Below are positions 1-41,375 of a stretch of 41,375 bases of DNA, piece by piece. Both the position numbers and the translations under genes were made by a program. Positions within the stretch are counted from its first letter, which is position 1; the number at the start of each line of letters is the position of its first letter. Origin of the DNA: an uncultured Acidobacteriia bacterium (lineage in GTDB: Bacteria; Acidobacteriota; Terriglobia; Bryobacterales; Bryobacteraceae); assembly GCA_903929755.1 (NCBI GenBank), contig CAIYVZ010000047.1, forward strand, positions 1-41,375. Direction: 5' to 3'. Under the pieces are notes generated by a model. It was not told the origin of the DNA and did no database searches. It saw only the letters and a program-made list of their open reading frames with translations.

Positions 1-119
1 AAACGGCTGATCCAGATCGCACGTTCGGAAGTTCTTGCTCACAGACCCAGGATAAAGGACTTAGCCTCCAGGGTCCAGGAAAGTTCAGAAATATTTCCGC
101 TCACCGCCAACCACCTAAT
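1..119. other. Non-coding edge after truncated methyltransferase
   Basis: No reading frame stays open across this stretch on the minus strand, where the methyltransferase gene would have continued. A perfect 10-bp palindrome (GAAATATTTC) lies at 88-97. The abrupt loss of methyltransferase sequence at about position 120 could mark the end of an inserted element or a deletion junction, but no transposase or terminal repeat is visible, so the cause is unknown. Confidence 0.4.
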
Positions 120-1100
120 CTATCTCCGACAGGCTCCTAGGGATGATTCATAAAGAAGTTTAAGGGCGTCCTTGCTAGATGTGACGCCACAGTGGGGACA
201 TGGAAACGTCTCTCGAATCGAGCCGGTCTTCTCATCAAGCGCTTCGTGAACAAATACGATTTCCTTCAAGCACTCGCTACAAGAAAAGACGTCGCTCCAA
301 ACCGTGTAGTTGATGCGCCCTGTACTTTTCCCATCTGTATGCAGCGTCTTGTACATCCACCCAAGCTCAGCTTCGAGTTCGTCCAGAATGCGACGCGCAT
401 GATTCTGGAACGAAGTTGCGTCAAAACGAGTGTTGTAATTGGAGGCAATAAATGTCGCGGCTGGTGAGAGATCATTCAAAATGGCGTGGCGATAGCCGAT
501 TCGGGAGATTGGCAGCAAAATCGATTTGCCGGCCACGTCTTGCGTATCATGGCAGATTACGCCGTCGTCGCCCACGCGGTACCCCAGCGCCGCAATTTCA
601 GCCCGATTGCCACAGAGTTGCGCCGCAACTCCTGTCATACCGGTCCCGCAAAAGCCATCCAAGACGATGTCGCCTGGTTCTGTGTAGTGGAGGATGTACC
701 GCATGATGGCCTTATGCGGGACCTTCGTGTGGTAGCTGTGAGCCATGTAAAGAGGATCTGTCTTGCCTTCACTTACGTCTGCGGCAAATGGCTCCCTGCT
801 ATAACGCTCGCTAGAATCGTATTGTTTGCCGTAATACCGTACGAAGTCTTCCAGAAAGGGGTTCGGGCACGCTGTGTAGAAAGGTGGATCTGACAGGCGA
901 AGAATGTCCTCGTCGGTGCCGATCGGGAAGCCCGGAATGGCACGGAATTCTGCGTCCTTTAGCTTCTCCCTCAGGAGCCCTAAAAAGTGTGTGCGCCTTG
1001 CCGCATCATTGTCGAAACGTAACCCCAGACATTCGACCGGCACCGAGCTCGCCTGATCGCCAAGCAGAGACCCCTGCTGTTTCGGTTGTTTTGTAATCAT
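120..1100 (-). pseudogene. pglXI: Truncated BREX type 3 DNA methyltransferase (PglXI)
   Basis: This is the N-terminal part of the BREX type 3 adenine methyltransferase, which marks host DNA so the system can tell it from phage DNA. The SAM-binding motif I (DGFCGTGMTG) is at about residues 149-158, after the family stretches DPPFYTACPNPF and AHSYHTKVPHKAIMRY. A zinc ribbon (CSEC...CPHC) lies near residues 275-307. Translation stops at 326 residues, while I recall family members as several hundred residues longer with the catalytic DPPY/NPPF-type motif further on; that motif is absent here. Reading past the TAG gives only 26 codons before another stop. The start at 1100 is chosen because GGAGA lies 7 nt upstream; an in-frame ATG at 1118 has no such site. 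The gene lies 30 nt behind brxC in the same operon. Inferred to be inactive, unless a programmed frameshift rescues it. Confidence 0.72.
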
Positions 1101-1130
1101 GCAATCTCTCCAGTACATGCGGTTGCCGCA

Positions 1131-4100
1131 TCACTCCAGGACCACCCGAATCTTCGTGGGGTCTTTGCCCTTGCTGATCTCGACGAGGTAGTCTTCAAAG
1201 CGTTTCTTGAGCTCGGGCACAGTCGCTGGAGAGCCTGCGGCCAGCAAGGCTAACCGCAGACTCTCTGAAGTGATAACCACCTTCGACAAGCCGGAAAGCG
1301 CCTCCTGCAGGGCGGCCACAAAGTCCTGGCTTACGTCGTCCGGCAAGGTGCGCGCTGCAAGGAAGGCGTCGACGATCTTGCGGGGTGCCTGTTTGAGCAG
1401 TCCCAGATTCTGTTGGGTGGTGGGGTCCTCAAGGTTGTTCAAGAGCGTCTTGGTCCAGCTCTCGTGCAACTGGTCCAGCTCATCTTCCAGCTTCCTGATA
1501 GCCTGGCTGGCGGGAACGGCATCAGGTTCGGTAACCAGCCGGAAATTACAGTGCGGGCAGACAGGAGAGGCATCGAGATCAGGCTCAGTCAACGCAAAAC
1601 ATGTTCGCAAACTGCCCAGACGATTTTGGTAGTCGCTCAGCTGCAGCCGAGGCATCAACTCGATTGTTGAGAGCCGTTGTAACTGCACCAACCGGGAATC
1701 TTTCGACAACTGTGACTTCAACTTGTCGTCTTTCGCCCCAAGTCGCGCGCGGCCATGTGCCGTGACATATAAGTCGGCGTAGTCCCTTTTCAAGCCGGAT
1801 AGCCTTTGAAGACCCTGCTGCCGGAATGAGTGCGATTCCCGCTTCCCGGCGTCGAGCATGTCCGAAAGCAGCTCGTAGCGAACGGCCTGGACTGTCTTGA
1901 TCCACGTGTGATCACTGGGCAGAGCCGCTTCGGCCGTAGCGAGATAGGATGCGACCGGCCCGAACTCCGCAGCGATCAACTGGAACGCCTCCAGTTGTTT
2001 CAGTGCATCCAGACCGTCACGTTTGGCTGTCACATCCTGCGGTTCATAGCGGAAGTTCTTCAGTTGACCCGCGGTCGTATAAACCTGAAGCGATTCCAAA
2101 AACTGTTTGGACGCGTCCATGCGGCTGCGTAACGCCTCTGTGTCCTCGGGAGAAAGAAGATTCCGACCCCAAAGCTTAATGCCGACTTGCAGCGTCTGTT
2201 GAGCCTGAACGATTCTCTCCGTGAACTTTTTCGATTCGCCAACGAGCGTTTTTACAGCACCGCCCGCCTGTTCGCCACCCTGCGTGAGGGCCTGCGCGAG
2301 ACCAGGCGGCTGACCCAGCAACTCAAACAGAGCCTTCAGGGCAGGTAAATTCCAGTCTTTCGGCCGCTCGATGTGCTTGAAGTTCAGCAGTTCGTCGAGA
2401 GGCGTGGCCGTCAACTGGGCGAGATTCGTGGCGTCGAGCTTCTTGCCGGGAATGGCAAGAACGAGATCGCCAGAGTGGACCAGGGCTGAGAGCAGGACGA
2501 CGAGCCACTCGGGCTCCAATCGAAATTGTTCGGGCGTGAAGTATTCGACCCCGTGAACTTCGTGAACCAGTTCGCTCCGGTTCACCACTTGCCCGTGACC
2601 TTTCTTCTTTAGGGCGTCGACGACACTGCCAGCGAACTTCGATTTTGCTGAATCCAGCCGCTCGCCATCCAGCAATTCCAGCGCTTCGAGGACTGCGGTA
2701 CCGAGTTTCGTTCGCGCACCTCCGGCTATCGCCTTCAGTGCATCCTGTGTAGCCAGCTCTCGGTTGGCGGTTGTAATGAGCAGCGAGAACGACGGGTAGT
2801 TGGGTGCGAGGTCTTCGAAGTGTGGCGCCAGACATACCGAGGCGACTGAATTGACGACATCGCGAACGTTGATACGCCCGCCGCTGCCGAGCGGTTTGCC
2901 CTTGACCCAGCCGAGCAGAGGCTTGGCCTTCCCCTGATAGGTGACCTCGAAGGCCGTCGTCATGTGCTCCTGGAGCCACTTGACCAAATCCCGAAGGAAG
3001 CCGGTTGGGCCGTTGGCCTTGCGCTCGTACGTCTCCTTGGCGTTGCCCGACGAGGTCGAGGCGAGGTTCACAGCCGCGGCGTAGTTGCGAAGAGCGGTGC
3101 GGAAGGTATCGTCAGCGCCGGTGAGGTTGAGGCGGAAAAAGACTTCGTCCTTTCTTTTTTCGTCCTGATACCGTGGCGGATCGAAGGGCTGCAGGAAGTA
3201 CAAGAAAAAATCGCGAGGTGGGGCTGCGGTTGACCGTTCATTCGGCGCGCCGAAAAAAAGGTAGCCGCGACGGGAGACTTTCCGCTCCAGCCACTCAAGC
3301 TCGTGCTCCCAGACGCGATAGCCAGTGACGTAGGTCTGGTCCGTACACTCCATGACCCGTTTCAGGGCCTCGTAGTAATAGCGGTCCAGCTGGGTGGACT
3401 CCAGCGATTCGGCGCGCTTTTCAATGATGGTGTCGTAGTCCTCAGTTCTACTCAGGTCGAGGTACCACTGGCCATTGACTTTATTCTGGGAGAGAAATTG
3501 GCCGTTGACCGTGTTCTTGATCTGGCCAAGCACGTTCTCGACATGTGTAAGGAGATCCGCAGCCCCATCTCCGCCCATCGCCGCGACCTCGGCCTGATAG
3601 AGACAGAGAGTATCGCGTAGTTCAGCAGCCGTAGGCCCAACCGGCACATGAATATCTCCGGTTGTGAGCCGCTGGACCGAAAGCGCCTGGAGTAGGCGCC
3701 GAGCCATAGGTTTGAAGGGTTTGATCGGAAAGGCTGCTTCAACGCGGGATTCCAGCACCTGGCTGCAGTCGATCACTTCGCGAATGTCGGGAACCGCGCG
3801 GAAAGACGGATTCTCCCTCAGAGTGTTCCAGTAGTTGTCGTAGGCGATGAGGCCCGGTTCGTTCGCCGGGAGTGTGTCGGCGAGTCTCTTCCGCATCGCG
3901 ATCGAGAGGCTCTTGAGGACTTCACGCTTCTCGATTGCCGTCACGCGCTCGAAGGTGTCGATGTAATCGGGGTGCACCGGGAAGAGTCGCACGAACTCGT
4001 CCATGCGCTCGTTCATGTTGCCGTAGAACTTGGCGAATGGCAGCAGATATTCTCGAATCTGAGCCTGCTGCGCCGGAGATTTTCGCAGCAGGCGTTCGGC

Positions 4101-4865
4101 CACGACGAACTTGACGTCGCTTCTGGCGATCAGGAGCTGCTCGAAGCGATCCTTTACACGGCGAACGCTATCCGCCACGAACGAGAATCGTGGGCTGTCA
4201 AAAATGGCTTCCTGTATGCCGGCGACGAAACGGAAACGCAGGTCTTTGCAAACCTCGCCCACTTCACGGAGAAAGTTCAAATCGAGGATCAGTTCCTGAT
4301 CTTTTCGGCTTCGCAGGTAGTCGAGCAGCTCGTCGACTACTACGAGAAGGCCGTGGTCGGGAAACTTCTGATGGAACAGCGCCATCATCTCTTCGAAGGC
4401 GCGCTTATTGTTGGTTACCGTGGCTGCGGAAGGAAAGGTGAAGCCGACGCCCAGTTTAGAAAGATGCTCTTCGATTTCAGCGGTAAGAATGTCACGTAGG
4501 GACATGGTGACCGCGCCAATCTCAGTGCGGATCACTTTGAACTTGCCGGCAATCCGCACCGCAGCCGCTGCCCCCGGCGCGCAACGCAGCATCGGCAGGG
4601 TGGACGCATCTTCCGCGATGGCTGAAAGTACCGACATTAGGTGAGACTTACCCGTACCGTAGTTGCCCACGACCATCAACCCTTTGTTGTCTGCTGGCGT
4701 GTCGAACTGGAGATCCGGGATGACGAGCGACGTTAGTTTCTCCGCCATCTCCTCCGAGATGACATACGTGGACACAAGCTGTTTTGCCGCGTCCGACTGA
4801 TCCGCATTGCGGAGTTGTACTACCGATTCAATCGGTTCGAATTGGATTAGATCGCCGTATTTCAT
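1131..4865 (-). CDS. brxC: BREX type 3 ATPase BrxC/PglY (DUF6079-like)
   Basis: Large P-loop ATPase of the BREX phage-defence system, expected to act in the cytoplasm with the methyltransferase and PglZ. Walker A is GNYGTGKSH at residues 67-75 and Walker B is LLVVVDE near 173-179, followed by a long helical region. A CxxC pair (CPHC) lies near residue 1110, typical of the zinc knuckle late in these proteins. The 1244-residue length suits the BrxC/PglY family. It sits 18 nt downstream of brxF and 30 nt upstream of the methyltransferase fragment, so the three are probably cotranscribed. The reading frame is intact with no sign of decay, unlike its neighbour. The BREX type 3 assignment rests on the BrxF-BrxC-PglXI order and motif recognition, not on a search. 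Confidence 0.88.
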
Positions 4866-4883
4866 CTCTCTACCTTTGCGGGC

Positions 4884-5363
4884 CTACGCACTCTGTCTGA
4901 GGCAAACAACCAATAGATCGGCCGACGGATATCGCCGAAACTCCGGGTGCTCAGGCACCGCGTACGTTAGGTGCCCACCAGCCACGCCGCCCAACCAGGT
5001 GGCAACAATCGTTCTATCTCTGGACAGCCCCTGCAAAAGACGCAGAGGATCTTGCCTGAGCACAGGGTTGAAAAGAACCTCCGTGTTGTCCAGCAGCGTA
5101 AGATTGGCGGGAAGTCCTGCCACCGCATCTTCAAGCAATTTGGGCAACTGAAGAGCCCGCTGCCGCTCGGTCAGGTCGAGAAGCTGTCGCGAAATCTCCG
5201 CGCCAACGTTGAGCACAGGAGCTTTTTCGGCATCCGCCAGCGCACGCAGAGCCGTCGTCCGACCGCTGCCTGAAGGCCCGACCACGAGCACCAGACGGTT
5301 GTAGATGTCGGCGATTCCCGACAGCCGCTGCCGAATTTGATCCACTGTACTCTGCGTCTGCAT
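4884..5363 (-). CDS. brxF: BREX type 3 P-loop protein BrxF
   Basis: Small predicted NTPase (159 aa) that is the hallmark of BREX type 3 loci. The P-loop is GPSGSGRT at residues 29-36, with Arg in the position normally held by the Walker A lysine. A hydrophobic strand ending in LLDN (near residues 93-97) may be the Walker B region, although its acidic pair is weak. The gene starts 3 nt after the HTH gene stops and ends 18 nt before brxC, so it is part of one operon. The K-to-R change may weaken nucleotide hydrolysis or may be normal in this branch; I cannot tell without an alignment. Family identification is based on size, P-loop and position next to BrxC. Confidence 0.82.
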   Translation of the reverse strand: MQTQSTVDQIRQRLSGIADIYNRLVLVVGPSGSGRTTALRALADAEKAPVLNVGAEISRQLLDLTERQRALQLPKLLEDAVAGLPANLTLLDNTEVLFNPVLRQDPLRLLQGLSRDRTIVATWLGGVAGGHLTYAVPEHPEFRRYPSADLLVVCLRQSA

Positions 5364-5366
5364 TTC

Positions 5367-5576
5367 CTATTTGTCCGTTTCGCTTGCGGCGCCGCTTCTC
5401 ACCCATGCGTCGATTTCTTCTTTTCTGAATTTCCAGAGGCGTCCGACTTTGTGGGCGGGCATACTACGGCGGATGATCCACTTGTACACGGTGTCCCGCT
5501 TGATTCCGAGGTAGGCAGCCAGTTCATCAACCGACAGCCAGCGATCATGGACGGGAGAAGTGGGTAAAGCGTTCAT
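5367..5576 (-). CDS. Excisionase-like HTH protein, first gene of BREX operon
   Basis: A 69-residue MerR/excisionase-type helix-turn-helix protein. The core LSVDELAAYLGIKRDTVYKW followed by GRLWKFRKEEIDAWV is the classic HTH_17 pattern, with the recognition helix at DTVYKWI and a basic wing. It is the first gene of the BREX operon and stops 3 nt before brxF, so it is probably a regulator of that operon. Similar small HTH genes often lead BREX type 3 clusters. Because a phage integration module begins on its other side, a role as recombination directionality factor is a less likely alternative. The ATG at 5576 is preferred because an in-frame ATG at 5609 adds an unrelated N-terminus; neither has a clear ribosome binding site. 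Confidence 0.75.
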   Translation of the reverse strand: MNALPTSPVHDRWLSVDELAAYLGIKRDTVYKWIIRRSMPAHKVGRLWKFRKEEIDAWVRSGAASETDK

Positions 5577-5927
5577 CACGTTTGTCCAATAGATCAGGAT
5601 ACAGCACATCTGGTCGGGTAAGATCCGACTGGCTTGAAAGCATCGATGAAAAGGGCGATTTCGAACGTGCGCGAGGGATTTTTGCGGAAGATCGGCTGCG
5701 GTGGGTCGCCGTCCATCCCGGCCCGCCGAGGCAGCAAGTTTTCGAACTCCGCGGAGTATTAGTTGACAGGGCGTGCGAACGCGCTCCCTAAAAACCAGAC
5801 ATCGGGCAAGCCGCCAAAGCGGGACTCGTTGTGGGTGCTGGACAGTGGGTCAGCAATCACGACAACCCCGGCCTTTGCCCGCATCCACACCTGCCCCGCC
5901 GGATCGCCGGCCCGCGGAGACGAAGAC
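5577..5927. other. Divergent intergenic region between BREX and recombinase module
   Basis: This 351-bp stretch separates the leftward BREX operon from the rightward integration module, so it should hold promoters for both. It contains a perfect 12-bp palindrome (ACTCCGCGGAGT, 5746-5757), a promoter-like element shared with 21633-21661, and a hairpin at 5768-5789. A 40-codon ATG-initiated minus-strand frame (5594-5716) is open but overlaps the BREX leader and has no ribosome binding site. As the space between host-type and phage-type genes it is also a candidate place for the attachment site, though no core repeat can be proven from one end. Confidence 0.45.
5735..5789 (+). promoter_or_regulatory. 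Promoter-like element, copy 1, with hairpin
   Basis: CAAGTTTT (5735-5742), 11 variable bases, then GAGTATTAGT (5754-5763). The same two blocks with the same 11-base spacing recur at 21633-21661. Read as a promoter, CAAGTT and TATTAG are separated by 16 bases. A stem (AGGG.GTGC against GCGC.CCCT around a GAAC loop) follows at 5768-5789. It lies upstream of the recombinase module. Promoter function is inference. Confidence 0.35.
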
Positions 5928-6134
5928 ATGCAAAACAGGGTGGAGTTCGAGGTCGACGAGGCCATCATTGAAATCGCGGTGCTGCTGGCGGACGCGTATC
6001 GGCGGCGCGCGAGCATCCTCTCGCTGCCCACGTCGGCCGGGACGGCGCCGTCAACAGGAGAACTTGCTATTAAGGGCCACCGGAGCGTACATGAACTGAC
6101 GTTGACACGTCGGAGAGAGGAGTCCAGAACGTGA
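5928..6134 (+). CDS. Small acidic protein of the recombinase module
   Basis: A 68-residue protein of unknown function. Its core (VEFEVDEAIIEIAVLLADAYRRR) is acidic and helical, followed by a Ser/Thr-rich and basic tail. The start at 5928 is supported by GGAGA 7 nt upstream; a longer frame back to 5763 lacks one. It overlaps the next gene by GTGA (6131-6134), so the two are translationally coupled. From memory, short proteins of this type precede DUF2924 and recombinase genes in related modules, so a helper role in recombination or its control is plausible but unproven. Confidence 0.62.
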   Translation: MQNRVEFEVDEAIIEIAVLLADAYRRRASILSLPTSAGTAPSTGELAIKGHRSVHELTLTRRREESRT

Positions 6135-6637
6135 AGAAGAAGCCCGCAATCAAAGATTTACCCAAGATGAACGCACGGCAGTTGCAATCCGTGCACGAGG
6201 AGTTATTCGGCGCAGCACATCGTATCGCGAACAGCCAGCACCTGCGACGGAAGATCGCATGGCACCTGCAGGCAGCCCGGGAAGGCGGCCTGCCAGAGTC
6301 GGTCCGCCAGCTCGCCCTCGACATCGCGCGCTGCGCGAAGTTGCGATTGCGTATCAACGAAAATGCGTCGCGGAGATCGGCGCAGATTCCAGAGGACCGA
6401 ACAATCACAACCGCCGTGGTGCAGTCGTCGGACCCACGTCTCCCAATGCCAGGCTCCACGATTTGGCGGAACTATAAGGCCAAGACCATTGTGGTGAAGG
6501 TCCTTAACGATGGCTTCGAATATGAAGGAAGGCAGTTCAGTTCCCTAAGCGCGATCGCGGGCGAGATCACCGGCGCTCGCTGGAATGGGTTCGCCTTCTT
6601 CGGCCTCGAAAAGGAGGCGCAGGATGCGCAGCAGTAA
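6131..6637 (+). CDS. DUF2924 family protein
   Basis: A 168-residue protein with the DUF2924 pattern: an N-terminal helical region (MNARQLQSVHEELFG), then IWRNYKAKTIVVKVLNDGF and a C-terminal SLSAIAGEITGARWNG...FFGL. The family has no established biochemical activity but is nearly always encoded directly upstream of a large serine recombinase, as here. It starts with GTG inside a GTGA overlap with the previous gene, and its last 14 nt overlap the recombinase, so the three should be made together. A later ATG at 6170 is an alternative start. I infer an accessory role in site-specific recombination. Confidence 0.85.
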   Translation: MKKKPAIKDLPKMNARQLQSVHEELFGAAHRIANSQHLRRKIAWHLQAAREGGLPESVRQLALDIARCAKLRLRINENASRRSAQIPEDRTITTAVVQSSDPRLPMPGSTIWRNYKAKTIVVKVLNDGFEYEGRQFSSLSAIAGEITGARWNGFAFFGLEKEAQDAQQ

Positions 6638-8219
6638 GAGGCCAAATGGGAGCAGCGACGGCCGCTCGCCACAGACAAGCATCCGCTGTGCGATCTACAC
6701 GCGGAAATCCACCGACGAAGGGCTGGACTCCGACTTCAACACGCTCGACGCCCAGCGCGAATCCGCCGAGGCGTTCATCGTGAGCCAGCGGAATGAGGGC
6801 TGGGTGACGCTGCCCCAGAAGTACGACGACGGTGGCTACACCGGGGCCAACATGGAACGGCCAGCCCTTAAGCGCCTGCTCGACGACGTGAAAGCCGGGA
6901 CCGTGAACTGCGTGGTCGTCTACAAGGTGGATCGGCTCTCGCGCTCGCTGCTCGATTTCTCGCGGATCATGGAGATCCTCGACAAGCAGGGCGCGACCTT
7001 CGTGTCGGTGACCCAGCAATTCAATACGACCAGTTCGATGGGGCGGCTGACCCTGAACGTCCTGCTCTCGTTCGCTCAGTTCGAACGGGAGATGATCTCG
7101 GAACGCACGCGTGACAAGATGAGCGCCGCGCGGCGCAAAGGAAAATGGATCGGCGGCAGTCCCGTACTCGGCTACGATGTTGCGCCGGCGGGCGGCTCGC
7201 TCCTGGTGAATCAGAAGGAGGCGCAGCGGGTACGCGCCATCTTCGGGCTCTACCTACAACTGGGATCCCTGATCCCGGTCGTGGAAGAACTCGACCGCCG
7301 CGGCTGGCGGATGAAATCCTGGACGACCCGGGAAGGCAAGCAGGCGGGCGGGAAGCCAATCGCGAAGAATAACCTCTACAATCTGCTGACCAACTACATC
7401 TATGCCGGGAAGGTCGAATTCGACGGGCAGGTTTATGAAGGTGAACACGAACGCATCGTCGACGACGATACGTGGAAAGAAGTTCAGGCTGCCCTGACGC
7501 GGAATGGCCGGACCGGCGGCCGCAATATCGGCAACAAACACGGTGCGCTGCTCAAGAGTCTGGTGCGCTGCGCCACCTGCGATGCTGGCATGATCCACAC
7601 CTACACGGCCAGGAAAAGCCGCAATTACCGCTACTACGTCTGCGTCAAAGCCCACCAGCGGGGCTGGGCGCAATGCGAGACGCGCTGTGTCTCCGCGCCC
7701 GCTCTGGAGAACGCCGTTGTGGAACAACTTAGGGGGCTCGGCCGCAACCCCACCCTGCTGCGGGAGGTCCTCCGCCAGATCGGCGCGCACCGAATCCGGG
7801 AGTCAACCGCGCTCATCAGGGAGAAGGCAGACATCGAGCGGGATCTCAAGAGCGCCGCTCAGCAAATCCGGGACGCGGTCTCCGTACCCGGCGGCGACGG
7901 GACCCGGCTGGCGGAACTCGACGTTCAGTCCTCGCGCCTCAGCAGCCGCCTCACGGAACTCAGCCAGCAACTGGCGGCGACCGAAGCTGAAGATGTCGAC
8001 GTGAAGGATGTGGAGGCATCGCTTCAGGCCTTCGATCCGCTTTGGGAACAACTGTCGACGTGGGAAAAGGAGCGGTTCATCCGGACGCTGGTGGAGCGGG
8101 TCGACTACAACGGCAAGACGGGCACCGTGACTCTCGGCTTCCGCTCGCGCGGGATTCGCGACATCTGCGGGTTGACGCCCTCAACGACGGAGGACGAACA
8201 TGCAAGACAGCGTAGCTAA
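6624..8219 (+). CDS. Large serine recombinase (phage integrase)
   Basis: A 531-residue large serine recombinase that would cut and rejoin DNA at attachment sites through a covalent serine link. The N-terminal resolvase domain begins CAIYTRKSTDEG, with the nucleophilic Ser at residue 29 and the conserved YKVDRLSR near residues 97-104. The recombinase DNA-binding domain spans roughly residues 170-290. A zinc ribbon (CATC...C...C) lies near 310-355, followed by a coiled coil. The start at 6624 has AAGGAGG 6 nt upstream; the longer frame from 6585 begins inside the DUF2924 gene. It is the only integrase seen and probably integrates and excises the phage to its right. It overlaps the following gene by 20 nt. 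Confidence 0.93.
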   Translation: MRSSKRPNGSSDGRSPQTSIRCAIYTRKSTDEGLDSDFNTLDAQRESAEAFIVSQRNEGWVTLPQKYDDGGYTGANMERPALKRLLDDVKAGTVNCVVVYKVDRLSRSLLDFSRIMEILDKQGATFVSVTQQFNTTSSMGRLTLNVLLSFAQFEREMISERTRDKMSAARRKGKWIGGSPVLGYDVAPAGGSLLVNQKEAQRVRAIFGLYLQLGSLIPVVEELDRRGWRMKSWTTREGKQAGGKPIAKNNLYNLLTNYIYAGKVEFDGQVYEGEHERIVDDDTWKEVQAALTRNGRTGGRNIGNKHGALLKSLVRCATCDAGMIHTYTARKSRNYRYYVCVKAHQRGWAQCETRCVSAPALENAVVEQLRGLGRNPTLLREVLRQIGAHRIRESTALIREKADIERDLKSAAQQIRDAVSVPGGDGTRLAELDVQSSRLSSRLTELSQQLAATEAEDVDVKDVEASLQAFDPLWEQLSTWEKERFIRTLVERVDYNGKTGTVTLGFRSRGIRDICGLTPSTTEDEHARQRS

Positions 8220-8607
8220 GATCCACTTCCGCCTGCATTCCACGAAGCGGCCTGAAGGTGAGAAAGGCCGGTCCGATTCGCAGGATTCCGGCGACGGGCG
8301 CGTGCCTCGGGTCACTCAGGTCATGGCGCTGGCCGTTCAGTTCCAGGACATGCTTCAGCGGGGGGAGGCGCGGGACTACGCCGACCTCGCCCGGCTGGGC
8401 TGTTTGACCCGGGAACGGATGAGCCAGATCATGGAACTCATCTGGCTCGCGCCAGATATTCAGAGGGAGCTCTTGGAATGCAAGCCGACGCACACGACCC
8501 GGTTCCCGATCAGCGAAGTCGCCGTGCGGCGGATCGCGGCAGAGCTGGCATGGCACGCACAGCGATTGGCATGGCGGAAGCTCAAACAGGACAATCACTT
8601 AGAGTAG
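8200..8607 (+). CDS. Small HTH-like protein after the recombinase
   Basis: A 135-residue basic protein of unknown function that overlaps the end of the recombinase gene by 20 nt. The segment DYADLARLGCLTRERMSQIMEL has the spacing of a helix-turn-helix (sigma-70 region 4 or ParB type), followed by ILWLAP-like hydrophobic residues and a basic C-terminus. The coupling to the recombinase suggests a DNA-binding accessory factor, possibly a directionality factor that decides between integration and excision. That is inference from position and the HTH-like stretch only. Confidence 0.68.
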   Translation: MQDSVAKIHFRLHSTKRPEGEKGRSDSQDSGDGRVPRVTQVMALAVQFQDMLQRGEARDYADLARLGCLTRERMSQIMELIWLAPDIQRELLECKPTHTTRFPISEVAVRRIAAELAWHAQRLAWRKLKQDNHLE

Positions 8608-8734
8608 GCAACCTGCCGTACTACTTTTCCTCAGGAAATTCACCGGGGTCCGGCTGTCAACTGCTAAATTGGGCCGAAAAATCAATGTCTTAGGCTGTGG
8701 TTATGTTCGCTCTTTCTTCGCCGTGATATCCTGC

Positions 8735-8755
8735 GGATTCATCGCTGATGAACCC
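8735..8755. promoter_or_regulatory. Palindromic site downstream of recombinase module
   Basis: TTCATC-GCT-GATGAA (8738-8752) is a perfect interrupted palindrome. With one mismatch it extends to GG...CC, giving nine-base arms. It lies in the 235-bp gap between the recombinase module and the next operon. It could be an operator or part of an attachment site. No function is demonstrated. Confidence 0.35.
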
Positions 8756-8842
8756 CAGATTCAGGCTCCTTGGGAATTGAGAACCTGGCCGTCGCCGTAC
8801 GGCTTGAGTTTGGAGCCACCAGACCACCGGAGGCCTACCAAC

Positions 8843-10036
8843 GTGTCCGCATTCTTCGACCTGCCGTCATTCATTCGCCGCGTATCAAACCCCCTCCTCC
8901 AGCGTTTCTTCTCCGACACCGAGGCCTTTGCCGATTTCGACTGGGCGACCGCCGGGGCCAGAAAATCCGGACCGATCCTGCAGTGCTTCAATCTGGCGAC
9001 ACCCGACCAGCGGCGAAAGTCGTTCGAGGTGTTTCGCCGCGCCGAGTCGCTGGCGACATCCATGGGCACCCAGATGCTCATCGAAGCAAGCCGCGAAAAA
9101 GGTGCTGCGGTGGCGACGAAGCTGGCCGCGATGAAAAGCGCTCATGACCGTGCTTTCTGGATGTGTCTCGAGTATCCGGACATCATCGACAACGCCCGGA
9201 CGCTGGCGCGCATTGAAGCCCTGCCGAAGAGGATGTGGGAATCACGGCAGGGGCTTCCCGTGCAGCAGCTGGTGGTGACAGACGCCGTCCGGGCGGAACT
9301 CCAGCGTCAGATCAAGGAAATGTACCAACCCGAGCAGTGCCGGGCCGACCACTGCGAAGTGGAGTACATGCGCCGCGAAGGCGGCATCGACTGTTTCTTC
9401 GCCTATCCCGCGGATTACTGGGATGAGCGCGAGGGCTACGATGCAGCCGGGCAGTTCGAACGGACCAGCTGGAATCCGGCCTTCAAGATCGTTTTCGCCT
9501 ACCACTCCGCCGACGGCTCGCTCGACGTCTATGCGCAGGGCGGCACCAAAATCCGAAGTCGTCTGGCCCACATCTTTGCCCGCGCCGTGCTCGGAGCCGA
9601 TCAGGAATTGAAGCTCCCGGAACTGGACGGCTTCGATCTGGACATTTTGAAGGATCCTAATCTCACGTTCCCCACCAACCCCGCCGACCGGATTGCGTTC
9701 GTCCGGATTCAATCGCTGAAGCTGCGGTTCCACGGCAGTAAACCCGCGACCATCGATGTCTCGATCGACGCACGCCGCCGGCAGGGATCGATTCACGAGG
9801 TTCTGGCCGACAAATTCCGGGATGAACACGCGCGGCTGGCAACGGCCACGGTGTCAGGTGCAGTGCTGCAGGCGTTCTTTCTCACTCCTTCGGGAAAAGA
9901 ACGCAGCATCAGTTTCCGCCTCTCAATGCCGTCGTTCTGCGACCTCGAAGACTCACCCGAGGATCAGATCCTGCGGGCGTACCTGCCGCTCTGGGGAATT
10001 CAAAAACATGCGAACAGTCTGGCAACAGCTGCTTGA
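8843..10036 (+). CDS. Uncharacterised protein A of an overlapping gene pair
   Basis: A 397-residue soluble protein that I do not recognise. It has no transmembrane segment or P-loop. The N-terminus (FFDLPSFIRRVSNPLLQRFF) is amphipathic. A middle segment carries CRADHCEVEY and a run of aromatic/acidic residues (CFFAYPADYWDER). The C-terminus looks beta-rich (FVRIQSLKLRF, TIDVSIDARR). The GTG at 8843 is chosen because CGGAGG lies 9 nt upstream; the frame extends further back to 8669 without such a site. Its end overlaps the next gene by 29 nt, so the two products are probably made together and may form a complex. It lies between the integration module and the DUF429-like gene, where phage accessory genes are often found. 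Confidence 0.72.
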   Translation: MSAFFDLPSFIRRVSNPLLQRFFSDTEAFADFDWATAGARKSGPILQCFNLATPDQRRKSFEVFRRAESLATSMGTQMLIEASREKGAAVATKLAAMKSAHDRAFWMCLEYPDIIDNARTLARIEALPKRMWESRQGLPVQQLVVTDAVRAELQRQIKEMYQPEQCRADHCEVEYMRREGGIDCFFAYPADYWDEREGYDAAGQFERTSWNPAFKIVFAYHSADGSLDVYAQGGTKIRSRLAHIFARAVLGADQELKLPELDGFDLDILKDPNLTFPTNPADRIAFVRIQSLKLRFHGSKPATIDVSIDARRRQGSIHEVLADKFRDEHARLATATVSGAVLQAFFLTPSGKERSISFRLSMPSFCDLEDSPEDQILRAYLPLWGIQKHANSLATAA

Positions 10037-11444
10037 CCGGCTGGCAATTGGCGAAATGGTGGTCTGCGCCGATGAGACGCGCCGCTGGGACAAGAAACAG
10101 TGGCAGGAAACCCTCGGGCTCGGCCTGCTGCGCGAAACAGAACTGGCAGAGTCCATCATCTGCGACCAGTGCGGCGAGGGCCACTGGGCCGGGATCCATT
10201 GGGAGGTGCCCGGAGTAAAAGCCTGTTTTGGATGTGACACCGAAGGCGTGATCGATATCGAAATCGACCGGTTGCGGCAGTGGCGAATGGATGCGGGCCG
10301 CGCGGCAGGTCTCACTGCGGGCGCGCTGGATCTTCCAGGCACTGTTGAAATGCTGCTGCCGGACCGCTTATGGCGTCTTGGCCGGCGGCGGCTCGGCGGG
10401 CGATACCGGGAGATATTCTTCGGGATTGGAGCAGGTGTTCCCGTGTCGGCCATGTCGACCGCGATCCGGTCGTCCATTGGCGCCGGCTCAGCGCTGCTGC
10501 TCACACTTGGCTCCAAAGCGAATCCTGAAGGCCTGCCTGCGGGCCAGCATCTGCTCGATTTGGCCTCGGTATGCCACGTTGAAAATGACCGTCTGGTGCT
10601 TGATGTCGATTACATTGAGGACCGGCTGGCTGAAAGCGGGGTGCCTGCCCGCAAATCAACCGCCAGCATCCCGGCTGCTGCCGGCACGACATGGCGACAG
10701 GTTTCCATCATCGTCTTCGAGAGCTTCATGGAAATCACGGCCGGCGGTACTGTCCGCGAAGTTGCGTTCTCTGAACTCGGCGTTGAACAAGCCTCTCAAC
10801 CCATCGAGTTACTGAAATGCTTTGCCGCGGCACGCGGAACGCTGGGTGCCGAGAAGATCAAGGATCTGGTCGCAGGGGCATCCCTCCCGAAAGCACGCGT
10901 GCTGCGCCTCCGGCAATTGCTGCAGCCTTTGATCGATATCGACGGCGATCCGATCGAACACAACAGGAAAGCCGCTAGCTACTCGTGCCAGTTTGAGATC
11001 CGGCTCGCCGGAGACGATGGATTCCGCACGCCAGCCGGCGCAACCTGGCTGGACCTGACATTTCACGAAAGAGAGGATGGCCGCATCATCGTGTCAGTTC
11101 CGGAGAAGCGGAAGTTCCGGGCGCATGGATTGAATGTCGATGGCAGGGGGACAGGCGAGGTTGCGGAGCGAAGCGCGCTGACTTCCCGAACTTACTCGCT
11201 GGAAGAGATCGGGTTACGTGCGGAGTCCGGCAGACTCACCGAAGAAGGCCATGAATTCGTGACGCTGCTCAGGGCCAGCGGAACTCTCGCGCGCCGCGGC
11301 AACGACATGACCGTGCTCCAGCTCGCGAAGCGGCTTCGCGCGTGGACAGGGCTCGACGGCGAACCCCTCCGGCTGATCGAAGCGACCGGGTCGTGGTCGG
11401 CGGTTTTCGCCTGCTCAAGCGAGGTAGTTCAAACAACGAAATAG
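10008..11444 (+). CDS. Uncharacterised zinc-ribbon protein B of the pair
   Basis: A 478-residue protein of unknown function. A CxxC...CxxC zinc ribbon (CDQC at about residues 52-55 and CFGC near 73-76) lies in an N-terminal domain. A Gly/Ala-rich central region follows, then a C-terminal half with strand-rich stretches (VSIIVFESFMEI, CQFEIRLAG, LDLTFHE) and a likely winged helix at the end (LTEEGHEFVTLLRASGTLARR). The ATG at 10008, with GGGGA upstream, lies inside the end of the preceding gene, showing tight coupling. The zinc ribbon suggests nucleic-acid binding. No catalytic motif is recognised. It ends 22 nt from a convergent gene without an obvious terminator. Confidence 0.72.
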   Translation: MRTVWQQLLDRLAIGEMVVCADETRRWDKKQWQETLGLGLLRETELAESIICDQCGEGHWAGIHWEVPGVKACFGCDTEGVIDIEIDRLRQWRMDAGRAAGLTAGALDLPGTVEMLLPDRLWRLGRRRLGGRYREIFFGIGAGVPVSAMSTAIRSSIGAGSALLLTLGSKANPEGLPAGQHLLDLASVCHVENDRLVLDVDYIEDRLAESGVPARKSTASIPAAAGTTWRQVSIIVFESFMEITAGGTVREVAFSELGVEQASQPIELLKCFAAARGTLGAEKIKDLVAGASLPKARVLRLRQLLQPLIDIDGDPIEHNRKAASYSCQFEIRLAGDDGFRTPAGATWLDLTFHEREDGRIIVSVPEKRKFRAHGLNVDGRGTGEVAERSALTSRTYSLEEIGLRAESGRLTEEGHEFVTLLRASGTLARRGNDMTVLQLAKRLRAWTGLDGEPLRLIEATGSWSAVFACSSEVVQTTK

Positions 11445-11466
11445 GGTCCCTCAGCCACACGGGTAG

Positions 11467-12255
11467 TCACGCAACACCCAGAATCCACCCCTCGATCCCC
11501 GCGGTCTTTCTCTCGGCATCGTCAAGCTGAGGATTCAGAGCGTGCGCCAGCGCACCACTTTTGTCTGCCTGGCGGAGCCACGCGGCAATCGAATAGGCGT
11601 CATGCTGGTCACCGGTCCGGCTATCCCGCGGAAACCCACGGCTCCAAAGCGCAGGATAGACCTCTGCCACAGCCGAACTTCCCCTCGGAATCTCCCAGCC
11701 ATCGAACGGCCAGAAGTGGACGCGCCGGGTAACATTCCTGCGCAGATAGAGAAGCCATGGGAGTCCGGAATGAGTGGACTTCGCCACCGATCCCTGAACG
11801 TCGAAGTGAAATACAGATTTCGCCGCGCCGGCGCGCACCTCGGTCAACCGTCTCCAGCGCGGATTGCCCGCGCGCGCCGCGCCATTTCCCAGCAGCCCCT
11901 CGCGCACAAAATCAACATAAACATCTTCATCGGTTGGCCAGTGGCGGTGGAAGTCTTCAAGAAATGCTTCCCAGTCGTGCGGCAGGTGGTGCTGGTGAAC
12001 ATACTGCAGCGGGAACGAGAACCCGTGGTCGATGCCGACCATGGTTCGCGGTGATTCAGAAAGCCGGGCTACCAGCCATTCGGCAACGCCGCGCCGGGTC
12101 CAGTATTTGCGCGGACTGGGCGGTGGTTCCACTTCGAAAGGCGCTGTCATCGGATCGGCCATGTAGACCCGCAGACCTTTGAGGCTCGAAGTCGGAGTCT
12201 GGGCTCCTGAATAGTCGATGCCGACGTAACGGTCAAACATGGGGTTTTCGCTCAT
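11467..12255 (-). CDS. DUF429-like RNase H-fold protein
   Basis: A 262-residue protein resembling the DUF429 group of predicted RNase H-fold nucleases. Supporting motifs are YVGIDYSG (first strand, residues 10-17), MVGIDHGFSFP near 72-82, AVAEVYPALW near 196-205, and a final helix with DQHDAYSIAAWL. These acidic residues fall where the RNase H fold places its metal ligands. The start has GGAGG about 9 nt upstream. It is the only leftward gene between 5.9 and 29.5 kb, so it is probably expressed separately from the lytic operons, perhaps from the prophage. Its substrate is unknown, and the DUF429 assignment is by motif only. Confidence 0.58.
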   Translation of the reverse strand: MSENPMFDRYVGIDYSGAQTPTSSLKGLRVYMADPMTAPFEVEPPPSPRKYWTRRGVAEWLVARLSESPRTMVGIDHGFSFPLQYVHQHHLPHDWEAFLEDFHRHWPTDEDVYVDFVREGLLGNGAARAGNPRWRRLTEVRAGAAKSVFHFDVQGSVAKSTHSGLPWLLYLRRNVTRRVHFWPFDGWEIPRGSSAVAEVYPALWSRGFPRDSRTGDQHDAYSIAAWLRQADKSGALAHALNPQLDDAERKTAGIEGWILGVA

Positions 12256-12453
12256 GCTCCGACTTCCTCCCTTCGGCGGATCGTACCAAATCTGAACCTG
12301 CCAGAGACGAAAGTTCCATGTAACCGAGCGATTTGCCTGCCGCCGGAAAAATCTTCAAACTATATTTCCATTCTTTTCAATCAGATGGACCTAGCTGCCG
12401 TGGGAAACAGGGCAGTTCGGTTCCATGTAACCCTGACCAGAGCAGAGGAAACG
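12256..12453. promoter_or_regulatory. Divergent control region with paired 13-bp repeat
   Basis: The region separates the leftward DUF429-like gene from the rightward early operon. GTTCCATGTAACC occurs twice in direct orientation, at 12313-12325 and 12420-12432. Its core TTCCATGTAA is palindromic at 8 of 10 positions, as expected for a dimeric repressor site. An AT-rich segment with TATATT at 12361-12366 lies between the copies and may be a -10 element, but no matching -35 box is evident. I infer operators for the early operon. Confidence 0.5.
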
Positions 12454-12780
12454 ATGCATTCGCCACCTTCTGCCACGAAAGTCACAACTAACCAAAACCC
12501 AGACCCCACCCGCGCCGGAATCGGCACCGAGAACACTGTCCGGGGAGCCTTCGACGATGTCGCCCTGCTCATCGGCAGCGTCGCTGTCATCCACCATCTT
12601 GACGACGATCTGACCTGGACGCTCATGAAGCGGCTCGACCGGATTCGGGTCCGCCTGCTCCGCGACCTGAAGGGAGACTCGCGCCGCGACGATTTCGAGC
12701 CCTCGGCCGCGCAACCGCCCCGGGTTCACGCCGCCGTCGAGGAGTTTCTCGTCCGCAACCGCGCCGGGATGGGGGAATGA
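12454..12780 (+). CDS. Hypothetical protein, first gene of early operon
   Basis: A 108-residue protein of unknown function. The N-terminal 25 residues are Pro/Thr/Asn-rich and probably disordered. The rest is helical (DDVALLIGSVAVIHHLDDDL, then a basic LMKRLDRIRVRLLRDLK). The start at 12454 follows AGAGGA; a longer frame begins at 12385 across the second operator-like repeat and is less likely. It overlaps the next gene by ATGA (12777-12780) and so heads a chain of coupled early genes. Confidence 0.6.
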   Translation: MHSPPSATKVTTNQNPDPTRAGIGTENTVRGAFDDVALLIGSVAVIHHLDDDLTWTLMKRLDRIRVRLLRDLKGDSRRDDFEPSAAQPPRVHAAVEEFLVRNRAGMGE

Positions 12781-13130
12781 GGCCGCCCATGACACGAGCT
12801 ACACGGTTTTCACAACTCTCCGCAGCGCGGCAGGCATTGGTGCGGCTGCTTCAGTCCATGAACTTCGGAACCATTGAATGTCTGGAAGCTCGGGGCGGTG
12901 AGCCCATTTTCAATCCGCCGCCCACAATTCTGGTCGAAGTAAAGCTCGATTCCGAGCCGGAACAGAGACCGGAGCTCGACCTCGCCGACTTTGTTCTGCG
13001 CGACGAGATCACACGGCTCTTCGCGCAACTGGAACTTCTGGATGAGATTTCGATTGACCGCATCGACGTCCGCCACGGCATTCCCTGGCGCATGGTTATC
13101 GACTGCCCTTTGAGAGGGGTGCGGCGATGA
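12777..13130 (+). CDS. Hypothetical early protein
   Basis: A 117-residue protein of unknown function, coupled by ATGA overlaps to genes on both sides. The N-terminal half (SAARQALVRLLQSMNFGTIECLEARGG) predicts a helix and strand; the rest is acidic. No family is recognised. Its position between a small helical protein and a sigma-like protein suggests a regulatory role in the early operon, but nothing in the sequence shows this directly. An internal ATG at 12789 is an alternative start. Confidence 0.62.
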   Translation: MRPPMTRATRFSQLSAARQALVRLLQSMNFGTIECLEARGGEPIFNPPPTILVEVKLDSEPEQRPELDLADFVLRDEITRLFAQLELLDEISIDRIDVRHGIPWRMVIDCPLRGVRR

Positions 13131-13699
13131 TGGCAGCGACCGCAGTCCCTCCGGCGGAATTCACGCCCTATCTGCTGCAGCAGTCCGGCCTACGGGCCAG
13201 CCTCCTGAGATCCAACTTCGGCTTTGCGGGCGACGAGTGGGAAGACCTGCGGCAGGAGATGGCTCTCGACTGTCTGAAGCGCCTGCCCAGATTCAATCCC
13301 GCCCGCGGGAACTGGAAAGGCTTCGTGCATGGCGTCGTTCGCAACCGCGCCTTCGTGCTCGCCACGCAGCAAACGCGCCGTGCGGACGTCGAACGCAGTC
13401 TGATCGCCGACACCAGTGCCGCCGATGGAGAATCCGAGGACCACGCACAGGGGTCGAGATCCGAAGACATCCGTCCAGATCTGGATCTGAGCATTGATGT
13501 GCGACGCGCACTTGCAACGCTGCCTCAGGACCTGCAGTCTCTGGCGCACCTGGTCTCAAGCTTCTCCCTCCTGGCTGTCCGTCGGCAGACCGGCCTTTCG
13601 CGGCTGGAACTGGAACGGAAAATTGCGCAGATCAGAACGGCATTCGCCGCGGCCGGACTTTCGCCGGACGAATATTTCCGCAACGGGGGTGCGCGATGA
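13127..13699 (+). CDS. Sigma-70-like transcription factor of the phage
   Basis: A 190-residue protein with the outline of an ECF-type sigma factor. The segment EDLRQEMALDCLKRLPRFNP followed by GNWKGFVHGVVRNRAFVLA matches region 2 (core binding and -10 recognition). A C-terminal segment (VRRALATLPQDLQSLAHLV...LAVRRQTGLSRLELERKIAQIRTAF) matches region 4 with its HTH. A variable acidic linker joins them. It overlaps both neighbours by four bases. A phage-encoded sigma factor could direct RNA polymerase to phage promoters; the paired elements at 5735 and 21633 are candidate targets. Assignment is by pattern only, and sequence identity to sigma factors is likely low. Confidence 0.62.
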   Translation: MMAATAVPPAEFTPYLLQQSGLRASLLRSNFGFAGDEWEDLRQEMALDCLKRLPRFNPARGNWKGFVHGVVRNRAFVLATQQTRRADVERSLIADTSAADGESEDHAQGSRSEDIRPDLDLSIDVRRALATLPQDLQSLAHLVSSFSLLAVRRQTGLSRLELERKIAQIRTAFAAAGLSPDEYFRNGGAR

Positions 13700-14646
13700 C
13701 CACCCACGGCATGACCATTATCGATGTTCCCTGTGACGACATCTCCGTCGGAGAGCGCCATCGGAGAGACCTCGGAGACCTTGACGTTCTCGCGGCCAGC
13801 ATTGCTGCGGACGGACTATTGCAGCCCATCGGCATCACCGAGGACAACTTTCTGGTCTTCGGTGAGCGCAGGCTTCGAGCCTTCCAGGATGTTCTTCGCC
13901 GACACACGATCCCAGCGAGGGTGGTGCAGGTTCGCAGCATCACGGCTGGCGAGTACGCCGAGAACGAGCTCCGGAAGGATTTCACTCCATCGGAGCGCGT
14001 AGCCATCGGCGCAGCACTCGAAGCAGAGGTCGGTTCCCGTCAGGGGGAGAGGACGGACTTGGAACTTCGGGAAAATTTTCCCGAAGTTCCGCCCGGCAGC
14101 CGCACCGCTGAGATCGCAGCCCACATGGCCGGTTTCGGAAATCGCAAGACTTACGAACAGGCCAAGAGAGTCGTCGAGCGGGCTGTCGATGAAGTGATTG
14201 CGCAGATGGACAGCGAGGAGTTGTCCGTCAACGCCGCCGCCCTGATTGCCGACCAACCCCCGGAACGCCAGCGGGAAATTGCCAGGTTGCCGGAACCGGA
14301 GCGCCAGGAAGCAGTCCGCAAACTCCGCCGCAAGGACCTCCCCACTCCGGCGGAGGCACATGAGAAGGCGAAGCAGACCGGCAAGGCCTTCCTCGATCGG
14401 AACCTCCAGTGGCAGACCCCGATGCCAATGGAAGAGCGGCGCCCGTTGATCGAACGCAACCTGGCCGTGATGGCGGTGATCGATGCCATGCGCGAACTCG
14501 CAACGTGCCCGTTGACAGCCGCCGACGTCGCCTCCGGTATCGGCGAATTCGATACGCCGGATATGGATTTCGCCGGCAAGTGCCGCGCTGCTGCGGCGTT
14601 TCTTCAACACATCACTCAGGAGTTAGACAGTCATGCAATCAAATAA
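13696..14646 (+). CDS. ParB-like protein with ParB/Srx N-terminal domain
   Basis: A 316-residue protein with a ParB N-terminal domain (residues 10-100): VGERHRRDLGDLDVLAASIAADGLLQPIGI, then VFGERRLRA, the usual G-E-R-R motif. A helical central region (LRKDFTPSERVAIGAALEAE...RTAEIAAHMAGFGNRKTYEQAKRVVE) contains an HTH. The charged tail is followed by a C-terminal domain of unknown fold. The closest functional group is the ParB-like proteins of phages and plasmids, which bind DNA and hydrolyse CTP or nick DNA. Which applies here is unknown. It is unrelated in detail to the three ParB domains at 25-29 kb. It overlaps its neighbours by 4 and 14 nt. Confidence 0.82.
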   Translation: MTTHGMTIIDVPCDDISVGERHRRDLGDLDVLAASIAADGLLQPIGITEDNFLVFGERRLRAFQDVLRRHTIPARVVQVRSITAGEYAENELRKDFTPSERVAIGAALEAEVGSRQGERTDLELRENFPEVPPGSRTAEIAAHMAGFGNRKTYEQAKRVVERAVDEVIAQMDSEELSVNAAALIADQPPERQREIARLPEPERQEAVRKLRRKDLPTPAEAHEKAKQTGKAFLDRNLQWQTPMPMEERRPLIERNLAVMAVIDAMRELATCPLTAADVASGIGEFDTPDMDFAGKCRAAAAFLQHITQELDSHAIK

Positions 14647-15172
14647 ACGTTCCGAACTGACAGACGCCATCCGCTGCGCTGTGCGGCAGTTCCGCGACGC
14701 AGGCCAGCGGTTCATGAATAAGAGCATTGTCGACGCCGTGATCGAAAGCAACGGTCCGCTCTTCGCCGAGGTGGGCCATGCGTTGGCACGGGAAAAGCTC
14801 TTCGATCTGACGCGGCGAATCATGAAGTCATCCGCCGAAATGACGGAAGACGAGGCGCAACTCGAGCTTGGCCTCGACCCTGCCAGCTTCGAAATGCCCG
14901 GCATGATCGCGGTGCCGGTCGATCCGGCGAATTCGCTGAACGGGGACTGCGAATGGGTTCCTGTGACGGAAGCAACTGTCGCCGATCTGGACGCCAACCT
15001 CATCATGTTGGAATTCCAGATCAAAGCGGACCAGAGTAAGCGGCGCAATGTTCTTCTGCTGCGTCAGCGCCTCGTGAGTCTGGTTGGCGAGAATTCCCCG
15101 CTGACGGTTGGCCAGGCGTTGGCCCTCGTGCGCGAATTGAAAAAACCCTGCACCGGCGAAGGCGAGCAATGA
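14633..15172 (+). CDS. Hypothetical early protein
   Basis: A 179-residue protein of unknown function, starting 14 nt inside the ParB-like gene behind an AGGAG site. The N-terminal half is helical and basic; the middle contains PGMIAVPVDPA and EWVPVTEATVADLDANL; the C-terminus is helical (RRNVLLLRQRLVSLVGE). This helix-strand-helix outline with MSVE-like VPV motifs resembles phage early proteins that lack a known role. It ends in an ATGA overlap with the next gene. Confidence 0.66.
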   Translation: MQSNKRSELTDAIRCAVRQFRDAGQRFMNKSIVDAVIESNGPLFAEVGHALAREKLFDLTRRIMKSSAEMTEDEAQLELGLDPASFEMPGMIAVPVDPANSLNGDCEWVPVTEATVADLDANLIMLEFQIKADQSKRRNVLLLRQRLVSLVGENSPLTVGQALALVRELKKPCTGEGEQ

Positions 15173-15552
15173 GCACCAGCAAAGCACGCCTTCGCAAGAT
15201 CGTGAATGAGGTTTTCGGCGACGTGAAGTTGCCGACGCCGTCTGAAGCCCGCCGAATGGCGCGGGCTACCGGCATGTCGGTCGCCGACAATACCGGTGTC
15301 TACCGCAGCGGCTTTCCACCCGAGGTGGTCGCCAAAGCCAAGGCCGACATGCAGGCCATTTACGCCGTCACTCGCGGCATTCTGGCCATTGCCGAAAGCG
15401 AGTTCGATCCCGCCGAGCTTGCGGGGCGGCTTGAATACTGGCACTGCCCGGGAATCCGCGCTAAATCGGCTCCGGCGCTGGCGTGGCTGACCCGCTTTGC
15501 GAAGGCACTCGAATCCAACACGCGCCTAGAGTCGGGAGGACCGACAGCGTGA
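15169..15552 (+). CDS. Hypothetical early protein
   Basis: A 127-residue protein of unknown function, mostly helical. A basic N-terminal region (KARLRKIVNEVFGDVKLPTPSEARRMARATG) is followed by a second helical part (FPPEVVAKAKADMQAIYAVTRGILAIAE). It overlaps both neighbours by four bases (ATGA and GTGA). Lying between an unknown early protein and the SNF2-like helicase, it may be a partner in replication or recombination, but no motif supports a specific role. Confidence 0.62.
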   Translation: MSTSKARLRKIVNEVFGDVKLPTPSEARRMARATGMSVADNTGVYRSGFPPEVVAKAKADMQAIYAVTRGILAIAESEFDPAELAGRLEYWHCPGIRAKSAPALAWLTRFAKALESNTRLESGGPTA

Positions 15553-16955
15553 CTACAGTCGAAATCACGGGTGCGGGCCAGCTTCGCACAACGCCATGGC
15601 GGCACCAGCGCGATGCTGTAACGTTCGTCCGGGATCTCTACGGCCGCGGCAAGCGTGGCGCGATGATCGCCGCCGTCATGGGCACCGGCAAGTCCGCCAT
15701 GACCGTTTACCTCTGCGCCGAAGAGGGCTTCCGGCTGATCCTCGTCCTCTGCCCGCTGCGAGTCGTCCAGGTCTGGAAGCCGCAGTTCCAGATGCACTCA
15801 ACGGTGCCGTACATGGTGGTTCCGCTCGACGATTCGTTCGCGAGCGTGAGGAAGAAACGGGACGAGGCCGAGCGGCAGATTCAACTCGCCAAGGCGCGGG
15901 GCGTACCCGTGGTCGTGGTCATCAACTACGACTCCGCCTGGCGTCCGCCCTTTGCAGAATGGGCATCGCGGAAGAAATGGGATCTCGTGGTCGCCGACGA
16001 AATCCACCGCTGCAAGGCTCCGGGCGGCAAGGCCAGTCGTTATCTCGGTCGCCTCGCAAAAGCTGCGCGATTCCGCCTTGGCCTTTCCGGCACTCCGATG
16101 CCACACTCCCCACTCGATGTGTACGGCTACTTCCGCTTCATCGATCGCACGATCTTCGGCTGGTCTTTCCATAAGTTCCGACAGCACTACGCAGTGATGG
16201 GCGGCTACCAGAACCATCAGGTCGTAGCTTACGACAACCTTGACGAGCTGAATCGGAAGTTTTACTCCGTCACATACGCCTGCGGGAAAGACGTTCTCGA
16301 CCTTCCGCCCGAAATGCATATCACGTATACCTGCCAGCTGGGTCCCGAGGCGCGCAAGGTCTACCGGTCCCTCGAACGGGATCTCATCGCCGAAGTGCAA
16401 TCCGGCGAGATCACCGTGGCCAACGCACTGGTGAAGCTGCTCCGGCTGCAGCAGATCACGGGCGGAAACATTCGCACCGACGATGGCGCCGACGTTCAGA
16501 TCGATTCCGCCAAGACGAAGCTGCTCGGCGACGTCCTGGAAGACATCGCTCCCGACGAGGCCGTGGTGGTGTTCTGCCGGTTCCACAAAGACCTCGATGC
16601 CGTCGCCCGCGTTGCCACCGAGACCGGCCGCCGCTCGCTCGAACTGTCCGGCCGCACAGACGACCTGAAGCGCTGGCAGGCCGGCGAGGCCCCGGTTCTG
16701 GCAGTGCAGATCGAATCGGGCGGCGTCGGCGTGGATCTCACCCGGGCTCGCTACTCCATCTATTTTTCGCTGGGCTTTTCGCTCGGGTCCTATGAGCAGA
16801 GTCTCGCGCGGATCCACCGCCCCGGTCAGACCCGGCCCGTCGAATACATCCATCTCCTCGCCGAAGGCACGGTCGACGAGAAGGTCATGGCCGCGCTCGC
16901 CCGCCGCGCGGATGTCGTGAACACCGTACTCCAGCAGATGAAAGGACAAGCATGA
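15549..16955 (+). CDS. SNF2-type DEAD/H helicase
   Basis: A 468-residue superfamily 2 helicase of the SNF2 type, common in siphovirus replication modules, where it is thought to translocate on double-stranded DNA. Motif I is MGTGKSAMTV near residues 43-52, motif II is ADEIH near 148-152, and motif III is SGTPM near 181-185. Late motifs are VFCRFHKDLD, VGVDLTRARYSIYF and SLARIHRPGQTRPVEY, ending in the usual EGTVDEKV. The GTG at 15549 overlaps the previous stop by GTGA and has GGGAGGA 9 nt upstream. The longer frame from 15483 reads across the end of the preceding gene and is rejected. It overlaps the next gene by ATGA. Confidence 0.93.
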   Translation: MTTVEITGAGQLRTTPWRHQRDAVTFVRDLYGRGKRGAMIAAVMGTGKSAMTVYLCAEEGFRLILVLCPLRVVQVWKPQFQMHSTVPYMVVPLDDSFASVRKKRDEAERQIQLAKARGVPVVVVINYDSAWRPPFAEWASRKKWDLVVADEIHRCKAPGGKASRYLGRLAKAARFRLGLSGTPMPHSPLDVYGYFRFIDRTIFGWSFHKFRQHYAVMGGYQNHQVVAYDNLDELNRKFYSVTYACGKDVLDLPPEMHITYTCQLGPEARKVYRSLERDLIAEVQSGEITVANALVKLLRLQQITGGNIRTDDGADVQIDSAKTKLLGDVLEDIAPDEAVVVFCRFHKDLDAVARVATETGRRSLELSGRTDDLKRWQAGEAPVLAVQIESGGVGVDLTRARYSIYFSLGFSLGSYEQSLARIHRPGQTRPVEYIHLLAEGTVDEKVMAALARRADVVNTVLQQMKGQA

Positions 16956-17347
16956 ACACCGAAGAATTGAAACGCTTTGTCGCGCTCGAAGAGCAGCGGC
17001 ATCGACTCGAAACCGAAATCGACACGATCAAGGCGGAAGCCGCGGAACTCGAGGGTCGGCTGTTGCCGCAATTCGAGCAAAGCGGCACCGAGCGCATCGC
17101 CATCGACGGCCGCACCGTTTACGTGGAACGGAAGCTGTGGGCGAAGCCGAAAGACGGCGACAAGCCCGCCGTCTGCAAAGCCCTGAAGCGTTGCCGCCTC
17201 GGCGACTACGTGGAAGAGACTTTCAACACAAATTCCCTCAGCGCCTATATCAGGGAACTGGACCGGGAAAACAAGCCCCTCGCGCCTTCGCTCGCGGCGG
17301 TGCTCGATGTCAGCGAAGTTTTCAAGCTCAGAACAAGGAGAAGCTAA
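16952..17347 (+). CDS. Coiled-coil phage protein of replication module
   Basis: A 131-residue protein whose N-terminal 40 residues form a probable coiled coil (LKRFVALEEQRHRLETEIDTIKAEAAELEGRL in pattern), followed by a small mixed domain (IAIDGRTVYVERKLWAK...ALKRCRLGDYVEETFNTNSLSAYI). Proteins with this outline are often found next to phage SNF2 helicases and primases, but I know of no assigned function. It overlaps the helicase by ATGA, and the next gene starts 3 nt after its stop, which argues for shared expression. Confidence 0.7.
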   Translation: MNTEELKRFVALEEQRHRLETEIDTIKAEAAELEGRLLPQFEQSGTERIAIDGRTVYVERKLWAKPKDGDKPAVCKALKRCRLGDYVEETFNTNSLSAYIRELDRENKPLAPSLAAVLDVSEVFKLRTRRS

Positions 17348-17349
17348 CT

Positions 17350-18099
17350 ATGCCAACGAAAGAAATCGCCAAAACAGAAACCGCCGTCAGCCCCTTCGTG
17401 ATCTTCCGGACCGAACTTTCCGAGATCCGCGAAGCCATGACCACCAACGTCGGAGACACCGGCCTCACCGCCGGGGACTTCGAGCGCATCAAAGTTCCCG
17501 CCGGCGGAGGAACCGCCTGGAGCGTGCAGGGCCTCGACGGTGAGGAGATGGTAAAGGAACTCACCGGGATCATCATCGCGTGGCGCGACACTCGCGCTTA
17601 CTGGGCCATGTCGATGGAGGAGTCGGACGGCAGCATGCCGCCGGACTGCTCCTCGGTAGACGCCCGCACCGGGACAGGCAAGCCCGGCGGCGATTGCCAG
17701 AAATGCCCGCTCTCGCAATTCGGCAGTGACCCGAAGGGTGAAGGTCAGGCCTGCAAGATGATCCGGCAGTTGTTTCTGATCCGTGAGGACAACCTGCTGC
17801 CGGAAATCGTCAACCTGCCGCCGAGTTCGGTCAAACCAGAGCGCCAGTACCTTCTGCGCCTCGCTTCGAAGGGCGTGCCCTGCCACAGCCTGATCACGAA
17901 GATCGCTCTCGAAAAAACGAAGAACGGCCAGGGCATCGTCTATTCGAAAGCCGCACTGACCTCGGGCGGGCGATTGAGTCCGGAGCAGGCGCAGCGCGCC
18001 AAGCAGTACGCGGCGATGATCGATCCGTTCCTGAAATCGGCGGCGGCGATCCCGCGGGCCTCTGAATTGGGCAACACGGCAGACGGCGAGGTTATCTAA
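17350..18099 (+). CDS. Four-cysteine phage protein, possibly DNA-binding
   Basis: A 249-residue protein of unknown function. A cysteine cluster with spacing C-x15-C-x2-C-x15-C lies near residues 99-134 (PPDCSS...GGDCQKCPL...QACKM) and could hold zinc or an iron-sulfur cluster. The rest is mixed alpha/beta with IRQLFLIREDNLLPEIVNLPPSSV and a C-terminal segment SPEQAQRAKQYAAMI. The ATG at 17350 has AAGGAGAA upstream; a longer frame from 17137 lies over the preceding gene and is a shadow. Its place between a helicase partner and the primase suggests a single-strand DNA or replication role, but this is inferred from position. Confidence 0.7.
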   Translation: MPTKEIAKTETAVSPFVIFRTELSEIREAMTTNVGDTGLTAGDFERIKVPAGGGTAWSVQGLDGEEMVKELTGIIIAWRDTRAYWAMSMEESDGSMPPDCSSVDARTGTGKPGGDCQKCPLSQFGSDPKGEGQACKMIRQLFLIREDNLLPEIVNLPPSSVKPERQYLLRLASKGVPCHSLITKIALEKTKNGQGIVYSKAALTSGGRLSPEQAQRAKQYAAMIDPFLKSAAAIPRASELGNTADGEVI

Positions 18100-18124
18100 C
18101 CGGCGTTGGTCAACAAACGGGGGA

Positions 18125-20713
18125 ATGATGGAGGCTGATCAGCAGGCAATCCGGCAGTTTATTGAGCGCGTCCATGGTCCCGAGCCGGAAGGCTGGCTGA
18201 TTCTGTGGACGCGCCAGGACAAGGCGACGGCTGCGTTCAACCTTGCCGAGGACGGCGCGCTGGACCGGGCGGTGGAGTATTGCGCCGCCCGGGCCCCTTC
18301 CTTCGACGTGTACGCCGCCGTCGGGCTCCAGTGCGAAAGGCCTGCCAACATGAGCCGAGGCGCGGAACCCGGCGTATCTGCCCTGCCAGGCTTTTGGGCC
18401 GACGTCGATATCGCCGGCGGCGCGCATAAGGCGCGAGACTTGCCGCCGACCGAGCAGGATGCCCGCAGTCTCATCGATGCCGCGGGCCTTGAACCGACCA
18501 TCATCGTGCACAGCGGCTTCGGGCTTCAGCCTTACTGGCTGCTGCGAGAACCGTGGAGGATCGAGAGCGAAGACGAGCGGCAACGCCTGAAGTCGCTCTC
18601 TTCACGATTCCAGCTGAACCTCCGGCTGCGCGCCAATATGCGCGGCTGGACGCTGGATTCCACGGCGGATCTCTGCCGGGTGCTGCGGGTGCCCGGAACC
18701 TTCAACCACAAAGTTGACGGCGATATCCGGATGGTCACCGCCGAATACGGAGAACACTTCTACAACCTCGATGATTTCGAGGACCTTCTCGCCGGCATCG
18801 AGGATCCCGGTGAAGGCGGCCGGGAGCTGTCCGCGCGTCCCGATCTGCCGCCAGCCAAACTCCCGCCGATCCTCGACGGCTGCGCATGGATGCGCCATTG
18901 CCGCGACGATGCCGCCGCGCTCGCTGAGCCGGAGTGGTACCGGATGCTGACCGTCGTCGCCAGATGCGGGGAACCAGAACGCTGGGCGCACGACCTGAGC
19001 AAGGGCTACCCGCAGTATTCGAAACGGGAAACGCAGCGAAAACTGAAGCAGGCATCGGGCGATAAGGTGGCGCCGGTGACCTGCGGCTACGTCCAGTCGG
19101 ATCTGAACGGCGGGCGGTTCTGCGGGGAGTGTCTGTTCCGCGGCAATATCAACTCGCCCGTCGCGATCGGTAGGATCGAAGGCGTCGACTCCGTGCCCGA
19201 GCCGGAGCCGGAACCGGAAGCCACCCCGCCGGAAGTCTCACCGGCACCGCCGTCACCGGCACCACCGCCCAAGCCGGCCGAGGCCGCCGCAGCCTCGATC
19301 GAGAGATACACCGATCTAGGAAATGCCCGCCGCTACGTCGCCCGGTACCGCGGCACCGTTCTGTTCTGCGACCTGTGGAATCGCTGGCTGATGTGGGACA
19401 ACATGCGGTGGAAAGAAGACCAGAAGCTTGAGGCCAACGCCCGCGCGGCCGACCTGATCCGAAGCCTGTATCCGATGGCAAAGAAGATCAATGATGAAGA
19501 CGAACGAAAGGCTTTCCTCAGCCACCTCGTCAGATCCGAATCGCATCGCTCCCTCGCCGCCATGGTGACGCTGGCGAAGGCGGACCGCACCGTCGCCAGG
19601 GAGCCTGACGACTTCGATAACGATCCGTGGCTCTGCGCGCTCAAGAACGGAACCCTGGATCTGCGGACCGGCAAGCTGAAGCCCCATGACCAGAAAGACA
19701 TGATCACGAAACTCGCGCCGGTCGCCTATGACCCGGCGGCGCGGTGCCCGAACTGGCTGGCCTTCCTGGACATGATCATGCTGGGCCGGAAGAGCCTAAT
19801 CGAGTTTCTGAAGCGTGCCCTCGGTTCCAGCCTCACCGGCATTACCAGCGACAAGGCCATGTTCATCCTTTACGGGCCTGGCGGCGATAACGGCAAATCC
19901 ACCATGGTCGAGGTCATCGAGATGGTTCTTGGCAATTACGCCATGCGGACGCCGGTGGATACGTTTCTCAAAAAGCGCGAGGGCAGCATCCCGAACGACA
20001 TCGCTCGCCTCCGCGGCGCCCGCTTCGTCTGGGCCGCCGAGAACGACCGCGGTGTCCGTCTGGCGGAATCCCTGATCAAGGAAATGACCGGCGGCGACCG
20101 CATGGCGGCGCGCTTCATGCGCGGCGAGTTCTTCGAGTTCATGCCCGCTTTCAAGATCTGGCTCGCGACGAATCATAAGCCCGTCATTCGCGGAGACGCG
20201 GCCATCTGGCGGCGCCTGAAATTGGTCCCCTTCGACTACGTCATCACCAAAGACAAGCAGATGAAGCGCCACGAGGTGATGGCGATGTTCCGCTCGGAAC
20301 TGCCGGGCATTCTCAACTGGGCCATCGAAGGTTGCCTCGAATGGCAGCGGGACGGGCTGGGTGTACCGGACGAAGTCATCAAGGCGACCCAGGAGTACGA
20401 AGCCGAGCAGGACACCTTCTCGATGTTCCTGGAAGAGAAATGCGTGCGGGCCCCCAATGCGCGGGTACTGTCGCTGGCGCTTTACCGCGACTACAAGAGT
20501 TGGGCGGAAGAGCGTGGCGAGACGCCTCCCAGCCACAAAACCTTTGCGTCCCTGATGAGCGAGCGGGGGTTCGCCAAATCGAAAACCATGAAGGGCGCGC
20601 TCTATTCCGGCATCGGTTTGCGCACCGAAGACCACTACGATACGCCGAAGCTGCCGCTCTCAGCACCGGGGCAATCACGCTTCAAAAACGACGATGACGG
20701 CGAGGAGGTTTAG
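18125..20713 (+). CDS. PrimPol-SF3 helicase replication protein
   Basis: An 862-residue replicase that probably melts and primes the phage origin. The N-terminal half looks like an archaeo-eukaryotic-type primase: FWADVDIAGG (the D-x-D metal site near residue 90), HSGFGLQPYWLL (near 138-149) and a later RVPGTFNHK (near 189-197). A Pro/Glu-rich linker follows near residues 360-395. The C-terminal half is a D5/SF3 helicase with Walker A GPGGDNGKST (near 584-593) and WAAENDRG, KIWLATNHKPVIRG as further SF3 motifs, then a C-terminal winged-helix region. The ribosome site GGGGGA is very close to the first ATG (18125), so translation may begin at the second, 18128. Directly behind it lies a repeat cluster resembling an origin. 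Confidence 0.92.
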   Translation: MMEADQQAIRQFIERVHGPEPEGWLILWTRQDKATAAFNLAEDGALDRAVEYCAARAPSFDVYAAVGLQCERPANMSRGAEPGVSALPGFWADVDIAGGAHKARDLPPTEQDARSLIDAAGLEPTIIVHSGFGLQPYWLLREPWRIESEDERQRLKSLSSRFQLNLRLRANMRGWTLDSTADLCRVLRVPGTFNHKVDGDIRMVTAEYGEHFYNLDDFEDLLAGIEDPGEGGRELSARPDLPPAKLPPILDGCAWMRHCRDDAAALAEPEWYRMLTVVARCGEPERWAHDLSKGYPQYSKRETQRKLKQASGDKVAPVTCGYVQSDLNGGRFCGECLFRGNINSPVAIGRIEGVDSVPEPEPEPEATPPEVSPAPPSPAPPPKPAEAAAASIERYTDLGNARRYVARYRGTVLFCDLWNRWLMWDNMRWKEDQKLEANARAADLIRSLYPMAKKINDEDERKAFLSHLVRSESHRSLAAMVTLAKADRTVAREPDDFDNDPWLCALKNGTLDLRTGKLKPHDQKDMITKLAPVAYDPAARCPNWLAFLDMIMLGRKSLIEFLKRALGSSLTGITSDKAMFILYGPGGDNGKSTMVEVIEMVLGNYAMRTPVDTFLKKREGSIPNDIARLRGARFVWAAENDRGVRLAESLIKEMTGGDRMAARFMRGEFFEFMPAFKIWLATNHKPVIRGDAAIWRRLKLVPFDYVITKDKQMKRHEVMAMFRSELPGILNWAIEGCLEWQRDGLGVPDEVIKATQEYEAEQDTFSMFLEEKCVRAPNARVLSLALYRDYKSWAEERGETPPSHKTFASLMSERGFAKSKTMKGALYSGIGLRTEDHYDTPKLPLSAPGQSRFKNDDDGEEV

Positions 20714-20899
20714 GAATAACCCGTCATGCCCCTTTCCTTAAGTCTTTTAGATTCAGTAAACGCATATGACAGATGACGGGTTATGACGGATTCTCCGTAT
20801 TATCGGCTTCCCGCGCACGCGCAGGCGCGCATTCGCGGCGGATATGCAAAAACCCGTCATAACCCGTCATTTGCCCCAACCCGTCATGGGAGGACCGCA
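20714..20899. repeat. Iteron cluster, candidate replication origin
   Basis: The 10-mer AACCCGTCAT occurs five times in this 186-bp non-coding gap: direct copies at 20718-20727, 20851-20860, 20861-20870 and 20878-20887, and one inverted copy at 20773-20782. A partial inverted copy, ATGACGG, follows at 20783-20789. Two copies are exactly in tandem. An AT-rich stretch (about 20730-20770) lies between the first two and could be the unwinding region. Placement right behind the PrimPol-helicase gene fits an iteron-type origin bound by a phage protein. The last copy ends 12 nt before the next start codon, so binding could also regulate that gene. Confidence 0.68.
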
Positions 20900-21334
20900 A
20901 TGGAAATTGAAGCCGTCATCGATCAACTGAACGAGGCAGGTGTTTCGGTCTGGCTCGACTCCGAAGAAAAGCTGCGCATCGACAAAGACGCTCCGTCCGA
21001 GTTGAAGGAACTTGTCCGCGAGCACAAACAGGCGCTGATCGAGATAAAGGCCGCGGTCTGGCTGATGAATGCCGCGGGCATCCGCATCATCCGGCTCCCG
21101 CTCGGCCATCTCGCGCTTGCATACCGGCTGGGGAGCGACCTCGAACCGATTCGCCGGGCGATGAAGGTTCTGGGCAAGGAAGCGATGCCGCTCGTGATCA
21201 ACGACGAAGGTTTGCGCTCCATGACGTGGGACGAGTGGAAATTGCGCCGGCCTGTTAGCAGGATCGCCGTATCGCCTCCGGAACGTCAGTCTCACCCGGA
21301 ACAGAAACCCCTGTTCGGGAGGAAAACGGCGTGA
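20900..21334 (+). CDS. TubC-docking-like small protein
   Basis: A 144-residue protein whose N-terminal half (AVIDQLNEAGVSVWLDSEEKL...ELKELVREHKQALIEIKAAV) resembles the TubC N-terminal docking domain, also seen in phage replication regions. The second half (GIRIIRLPLGHLALAYRLG) is uncharacterised. The start at 20900 has GGGAGG 6 nt upstream; a longer frame from 20783 would run through the iteron repeats and is rejected. It overlaps the next gene by GTGA and presumably assists replication, either as a primase-helicase partner or in origin control. Confidence 0.7.
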   Translation: MEIEAVIDQLNEAGVSVWLDSEEKLRIDKDAPSELKELVREHKQALIEIKAAVWLMNAAGIRIIRLPLGHLALAYRLGSDLEPIRRAMKVLGKEAMPLVINDEGLRSMTWDEWKLRRPVSRIAVSPPERQSHPEQKPLFGRKTA

Positions 21335-21627
21335 CAAACGAGAGTTCAATTGTGAAAGCGATCCTTCGCTATCTGAACTCGCTTCCCGGTTGTCTCGCGC
21401 GGAAACGCTGGGGCGGCGGGATGGGTGTTGCCGGTGAGCCGGATATCGACGCATGTTTCCGGGGCCGCAGCCTGCAACTCGAGGTGAAACGTCCCGGCGA
21501 GAAACCAACGCTCCTGCAACTGAAGCGACTCGAACAGTGGCGGGAGGCTGGCGCGCTCGTCGGCGTCGTCACCAGCGTGGCCGAAGTCAAAGAACTTTTG
21601 GCCTGTGCGTGCGCGCCGCCAAAATAG
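21331..21627 (+). CDS. VRR-NUC domain nuclease
   Basis: A compact 98-residue VRR-NUC (PD-D/ExK) nuclease of phage type. Visible active-site features are GEPDIDACFRG (Asp in the first motif near residues 35-40) and LQLEVKRPGEKPTLLQLKRLEQW, giving the E-x-K motif near residues 50-52 and the Q helix. VRR-NUC proteins act on branched or virus DNA and are typical of replication modules. It begins with GTG in a GTGA overlap behind GGGAGGA, and is the last gene of this coupled set. Confidence 0.87.
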   Translation: MTNESSIVKAILRYLNSLPGCLARKRWGGGMGVAGEPDIDACFRGRSLQLEVKRPGEKPTLLQLKRLEQWREAGALVGVVTSVAEVKELLACACAPPK

Positions 21628-21632
21628 TCCGA

Positions 21633-21708
21633 CAAGTTTTTCCGCAGCCGCGAGTATTAGTAGGAGAAGGCTCTGTTCGGGAAGTTAGCGCGAAGCGCCC
21701 CTTCCGAA
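21633..21708 (+). promoter_or_regulatory. Promoter-like element, copy 2, with strong hairpin
   Basis: CAAGTTTT (21633-21640), 11 bases, then GAGTATTAGT (21652-21661), the same blocks and spacing as at 5735-5763. A stable hairpin follows at 21676-21708: TTCGG-G-AAG pairs with CTTCCGAA around an inner GCGC-GAA-GCGC stem. No T-run follows on the plus strand, so it is not a plain terminator. It may be the 5' leader of the next transcript. Function is inferred. Confidence 0.42.
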
Positions 21709-21796
21709 AGAAACTCTTCTTCAGCCATCGATCACCGAGAGACGGGACTCTCGAAACAACTCTCTCCCTTTCTTGCTGTACCAGAAGTGCGTCCAG

Positions 21797-22132
21797 ATGA
21801 AGCCCGCCGATCAAATCCCCTACTACGCACCCGATGGCACGTCGCGCGGCTTCCGTTCGCTGGAAGCCGCTAATCTCCTGATCGCAGCCAATCTGGTGAA
21901 CCCATCGTACGGCCGCAAGGGGCATTTGAAAGCAATTTGGGCACCAAAGGAAGACGGCAGCAGCGCCGTCGATGCAAATACCAAGACCGGCACTCGCTAC
22001 AGCGTTCTCGAAAACCTCGAACATGGTCGCTGCTGGAAACTGCGGCGACTCGAACGCCGTGACGAAGACGGTGTTCCGGTCAGCACTCGGGGCATATTCC
22101 TTCAGGTCGTCACAGATTGTCTGGTGCCGTGA
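21797..22132 (+). CDS. Hypothetical protein
   Basis: A 111-residue protein of unknown function. The first third (IPYYAPDGTSRGFRSLEAANLLIAANLVNPSYGRKGHLKAIW) is mixed and the rest is basic and strand-rich (RYSVLENLEHGRCWKLRRLERRD). The ATG at 21797 is preferred because the alternative TTG at 21773 has no ribosome site, although neither start is strong. It ends in a GTGA overlap with a small gene, and it is the first gene behind the promoter-like element and hairpin, so its translation could be controlled by that leader. Confidence 0.66.
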   Translation: MKPADQIPYYAPDGTSRGFRSLEAANLLIAANLVNPSYGRKGHLKAIWAPKEDGSSAVDANTKTGTRYSVLENLEHGRCWKLRRLERRDEDGVPVSTRGIFLQVVTDCLVP

Positions 22133-22278
22133 AAACCAGCCGGAAGCAGAAAGGCGGAAGGTTCGTGGCATGGGCGCGAGGCGCGTTCACTCAGCGGGAA
22201 GCGAAGTTGCCCGCCATCAGGAAGCCGGCAGATAGTTCACCAGCGGTTCCGAAGGCTGCCCTAAGCAGGGTCCAATGA
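22129..22278 (+). CDS. Small basic protein coupled to both neighbours
   Basis: A 49-codon gene with four-base overlaps at both ends: it starts with GTG inside GTGA (22129-22132), and its TGA lies in ATGA at the start of the next gene (22275-22278). The product is strongly basic (MKTSRKQKGGRFVAWARGAF at the N-terminus) and rich in Pro and Ala toward the end (SSPAVPKAALSRV). The precise fit between two genes is good evidence that it is real. The function is unknown. Confidence 0.6.
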   Translation: MKTSRKQKGGRFVAWARGAFTQREAKLPAIRKPADSSPAVPKAALSRVQ

Positions 22279-23021
22279 CAGAGCAAACCCACCACTGGCT
22301 CCGCACGTTGGTCTGGGTTTCAGTGGCAGGCGTGATCGCGTGGCGACTGGGAGATGCGATCCGCGAAAGCTCTGCCACCCAGGGCGAAAGAATCATTGCA
22401 GCCGTCAACAGACAGGGCGGGGTTCTGAAGACCGCAGTCGTCGATGCCGTAAATTCCGCGAAGGCCGGCATTGGATCGCAGATCACGAAGGTGACCGATC
22501 CGCTTGCCGTCACGGTCAAAGCGTATGGTCGGCTGGCGGATGTGGCCACCCAAAAAGTCGACGCCTTCGATGTTCCCGGCGCTGTGGCGGCTGTACGGGA
22601 CCCACTCGCCACCACGGCTGAGGCGATTACCGCCACAACCAGAGATCTGCACGATGAACGCGTTTTTGAAAAGTTCGGCAACGCTGCGGCCAGCGTAAGT
22701 GCTCTCGGCGATGCGCTGGCTCCGGAGTCCGCACAAATCACCGCCGGCGCAGTTGCAGCCATGAAACCGATCCAGACGAGCGCCGAACAAGTCTCGGCGG
22801 CGCTGCCGGATTTCGTGGACTGCTACCGCGACGGATTCGGTAATCCGGACTGCCTGCAGGCGCGCTGGGCGGAGAGTTCACGGTCAATCACCCGCATCGC
22901 AGATGCAATCGATAAATGGATCGAGCGCCTCACTGCGCCGCCATCTCTCAAGGCGCAGATCAAGGCATGGGTCCAACTCATCCTCGGGCTCGGCGCGCGA
23001 ATCGGCGCCGGGGCTTTGTGA
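22275..23021 (+). CDS. Membrane-anchored hypothetical protein
   Basis: A 248-residue protein with one N-terminal hydrophobic segment (LRTLVWVSVAGVIAWRLGDA, residues 9-28) and a long Ala/Thr/Val-rich helical body. Repeated small-residue helices (TAVVDAVNSAKAGIGSQI, TTAEAITATTRDL) suggest a coiled-coil or channel-like structure. It starts with ATG in an ATGA overlap with the small basic gene. Size and single anchor might suit a tail-chaperone, lysis or superinfection-exclusion protein, but I recognise no family. Its neighbours are also small, membrane-prone genes. Confidence 0.68.
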   Translation: MTEQTHHWLRTLVWVSVAGVIAWRLGDAIRESSATQGERIIAAVNRQGGVLKTAVVDAVNSAKAGIGSQITKVTDPLAVTVKAYGRLADVATQKVDAFDVPGAVAAVRDPLATTAEAITATTRDLHDERVFEKFGNAAASVSALGDALAPESAQITAGAVAAMKPIQTSAEQVSAALPDFVDCYRDGFGNPDCLQARWAESSRSITRIADAIDKWIERLTAPPSLKAQIKAWVQLILGLGARIGAGAL

Positions 23022-23061
23022 CGATTTCGAAGCACGATTTGAAACGAAAGAAAGGAAAGCC

Positions 23062-23397
23062 ATGAATCCCGATCTCATCACCGCACTCAACGCGGCATTT
23101 ACGAAATTCGAGGGCACTCTCACTCAGACAGCCTCCGACACCAATACTCTCAATGGTCTTCAGCAGACCGATACCGACGCGCAGGCAGCCATTGCGGCGG
23201 CCAAGGCGAAGGTCGATGCCGCCGTGCAGGCTCAGCTTGCAACGGCTGATGCACTCACCAAGCAGCAGGCCGCTATCACGGCGGACAACGTGCAGACCGG
23301 TCAGGCCGCCAAGGAACTGTCGGATGCGGCACTTGCCATCAGCGTTGCCCTGCTGACTCCTCCCACGGTTCCCGCCGTCCCCACGCCGGCGCAGTGA
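23062..23397 (+). CDS. Ala/Gln/Thr-rich helical protein
   Basis: A 111-residue protein that is nearly all helix and rich in Ala, Thr, Asp and Gln, with no membrane segment. Segments such as LQQTDTDAQAAIAAAKAKVD and ALTKQQAAITADNVQTGQAA are typical of long coiled coils. The tail is Pro-rich (TPPTVPAVPTPAQ). The start at 23062 has AAAGGAAAG upstream; a longer frame from 22903 overlaps the preceding gene and is a shadow. It may be structural or part of an anchored complex with its neighbour. Confidence 0.66.
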   Translation: MNPDLITALNAAFTKFEGTLTQTASDTNTLNGLQQTDTDAQAAIAAAKAKVDAAVQAQLATADALTKQQAAITADNVQTGQAAKELSDAALAISVALLTPPTVPAVPTPAQ

Positions 23398-23422
23398 ATT
23401 CCCCCGACCTTTAACCCAAGAC

Positions 23423-23441
23423 GGGGCGGCTCCACCGCCCC
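23423..23441. other. GC-rich hairpin between small genes
   Basis: GGGGCGG-CTCCA-CCGCCCC forms a seven-pair perfect stem with a five-base loop in the 72-bp gap between two plus-strand genes. No T-run follows, so it is not a standard intrinsic terminator. It could protect RNA ends or separate expression levels. Confidence 0.5.
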
Positions 23442-23469
23442 GCAACTTTCCAAAACGGAGATCAACACA

Positions 23470-23745
23470 ATGAATAAATTCATCACCATCCTGAAGCTGT
23501 TCCCTCTCGTTCTCAGCGCCGTCAAGGCGGTCGAAGAGTCCGTCCCTCTGCCTTCGCAGGGCAAGGCGAAACTCGACCTGGTCCTGAACGTGGTCCAGCA
23601 GGCTTACGAAGGCTCGACCGAACTGTCGCAGTCGTTCTCGTGGGACAAGCTGGTCGCGGTCGTCGTGCCGATGATCGGAAATATCGTCAACGCACACAAT
23701 GCGCTCGGCCTGTTCTCCAAGTCCGCTCCGGCCACAGCCGCCTGA
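23470..23745 (+). CDS. Small hydrophobic-helix protein
   Basis: A 91-residue protein with a moderately hydrophobic N-terminus (KFITILKLFPLVLSAVKAV) and a second hydrophobic segment (LVAVVVPMIGNIVNAHNALGLF). The middle is helical and polar. The start follows CGGAG 9 nt upstream. Two hydrophobic segments in a small protein placed near other membrane-type genes could mean a holin-like protein, although the segments are weak for full membrane spans. No family is recognised. Confidence 0.62.
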   Translation: MNKFITILKLFPLVLSAVKAVEESVPLPSQGKAKLDLVLNVVQQAYEGSTELSQSFSWDKLVAVVVPMIGNIVNAHNALGLFSKSAPATAA

Positions 23746-23766
23746 ATCGCACGGTGCCGCCGTGAA

Positions 23767-23895
23767 TTGGCGGCCATCGAGGCAGAGATCCGCAACGGCA
23801 ATCCCGAGCTGGAGGGTCTCTGCCTCGCTCTGGCCGACTGGTCGGCAGAGCTACGAATACTTGAAGGACGGTCACCGTGGACGAACAAATACTGA
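23767..23895 (+). CDS. Possible 42-residue helical protein (TTG start)
   Basis: Directly after the stop of the preceding gene (23743-23745) the same frame stays open for 49 codons. A product beginning at TTG 23767 reads as a coherent acidic helix (LAAIEAEIRNGNPELEGLCL, then ADWSAELRILEG) and overlaps the start of the next gene by 19 nt. There is no ATG and no clear ribosome site. It could be a small gene or a readthrough tail of the previous protein; both are weakly supported. Confidence 0.33.
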   Translation: MAAIEAEIRNGNPELEGLCLALADWSAELRILEGRSPWTNKY

Positions 23896-24134
23896 GAATC
23901 ATCATCCCGGCCGCCGGCCTCATCTCCGGACTGATCGGTGCCTACGTCGGTCTTCAGAACCGTGCGCTACTTGCCGAGGTACGCAAGGAACTCGCGGAAC
24001 TGGAGAACAGGATCATTCTGCGGATCAACGGCACTTACGTCCGCACTGCGGAAGGGAAGCTGCGCGATGAGAATATGCATGCGCGGATCGATCTGCTGGC
24101 GGCCGAGGTGCGGAACCACAATGCGCACCCGTAA
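23877..24134 (+). CDS. Small membrane protein with coiled coil
   Basis: An 85-residue protein with one membrane segment (LRIIIPAAGLISGLIGAYVG, residues 6-25) followed by a polar helix (LLAEVRKELAELENRIILRI) and a second helical part. This plan, one anchor plus a coiled coil, is seen in phage holin-type and spanin-like proteins, but no specific family fits. GTG starts it and the stop overlaps the next ATG by one base (TAATG). It lies just before the HNH-terminase genes. Confidence 0.64.
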   Translation: MDEQILRIIIPAAGLISGLIGAYVGLQNRALLAEVRKELAELENRIILRINGTYVRTAEGKLRDENMHARIDLLAAEVRNHNAHP

Positions 24135-24565
24135 TGCCAGCCGCACCCATGCGCCCCTGCCGCTCGCCGGGCTGCCGGGCACTCTGCGACGAGGGTCCAT
24201 ACTGTGCGGAGCATCGGCGGCAGCCGGACAGCCCGAGAGGAAAGACGGCGCAACGGGGTTACGACCGTGATCACCGACGGCTGCGGGTTCTCTGTTTCCA
24301 GCGCGACGCGTGGCGCTGTGTCGATTGCGGCTGGGAACCGGACATCGTGACGGACTGCCGCCGGTTCGAACTGGGTGACCCACCGGTTGAGAAGGTGCTG
24401 CTGGAACTTCGGCAGCGGTTCAGCCGCGGGGAGCGGTACTTACATGCCGACCACCGGACTCCGATCGCGATCCGGCCAGACCTGAGGTTGGTTCTGGACA
24501 ACCTTCAGACGCTTTGCGACCGCTGCCACAACCGGAAGACCCGGCGAGAGATGGATGGGGGGTAG
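24134..24565 (+). CDS. HNH endonuclease beside the terminase
   Basis: A 143-residue HNH nuclease. Zinc-binding cysteines appear as CRSPGCRALCDEGPYC at the N-terminus. The HNH core is LHADHRTPI (first His pair), DNLQTLCDRCHNRKT (Asn, C-x2-C and final His) at residues 107-138. In HK97-type phages an HNH protein encoded beside the terminase is needed with it for cutting at the packaging site. Its position 188 nt upstream of the small terminase fits that role. The start overlaps the previous stop by one base. Confidence 0.9.
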   Translation: MPAAPMRPCRSPGCRALCDEGPYCAEHRRQPDSPRGKTAQRGYDRDHRRLRVLCFQRDAWRCVDCGWEPDIVTDCRRFELGDPPVEKVLLELRQRFSRGERYLHADHRTPIAIRPDLRLVLDNLQTLCDRCHNRKTRREMDGG

Positions 24566-24752
24566 GGCGGGTCGTGCCTCTACGGCTCTTAGCTCCGCGA
24601 CCATTTCGAAACTGACCTTGCCCGGGCGGCTTTTACAAATAGATTCAACGATTTAGCCGGGCTGAAATGCCGCTACCGCCTGTCGGTACGCGTGCGCTGG
24701 CGTCGGCTGGTGTCGTTTGCGCGGCGGTTTGAAGGAAAGACGGGGCGACATC

Positions 24753-25295
24753 GTGAAAGGCCGCAAACCAAAACCAAATGCGAGGAAGCTGGCCGAGGGG
24801 GACACGCGGAAAGTTGGCGCGCGCAAGCTCGCCGCGCAGATCGCGGCGGAGCCCAAAGCATCCAGCGGACTGCCTCCCTGTCCCCGCCACCTTCGCGGCC
24901 GCGCTCGTGCCGCCTGGAACTTCTGGCGCGAAGAACTGATGGCCATGAACCTCGACCGGCGCCCGGATGCACAAATGCTGGAAGGCGCGTGCGTGGCGTA
25001 CGAGGCTGCAGTCGATTCCTACGAGACGCTGCATAAGCAGGGACGGTTGATCGCCAGGCGTGCCAAGGACCCGAAGACGGGCCAGCTGGTGGTGACCGAT
25101 GTGCGCCCGCATCCCGCCGTCGCCATGGGCAACGATGCATGGGCGCTGCTGCGCTCGTTTTGCAGCGAGTTCGGGCTGAGCCCGGTCAGCCGCACGCGCC
25201 TGTCGATTGAAAAAACAGACAGTGGCGAAGACGATCTGATGAAGATTCTGATGCAGCCACGGACGCCGAAACCGGCGAAGGGATTTGTTCAGTGA
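24753..25295 (+). CDS. Phage terminase small subunit, P27 family
   Basis: A 180-residue small terminase that would bind the phage DNA and guide the large subunit. The N-terminus KGRKPKPNARKLAEGDTRK is the P27-family signature. LPPCPRHLRGRARAAWNFWREEL and LARLE-like helical regions follow, and the C-terminus ends with the usual basic stretch. The GTG at 24753 is chosen over TTG at 24717 because it gives the canonical start. It overlaps the next gene by ATGA. The large subunit is unusually distant, 5.5 kb downstream. Confidence 0.87.
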   Translation: MKGRKPKPNARKLAEGDTRKVGARKLAAQIAAEPKASSGLPPCPRHLRGRARAAWNFWREELMAMNLDRRPDAQMLEGACVAYEAAVDSYETLHKQGRLIARRAKDPKTGQLVVTDVRPHPAVAMGNDAWALLRSFCSEFGLSPVSRTRLSIEKTDSGEDDLMKILMQPRTPKPAKGFVQ

Positions 25296-25795
25296 TGCTG
25301 ATCGAACTGTGGCTGATCGACCGGCTGACCCCCTTTGCGCGGAATGCGCGGAAGATCCCGCAGGCCGCTATCGACAAGGTTGCCGCGAGCATCCGGGAGT
25401 TCGGCTGGCAGCAGCCGATTGTCGTGGATGTGGACGGGGTGATCGTGGCGGGCCACGTGCGCCTTCTGGCTGCCAGGCAACTCGGCGAGAAGCAGGTCCC
25501 GGTTCACGTCGCGAGCGAACTTACGCCGGGGCAGATACAGGCCTTCCGGCTCATGGACAACCGCAGCCATGAGGAGACCGGTTGGGATCTGGAACTGCTG
25601 GGGCTGGAACTGGCCGAACTGCAGGAGTTGAACGTCGACGTCTCGCTGACCGGCTTTGACGTCACGGAGATTGCACGGTTGATGGATTCGAAGCCGGAAT
25701 CAGCAGAGTCGGTGGGGAACTCCGACCAGACTGTTCCGGCAGCGCTTCGATGCCCGAAGTGCGGATTTCTGCAAGGGGCGGACATCCCATCATGA
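25292..25795 (+). CDS. ParB-like domain protein, copy 1
   Basis: A 167-residue protein made of a ParB/Srx N-terminal domain (residues 4-100): RLTPFARNARKIPQAAIDKVAAS, GWQQPIVVDVDGVIVAGHVRLLAARQLG, then LMDNRSHEETGWD. The C-terminus ends in CPKCGF, one half of a zinc ribbon, after a 30-residue linker. It is the most diverged of three paralogues in the window. The last one is fused to a methyltransferase, so this copy may be a free DNA-binding or regulatory partner. It starts inside an ATGA overlap with the small terminase and ends in one with copy 2. Confidence 0.85.
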   Translation: MMLIELWLIDRLTPFARNARKIPQAAIDKVAASIREFGWQQPIVVDVDGVIVAGHVRLLAARQLGEKQVPVHVASELTPGQIQAFRLMDNRSHEETGWDLELLGLELAELQELNVDVSLTGFDVTEIARLMDSKPESAESVGNSDQTVPAALRCPKCGFLQGADIPS

Positions 25796-26322
25796 AGGCC
25801 CCCGCGATGAAGGTCGAACAATGGCCCATCGACAAGCTGATCGCTTATGCGCGGAATGCCCGAACCATGACCCCTGCGGCGGTGGATAAAGTCGCGGCGT
25901 CGATCCAGGAGTTTGGCTGGCGGCAGCCAATCGTTGTCGATGCGCACCGCGTGATCATCGCCGGGCACACGCGTCTGGCGGCAGCCAGGCAGCTGGGTCT
26001 CAAGAAGGTCCCGGTGCTGACCGCCGCGCATCTCACGCCGGCGCAGGTTAAAGCGTACCGGCTGATGGACAACCGGAGCCATGAGGAGACTTCGTGGGAC
26101 GCATCTCTGCTGGCCGACTGTCTCGCCGAACTCCAGACGGGAGGCGCCGACCTCGACCTGACCGGTTTCAATTCAGATGAGATCACGGCATTCCTCATGG
26201 ACGGGACTGCCGCCGCCCCGGCACCTGAAGAATTCAAAGAGTACGACGAATCAATCGCCACGGAGCACGAGTGCCTCAATTGCGGGTACCGATGGAGTGG
26301 CAACGGTTCGCAGGCAGAGTAA
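25792..26322 (+). CDS. ParB-like domain protein, copy 2
   Basis: A 176-residue paralogue of the preceding gene. From residue 6 on, the domain WPIDKLIAYARNARTMTPAAV...GWRQPIVVDAHRVIIAGHTRL...LMDNRSHEETSWD is about 80% identical by eye to the N-terminus of the ParB-methyltransferase fusion at 27740. It ends with a zinc-knuckle-like CLNCGYRWSG. The ATG at 25792 sits in an ATGA overlap; an ATG at 25807 matches the start of copy 3 better and may be used instead. It is placed directly before the C5 methyltransferase, probably as part of one transcript. Confidence 0.85.
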   Translation: MKAPAMKVEQWPIDKLIAYARNARTMTPAAVDKVAASIQEFGWRQPIVVDAHRVIIAGHTRLAAARQLGLKKVPVLTAAHLTPAQVKAYRLMDNRSHEETSWDASLLADCLAELQTGGADLDLTGFNSDEITAFLMDGTAAAPAPEEFKEYDESIATEHECLNCGYRWSGNGSQAE

Positions 26323-26324
26323 CG

Positions 26325-27743
26325 ATGGGCGTCCGAGTCATGCACCACACCAACGGCCAGCACTGTAGTCAGGGCAACGTGCTCAATCGCGCCTGCCCGA
26401 CGATCAAGGGCCGCTCGGCAGACCTCTCCGTTCAGACTGATGACCAACCTGAGTTCCTGCCCAGCCTGGCAACAGCGGACAAGCCGCTCTATCGCGTGCC
26501 GACGATGGTCGAGGTCGCAGCGATCCCGTGGAACGGCTTCACAGTGGCCTCAACGTTCTCGGGATGCGGCGGCTCCTGCCTTGGTTACCGCATGGCTGGC
26601 TTCAAGGTCGTATGGGCGAATGAGTTCGTGCCCGCAGCCCAGGAGTCGTACCGGGCGAACATGAGTCCGGATTGCATTCTGGACACCCGCGACATTAAGA
26701 CGGTGACCGCTGAGGGGATACTCGCGGCGACGGGCCTGAAGGCCGGCGAACTGGACCTCTTCGATGGTTCCCCGCCATGCCAGGCCTTTTCGACCGCAGG
26801 CTCACGCGAAAAAGGGTGGGGCAAGCAGAAGACCTATGAGCACGGCGCGCAGCAGTGTAACGAGACGCTGTTCGATGAATACATCCGCCTGCTGTGTGGG
26901 CTCCAGCCCAGGACGTTTGTCGCCGAGAACGTAAGCGGTTTGGTGAAAGGCACGGCGAAGGGGTGGTTTCTCGATGTCCTCAAAGCCTTGAAAGCATCAG
27001 GCTACCGCGTGAAGGCGAGGCTTCTCGATGCCCAGTGGCTCGGCGTCCCGCAGATGCGCCAACGGATCATCTTCGTCGGTGTGCGTGAGGATCTCCGGCT
27101 GGACCCGGTTCACCCGGAGCCGCTCCGATACCGCTACTCCGTACGCGATGCGCTACCGCATCTGACAGCTTGCAAAACGTCTGCCCACGGTTTCACCAAA
27201 GAGAGCGACTTGAATCTTCACGGCCCTGCGCCTTCGGTCACTGCATCCGGCGGGGCGGCGTATACCGGGCACCAGGTGCAGTCCGCGGAGTTATTGCCAG
27301 GCGATGCGTTCCGCGTCACGGAACTGACGGGCCGTGTGGGTTCGAAGTTCAAGCGAAAGAAGATCAGTCTCGATGGGCCGCTCAACACCGTGAATGCGCA
27401 GGGCGCTGGCGTCCAGCGATTCGAACTGTCTGGCCGCGCCGTTCATAACACCGGGACTCCCGACTGGAGCGCCGGCGACATCACCGACCGCCCGGCACCC
27501 ACTGTGACTGTCGGAAGCATCAGTCGCGACGGTGGCGGTAGCAGCAACCATTTCCATGTCGTCAGCGCAGCCGAACGGCGGAAGTTTACGATTGCTGAAC
27601 TGAAACGAATCTGCGCCTTCCCGGATGACTTTATCCTGACCGGGACGTATGCGCAGCAGTGGGAGCGGCTGGGGAATTCGGTTCCGCCGCTGATGATGAA
27701 GGCGATTGCCGAGACGATCCGGGACAAGGTGCTGGCCCGATGA
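26325..27743 (+). CDS. C5-cytosine DNA methyltransferase
   Basis: A 472-residue cytosine-C5 methyltransferase that would modify phage DNA and may shield it from host restriction. Motif I is STFSGCGGSCLGYRMAG, the catalytic motif IV is GSPPCQAFSTAG, motif VI is ENVSGL, and motif VIII/X regions are QMRQRIIFVG and ERLGNSVPPLMMKAIAE. A long target-recognition part lies between. The first 30 residues (MGVRVMHHTNGQHC...) are not typical of the core and may be an extension or a mis-chosen start; ATG 26340 is a possible alternative. It ends in an ATGA overlap with the ParB-methyltransferase gene. Confidence 0.93.
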   Translation: MGVRVMHHTNGQHCSQGNVLNRACPTIKGRSADLSVQTDDQPEFLPSLATADKPLYRVPTMVEVAAIPWNGFTVASTFSGCGGSCLGYRMAGFKVVWANEFVPAAQESYRANMSPDCILDTRDIKTVTAEGILAATGLKAGELDLFDGSPPCQAFSTAGSREKGWGKQKTYEHGAQQCNETLFDEYIRLLCGLQPRTFVAENVSGLVKGTAKGWFLDVLKALKASGYRVKARLLDAQWLGVPQMRQRIIFVGVREDLRLDPVHPEPLRYRYSVRDALPHLTACKTSAHGFTKESDLNLHGPAPSVTASGGAAYTGHQVQSAELLPGDAFRVTELTGRVGSKFKRKKISLDGPLNTVNAQGAGVQRFELSGRAVHNTGTPDWSAGDITDRPAPTVTVGSISRDGGGSSNHFHVVSAAERRKFTIAELKRICAFPDDFILTGTYAQQWERLGNSVPPLMMKAIAETIRDKVLAR

Positions 27744-28996
27744 AGATTGAACTCTGGCCGCTAGACCGGGTGATCGCCTACGCAAGGAACGCCCGAACCA
27801 TCAGCGAAGCTGCGGTGGCGAAAGTCGCGGCATCGATTCAGGAATTCGGCTGGCGTCAGCCGATTGTGGTCGATGCACAGCGAGTAATCATCGCCGGGCA
27901 CACCCGCCTGCTGGCTGCGCGCAAGCTCGGGCTCACGGAAGTTCCGGTTCACGTCGCGGACAATCTGACGCCGGCGCAGGTAAAGGCGTACCGGTTGATG
28001 GACAATCGGAGCCACGACGAAACCTCGTGGGACTTCGAACTGCTCGGGCCCGAGCTGCTCGACCTCCAGAACCTCGGCTTCGGCAACCTGGAGCTGACCG
28101 GATTCGACGGGCAGGAAATCGCCGACTTCCTCGCCGGGGCGGCTTCGCCGGGACAGGACGGCCAAACGCCCGACGACGAGGCCCCGGCCCTGCGTGACGC
28201 CGCTGTGGCCCAACCCGGCGAACTGTGGCGGCTTGGACAACACAGGCTGCTTTGCGGGGACGCGATGATCATGGCCGATGTCAAACGGGTGCTCGCCGGA
28301 GCCCGTGCGGACCTGGTGGTGATCGATCCGCCATATAACGTCAATTACGAAGGCGCAACAAAAGAGAAACTCAAGATTCAGAACGATCAGATGGCCGACG
28401 CGGCCTTCTATCAATTCCTGCTCAAGGCTTATCAGAACCTTGCCGGCGTCACGAAGGAAGGCGCGGGGATCTATGTGTTTCACGCCGACACCGAGGGTGC
28501 CAACTTCCGGCGCGCGATGGTGGATTCCGGCTGGAAGATGGCCCAATGCTGCGTGTGGGTGAAGCAGACGCTGGTGATGGGTCGGCAGGATTACCACTGG
28601 CAGCACGAGCCGATCCTTTATGGCTGGAAGCCTGGTGCGTCGCATCGCTGGTTCACGGACCGGAAGCAGACGACGGTGTGGAACTTCGACAAGCCCGCGC
28701 GGTCGAAGGAACATCCGACGATGAAGCCGGTGGACCTCATTTCGTATCCGATTCTGAACAGCAGCCGAAACGGTGATGTGGTGCTGGACACTTTCGGCGG
28801 ATCGGGTTCAACGCTGATTGCCTGCGCGAAGCACGGCCGGGAAGCACGACTGATTGAGATCGATCCGAGATATGTGGACGTAGTGATCAAAAGGTACCAG
28901 GACTGGAGTGGCGACAGAGCCACCCTGGACGGCGACGGTCGGACGTTCGATGCAATCGCGTCGGAACGAACCGGTAAAGAGGTCATGTGCCCATAA
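27740..28996 (+). CDS. ParB-N domain fused to amino-methyltransferase
   Basis: A 418-residue fusion. The N-terminal ParB domain (residues 1-105) is the third paralogue of this cluster. The C-terminal part is a DNA adenine-N6 or cytosine-N4 methyltransferase: catalytic DPPYNVNY near residues 195-202, GSGSTLIACAKHGREARLIEIDPRYVDVVIKRYQ as the SAM and final motifs, and a TKPV/EHPTMKPV stretch between. Such fusions are common in phages. The ParB domain may position the enzyme or cut unmethylated DNA. It starts within an ATGA overlap with the C5 enzyme and ends overlapping the zinc/HNH gene by 10 nt. Confidence 0.93.
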   Translation: MKIELWPLDRVIAYARNARTISEAAVAKVAASIQEFGWRQPIVVDAQRVIIAGHTRLLAARKLGLTEVPVHVADNLTPAQVKAYRLMDNRSHDETSWDFELLGPELLDLQNLGFGNLELTGFDGQEIADFLAGAASPGQDGQTPDDEAPALRDAAVAQPGELWRLGQHRLLCGDAMIMADVKRVLAGARADLVVIDPPYNVNYEGATKEKLKIQNDQMADAAFYQFLLKAYQNLAGVTKEGAGIYVFHADTEGANFRRAMVDSGWKMAQCCVWVKQTLVMGRQDYHWQHEPILYGWKPGASHRWFTDRKQTTVWNFDKPARSKEHPTMKPVDLISYPILNSSRNGDVVLDTFGGSGSTLIACAKHGREARLIEIDPRYVDVVIKRYQDWSGDRATLDGDGRTFDAIASERTGKEVMCP

Positions 28997-29523
28997 CGCG
29001 GCAATGTGCGATTTGCGGGTCCGGCTTCACCGGGCATCCCAAACGAAAGCTGTGTTCGACGGCATGTCGCAAGCTCTGGCGCCCACCCACGGTTCTGACG
29101 TGCGGGCACTGCGGGGAGCAATTTGTCGCGAGCCACCTCCGCCGGAAGTACTGCTCATATATTTGCAAGTCCCGCGCGATGGTCATGCGACCGGAGGAGA
29201 GGAAACCACGCGCTGTGGCTACGATTGCTGCGCGCCGTGCACATGGGCTCGTGAATTACTACATTTCCGCGGGAAAGCTGGTACGGCCGTATTGCTGCTC
29301 TGAATGCGGCGGGACCGGACGAATAGAAGCAGCCCACTACGACTATTCGAGGCCCCTCCTGGTTCGTTGGTTATGCCGTTCGTGTCACTCGCGTTGGGAC
29401 CATCGAGAGCCCAAGGGTGGCGTTCAACGTTGGCAGGGGCGGCCCGGAGCAGTGGCCCTGAACGAAGAAAACCGATCCTTCGAGGAAGTCTCGTCGGACC
29501 GGTTGGCGGGGAAGGCAGCGTGA
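28987..29523 (+). CDS. Zinc-finger protein with HNH-like C-terminus
   Basis: A 178-residue protein rich in paired cysteines. Two treble-clef-like units (CAICGSGFTGHPKRKLCSTAC and CGHCGEQFVASHLRRKYCSYIC) fill the N-terminal half. The C-terminal part, CSECGGTGRIEAAHYDYSRP then WLCRSCHSRWDH, resembles the core of HNH homing-type nucleases, with H-D-Y and a C-x2-C-H. It starts with GTG inside the methyltransferase end, so it belongs to that operon. It could be a nuclease or a DNA-binding partner of the modification enzymes; catalytic His is not certain. Confidence 0.68.
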   Translation: MPITRQCAICGSGFTGHPKRKLCSTACRKLWRPPTVLTCGHCGEQFVASHLRRKYCSYICKSRAMVMRPEERKPRAVATIAARRAHGLVNYYISAGKLVRPYCCSECGGTGRIEAAHYDYSRPLLVRWLCRSCHSRWDHREPKGGVQRWQGRPGAVALNEENRSFEEVSSDRLAGKAA

Positions 29524-29528
29524 TGCTT

Positions 29529-29834
29529 CTACAGGTCCCTTACGTTCCAGGTGGCAGCCACGACCATCTTGCCTTCGAGCCCGCGCGCCCAGACCTTGTA
29601 CTCCCAGGGGCAAAGGCCAGGGTCCTGGTCGGCTTCGAGCTTCCGCTGCCGATTGTGAAGGTCTTCCTTGGCCATCTCGAAACCCTCGCCGAGGCTGCTG
29701 GCGTAGTTTACGGGCTCGTAGTGGCCTTCTTCGTCTTCCACGATCAGGGTGGCGATTCCGAGGTCGGTATCGCGGAGGATCTGAATCGCGAAGCCCGGCG
29801 TGGCTGCGGCGCGTTGTTGTTTGGTTGTTCTCAT
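29529..29834 (-). CDS. Hypothetical protein of minus-strand cassette
   Basis: A 101-residue protein of unknown function, with an N-terminal basic stretch, a strand-rich middle (FAIQILRDTDLGIATLIVEDEEGHYEPVN) and a helical end ending in WARGLEGKMVVAATW. The ATG at 29834 is chosen; GTG at 29849 is an alternative with GAAGAG just upstream. It is the last gene of a short leftward group that ends 5 nt from the convergent zinc-finger gene. I do not recognise its family. Confidence 0.6.
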   Translation of the reverse strand: MRTTKQQRAAATPGFAIQILRDTDLGIATLIVEDEEGHYEPVNYASSLGEGFEMAKEDLHNRQRKLEADQDPGLCPWEYKVWARGLEGKMVVAATWNVRDL

Positions 29835-29888
29835 GTCCACATTGATCACTCTTCAGGGCTGGGAAGCCAAGTCAATTCTTCAATCGGG

Positions 29889-30080
29889 TTAGTCGCCGTA
29901 GCCGTCGTCGACCATGCGGTCGAGAATGGCATTGATCTCGGTCCGGGCAATGCGAAGGGCGCGGGCGGCCTTGATCGCATCATCGCGGTAGGCAGTGCCG
30001 CGAAAGGCAGCGGCGATTTCATCGAAGCTGGCCTCGGCGGCACGGAGGCCAGCCAGCAAAACACGAAGCGTGAGGCGCAT
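29889..30080 (-). CDS. Small helical protein of minus-strand cassette
   Basis: A 63-residue all-helical protein (RLTLRVLLAGLRAAEASFDEIAAAF, then RDDAIKAARALRIARTEINAIL) of unknown function. The ATG at 30080 has AAGGA about 7 nt upstream; the longer frame to 30170 is rejected because it reads through a terminator hairpin and lacks a ribosome site. It lies between that terminator and the last gene of the group, so it may have its own promoter or rely on readthrough. Confidence 0.57.
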   Translation of the reverse strand: MRLTLRVLLAGLRAAEASFDEIAAAFRGTAYRDDAIKAARALRIARTEINAILDRMVDDGYGD

Positions 30081-30102
30081 TTCAAATCCTTCTTTCACCG
30101 CG

Positions 30103-30126
30103 AAAAGCCCACCCTTGCAGGTGGGC
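30103..30126 (-). terminator. Intrinsic terminator of the DUF3489 gene
   Basis: On the minus strand GCCCACC-TGCAAG-GGTGGGC forms a seven-pair stem followed directly by TTTT (plus strand 30107-30126 with AAAA before it). It lies 19 nt behind the stop of the leftward DUF3489 gene, in the right orientation and distance for an intrinsic terminator. Confidence 0.72.
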
Positions 30127-30144
30127 CGGTCGCGCGGGCCGCAC

Positions 30145-30651
30145 TTACGCAGCCTTGTAGGTGCGGGCACCCGCCTCGCTCCTGGTGGACTCGATCTTCG
30201 TGCCCTTCTTGCCGAGGATCGCGATGAACCCGCGAACCGTGTGCTTCTGCCAGTCGGTCGCCGTCATGATCTCGTCGAGGGTGGCTCCGTTCTTGCGGCT
30301 GATGAGGGCGAGGACCTGGTCTTTCTTGCTGGTGCCTGCGGCCTTCGGTTCCTTCGCGACCTTGGCCGCTTTGGGGGCCTTGGTGGCCTTCGCCTTCGCG
30401 GGTGTGACAACCTCTGCGGCCTTCGACGGGGCGGCCTTGGTGGCCTTCGCTGCCTTCACGGAGGCCTTGCGCTTCTGGTCGCCCGCTTTCAGCTTTGCCT
30501 GGTCGGCCTTCATCTGCTCCTGCCGGGTTGCCTCAGCTTCGCAGTCCGGGCAGCCCGGATAAGGAACCGGGTGCTCGCGGCAACCGGCGCTCAGGGTGGT
30601 GGCCTTCGGGGCCTTGGTGGTCAGCGTTCTGGTGTTCGTAATCTTTTTCAT
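30145..30651 (-). CDS. DUF3489 domain protein with Lys/Ala-rich linker
   Basis: A 168-residue protein. A zinc-knuckle-like CREHPVPYPGCPDC pattern lies near residues 24-37, then a long Lys/Ala/Pro linker (about residues 40-110) like histone H1 tails. The C-terminus is a DUF3489 winged-helix-like domain: KKDQVLALISRKNGATLDEIM, DWQKHTVRGFIAIL and SEAGARTYKAA. DUF3489 has no established function but is common in phages and near mobile elements. The linker suggests DNA binding. The ATG at 30651 is preferred over 30723. It reads away from the large terminase and has its own terminator. Confidence 0.8.
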   Translation of the reverse strand: MKKITNTRTLTTKAPKATTLSAGCREHPVPYPGCPDCEAEATRQEQMKADQAKLKAGDQKRKASVKAAKATKAAPSKAAEVVTPAKAKATKAPKAAKVAKEPKAAGTSKKDQVLALISRKNGATLDEIMTATDWQKHTVRGFIAILGKKGTKIESTRSEAGARTYKAA

Positions 30652-30764
30652 TTGCTGGTCTCTTTTCGGTCCCGGTCCAGCCGGGTACACCACATGAATC
30701 ACTCTGATCCGAACGACAAGCAAGTTGATTCGCTTCGGTCCGTTTATTAAAAACCCAACAGAAT
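30652..30764. promoter_or_regulatory. Divergent promoter region of terminase and DUF3489
   Basis: This 113-bp gap separates the leftward DUF3489 gene from the rightward large terminase and head genes. CAAGTT (30721-30726) and TATTAA (30745-30750) lie 18 bases apart, similar in kind to the two elements at 5735 and 21633, but with different spacing and without the flanking bases. It probably contains the late promoter. No operator repeats are evident. Confidence 0.35.
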
Positions 30765-33413
30765 GTGCCCTTCTCTGAGCAGCATGCTTTCGCAGCCTGC
30801 AACTTCTTCGAACTCCTGCTGAAGCACAGCGCGGACGAGTGGTACGGGCAGCCGTTCCTGCTTTGCCCGTGGCAGGAAGAAGCGCTCTGTCAGATCTTCG
30901 GCCAGTTGGACGAGGCCGGTAACCGAATCATCGAAATGGTCTACATCGAAACCCCGAAAAAACCTCTGCACGTGGAGACCCCGGTACCAACGTCGTCCGG
31001 CTGGACGACGTTGGGCGAGATCGAAGCGGGAGATATTGTTTTCGATGAGGCAGGACAACCTTCCACAGTCACCGGAGTCAGTCCGGTTTTCTATGACAGA
31101 GAATGTTACCGAGTCCTGTTCTCGGATGGCGAGACGATAGTCGCGGACGCAGATCATCCGTGGCAGACGACCACAAAGAAGCCACACAACAAGACGGCAA
31201 TTCGGTCCACGCGGGAAATAGCGGCAACTATCAAATATCGCGGCACAAGCAATCACGCTGTTCAGCTTGCAGGTGCGCTGTCGCTCCCGGCCGCCGAGTT
31301 GCCGTTAGATCCGTGGTTGTTAGGTTACTGGCTCGGCAATGGGACCAAAGGCAAGAACGTTGTTACGTGCGGCCTGGATGACCTCGAATCCATTGCGCGC
31401 GAGCTTGAAACCTGCGGGCACAGGTATTCCGTGTGGCGCGATTCACGCGCGGCCGCGATTGCTCTTGATCCCGGCGAAGGGGTTAAAGGCAACCCGTCCC
31501 CGTTCATGTCGAAATTGAGGGCGCTCGGGCTTGGCGAAGACAAACGGATCCCGGCGCTCTACCTGCGATCATCCGCGGAACAACGCCGCGCGCTGCTGCA
31601 GGGGTTAATGGACAGCGATGGGGACTGCACGAAAAAAAGGGCCTCCAGATTCTCAACGATGTCGAGGCTGCTCTGCGGCGACGTTTATGAACTGCTTTGC
31701 TCTCTTGGTTACCAGTCGCGCGTAACGACATCGCGTGCGTTGCTGAACGGAAAAGACTACGGCAAAGCGTACCGGATCGCTTTCACCGCTTTTCGGGGCG
31801 ATCCGGTATTCAGGCTCAAACGAAAACGAGAACGCCAGCGCCAGAACAAGAGCCGTCGACCGCGCTCGTCCCGTCGATTCATCGTCTCGGCAGAACCGGT
31901 TGCATCCGTTCCGGTCCGGTGTATCACGGTCGATTCCCCTTCTCATTTATTCCTTGCCGGAAGAGGAATGATTCCCACGCACAACTCCGGCAAGACCGAG
32001 TTTGCCGCCGGCATTGTGCTGTTCGTGCTGCTGACCAGCCACCTGCAGGGTTGCCAGGTATATGGCGCCGCGTCGGCCACGCGCCAGGCGATGAACGTGT
32101 ATCGGGCCGCCTGCAAGATGGTCGAGCAGTCGCCTCTCTTGAAGAAGCGGCTGCGAGTCCTGCGTGGCACGAACCGCATCGTCAAGCGTTCGGACCCCGA
32201 CTCCTTCTATGCGGCGATTGCGGCGGACGGCGATGTGGGGGATGGTGTCAATCCGGCATGTGTGATTGCTGACGAACTGCACCGCTGGAAGACCCGCAAG
32301 CAGATTGAGAACTGGGACGTCCTGTCGAACGGTGGCATCACGCGGCAGCAGACACTGACCATCGCGATCACGACGGCGGGCGTGCAAAACGAATCGCCCC
32401 TTGCGTGGCGGCTGCACGAAAAGACCCGCAAGGCCGAAGAAGGCACCGTTTCCGATCCGAAGTTTTACGGCAGGATCTATGGCGCGGCGCGAGAGGACGA
32501 CCCCGCGGCCCCCGCTACCTGGATCAAGGCCAATCCCAGCCTGAAGCAGAACGGTGGCTTTCTGGACATCGCGAAGATCCGCGACCAGTATGTTTCGCAC
32601 GCCGCGGAAGGCGATCTCACATCGTTCAAACGCTACTTCCTGAATATGTGGGACCAGAAGGAATCCCGCGCCATCGATCTGGTCCTGTGGGATGCATCCC
32701 GAAGCGTCTGGGAGACTGCAGGCCTTTTGCCGAAAGCGCCCGAAGATGTGATCCGGCCCTTGCCGCGTGATCTGCTCAGTCACTTCATCAAACGCCGCTG
32801 CTGGGCCGGGGTCGATCTTTCGATGAGCACCGATCTTTCCGCAGTGGCTTTCGTGTTCCCTTGCGATGACGGCGGCTACGACATTCTGCCCTTCTTCTGG
32901 ACGCCCGCCGCGAAGGTAAGGCAGCGCCAACTCCGCGATGGCATGCCGTACCAGCAGTGGGCGGAAGAAGGATTTATCGAACTCTCGCCGGGCAGCGTGA
33001 TCGATTACCGCGACGTCAGGGCGCGCATCGAATGGGGCGTCCAGATGTTCGATATCCAGGAAATTTGCTTCGATCCGTGGAACTCGCGCGAGATGTCGGT
33101 GCCGATGGTCGAAGAGGGATTTCCGTGCATAGAAGTTCGCCAGGGATTTCAGACGCTGTCCGAGCCTTCGAAGAAGCTACTGGAGCTGGTGGCGTCGGCC
33201 CGTCTCTATCACGGCGGCCATCCGGTACTGCGCTGGAATGCCAGTTGCCTGAACGCCAAATGGGCCAACGACAACCTGATGTTCTCGAAGCCCGACCGGG
33301 AAAAGAACTCTTCCCGCATTGATGGAATCTCGGCTGCCGTGAACGCGCTGCACCGCGCTCTCGTGATGGAGACCAAGACGATCACGTATACCGGTCTCCG
33401 GAGCGTCGGCTAG
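30765..33413 (+). CDS. Large terminase subunit containing an intein
   Basis: An 882-codon reading frame encoding a 541-residue large terminase interrupted by a 341-residue intein. The terminase packages phage DNA: it pumps DNA into the prohead and cuts it. The N-terminal extein starts FSEQHAFAACNFFELLL and includes FLLCPWQ (adenine/Q motif). Walker A would be PKKSGKT only after splicing. Walker B is VIADELH near residue 500 of the precursor. The nuclease domain has GVDLSMSTDL near residue 680 and a final RIDGISA near 852. The GTG at 30765 opens the frame; no clear ribosome site precedes it. An ATG at 30763 is in the wrong frame. The portal gene starts on the next base after the stop. Confidence 0.94.
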   Translation: MPFSEQHAFAACNFFELLLKHSADEWYGQPFLLCPWQEEALCQIFGQLDEAGNRIIEMVYIETPKKPLHVETPVPTSSGWTTLGEIEAGDIVFDEAGQPSTVTGVSPVFYDRECYRVLFSDGETIVADADHPWQTTTKKPHNKTAIRSTREIAATIKYRGTSNHAVQLAGALSLPAAELPLDPWLLGYWLGNGTKGKNVVTCGLDDLESIARELETCGHRYSVWRDSRAAAIALDPGEGVKGNPSPFMSKLRALGLGEDKRIPALYLRSSAEQRRALLQGLMDSDGDCTKKRASRFSTMSRLLCGDVYELLCSLGYQSRVTTSRALLNGKDYGKAYRIAFTAFRGDPVFRLKRKRERQRQNKSRRPRSSRRFIVSAEPVASVPVRCITVDSPSHLFLAGRGMIPTHNSGKTEFAAGIVLFVLLTSHLQGCQVYGAASATRQAMNVYRAACKMVEQSPLLKKRLRVLRGTNRIVKRSDPDSFYAAIAADGDVGDGVNPACVIADELHRWKTRKQIENWDVLSNGGITRQQTLTIAITTAGVQNESPLAWRLHEKTRKAEEGTVSDPKFYGRIYGAAREDDPAAPATWIKANPSLKQNGGFLDIAKIRDQYVSHAAEGDLTSFKRYFLNMWDQKESRAIDLVLWDASRSVWETAGLLPKAPEDVIRPLPRDLLSHFIKRRCWAGVDLSMSTDLSAVAFVFPCDDGGYDILPFFWTPAAKVRQRQLRDGMPYQQWAEEGFIELSPGSVIDYRDVRARIEWGVQMFDIQEICFDPWNSREMSVPMVEEGFPCIEVRQGFQTLSEPSKKLLELVASARLYHGGHPVLRWNASCLNAKWANDNLMFSKPDREKNSSRIDGISAAVNALHRALVMETKTITYTGLRSVG
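30963..31985 (+). other. Class 3 intein with LAGLIDADG endonuclease
   Basis: A 341-residue in-frame insertion between ETPKK and SGKTEF of the large terminase, exactly in the P-loop. It begins with Pro instead of the usual Cys/Ser, has block A as GWTTLGEIEAGDIVF, the block B tryptophan at intein residue 67 (ADADHPWQT), the block F cysteine at residue 320 (VRCITVDSP) and the Thr in PTHN at residues 338-341, with Ser as first C-extein residue. This W-C-T set without an N-terminal nucleophile defines class 3 inteins. A LAGLIDADG endonuclease domain sits inside: LLGYWLGNGT (first motif, Asn where Asp/Glu is expected) and GLMDSDG (second motif, Asp intact). Splicing is inferred. Confidence 0.9.
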
Positions 33414-34778
33414 ATGTTTCCCGAAATCACGTCGCGCCTCAAAGGGATGCTGGACGGATTCAACTCGAAGCCGATCGCGCTCGACCTCAAGGCGGCGGGC
33501 GGCTTCAGCTTCGATGCCGTCAACGTGGGCTGGTATGCCCGCAATGGATATCCGGGAATTTATTCGATCATGTCCGGCGGCATGCCCGCGTGGTCCGGCG
33601 AAGTCGTCAGCCTTGAGACCGCGCTGAACCATTCCGTGGTGTGGGCCTGCACTCGTCTTATCAGCGAATCGACAGGCTTCATTCCGCTGGTGATGTTGCA
33701 GCAGAAGGACGGGGTCAAGAGTCCCGCGATTGACCATCCGATGTTCACCGCCATGCGCAATGCGCCCAGCGAAGAAATGACGGCGATGACGTTTCGCGAG
33801 ACGCTGACCAGCCACTGCCTGCTGCAGGGAAACGCCTATGCCCAGATCCTTCGTCGCAGTGGCACCGGTAAAGCTATTGAGCTGCACCCTCTGCTACCGT
33901 CGCAGGTCCGTCCCGACCGCGAACGTGGCGGGCAACATCGCCTGATCTACCTCGTAAAGGATGGCAACAGCCCTGAGAAGACGTTCACGGTCGAGCGAAA
34001 CAAGCCTCACGACCTGCTGCACATTCGCGGAATCGGCGCGACCGGGATCTCGGGCTTCTCCGTCATCACCATGGCCAGGCAATCGATCGGCACAGCCATT
34101 GCGGCCGAGCGGAACGTCGGGCGGTTCTTCGCCAACGGCGGGCGCGTCCCCTATCTGCTCGAACACGCCCAGAAGTTCAAGAACGACGCCGACTTCGACA
34201 AGTTCCGGGACGATTGGGAGAAGACCTACCAGCAGGCGCACAAGGCTCCGATCCTCGAGAACGGTCTGACCTACAAGCAGATCGGGCTGAGCATGCAGGA
34301 TTCGCAGATGCTCGAAACGCGACTGTTCGACATCCACGAGATCTGCCGCTGGTTCCTGGTCTCACCGCACCTGGTCGGCGATCTCTCCCGCGCGACGTTT
34401 TCGAATATCGAGCAGCTGGCGCTCGAGTTCGTGAAGATGACGCTCAGCGCATGGATCACGCGCTGGGAGCAGGAACTCTGGCGTTGCGTCCTGACGCCGG
34501 CGGAGAAGACGCAGGGTTACTTCTTCAAACACAATCTGAACGCGCTGCTGCGCGGCGACTTCCAAAGCCGCATGGCGGGCTACGCCACGATGCTGCAGAA
34601 CGGCGTCGCCAGCGTAGACGAAATCCGCGATCTCGAAGACTGGAACATGCTGCCGGATGGCATCGGCGCGGACTATCACATCCAGCTCAACATGCAACCG
34701 CTGCCCGCCAATCAGGCCCCCGGTGCCACGCAGGGCGCTGGCCTTGTGCGGCTCGGCAGCAAACCGAAATCGGACTGA
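33414..34778 (+). CDS. Phage portal protein, HK97 family
   Basis: A 454-residue portal protein, the dodecameric ring through which DNA enters the capsid. Family features are SLETALNHSVVWACTRLISES near the N-terminus, LLQGNAYAQILR, LHIRGIGATGISGFSVITMAR and a C-terminal SNIEQLALEFVKMTLSAWITRWEQEL followed by KHNLNALLRGDFQSR. It starts on the base after the terminase stop and precedes the prohead protease by 16 nt, in the normal HK97 order. Confidence 0.94.
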   Translation: MFPEITSRLKGMLDGFNSKPIALDLKAAGGFSFDAVNVGWYARNGYPGIYSIMSGGMPAWSGEVVSLETALNHSVVWACTRLISESTGFIPLVMLQQKDGVKSPAIDHPMFTAMRNAPSEEMTAMTFRETLTSHCLLQGNAYAQILRRSGTGKAIELHPLLPSQVRPDRERGGQHRLIYLVKDGNSPEKTFTVERNKPHDLLHIRGIGATGISGFSVITMARQSIGTAIAAERNVGRFFANGGRVPYLLEHAQKFKNDADFDKFRDDWEKTYQQAHKAPILENGLTYKQIGLSMQDSQMLETRLFDIHEICRWFLVSPHLVGDLSRATFSNIEQLALEFVKMTLSAWITRWEQELWRCVLTPAEKTQGYFFKHNLNALLRGDFQSRMAGYATMLQNGVASVDEIRDLEDWNMLPDGIGADYHIQLNMQPLPANQAPGATQGAGLVRLGSKPKSD

Positions 34779-34794
34779 CAAAGGATCATCCCCC

Positions 34795-35724
34795 ATGGCA
34801 ATCAAGCGCAAGAACAATCTCCGCATGGAGATCAAAGAAATCTCCGCCGATGGCTCGTTCACCGGGATGCTTAGCGTTTATAACGTGATCGATCTCGGCA
34901 AAGATCTGGTCGAACCGGGCGCCTTCACAAAGACCATCAAAGATCACGGCAATGAGGTGCCGATGCTCTGGCAGCACAAACCTGACGTGCCGATCGGCAC
35001 CCTCACGCTCGAAGACGGTCCCGACGCGCTTTATGTCAAGGGGCAGCTTCTCATGGAGTTGCCCGAGGCGAAGAAGGCGTACCTGCTCATCAAAGCCCGG
35101 ATCGTCAGAGGCCTGTCCATTGGCTTCGACACCGTCAAAGAGGTGCTGGACGGCGGCATCCGCCGCCTGAAAGAGCTTCGCCTGTACGAGGGCAGCATCG
35201 TAACGTTTCCGATGAACGAAGCGGCGCAGATCACCAGCGTCAAACATCTCGCCGAGCGGAAAGAAGACTTCACGACCGAGCTTGCCGAGCTTCAGCTTCA
35301 GGACGCGGGTTATCAGATGTGGTGCGCGCTCCGCAATGCGCTCTGCTCGATTCCGTGGAGCGGACTTTCCCGCGAGGAGAAACTCGCCGCCGCGGCTGCC
35401 ACCCTTGAGCAATTTGCGGCCGCGTGGATGGATTACCTGCCCGCGTATCTCGACTGGCTCACCGAGGAGTACGGCGACATGGAGACCGCGAGCCGGAAGC
35501 GTCTCGAAGCGAAGGCCCTCCAGTTGAAGGAAGGCCGGCGGATCAGCACAGCCACGAAAAGCCAGATTACCCAGGCGCACGAACACGTGAAGAGCGCCTC
35601 CGATCTCCTGATTGCACTCTTGGACGGGGAAGCCGACGACGTTGAAGACGACGACGTCACTTCCAAGTCGAAAGCCGCAGCAAGTAGCCTCCTTGACTCA
35701 ATCAAGGCGATGATCCCCGCGTAA
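34795..35724 (+). CDS. HK97-type prohead protease
   Basis: A 309-residue serine protease that matures the capsid by cleaving the scaffold-like arm of the major capsid protein. The catalytic His lies in LWQHKPDVPIG and the Ser in RGLSIGFDT; YVKGQLLME and LYEGSIVTFPMNEAAQI are family signatures. About 170 residues with a helical C-terminal half follow the protease domain, probably a scaffolding or assembly extension. The ATG at 34795 is used; a longer frame from 34657 overlaps the portal gene and is a shadow. Confidence 0.93.
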   Translation: MAIKRKNNLRMEIKEISADGSFTGMLSVYNVIDLGKDLVEPGAFTKTIKDHGNEVPMLWQHKPDVPIGTLTLEDGPDALYVKGQLLMELPEAKKAYLLIKARIVRGLSIGFDTVKEVLDGGIRRLKELRLYEGSIVTFPMNEAAQITSVKHLAERKEDFTTELAELQLQDAGYQMWCALRNALCSIPWSGLSREEKLAAAAATLEQFAAAWMDYLPAYLDWLTEEYGDMETASRKRLEAKALQLKEGRRISTATKSQITQAHEHVKSASDLLIALLDGEADDVEDDDVTSKSKAAASSLLDSIKAMIPA

Positions 35725-35750
35725 GGGGAAATCAAACCTAAGGAATCAAA

Positions 35751-36935
35751 ATGAAACCCCTTGAACAGCAACTCGCAGAGCTGAAAGAACAGCTCGCCGG
35801 CCACTTCGACAATGCTGCCAAAGAACAGAAGTCCCTTGGCGCCGTGCTCGAAAAGACTCAAACCAAAATCACCGCTCTGCAGGCGCAGGCTGATGCCATC
35901 GATGTCAAACTGGCCGAGCGCAAGGCCGCCGAGGTTCCACAGCCCGGCGTGCTCGAAGTTCTGCAGGCCAACGACAGCGTGAACCGTCTGATGAAGGATC
36001 GCGGCGGCCGCGCTGTGGTCACGCTCGAAGGCAAACACGTCCGGGAACTGATGGGGCGAAAGACCACCATCACGTCGAGTGCAGTTGGCGTTGCCACGAC
36101 CGGCGTCCTGCAGATCGACCGCATCGCCGGGATCACGGCCGAAGCCCGTCAGGTGCTGACGGTTCGTGATCTCTTGTATGCGCGCCCCACCACGATGCAG
36201 GTGGTCGATTTCGTCAAGGTGAATGCGCCCATGGCCATCGCCTCGCCGCAGGTCGAAGCCAGCGCCAAGGCGGAGAACGCCGTGACGTTCACTTCGGTCT
36301 CCGAGAAGGTCCGCACCATCGCGACGTGGATTCCGGCGTCGAAGCAGATCCTCGACGACTTCACCGAGCTGATGGGCTTCATCAATTCCACGCTGCCCTA
36401 CTATGTGAACCTGGCCGAGGAGATCCAGCTTCTCTCGGGCGACAACACCGGCGAGAATCTGCACGGCCTGATCACGCAGGCGGCGGCTTTCAACACCGGG
36501 CTTCTGTCGGCGTCGAAGGGCTGGAACAAGATCGACATTGTTGGCCGTGCTGTCCAGCAGATCACCGGAGCGAAGGAACTCGATCCGACGTTCATCGTTC
36601 TGCATCCGAACGACTGGTGGGAGATGCGCCTGACCAAGGACGGCTTCGGGCGTTACATCCTGGGAGATCCACAGACCAATGCGCGCCCGTCGCTTTTCGG
36701 ACTCGATGTGGTTTACACCACCAGCATCGCGAACGGCACTTTCCTGATCGGCTCCGGAAACCCGGTTGCTTCCGAGATTCGCGACCGCATGGAAATGCAG
36801 ATCGAGTTCTCGACCGAGCACCAGGACTTCTTCACCAAAAACCTTGTTGCGGTCCGCGGTGAGAAGCGCGTCGTGCTGGTGGTGAAGAGGCCGAACAGCT
36901 ACATCACCGGTTCCTTCACGACCAGCCCTGCGTAG
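35751..36935 (+). CDS. Major capsid protein, HK97 family
   Basis: A 394-residue HK97-fold capsid protein. A coiled-coil delta domain fills residues 1-65. A probable cleavage region follows near residues 95-110 (LEGKHVRELMGRKTT). The fold signatures are YARPTTMQVVDFVKV, TSVSEKVRTIATWIPASKQILDD, EEIQLLSGDNTGENLHGL, WWEMRLTKDGFGRYILG and the C-terminal VVLVVKRPNSYITG. It follows the protease with a 26-nt gap and is expected to be highly expressed. Confidence 0.94.
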   Translation: MKPLEQQLAELKEQLAGHFDNAAKEQKSLGAVLEKTQTKITALQAQADAIDVKLAERKAAEVPQPGVLEVLQANDSVNRLMKDRGGRAVVTLEGKHVRELMGRKTTITSSAVGVATTGVLQIDRIAGITAEARQVLTVRDLLYARPTTMQVVDFVKVNAPMAIASPQVEASAKAENAVTFTSVSEKVRTIATWIPASKQILDDFTELMGFINSTLPYYVNLAEEIQLLSGDNTGENLHGLITQAAAFNTGLLSASKGWNKIDIVGRAVQQITGAKELDPTFIVLHPNDWWEMRLTKDGFGRYILGDPQTNARPSLFGLDVVYTTSIANGTFLIGSGNPVASEIRDRMEMQIEFSTEHQDFFTKNLVAVRGEKRVVLVVKRPNSYITGSFTTSPA

Positions 36936-36947
36936 GAGATTTCAAAC

Positions 36948-37316
36948 ATGCGAGTGATAGCGAACAGGCAACTGACTGGCCACTACGGCATGGTGACCGC
37001 GGGGCAGGAATTTGAAGCTGAAGACGATGTGGCTCGGCAGTTGCTGCGCGCGGGTCTGGTGAAGGCACCGGACCCGCCGGCAATGGTTTATGAGACGAAG
37101 GTAATCGTGCCCGAAGTCCCGGAGGCGGCTGCGCGGGATGTCTTTTGTGACCTGTCTCTGCCTGACGCGGAACCGGCCGTTCTGGCTCCCGAAGGCGATC
37201 AGGAGCTTTCAATGCCAGACCTACCTGCGCAGCGAACTGATGATCCTCGCGGACGGTCAGGACGTAAGGCATCTGGTTCCGGAGGACGATCCGCGAATCA
37301 GACTGATCCACCTTGA
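36948..37316 (+). CDS. Small head-region protein overlapping a glycosyltransferase
   Basis: A 122-residue protein, 12 nt behind the capsid gene. The first 60 residues (RVIANRQLTGHYGMVTAGQEFEAEDDVARQLLRAGLVKA) look like a small head-stabilising or neck protein. The second half is acidic then Gly/Arg/Ser-rich, and its final 179 bases also encode the N-terminus of a glycosyltransferase in the +1 frame. Both frames look protein-like. If a frameshift occurs in this overlap, the two genes could also give a fusion. Function is not recognised. Confidence 0.6.
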   Translation: MRVIANRQLTGHYGMVTAGQEFEAEDDVARQLLRAGLVKAPDPPAMVYETKVIVPEVPEAAARDVFCDLSLPDAEPAVLAPEGDQELSMPDLPAQRTDDPRGRSGRKASGSGGRSANQTDPP

Positions 37317-37743
37317 CGGTTGGCCTGAGATCGGCGCGAAACGAAATTACGGTTGCGAGCGAGCGGCGGGCGAGATCATCGCCCATTTCGACGATGACGA
37401 CCATTCCGCTCTAGGCCGGCTCGCCGATCAGGTTGAACGTCTTCTCGAAACCGGGAAGGCCGTCACCGGATTTCACTCGATGCGCTTCACTGATGGCGTC
37501 CGCTGGTGGAAGTACGAAGGCACGCGGAACTACGCGCTCGGCACGTCGCTGTGCTACCGCCGGGACTGGTGGAGCGCTCATCGTTTCCCGGTTGTCCAGG
37601 TGGGCGAGGACAACCAATTCGTCGCCGCGGCCCACGCCGCGGGCGAACTCATCACGGCAGACGCTGGCGATCTGATGTACGCAACAAATCACTCCGGGAA
37701 TACGAGCCCCCGGAAGCTGGGCGATAACTGGAAACCGATTTGA
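37138..37743 (+). CDS. Glycosyltransferase family 2 protein
   Basis: A 201-residue GT2-type (GT-A fold) enzyme that would transfer a sugar from a nucleotide-sugar. The N-terminus VTCLCLTRNRPFWLPKAIRS is the family opening, ILADG follows, and the metal-binding FDDDDHS near residue 85 is the D-x-D motif. GVRWWKYEGTR and LCYRRDWW mark the acceptor side. It is shorter than full GT2 enzymes (about 220-300 aa) but seems complete. Its start overlaps the previous gene by 179 nt with GGAGG 12 nt upstream. Placed among head genes, it may glycosylate capsid or tail proteins. Confidence 0.82.
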   Translation: MSFVTCLCLTRNRPFWLPKAIRSFQCQTYLRSELMILADGQDVRHLVPEDDPRIRLIHLDGWPEIGAKRNYGCERAAGEIIAHFDDDDHSALGRLADQVERLLETGKAVTGFHSMRFTDGVRWWKYEGTRNYALGTSLCYRRDWWSAHRFPVVQVGEDNQFVAAAHAAGELITADAGDLMYATNHSGNTSPRKLGDNWKPI

Positions 37744-37805
37744 ATGCTCCCCACGCCTGAAGGCGGGCGGCTTCACGGAGATCAATGGAAATCGAAAGGA
37801 CAAAA

Positions 37806-38429
37806 ATGAAGAGACTTCTAATCGGGTTCGCCTTCCTGCTGTCGCTGGCCCTGGCGCAGCGACCGCCGACCGGTGGCCAGATCGTCGGGGTGTCAGGCAA
37901 CGGGAATACTTCCGTCACCAGCACGGGCGCGCAGACGCCAGGAGCCTGCGTTGTTATCGACGCGAACGGTAACCATGTCGCCGGGCTGTGCAACGCTGTA
38001 AGAAATCACCAGAGCCAACTCCCCGGCGTGTTGGCGAACGGGACCGATCAAACCCTTTTCACGTACAGCGTCCCGGCGGGCACGATGGGCGCGGCCGGGT
38101 GCATTCACGCCGAGTTTGCATTCCGGCAATCGGCTGGCGGCGGAACTCCTAAGTTCTGGTTTGGATCGACCGCTGTCACTATTTACCCTGGCAGCGGCGA
38201 CACAAGCGTCTGGGTCACGAGCGTTCGCGTTTGCAATAACACGGGTGCGACGGGAGCGCAGCAGATCGTCGCAAACGTGATCGCCTACGCCGGGGCCAAT
38301 TTCGTTTCATGGAGCGGCGGCGTGTTCAACACTTCAGCGCAGGATACAACCGCCGCAGTGGTCATGAAACTGACTGGCACGGGCGGAACTTCGAACACAT
38401 TTACTCCGGTCGATTGGACGATATGGTGA
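37806..38429 (+). CDS. Signal-peptide protein between two glycosyltransferases
   Basis: A 207-residue protein with an N-terminal signal peptide (KRLLIGFAFLLSLALAQ) and a Gly/Thr/Ser/Asn-rich beta-type body (IVGVSGNGNTSVTSTGA, VFNTSAQDTTAAVV) that ends in FTPVDWTIW. Such bodies resemble phage fibre or decoration jelly rolls. A secretion signal is unusual for a virion component, so it may instead be a prophage-encoded surface or exclusion protein. The ATG at 37806 has AAGGA 5 nt upstream; a longer frame from 37785 is rejected. It overlaps the second glycosyltransferase by 7 nt. Confidence 0.66.
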   Translation: MKRLLIGFAFLLSLALAQRPPTGGQIVGVSGNGNTSVTSTGAQTPGACVVIDANGNHVAGLCNAVRNHQSQLPGVLANGTDQTLFTYSVPAGTMGAAGCIHAEFAFRQSAGGGTPKFWFGSTAVTIYPGSGDTSVWVTSVRVCNNTGATGAQQIVANVIAYAGANFVSWSGGVFNTSAQDTTAAVVMKLTGTGGTSNTFTPVDWTIW

Positions 38430-39115
38430 GCGGGTCACTTTCCGTAATCATCCCGAGCAGAACGGCGGCGAACCTGATCCCGTGCGTCGAGGCCGTGCGC
38501 AGGCACGAGCCGGAGGCGCGAATCGTCATCGTGGACGACAGTCCGGATCTGTCGCTTGCCACTCGCCCGGATTGGATGCCAGCGGTCACGGTCGCGGGGG
38601 TGATGCCCTTCATCTACGCGCGAAACTGCAACCTCGGAATTCGGGCAACTGGCTCGGACGACGTGATCCTGCTGAACGACGATGCCCTGCTTGAAAGCGC
38701 GGGCGGATTCACGGCGATGCAGCGCGCCGGGGAACTTCACCCGGAGTACGGCGTTATCGGCGCGGTGACGAATGTCACGGGCCAGCCGCTCCAGCGACCG
38801 CATGGGATCGGGCTGCGGGAGGTTCCGCACATCGCTTTCGTGTGCGTGCTGATTCCTCGCCGCACGATTGATCGGATCGGCCTTCTGGACGAAAGGTACT
38901 GCCTGGATTACGGCGTGGAAGACCTCGACTACTGCGAAGCCACCCGGCGCGCCGGACTCAAGGTCGGCGTTTTCGATAACTGCTACTTGGACCACGGCAG
39001 CCTGACCAGTTCGTTCCGCGGCGATCCCCGCGCCCCGCGGAGCTTCGCAAGGAACAAGGCGCTCTTCGACGCCAAGTGGGAGGCCGCGGAATGTTCCCAC
39101 CGTTCGGCGGAATAG
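38423..39115 (+). CDS. Glycosyltransferase family 2 protein, second copy
   Basis: A 230-residue GT2-type enzyme. It opens with LSVIIPSRTAANLIPCVEAV, carries IVIVDDSPD, the D-x-D-like ILLNDDALLE near residue 92, a binding segment FVCVLIPRRTIDRIGLLDERY and the acceptor-side motif GVEDLDYCEATRRAGLKV. Not a copy of the first enzyme: length and motifs differ. It begins in the end of the signal-peptide gene (ATG at 38423, or GTG three bases later) and overlaps the connector gene by 25 nt. Confidence 0.82.
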   Translation: MVSGSLSVIIPSRTAANLIPCVEAVRRHEPEARIVIVDDSPDLSLATRPDWMPAVTVAGVMPFIYARNCNLGIRATGSDDVILLNDDALLESAGGFTAMQRAGELHPEYGVIGAVTNVTGQPLQRPHGIGLREVPHIAFVCVLIPRRTIDRIGLLDERYCLDYGVEDLDYCEATRRAGLKVGVFDNCYLDHGSLTSSFRGDPRAPRSFARNKALFDAKWEAAECSHRSAE

Positions 39116-39789
39116 GTGCCTACGGCACATACGGAAACCTGGGTCTCTACGGCGCGCTGAGTGCCTTCGGGTCGCTGGCCCTAACCGAAAGCTCACCTCC
39201 GCAGTCCTTCAGCGAGATTCTGACGCTCGCCGAGGTGAAGTCGTATCTTAGGCTGCCGGACCGGTCGCCCACCGATCAAGCAGAGGACGACGAACTGACA
39301 AGCCTGATCGTCGCCGCGCGCGAACAGGCGGAGATTCTGCAGGGCCGGGATCTCATCCGGAAGCAGTTCGATCTCAGCCTCGACTACTGGAACAACTACC
39401 GAATCGAGCTGCGGGACCCGCTGGTCTCTGTCGATCATTTTCACTACAAGAATTCGACCGGCACAGTCACGATGATGGCCGAGAACACCGATTTCATCGT
39501 GGACACTGCAAGGCACCCCGGCTTCGTGTCGCCTCCCTACAACAAGACGTGGCCGACGTTTGCAACCTGGCCGTCGTCGGCCATCCTGATTCGATTCACC
39601 AGCGGCTATGCGGCGAGTTCGCCGTTCTGGAACGATGCGGGCGCGCGAGTGAAAAACGGGATGAAGTTGTTGATCAATAACTGGTATCACAATCGCTTGC
39701 CCTTCGAGAAAGGGATGGACGCCGCTGCTGAGTATCCCTACGCGGTCACGGCGTGTCTGTCATATGGATCGTTGGTTCGGGCACGCTGA
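39091..39789 (+). CDS. Head-tail connector, gp6-like, with Gly/Tyr-rich arm
   Basis: A 232-residue connector expected below the portal. The core ILTLAEVKSYLRLPDRSPTDQAEDDELTSLIVAAREQAE is the gp6-like/DUF3199 head-tail connector pattern. A low-complexity Gly/Tyr/Phe-rich arm (MFPPFGGIGAYGTYGNLGLY and onward, about 30 residues) precedes it. The remainder is beta-rich (FDLSLDYWNNYRIELRDPLVSVDHFHY). The ATG at 39091 has GGAGG 6 nt upstream. The head-closure gene starts on the next base. Confidence 0.82.
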   Translation: MFPPFGGIGAYGTYGNLGLYGALSAFGSLALTESSPPQSFSEILTLAEVKSYLRLPDRSPTDQAEDDELTSLIVAAREQAEILQGRDLIRKQFDLSLDYWNNYRIELRDPLVSVDHFHYKNSTGTVTMMAENTDFIVDTARHPGFVSPPYNKTWPTFATWPSSAILIRFTSGYAASSPFWNDAGARVKNGMKLLINNWYHNRLPFEKGMDAAAEYPYAVTACLSYGSLVRAR

Positions 39790-40128
39790 ATGATCTGGCC
39801 AACTCTGAACTCGGGCGACCTTCGCCACCGTGTCACCGTCCTTCAGGAAACTCAGACGGTGAACGTAGCCGGGACCGATACGGTGCTGTCTCCCGTGATC
39901 TCCGCGTGGGCAAAGATCGAGCCGATGAAGGGTACCGACCTCATCCGCAGCGGGCAGAATATCACCCAGTTGCCGGTCATCGTTTCGATGTACTACGACG
40001 CCCGCGTACAGCCGAAGATGCAACTGCAGGCGCCGAATGGCCGCTACACCATCCAGGCGATCCGGAACGTGCTCGAACTGAATGCCGTGATGGAACTGAC
40101 CTGCCTGGCCATCGCAGGAGCCGAATAG
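39790..40128 (+). CDS. Phage head closure protein
   Basis: A 112-residue head closure/adaptor protein (gp16 of SPP1 or HK97 gp7-type fold). The pattern GDLRHRVTVLQ, AWAKIEPMKGTDLI and RYTIQAIRNVLELNAVMELTCLA is typical. It follows the connector without a gap and precedes the HK97-gp10-like gene by 8 nt, in the usual order of connector, closure, tail completion. Confidence 0.85.
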   Translation: MIWPTLNSGDLRHRVTVLQETQTVNVAGTDTVLSPVISAWAKIEPMKGTDLIRSGQNITQLPVIVSMYYDARVQPKMQLQAPNGRYTIQAIRNVLELNAVMELTCLAIAGAE

Positions 40129-40136
40129 GTTGATCA

Positions 40137-40574
40137 ATGAAAATGACCGTCGAAATCGTCGGACTGAAAGGCCTCGAGGATGCACTTTCGCAGGCCGGTC
40201 CCAGACTCGCGAAGCGGGCGCTGCGCAAGGCACTCGTGGCCGGGGCCGAACTGTTCGAGGGGGCGGCAAAGAAGAACGCGCCCGTCCTCGCCAAGGCGAG
40301 CCCAAACCGCCGACCCGGCGAATTGCGGGACGCGATCGACATGACCGTGAAGCTCTCGGGCAAGCAGGAGGCTGGCGTTGCCCGTGTCGGCATCCGCCGC
40401 GGCAAGGGAAAGGGCAGTCAGTCCCCGGCGGTTTGGGGCTCCTTCGTGGAATTCGGATCGATCCACGGGGCGGCTCAGCCATTCATGCGCCCCGCGTTCG
40501 AGCAGGCGAAAACGCGCGCGCAGGAAGTGTTCACGGACGAAATCAGGAAGGGTGTGGAGACTCTCGGCAAATGA
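40137..40574 (+). CDS. HK97 gp10-like tail-component protein
   Basis: A 145-residue protein of the HK97-gp10 family, acting at the junction between head and tail. VEIVGLKGLEDALSQ at the N-terminus, GELRDAIDMTVKLS in the middle, and SFVEFGSIHGAAQPFMRPAFE toward the end are the family motifs. It starts 8 nt behind the head closure gene and overlaps the next gene by ATGA. Confidence 0.9.
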   Translation: MKMTVEIVGLKGLEDALSQAGPRLAKRALRKALVAGAELFEGAAKKNAPVLAKASPNRRPGELRDAIDMTVKLSGKQEAGVARVGIRRGKGKGSQSPAVWGSFVEFGSIHGAAQPFMRPAFEQAKTRAQEVFTDEIRKGVETLGK

Positions 40575-40966
40575 TCGAACAAGGTTTCGTCCTGCTGGTG
40601 CAGGGCACGTCTGCGGTCAGGGCCATCGCCGCGTCAGGAGGCTTTCTCTCCGAGCTTCCCAAAGATCAGGCGCTGCCGAGTTGGAGCTATACGACAGTCG
40701 CCGATTCATCGGACTACGTTCTGGCCGGGCCGGTCGATCTCGGCTCGTGGAACGTACAGATCGATTGCTACGCCAACACACGCGAGCAGGCTGTCCTGCT
40801 GGCGGCGGCAATCGATGCGGTTCTGAACGGCTACGCCGGCACGCTGACAGATCCCGACCACACGGTTGTGCAGGGGATTTTCCGAATCAACAAACGGGAT
40901 TTCTTCGACGACGCGCGCCGGACATACCGGCGAATGCTGGAGTACGAAGTCTGGGCCAACAGTTAG
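40571..40966 (+). CDS. DUF3168-like tail completion protein
   Basis: A 131-residue protein with the DUF3168 outline: a N-terminal helix and strand with LPKDQALPSWSYTTVADSS, a central beta region LDLGSWNVQIDCYANTREQA in pattern, and DHTVVQGIFRINKRDFFDDARRTYRR at the C-terminus. It should cap the tail tube. It begins with ATG inside an ATGA overlap and is followed by a 51-bp gap before the tail tube gene. Confidence 0.82.
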   Translation: MIEQGFVLLVQGTSAVRAIAASGGFLSELPKDQALPSWSYTTVADSSDYVLAGPVDLGSWNVQIDCYANTREQAVLLAAAIDAVLNGYAGTLTDPDHTVVQGIFRINKRDFFDDARRTYRRMLEYEVWANS

Positions 40967-41017
40967 CCTCGGCCCTGGCAGTCTTCATCTCATTTTCAAC
41001 ACAAGGAGTAACATCTC

Positions 41018-41375
41018 ATGGCTGCATCGAAAGCAAAACTGGGCTACGGGTCCAAGTTCTACATTGGCGACGCCGCGAGTCCGATTGCTTACACGCTTCT
41101 CTCCGAAATCGCGACCATCAACTTCGCCGACTACACCGTCGGCGAGATCGATGTCACGCACCTTCTTTCCCCCAATACGAGCGAAGAATCCATACCCGGC
41201 ATGCTGAAGCCCGGCACGATCGAACTGACCGGAAACTACACGGGCGATGCGTCGCAGCAGAACATCGACGTGCTGGCGGTCGCGTTGACGGTGTTCCCGT
41301 GGAAGATAACTGCACCGGCGTCCGGCGCAACGGTGCTCACCATCACCGGGTTCGGCTACATCGTCAAAAAGGAAA
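41018..41375 (+). CDS. Phage tail tube protein (partial)
   Basis: The first 119 residues of the major tail tube protein, cut by the window edge. KLGYGSKFYIGDAASPIAYTLLSEIATINFADYTVGEIDVTHLLSPNTSEESIPGML in pattern is typical of the lambda gpV/N tail tube family. AAGGAG lies upstream at 41003-41008. It sits after the DUF3168-like gene as in other siphoviruses. The next expected genes, tail assembly chaperones and tape measure, lie outside the window. Confidence 0.88.
   Translation, partial: MAASKAKLGYGSKFYIGDAASPIAYTLLSEIATINFADYTVGEIDVTHLLSPNTSEESIPGMLKPGTIELTGNYTGDASQQNIDVLAVALTVFPWKITAPASGATVLTITGFGYIVKKE

Follow-up and report, generated by a model that had tools for sequence, protein, structure and literature searches.

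A predicted class 3 intein in the Walker A motif of a prophage terminase large subunit from an Acidobacteriota genome

An interrupted terminase in a prophage

The window analysed here is the whole of contig C47 (41,375 bp) from an assembly of 6.86 Mb in 212 contigs. It contains a plus-strand frame of 882 aa (30765-33413) for a terminase large subunit that is interrupted by an in-frame insert of 341 codons, which has no stop and is read in the same frame as both terminase parts (Table 1). The two parts, or exteins, match the ATPase family PF03354 (E 5.1e-15) and the nuclease family PF20441 (E 1.2e-38), and the insertion point, PKK^SGKT (the caret marks the junction), falls inside the Walker A motif. 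The GTG start at 30765 is likely rather than proven, since an uninterrupted terminase on contig C25 of the same assembly has an identical GTG and downstream sequence, and a relative (L048) has a Met codon there.

Table 1. Features of the interrupted terminase frame (window positions)
Feature	Position	Strand	Remark
Terminase N-extein, 66 aa, ends ETPKK	30765..30962	+	
Predicted class 3 intein, 341 aa	30963..31985	+	
Pro1, non-nucleophilic first residue	30963..30965	+	Boundary set by the empty allele
Cys48, equivalent to the redox-partner Cys of M. smegmatis DnaBi1	31104..31106	+	PMC6195587
His65, block B position 10	31155..31157	+	Number equal to His65 of MchDnaB1, PMC7664689
Trp67, block B position 12, W of WCT	31161..31163	+	
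Asn126, in the place of the catalytic acid of LAGLIDADG motif 1	31338..31340	+	
Match to LAGLIDADG_3 over intein residues 206-257; Asp219 lies in the second motif, LLQGLMDSDG	31578..31733	+	
Cys320 (C of WCT), block F position 4, predicted to act as the first nucleophile	31920..31922	+	
Thr339-His340-Asn341, block G end: T of WCT, penultimate His, predicted cyclising Asn	31977..31985	+	
Ser+1, codon TCC, first C-extein residue, part of Walker A (SGKT)	31986..31988	+	
Terminase C-extein: remaining ATPase domain and nuclease domain	31986..33413	+	PF03354, PF20441

Twenty larger frames of the window besides the terminase were compared with PHROGs, and matched portal, head protease, major head protein, head-tail adaptor and tail terminator families to the right of the terminase, and an integrase (also matching DNA invertases), a helicase and a primase-polymerase to its left. 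The terminase belongs to a prophage in an Acidobacteriota genome, which extends the range of phages known to carry class 3 terminase inteins. From the terminase onward, the prophage regions of the window and of C25 share 86% identity across 6.3 kb.

Several other genes were observed in the window. Shortly upstream of the terminase lies an HNH endonuclease-like gene (28987-29523, plus strand; PHROG 2340/1271), with a minus-strand DUF3489 frame (30148-30723) between the two. The plus-strand stretch 25068-28914 carries two genes for DNA methyltransferases, of which one matches ParB-like families too, and parts of it align repeatedly to C25, which indicates internal similarity. Three frames on the minus strand (120-5363) match a BREX defence set, namely BrxF (4887-5363), BrxC/PglY (1134-4865; DUF6079) and a PglX-like methyltransferase (120-1115), the last matching the first third of its profile only and ending 119 bases from the contig end. 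These BREX frames adjoin the prophage integrase at 6585, and the prophage may lie beside a BREX locus or have split one.

Class 3 features and predicted splicing of the insert

A first-pass annotation of this DNA had placed an intein between ETPKK and SGKTEF; its coordinates proved exact, with the junction matched by the empty allele on C25. It had also read Pro1, Trp67, Cys320, the T-H-N ending at 339-341 and Ser+1 as the signature of class 3, which is defined by Trp at block B position 12, Cys at F4 and Thr at G5 (PMC3196547). All of these residues were found as described, and alignment with solved class 3 inteins, including 6rix, puts W67, C320 and T339 in class 3 positions. The insert thereby combines a non-nucleophilic residue 1 and the W-C-T set with His at B10 (H65), a C-terminal Asn (N341) and Ser+1. 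A phmmer comparison with a solved class 3 intein gave E 1.8e-28 with blocks A/B and F/G both aligned, so the likeness is not due to chance. In a sequence search of solved structures, the closest were the class 3 DnaB inteins 6rix, 6riy and 6bs8 (E 1.7e-25 or better), and the engineered gp41-1 reached only E 2.3e-4. Residues H65, W67, C320, T339 and N341 were invariant in all 65 rows of an alignment of the window intein with 64 of 73 viral-contig inteins (nine distant rows were omitted, including one with Phe for Trp), and among all 94 parsed inteins the W-C-T positions held Trp in 93 (Phe in the lone exception), Cys in 94 and Thr in 94; both sets were collected with class 3 queries, and these counts show agreement with the class rather than its discovery.

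An alignment-based AlphaFold model of the intein (mean pLDDT 95.9, pTM 0.93), used in place of a discarded single-sequence run (pLDDT 39.7), shows a Hedgehog/intein splicing fold like that of class 3 inteins. Against 6bs8 it aligned at 125 of 125 residues (1.1 Å) with a sequence identity of 45%, compared with 25-27% for gp41-1. Together, 6bs8 (M. smegmatis DnaBi1) and 6rix (M. chimaera DnaB1) show 45-47% identity and 1.1-1.8 Å to the window intein in the splicing domain. Placement in class 3 over class 1 comes from these similarity ranks in sequence and structure, the tree of 94 inteins having no class 1 outgroup. A class 1 intein, or an insert other than an intein, is extremely improbable and was rejected: the only point in its favour is the fold, common to class 1 inteins as well, and W, C and T all occupy class 3 positions. 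Moreover, a Pro at residue 1 is unable to make the N-S shift of class 1. From sequence and model, the insert is read as a class 3 intein that carries a LAGLIDADG domain. No relative among the other 93 inteins of the tree exceeds 47% identity to it over most of its length, and four phage records share 60-80% identity over a partial stretch. Its GC3 (0.636) is lower than in eight coding stretches of the window (0.73-0.81), as for a later arrival.

Taken as a whole, our reading, held with high confidence, is that a class 3 LAGLIDADG intein sits in the Walker A motif of a prophage TerL, between PKK and SGKT, and would be spliced out to restore the ATP-binding loop. The proposed steps follow the published class 3 route (PMC3196547, PMC7664689). 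Cys320 would attack the Lys(-1)-Pro1 bond, the N-extein would be transferred to Ser+1, Asn341 would cyclise with His340 assisting, and a peptide bond would join the exteins to give PKKSGKT. On the evidence of residues, model and empty allele, the intein very probably splices. The prophage terminase itself may be unexpressed. The first-pass statement that the packaging ATPase lacks a P-loop until the insert is removed is a fair deduction from the split motif: the Walker A halves are not contiguous in the precursor, so an ATP-competent terminase should need splicing. Imperfect loss of the intein at this site would ruin the packaging motor, which may account for its persistence.

The same annotation had suggested that splicing could time packaging or make it redox-dependent. 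In a redox version of this idea, Cys48 and Cys320 would form a reversible disulfide. Both cysteines are present in the window intein, DnaBi1 of M. smegmatis, another class 3 intein located in a P-loop, has a redox lock formed by the equivalent pair (Cys48 and the catalytic Cys; PMC6195587), and the authors of PMC5050341 propose that inteins at such sites may modulate their hosts. However, the switch is unsupported, since five tested terminase inteins, among them the Baka (P-loop site b), Bethlehem and Gaia inteins, "spliced readily", with ligated extein as the main product and precursor easily seen for one only (PMC5050341). Cys48 is not special to the window intein either, as it was found in 62 of the 94 class 3-like inteins, and no sign of a redox context was seen in the window. 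No observation made here points to slow or conditional splicing, which we consider unlikely; splicing would more probably be fast and constitutive.

The opposite possibility, that the intein has decayed and no longer splices, the prophage being defective and the co-resident intein-free terminase doing the work, has a precedent in a pseudogene of a class 3 intein known from the remnants of a prophage (PMC3196547), and an uninterrupted terminase does exist in the assembly (C25). Yet every catalytic residue is present, all 882 codons are open, and the portal, protease and head genes that follow all have long open frames matching protein families, which makes decay very unlikely and leaves a functional, splicing intein as the preferred reading. 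The extein is constrained relative to the empty C25 copy (dN 0.042 and dS 0.99 by NG86; 0.037 and 2.45 by YN00), values that span the whole divergence of the two copies and not just the period after insertion.

Empty alleles and homing

The C25 terminase reads directly from ETPKK into SGKTEF and is identical to the window terminase at 503 of 541 extein residues. Of 101 genomes searched around the host, five match the C-extein (the own genome included, and G040 by a short fragment only), and in the full-length close neighbours PKK is followed by SGKT, AGKT or TGKT. Among named genome contigs, 132 pattern matches yielded nine true relatives, three of which (G026, G004 and G016) were already counted in the genome search. 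A comparison with homologues lacking the insert had been proposed as a check on the intein, and it came out in its favour: besides the C25 empty allele, all nine relatives are uninterrupted at the insertion point. In five of these relatives the +1 residue is Asn, which would be unable to act as a class 3 nucleophile. The intein-free copy in the same assembly also provides a natural pair for comparing splicing, homing and cost.

The intein contains a LAGLIDADG domain (PF14528, 28.1 bits against a cut-off of 22.5). LAGLIDADG activity depends on two catalytic acids, one per motif; here the first motif reads LGNG, with Asn126 in place of the acid, and the second keeps Asp219. Position 126 is Asp in 81, Asn in 11, Thr in one and Glu in one of the 94 inteins, and the idea of a dead endonuclease from Asn126 alone is weakened, the 11 Asn inteins being spread over several branches. 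Around the junction, the co-resident empty site on C25 is identical at 37 of 40 bases, and an active, expressed endonuclease should cut it. Homing may therefore be dead or idle, given both Asn126 and the survival of a nearly identical target in the assembly, and the endonuclease is probably weakened or idle. The surviving empty site could reflect a weak enzyme, silent prophages, three base differences that matter, or an assembly of mixed cells.

Insertion point and residue 1 among class 3 inteins

Inteins are well known in phages, class 3 terminase inteins have already been published (PMC5050341), and the window intein is otherwise ordinary and well formed; its insertion point and Pro1 are unusual, and the site is uncommon within Walker A. 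Excerpts of PMC5050341 describe five TerL1 sites, two of them in the P-loop (a between the invariant Lys and Thr, b one residue away), two in a helix (c and d) and one in Walker B (e), and name TerL1-c and -e as class 3. PKK^SGKT is absent among these five; it is neither a (GK^T) nor b, the classic GK^T site being three residues further downstream. Like the window intein, the mycobacteriophage terminase inteins have a LAGLIDADG domain and a terminase ATPase domain as host, and in our own alignment W-C-T is shared by Baka (TerL1-b), Gaia (TerL1-e) and Naira. The Naira intein (L055), probably of the TerL1-c type, also starts with Pro. By analogy with Naira, the TerL1-c intein of Bethlehem (phage accession AY500153) presumably begins with Pro as well.

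More distant systems share some of these features. DnaBi1 is likewise a P-loop insertion, and MchDnaB1 has His65 and Trp67 at numbers identical to those of the window intein; both are class 3 mini-inteins that differ from it in their helicase host, DnaBi1 also in having no homing domain and MchDnaB1 in having Ala1 after GK instead of Pro1 after PKK (PMC6195587, PMC7664689). The terminase intein of Vibrio phage 489E54-1 (OX241561) is 41% identical over residues 2-341 and also lies in Walker A, but at GK^T and with Ala1. Ten viral-contig inteins share both the x^[ST]GK point and Pro1, at 45-47% identity (L040, L044, L094) or 32-38% (L117, L118, L120, L121, L124, L125, L127); all ten have Gly before Pro1, in contrast to Lys in the window, and L044 is a mini-intein of 173 aa compared with 341 aa.

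Sorted by flank, the 94 class 3-like inteins comprise 13 at x^[ST]GK, 62 at GK^[ST] (the Walker A Lys end, including some loosely matched loops) and 19 elsewhere. Pro1 occurs in 11 of the 13 (window included; the other two have Ala), in none of the 62 and in two of the 19. As most of this set was gathered by a search seeded with a Pro1 intein, we used four scans of viral contigs with C-terminal patterns blind to residue 1. These gave 16 loci, which, after removal of chance matches (L149-L151), loci missing the N junction (L145 and L153) and a duplicate (L042), left 10 distinct inteins with Pro1 in seven, Ala in two and Gly in one; for some of the ten, notably L152 and L154, a terminase host or a P-loop position is unproven. 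Three of the ten were already in the first set (L040, L041, and L148 on the contig of L121), and the seven new ones have Pro1 (5), Ala (1) or Gly (1). Compared with none of 62 at GK^[ST], the seven of ten give a Fisher p of 8e-8, a value that ignores kinship and the origin of the idea in the first set.

A quick tree built without residue 1 is weak, with 41 of its 91 inner branches open. It implies seven changes for the site and seven for Pro1; supported branches require at least four site changes, counting two arrivals with Ala1. These supported branches supplied only four independent pairs, a number too small for significance; Pro1 tracks the site in 3.5 of them on average. L142 and L144 (Pro1) and L143 (Ala1) share an identical point in similar proteins, so Pro1 appears to be favoured, not required, at x^SGK. 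We tentatively raise the possibility, itself rather doubtful, that residue 1 is tuned to the insertion point, such that inteins before [ST]GK repeatedly acquire Pro1, those at GK^[ST] keep Ala or another residue, and the X-Pro scissile bond is selected. If so, the host loop would shape the N-junction residue through repeated independent invasions, and the tie offers a modest, testable clue to what determines the class 3 N-junction residue. A partial literature search, judged by titles and the start of abstracts, found no work on Pro1 in class 3 inteins or on the PKK^SGKT point.

Other inteins in these searches are of interest in their own right. Two viral contigs carry near-identical terminase inteins of 165 aa (L147) and 350 aa (L148), apparently a natural mini-intein pair without and with a homing domain, respectively. 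At x^SGK, the class 3 mini-inteins L044 (173 aa), L142 (144 aa) and L144 (153 aa) are too short for a homing domain. Viral contigs L107, L123 and L134 each carry two different class 3-like inteins at separate places.
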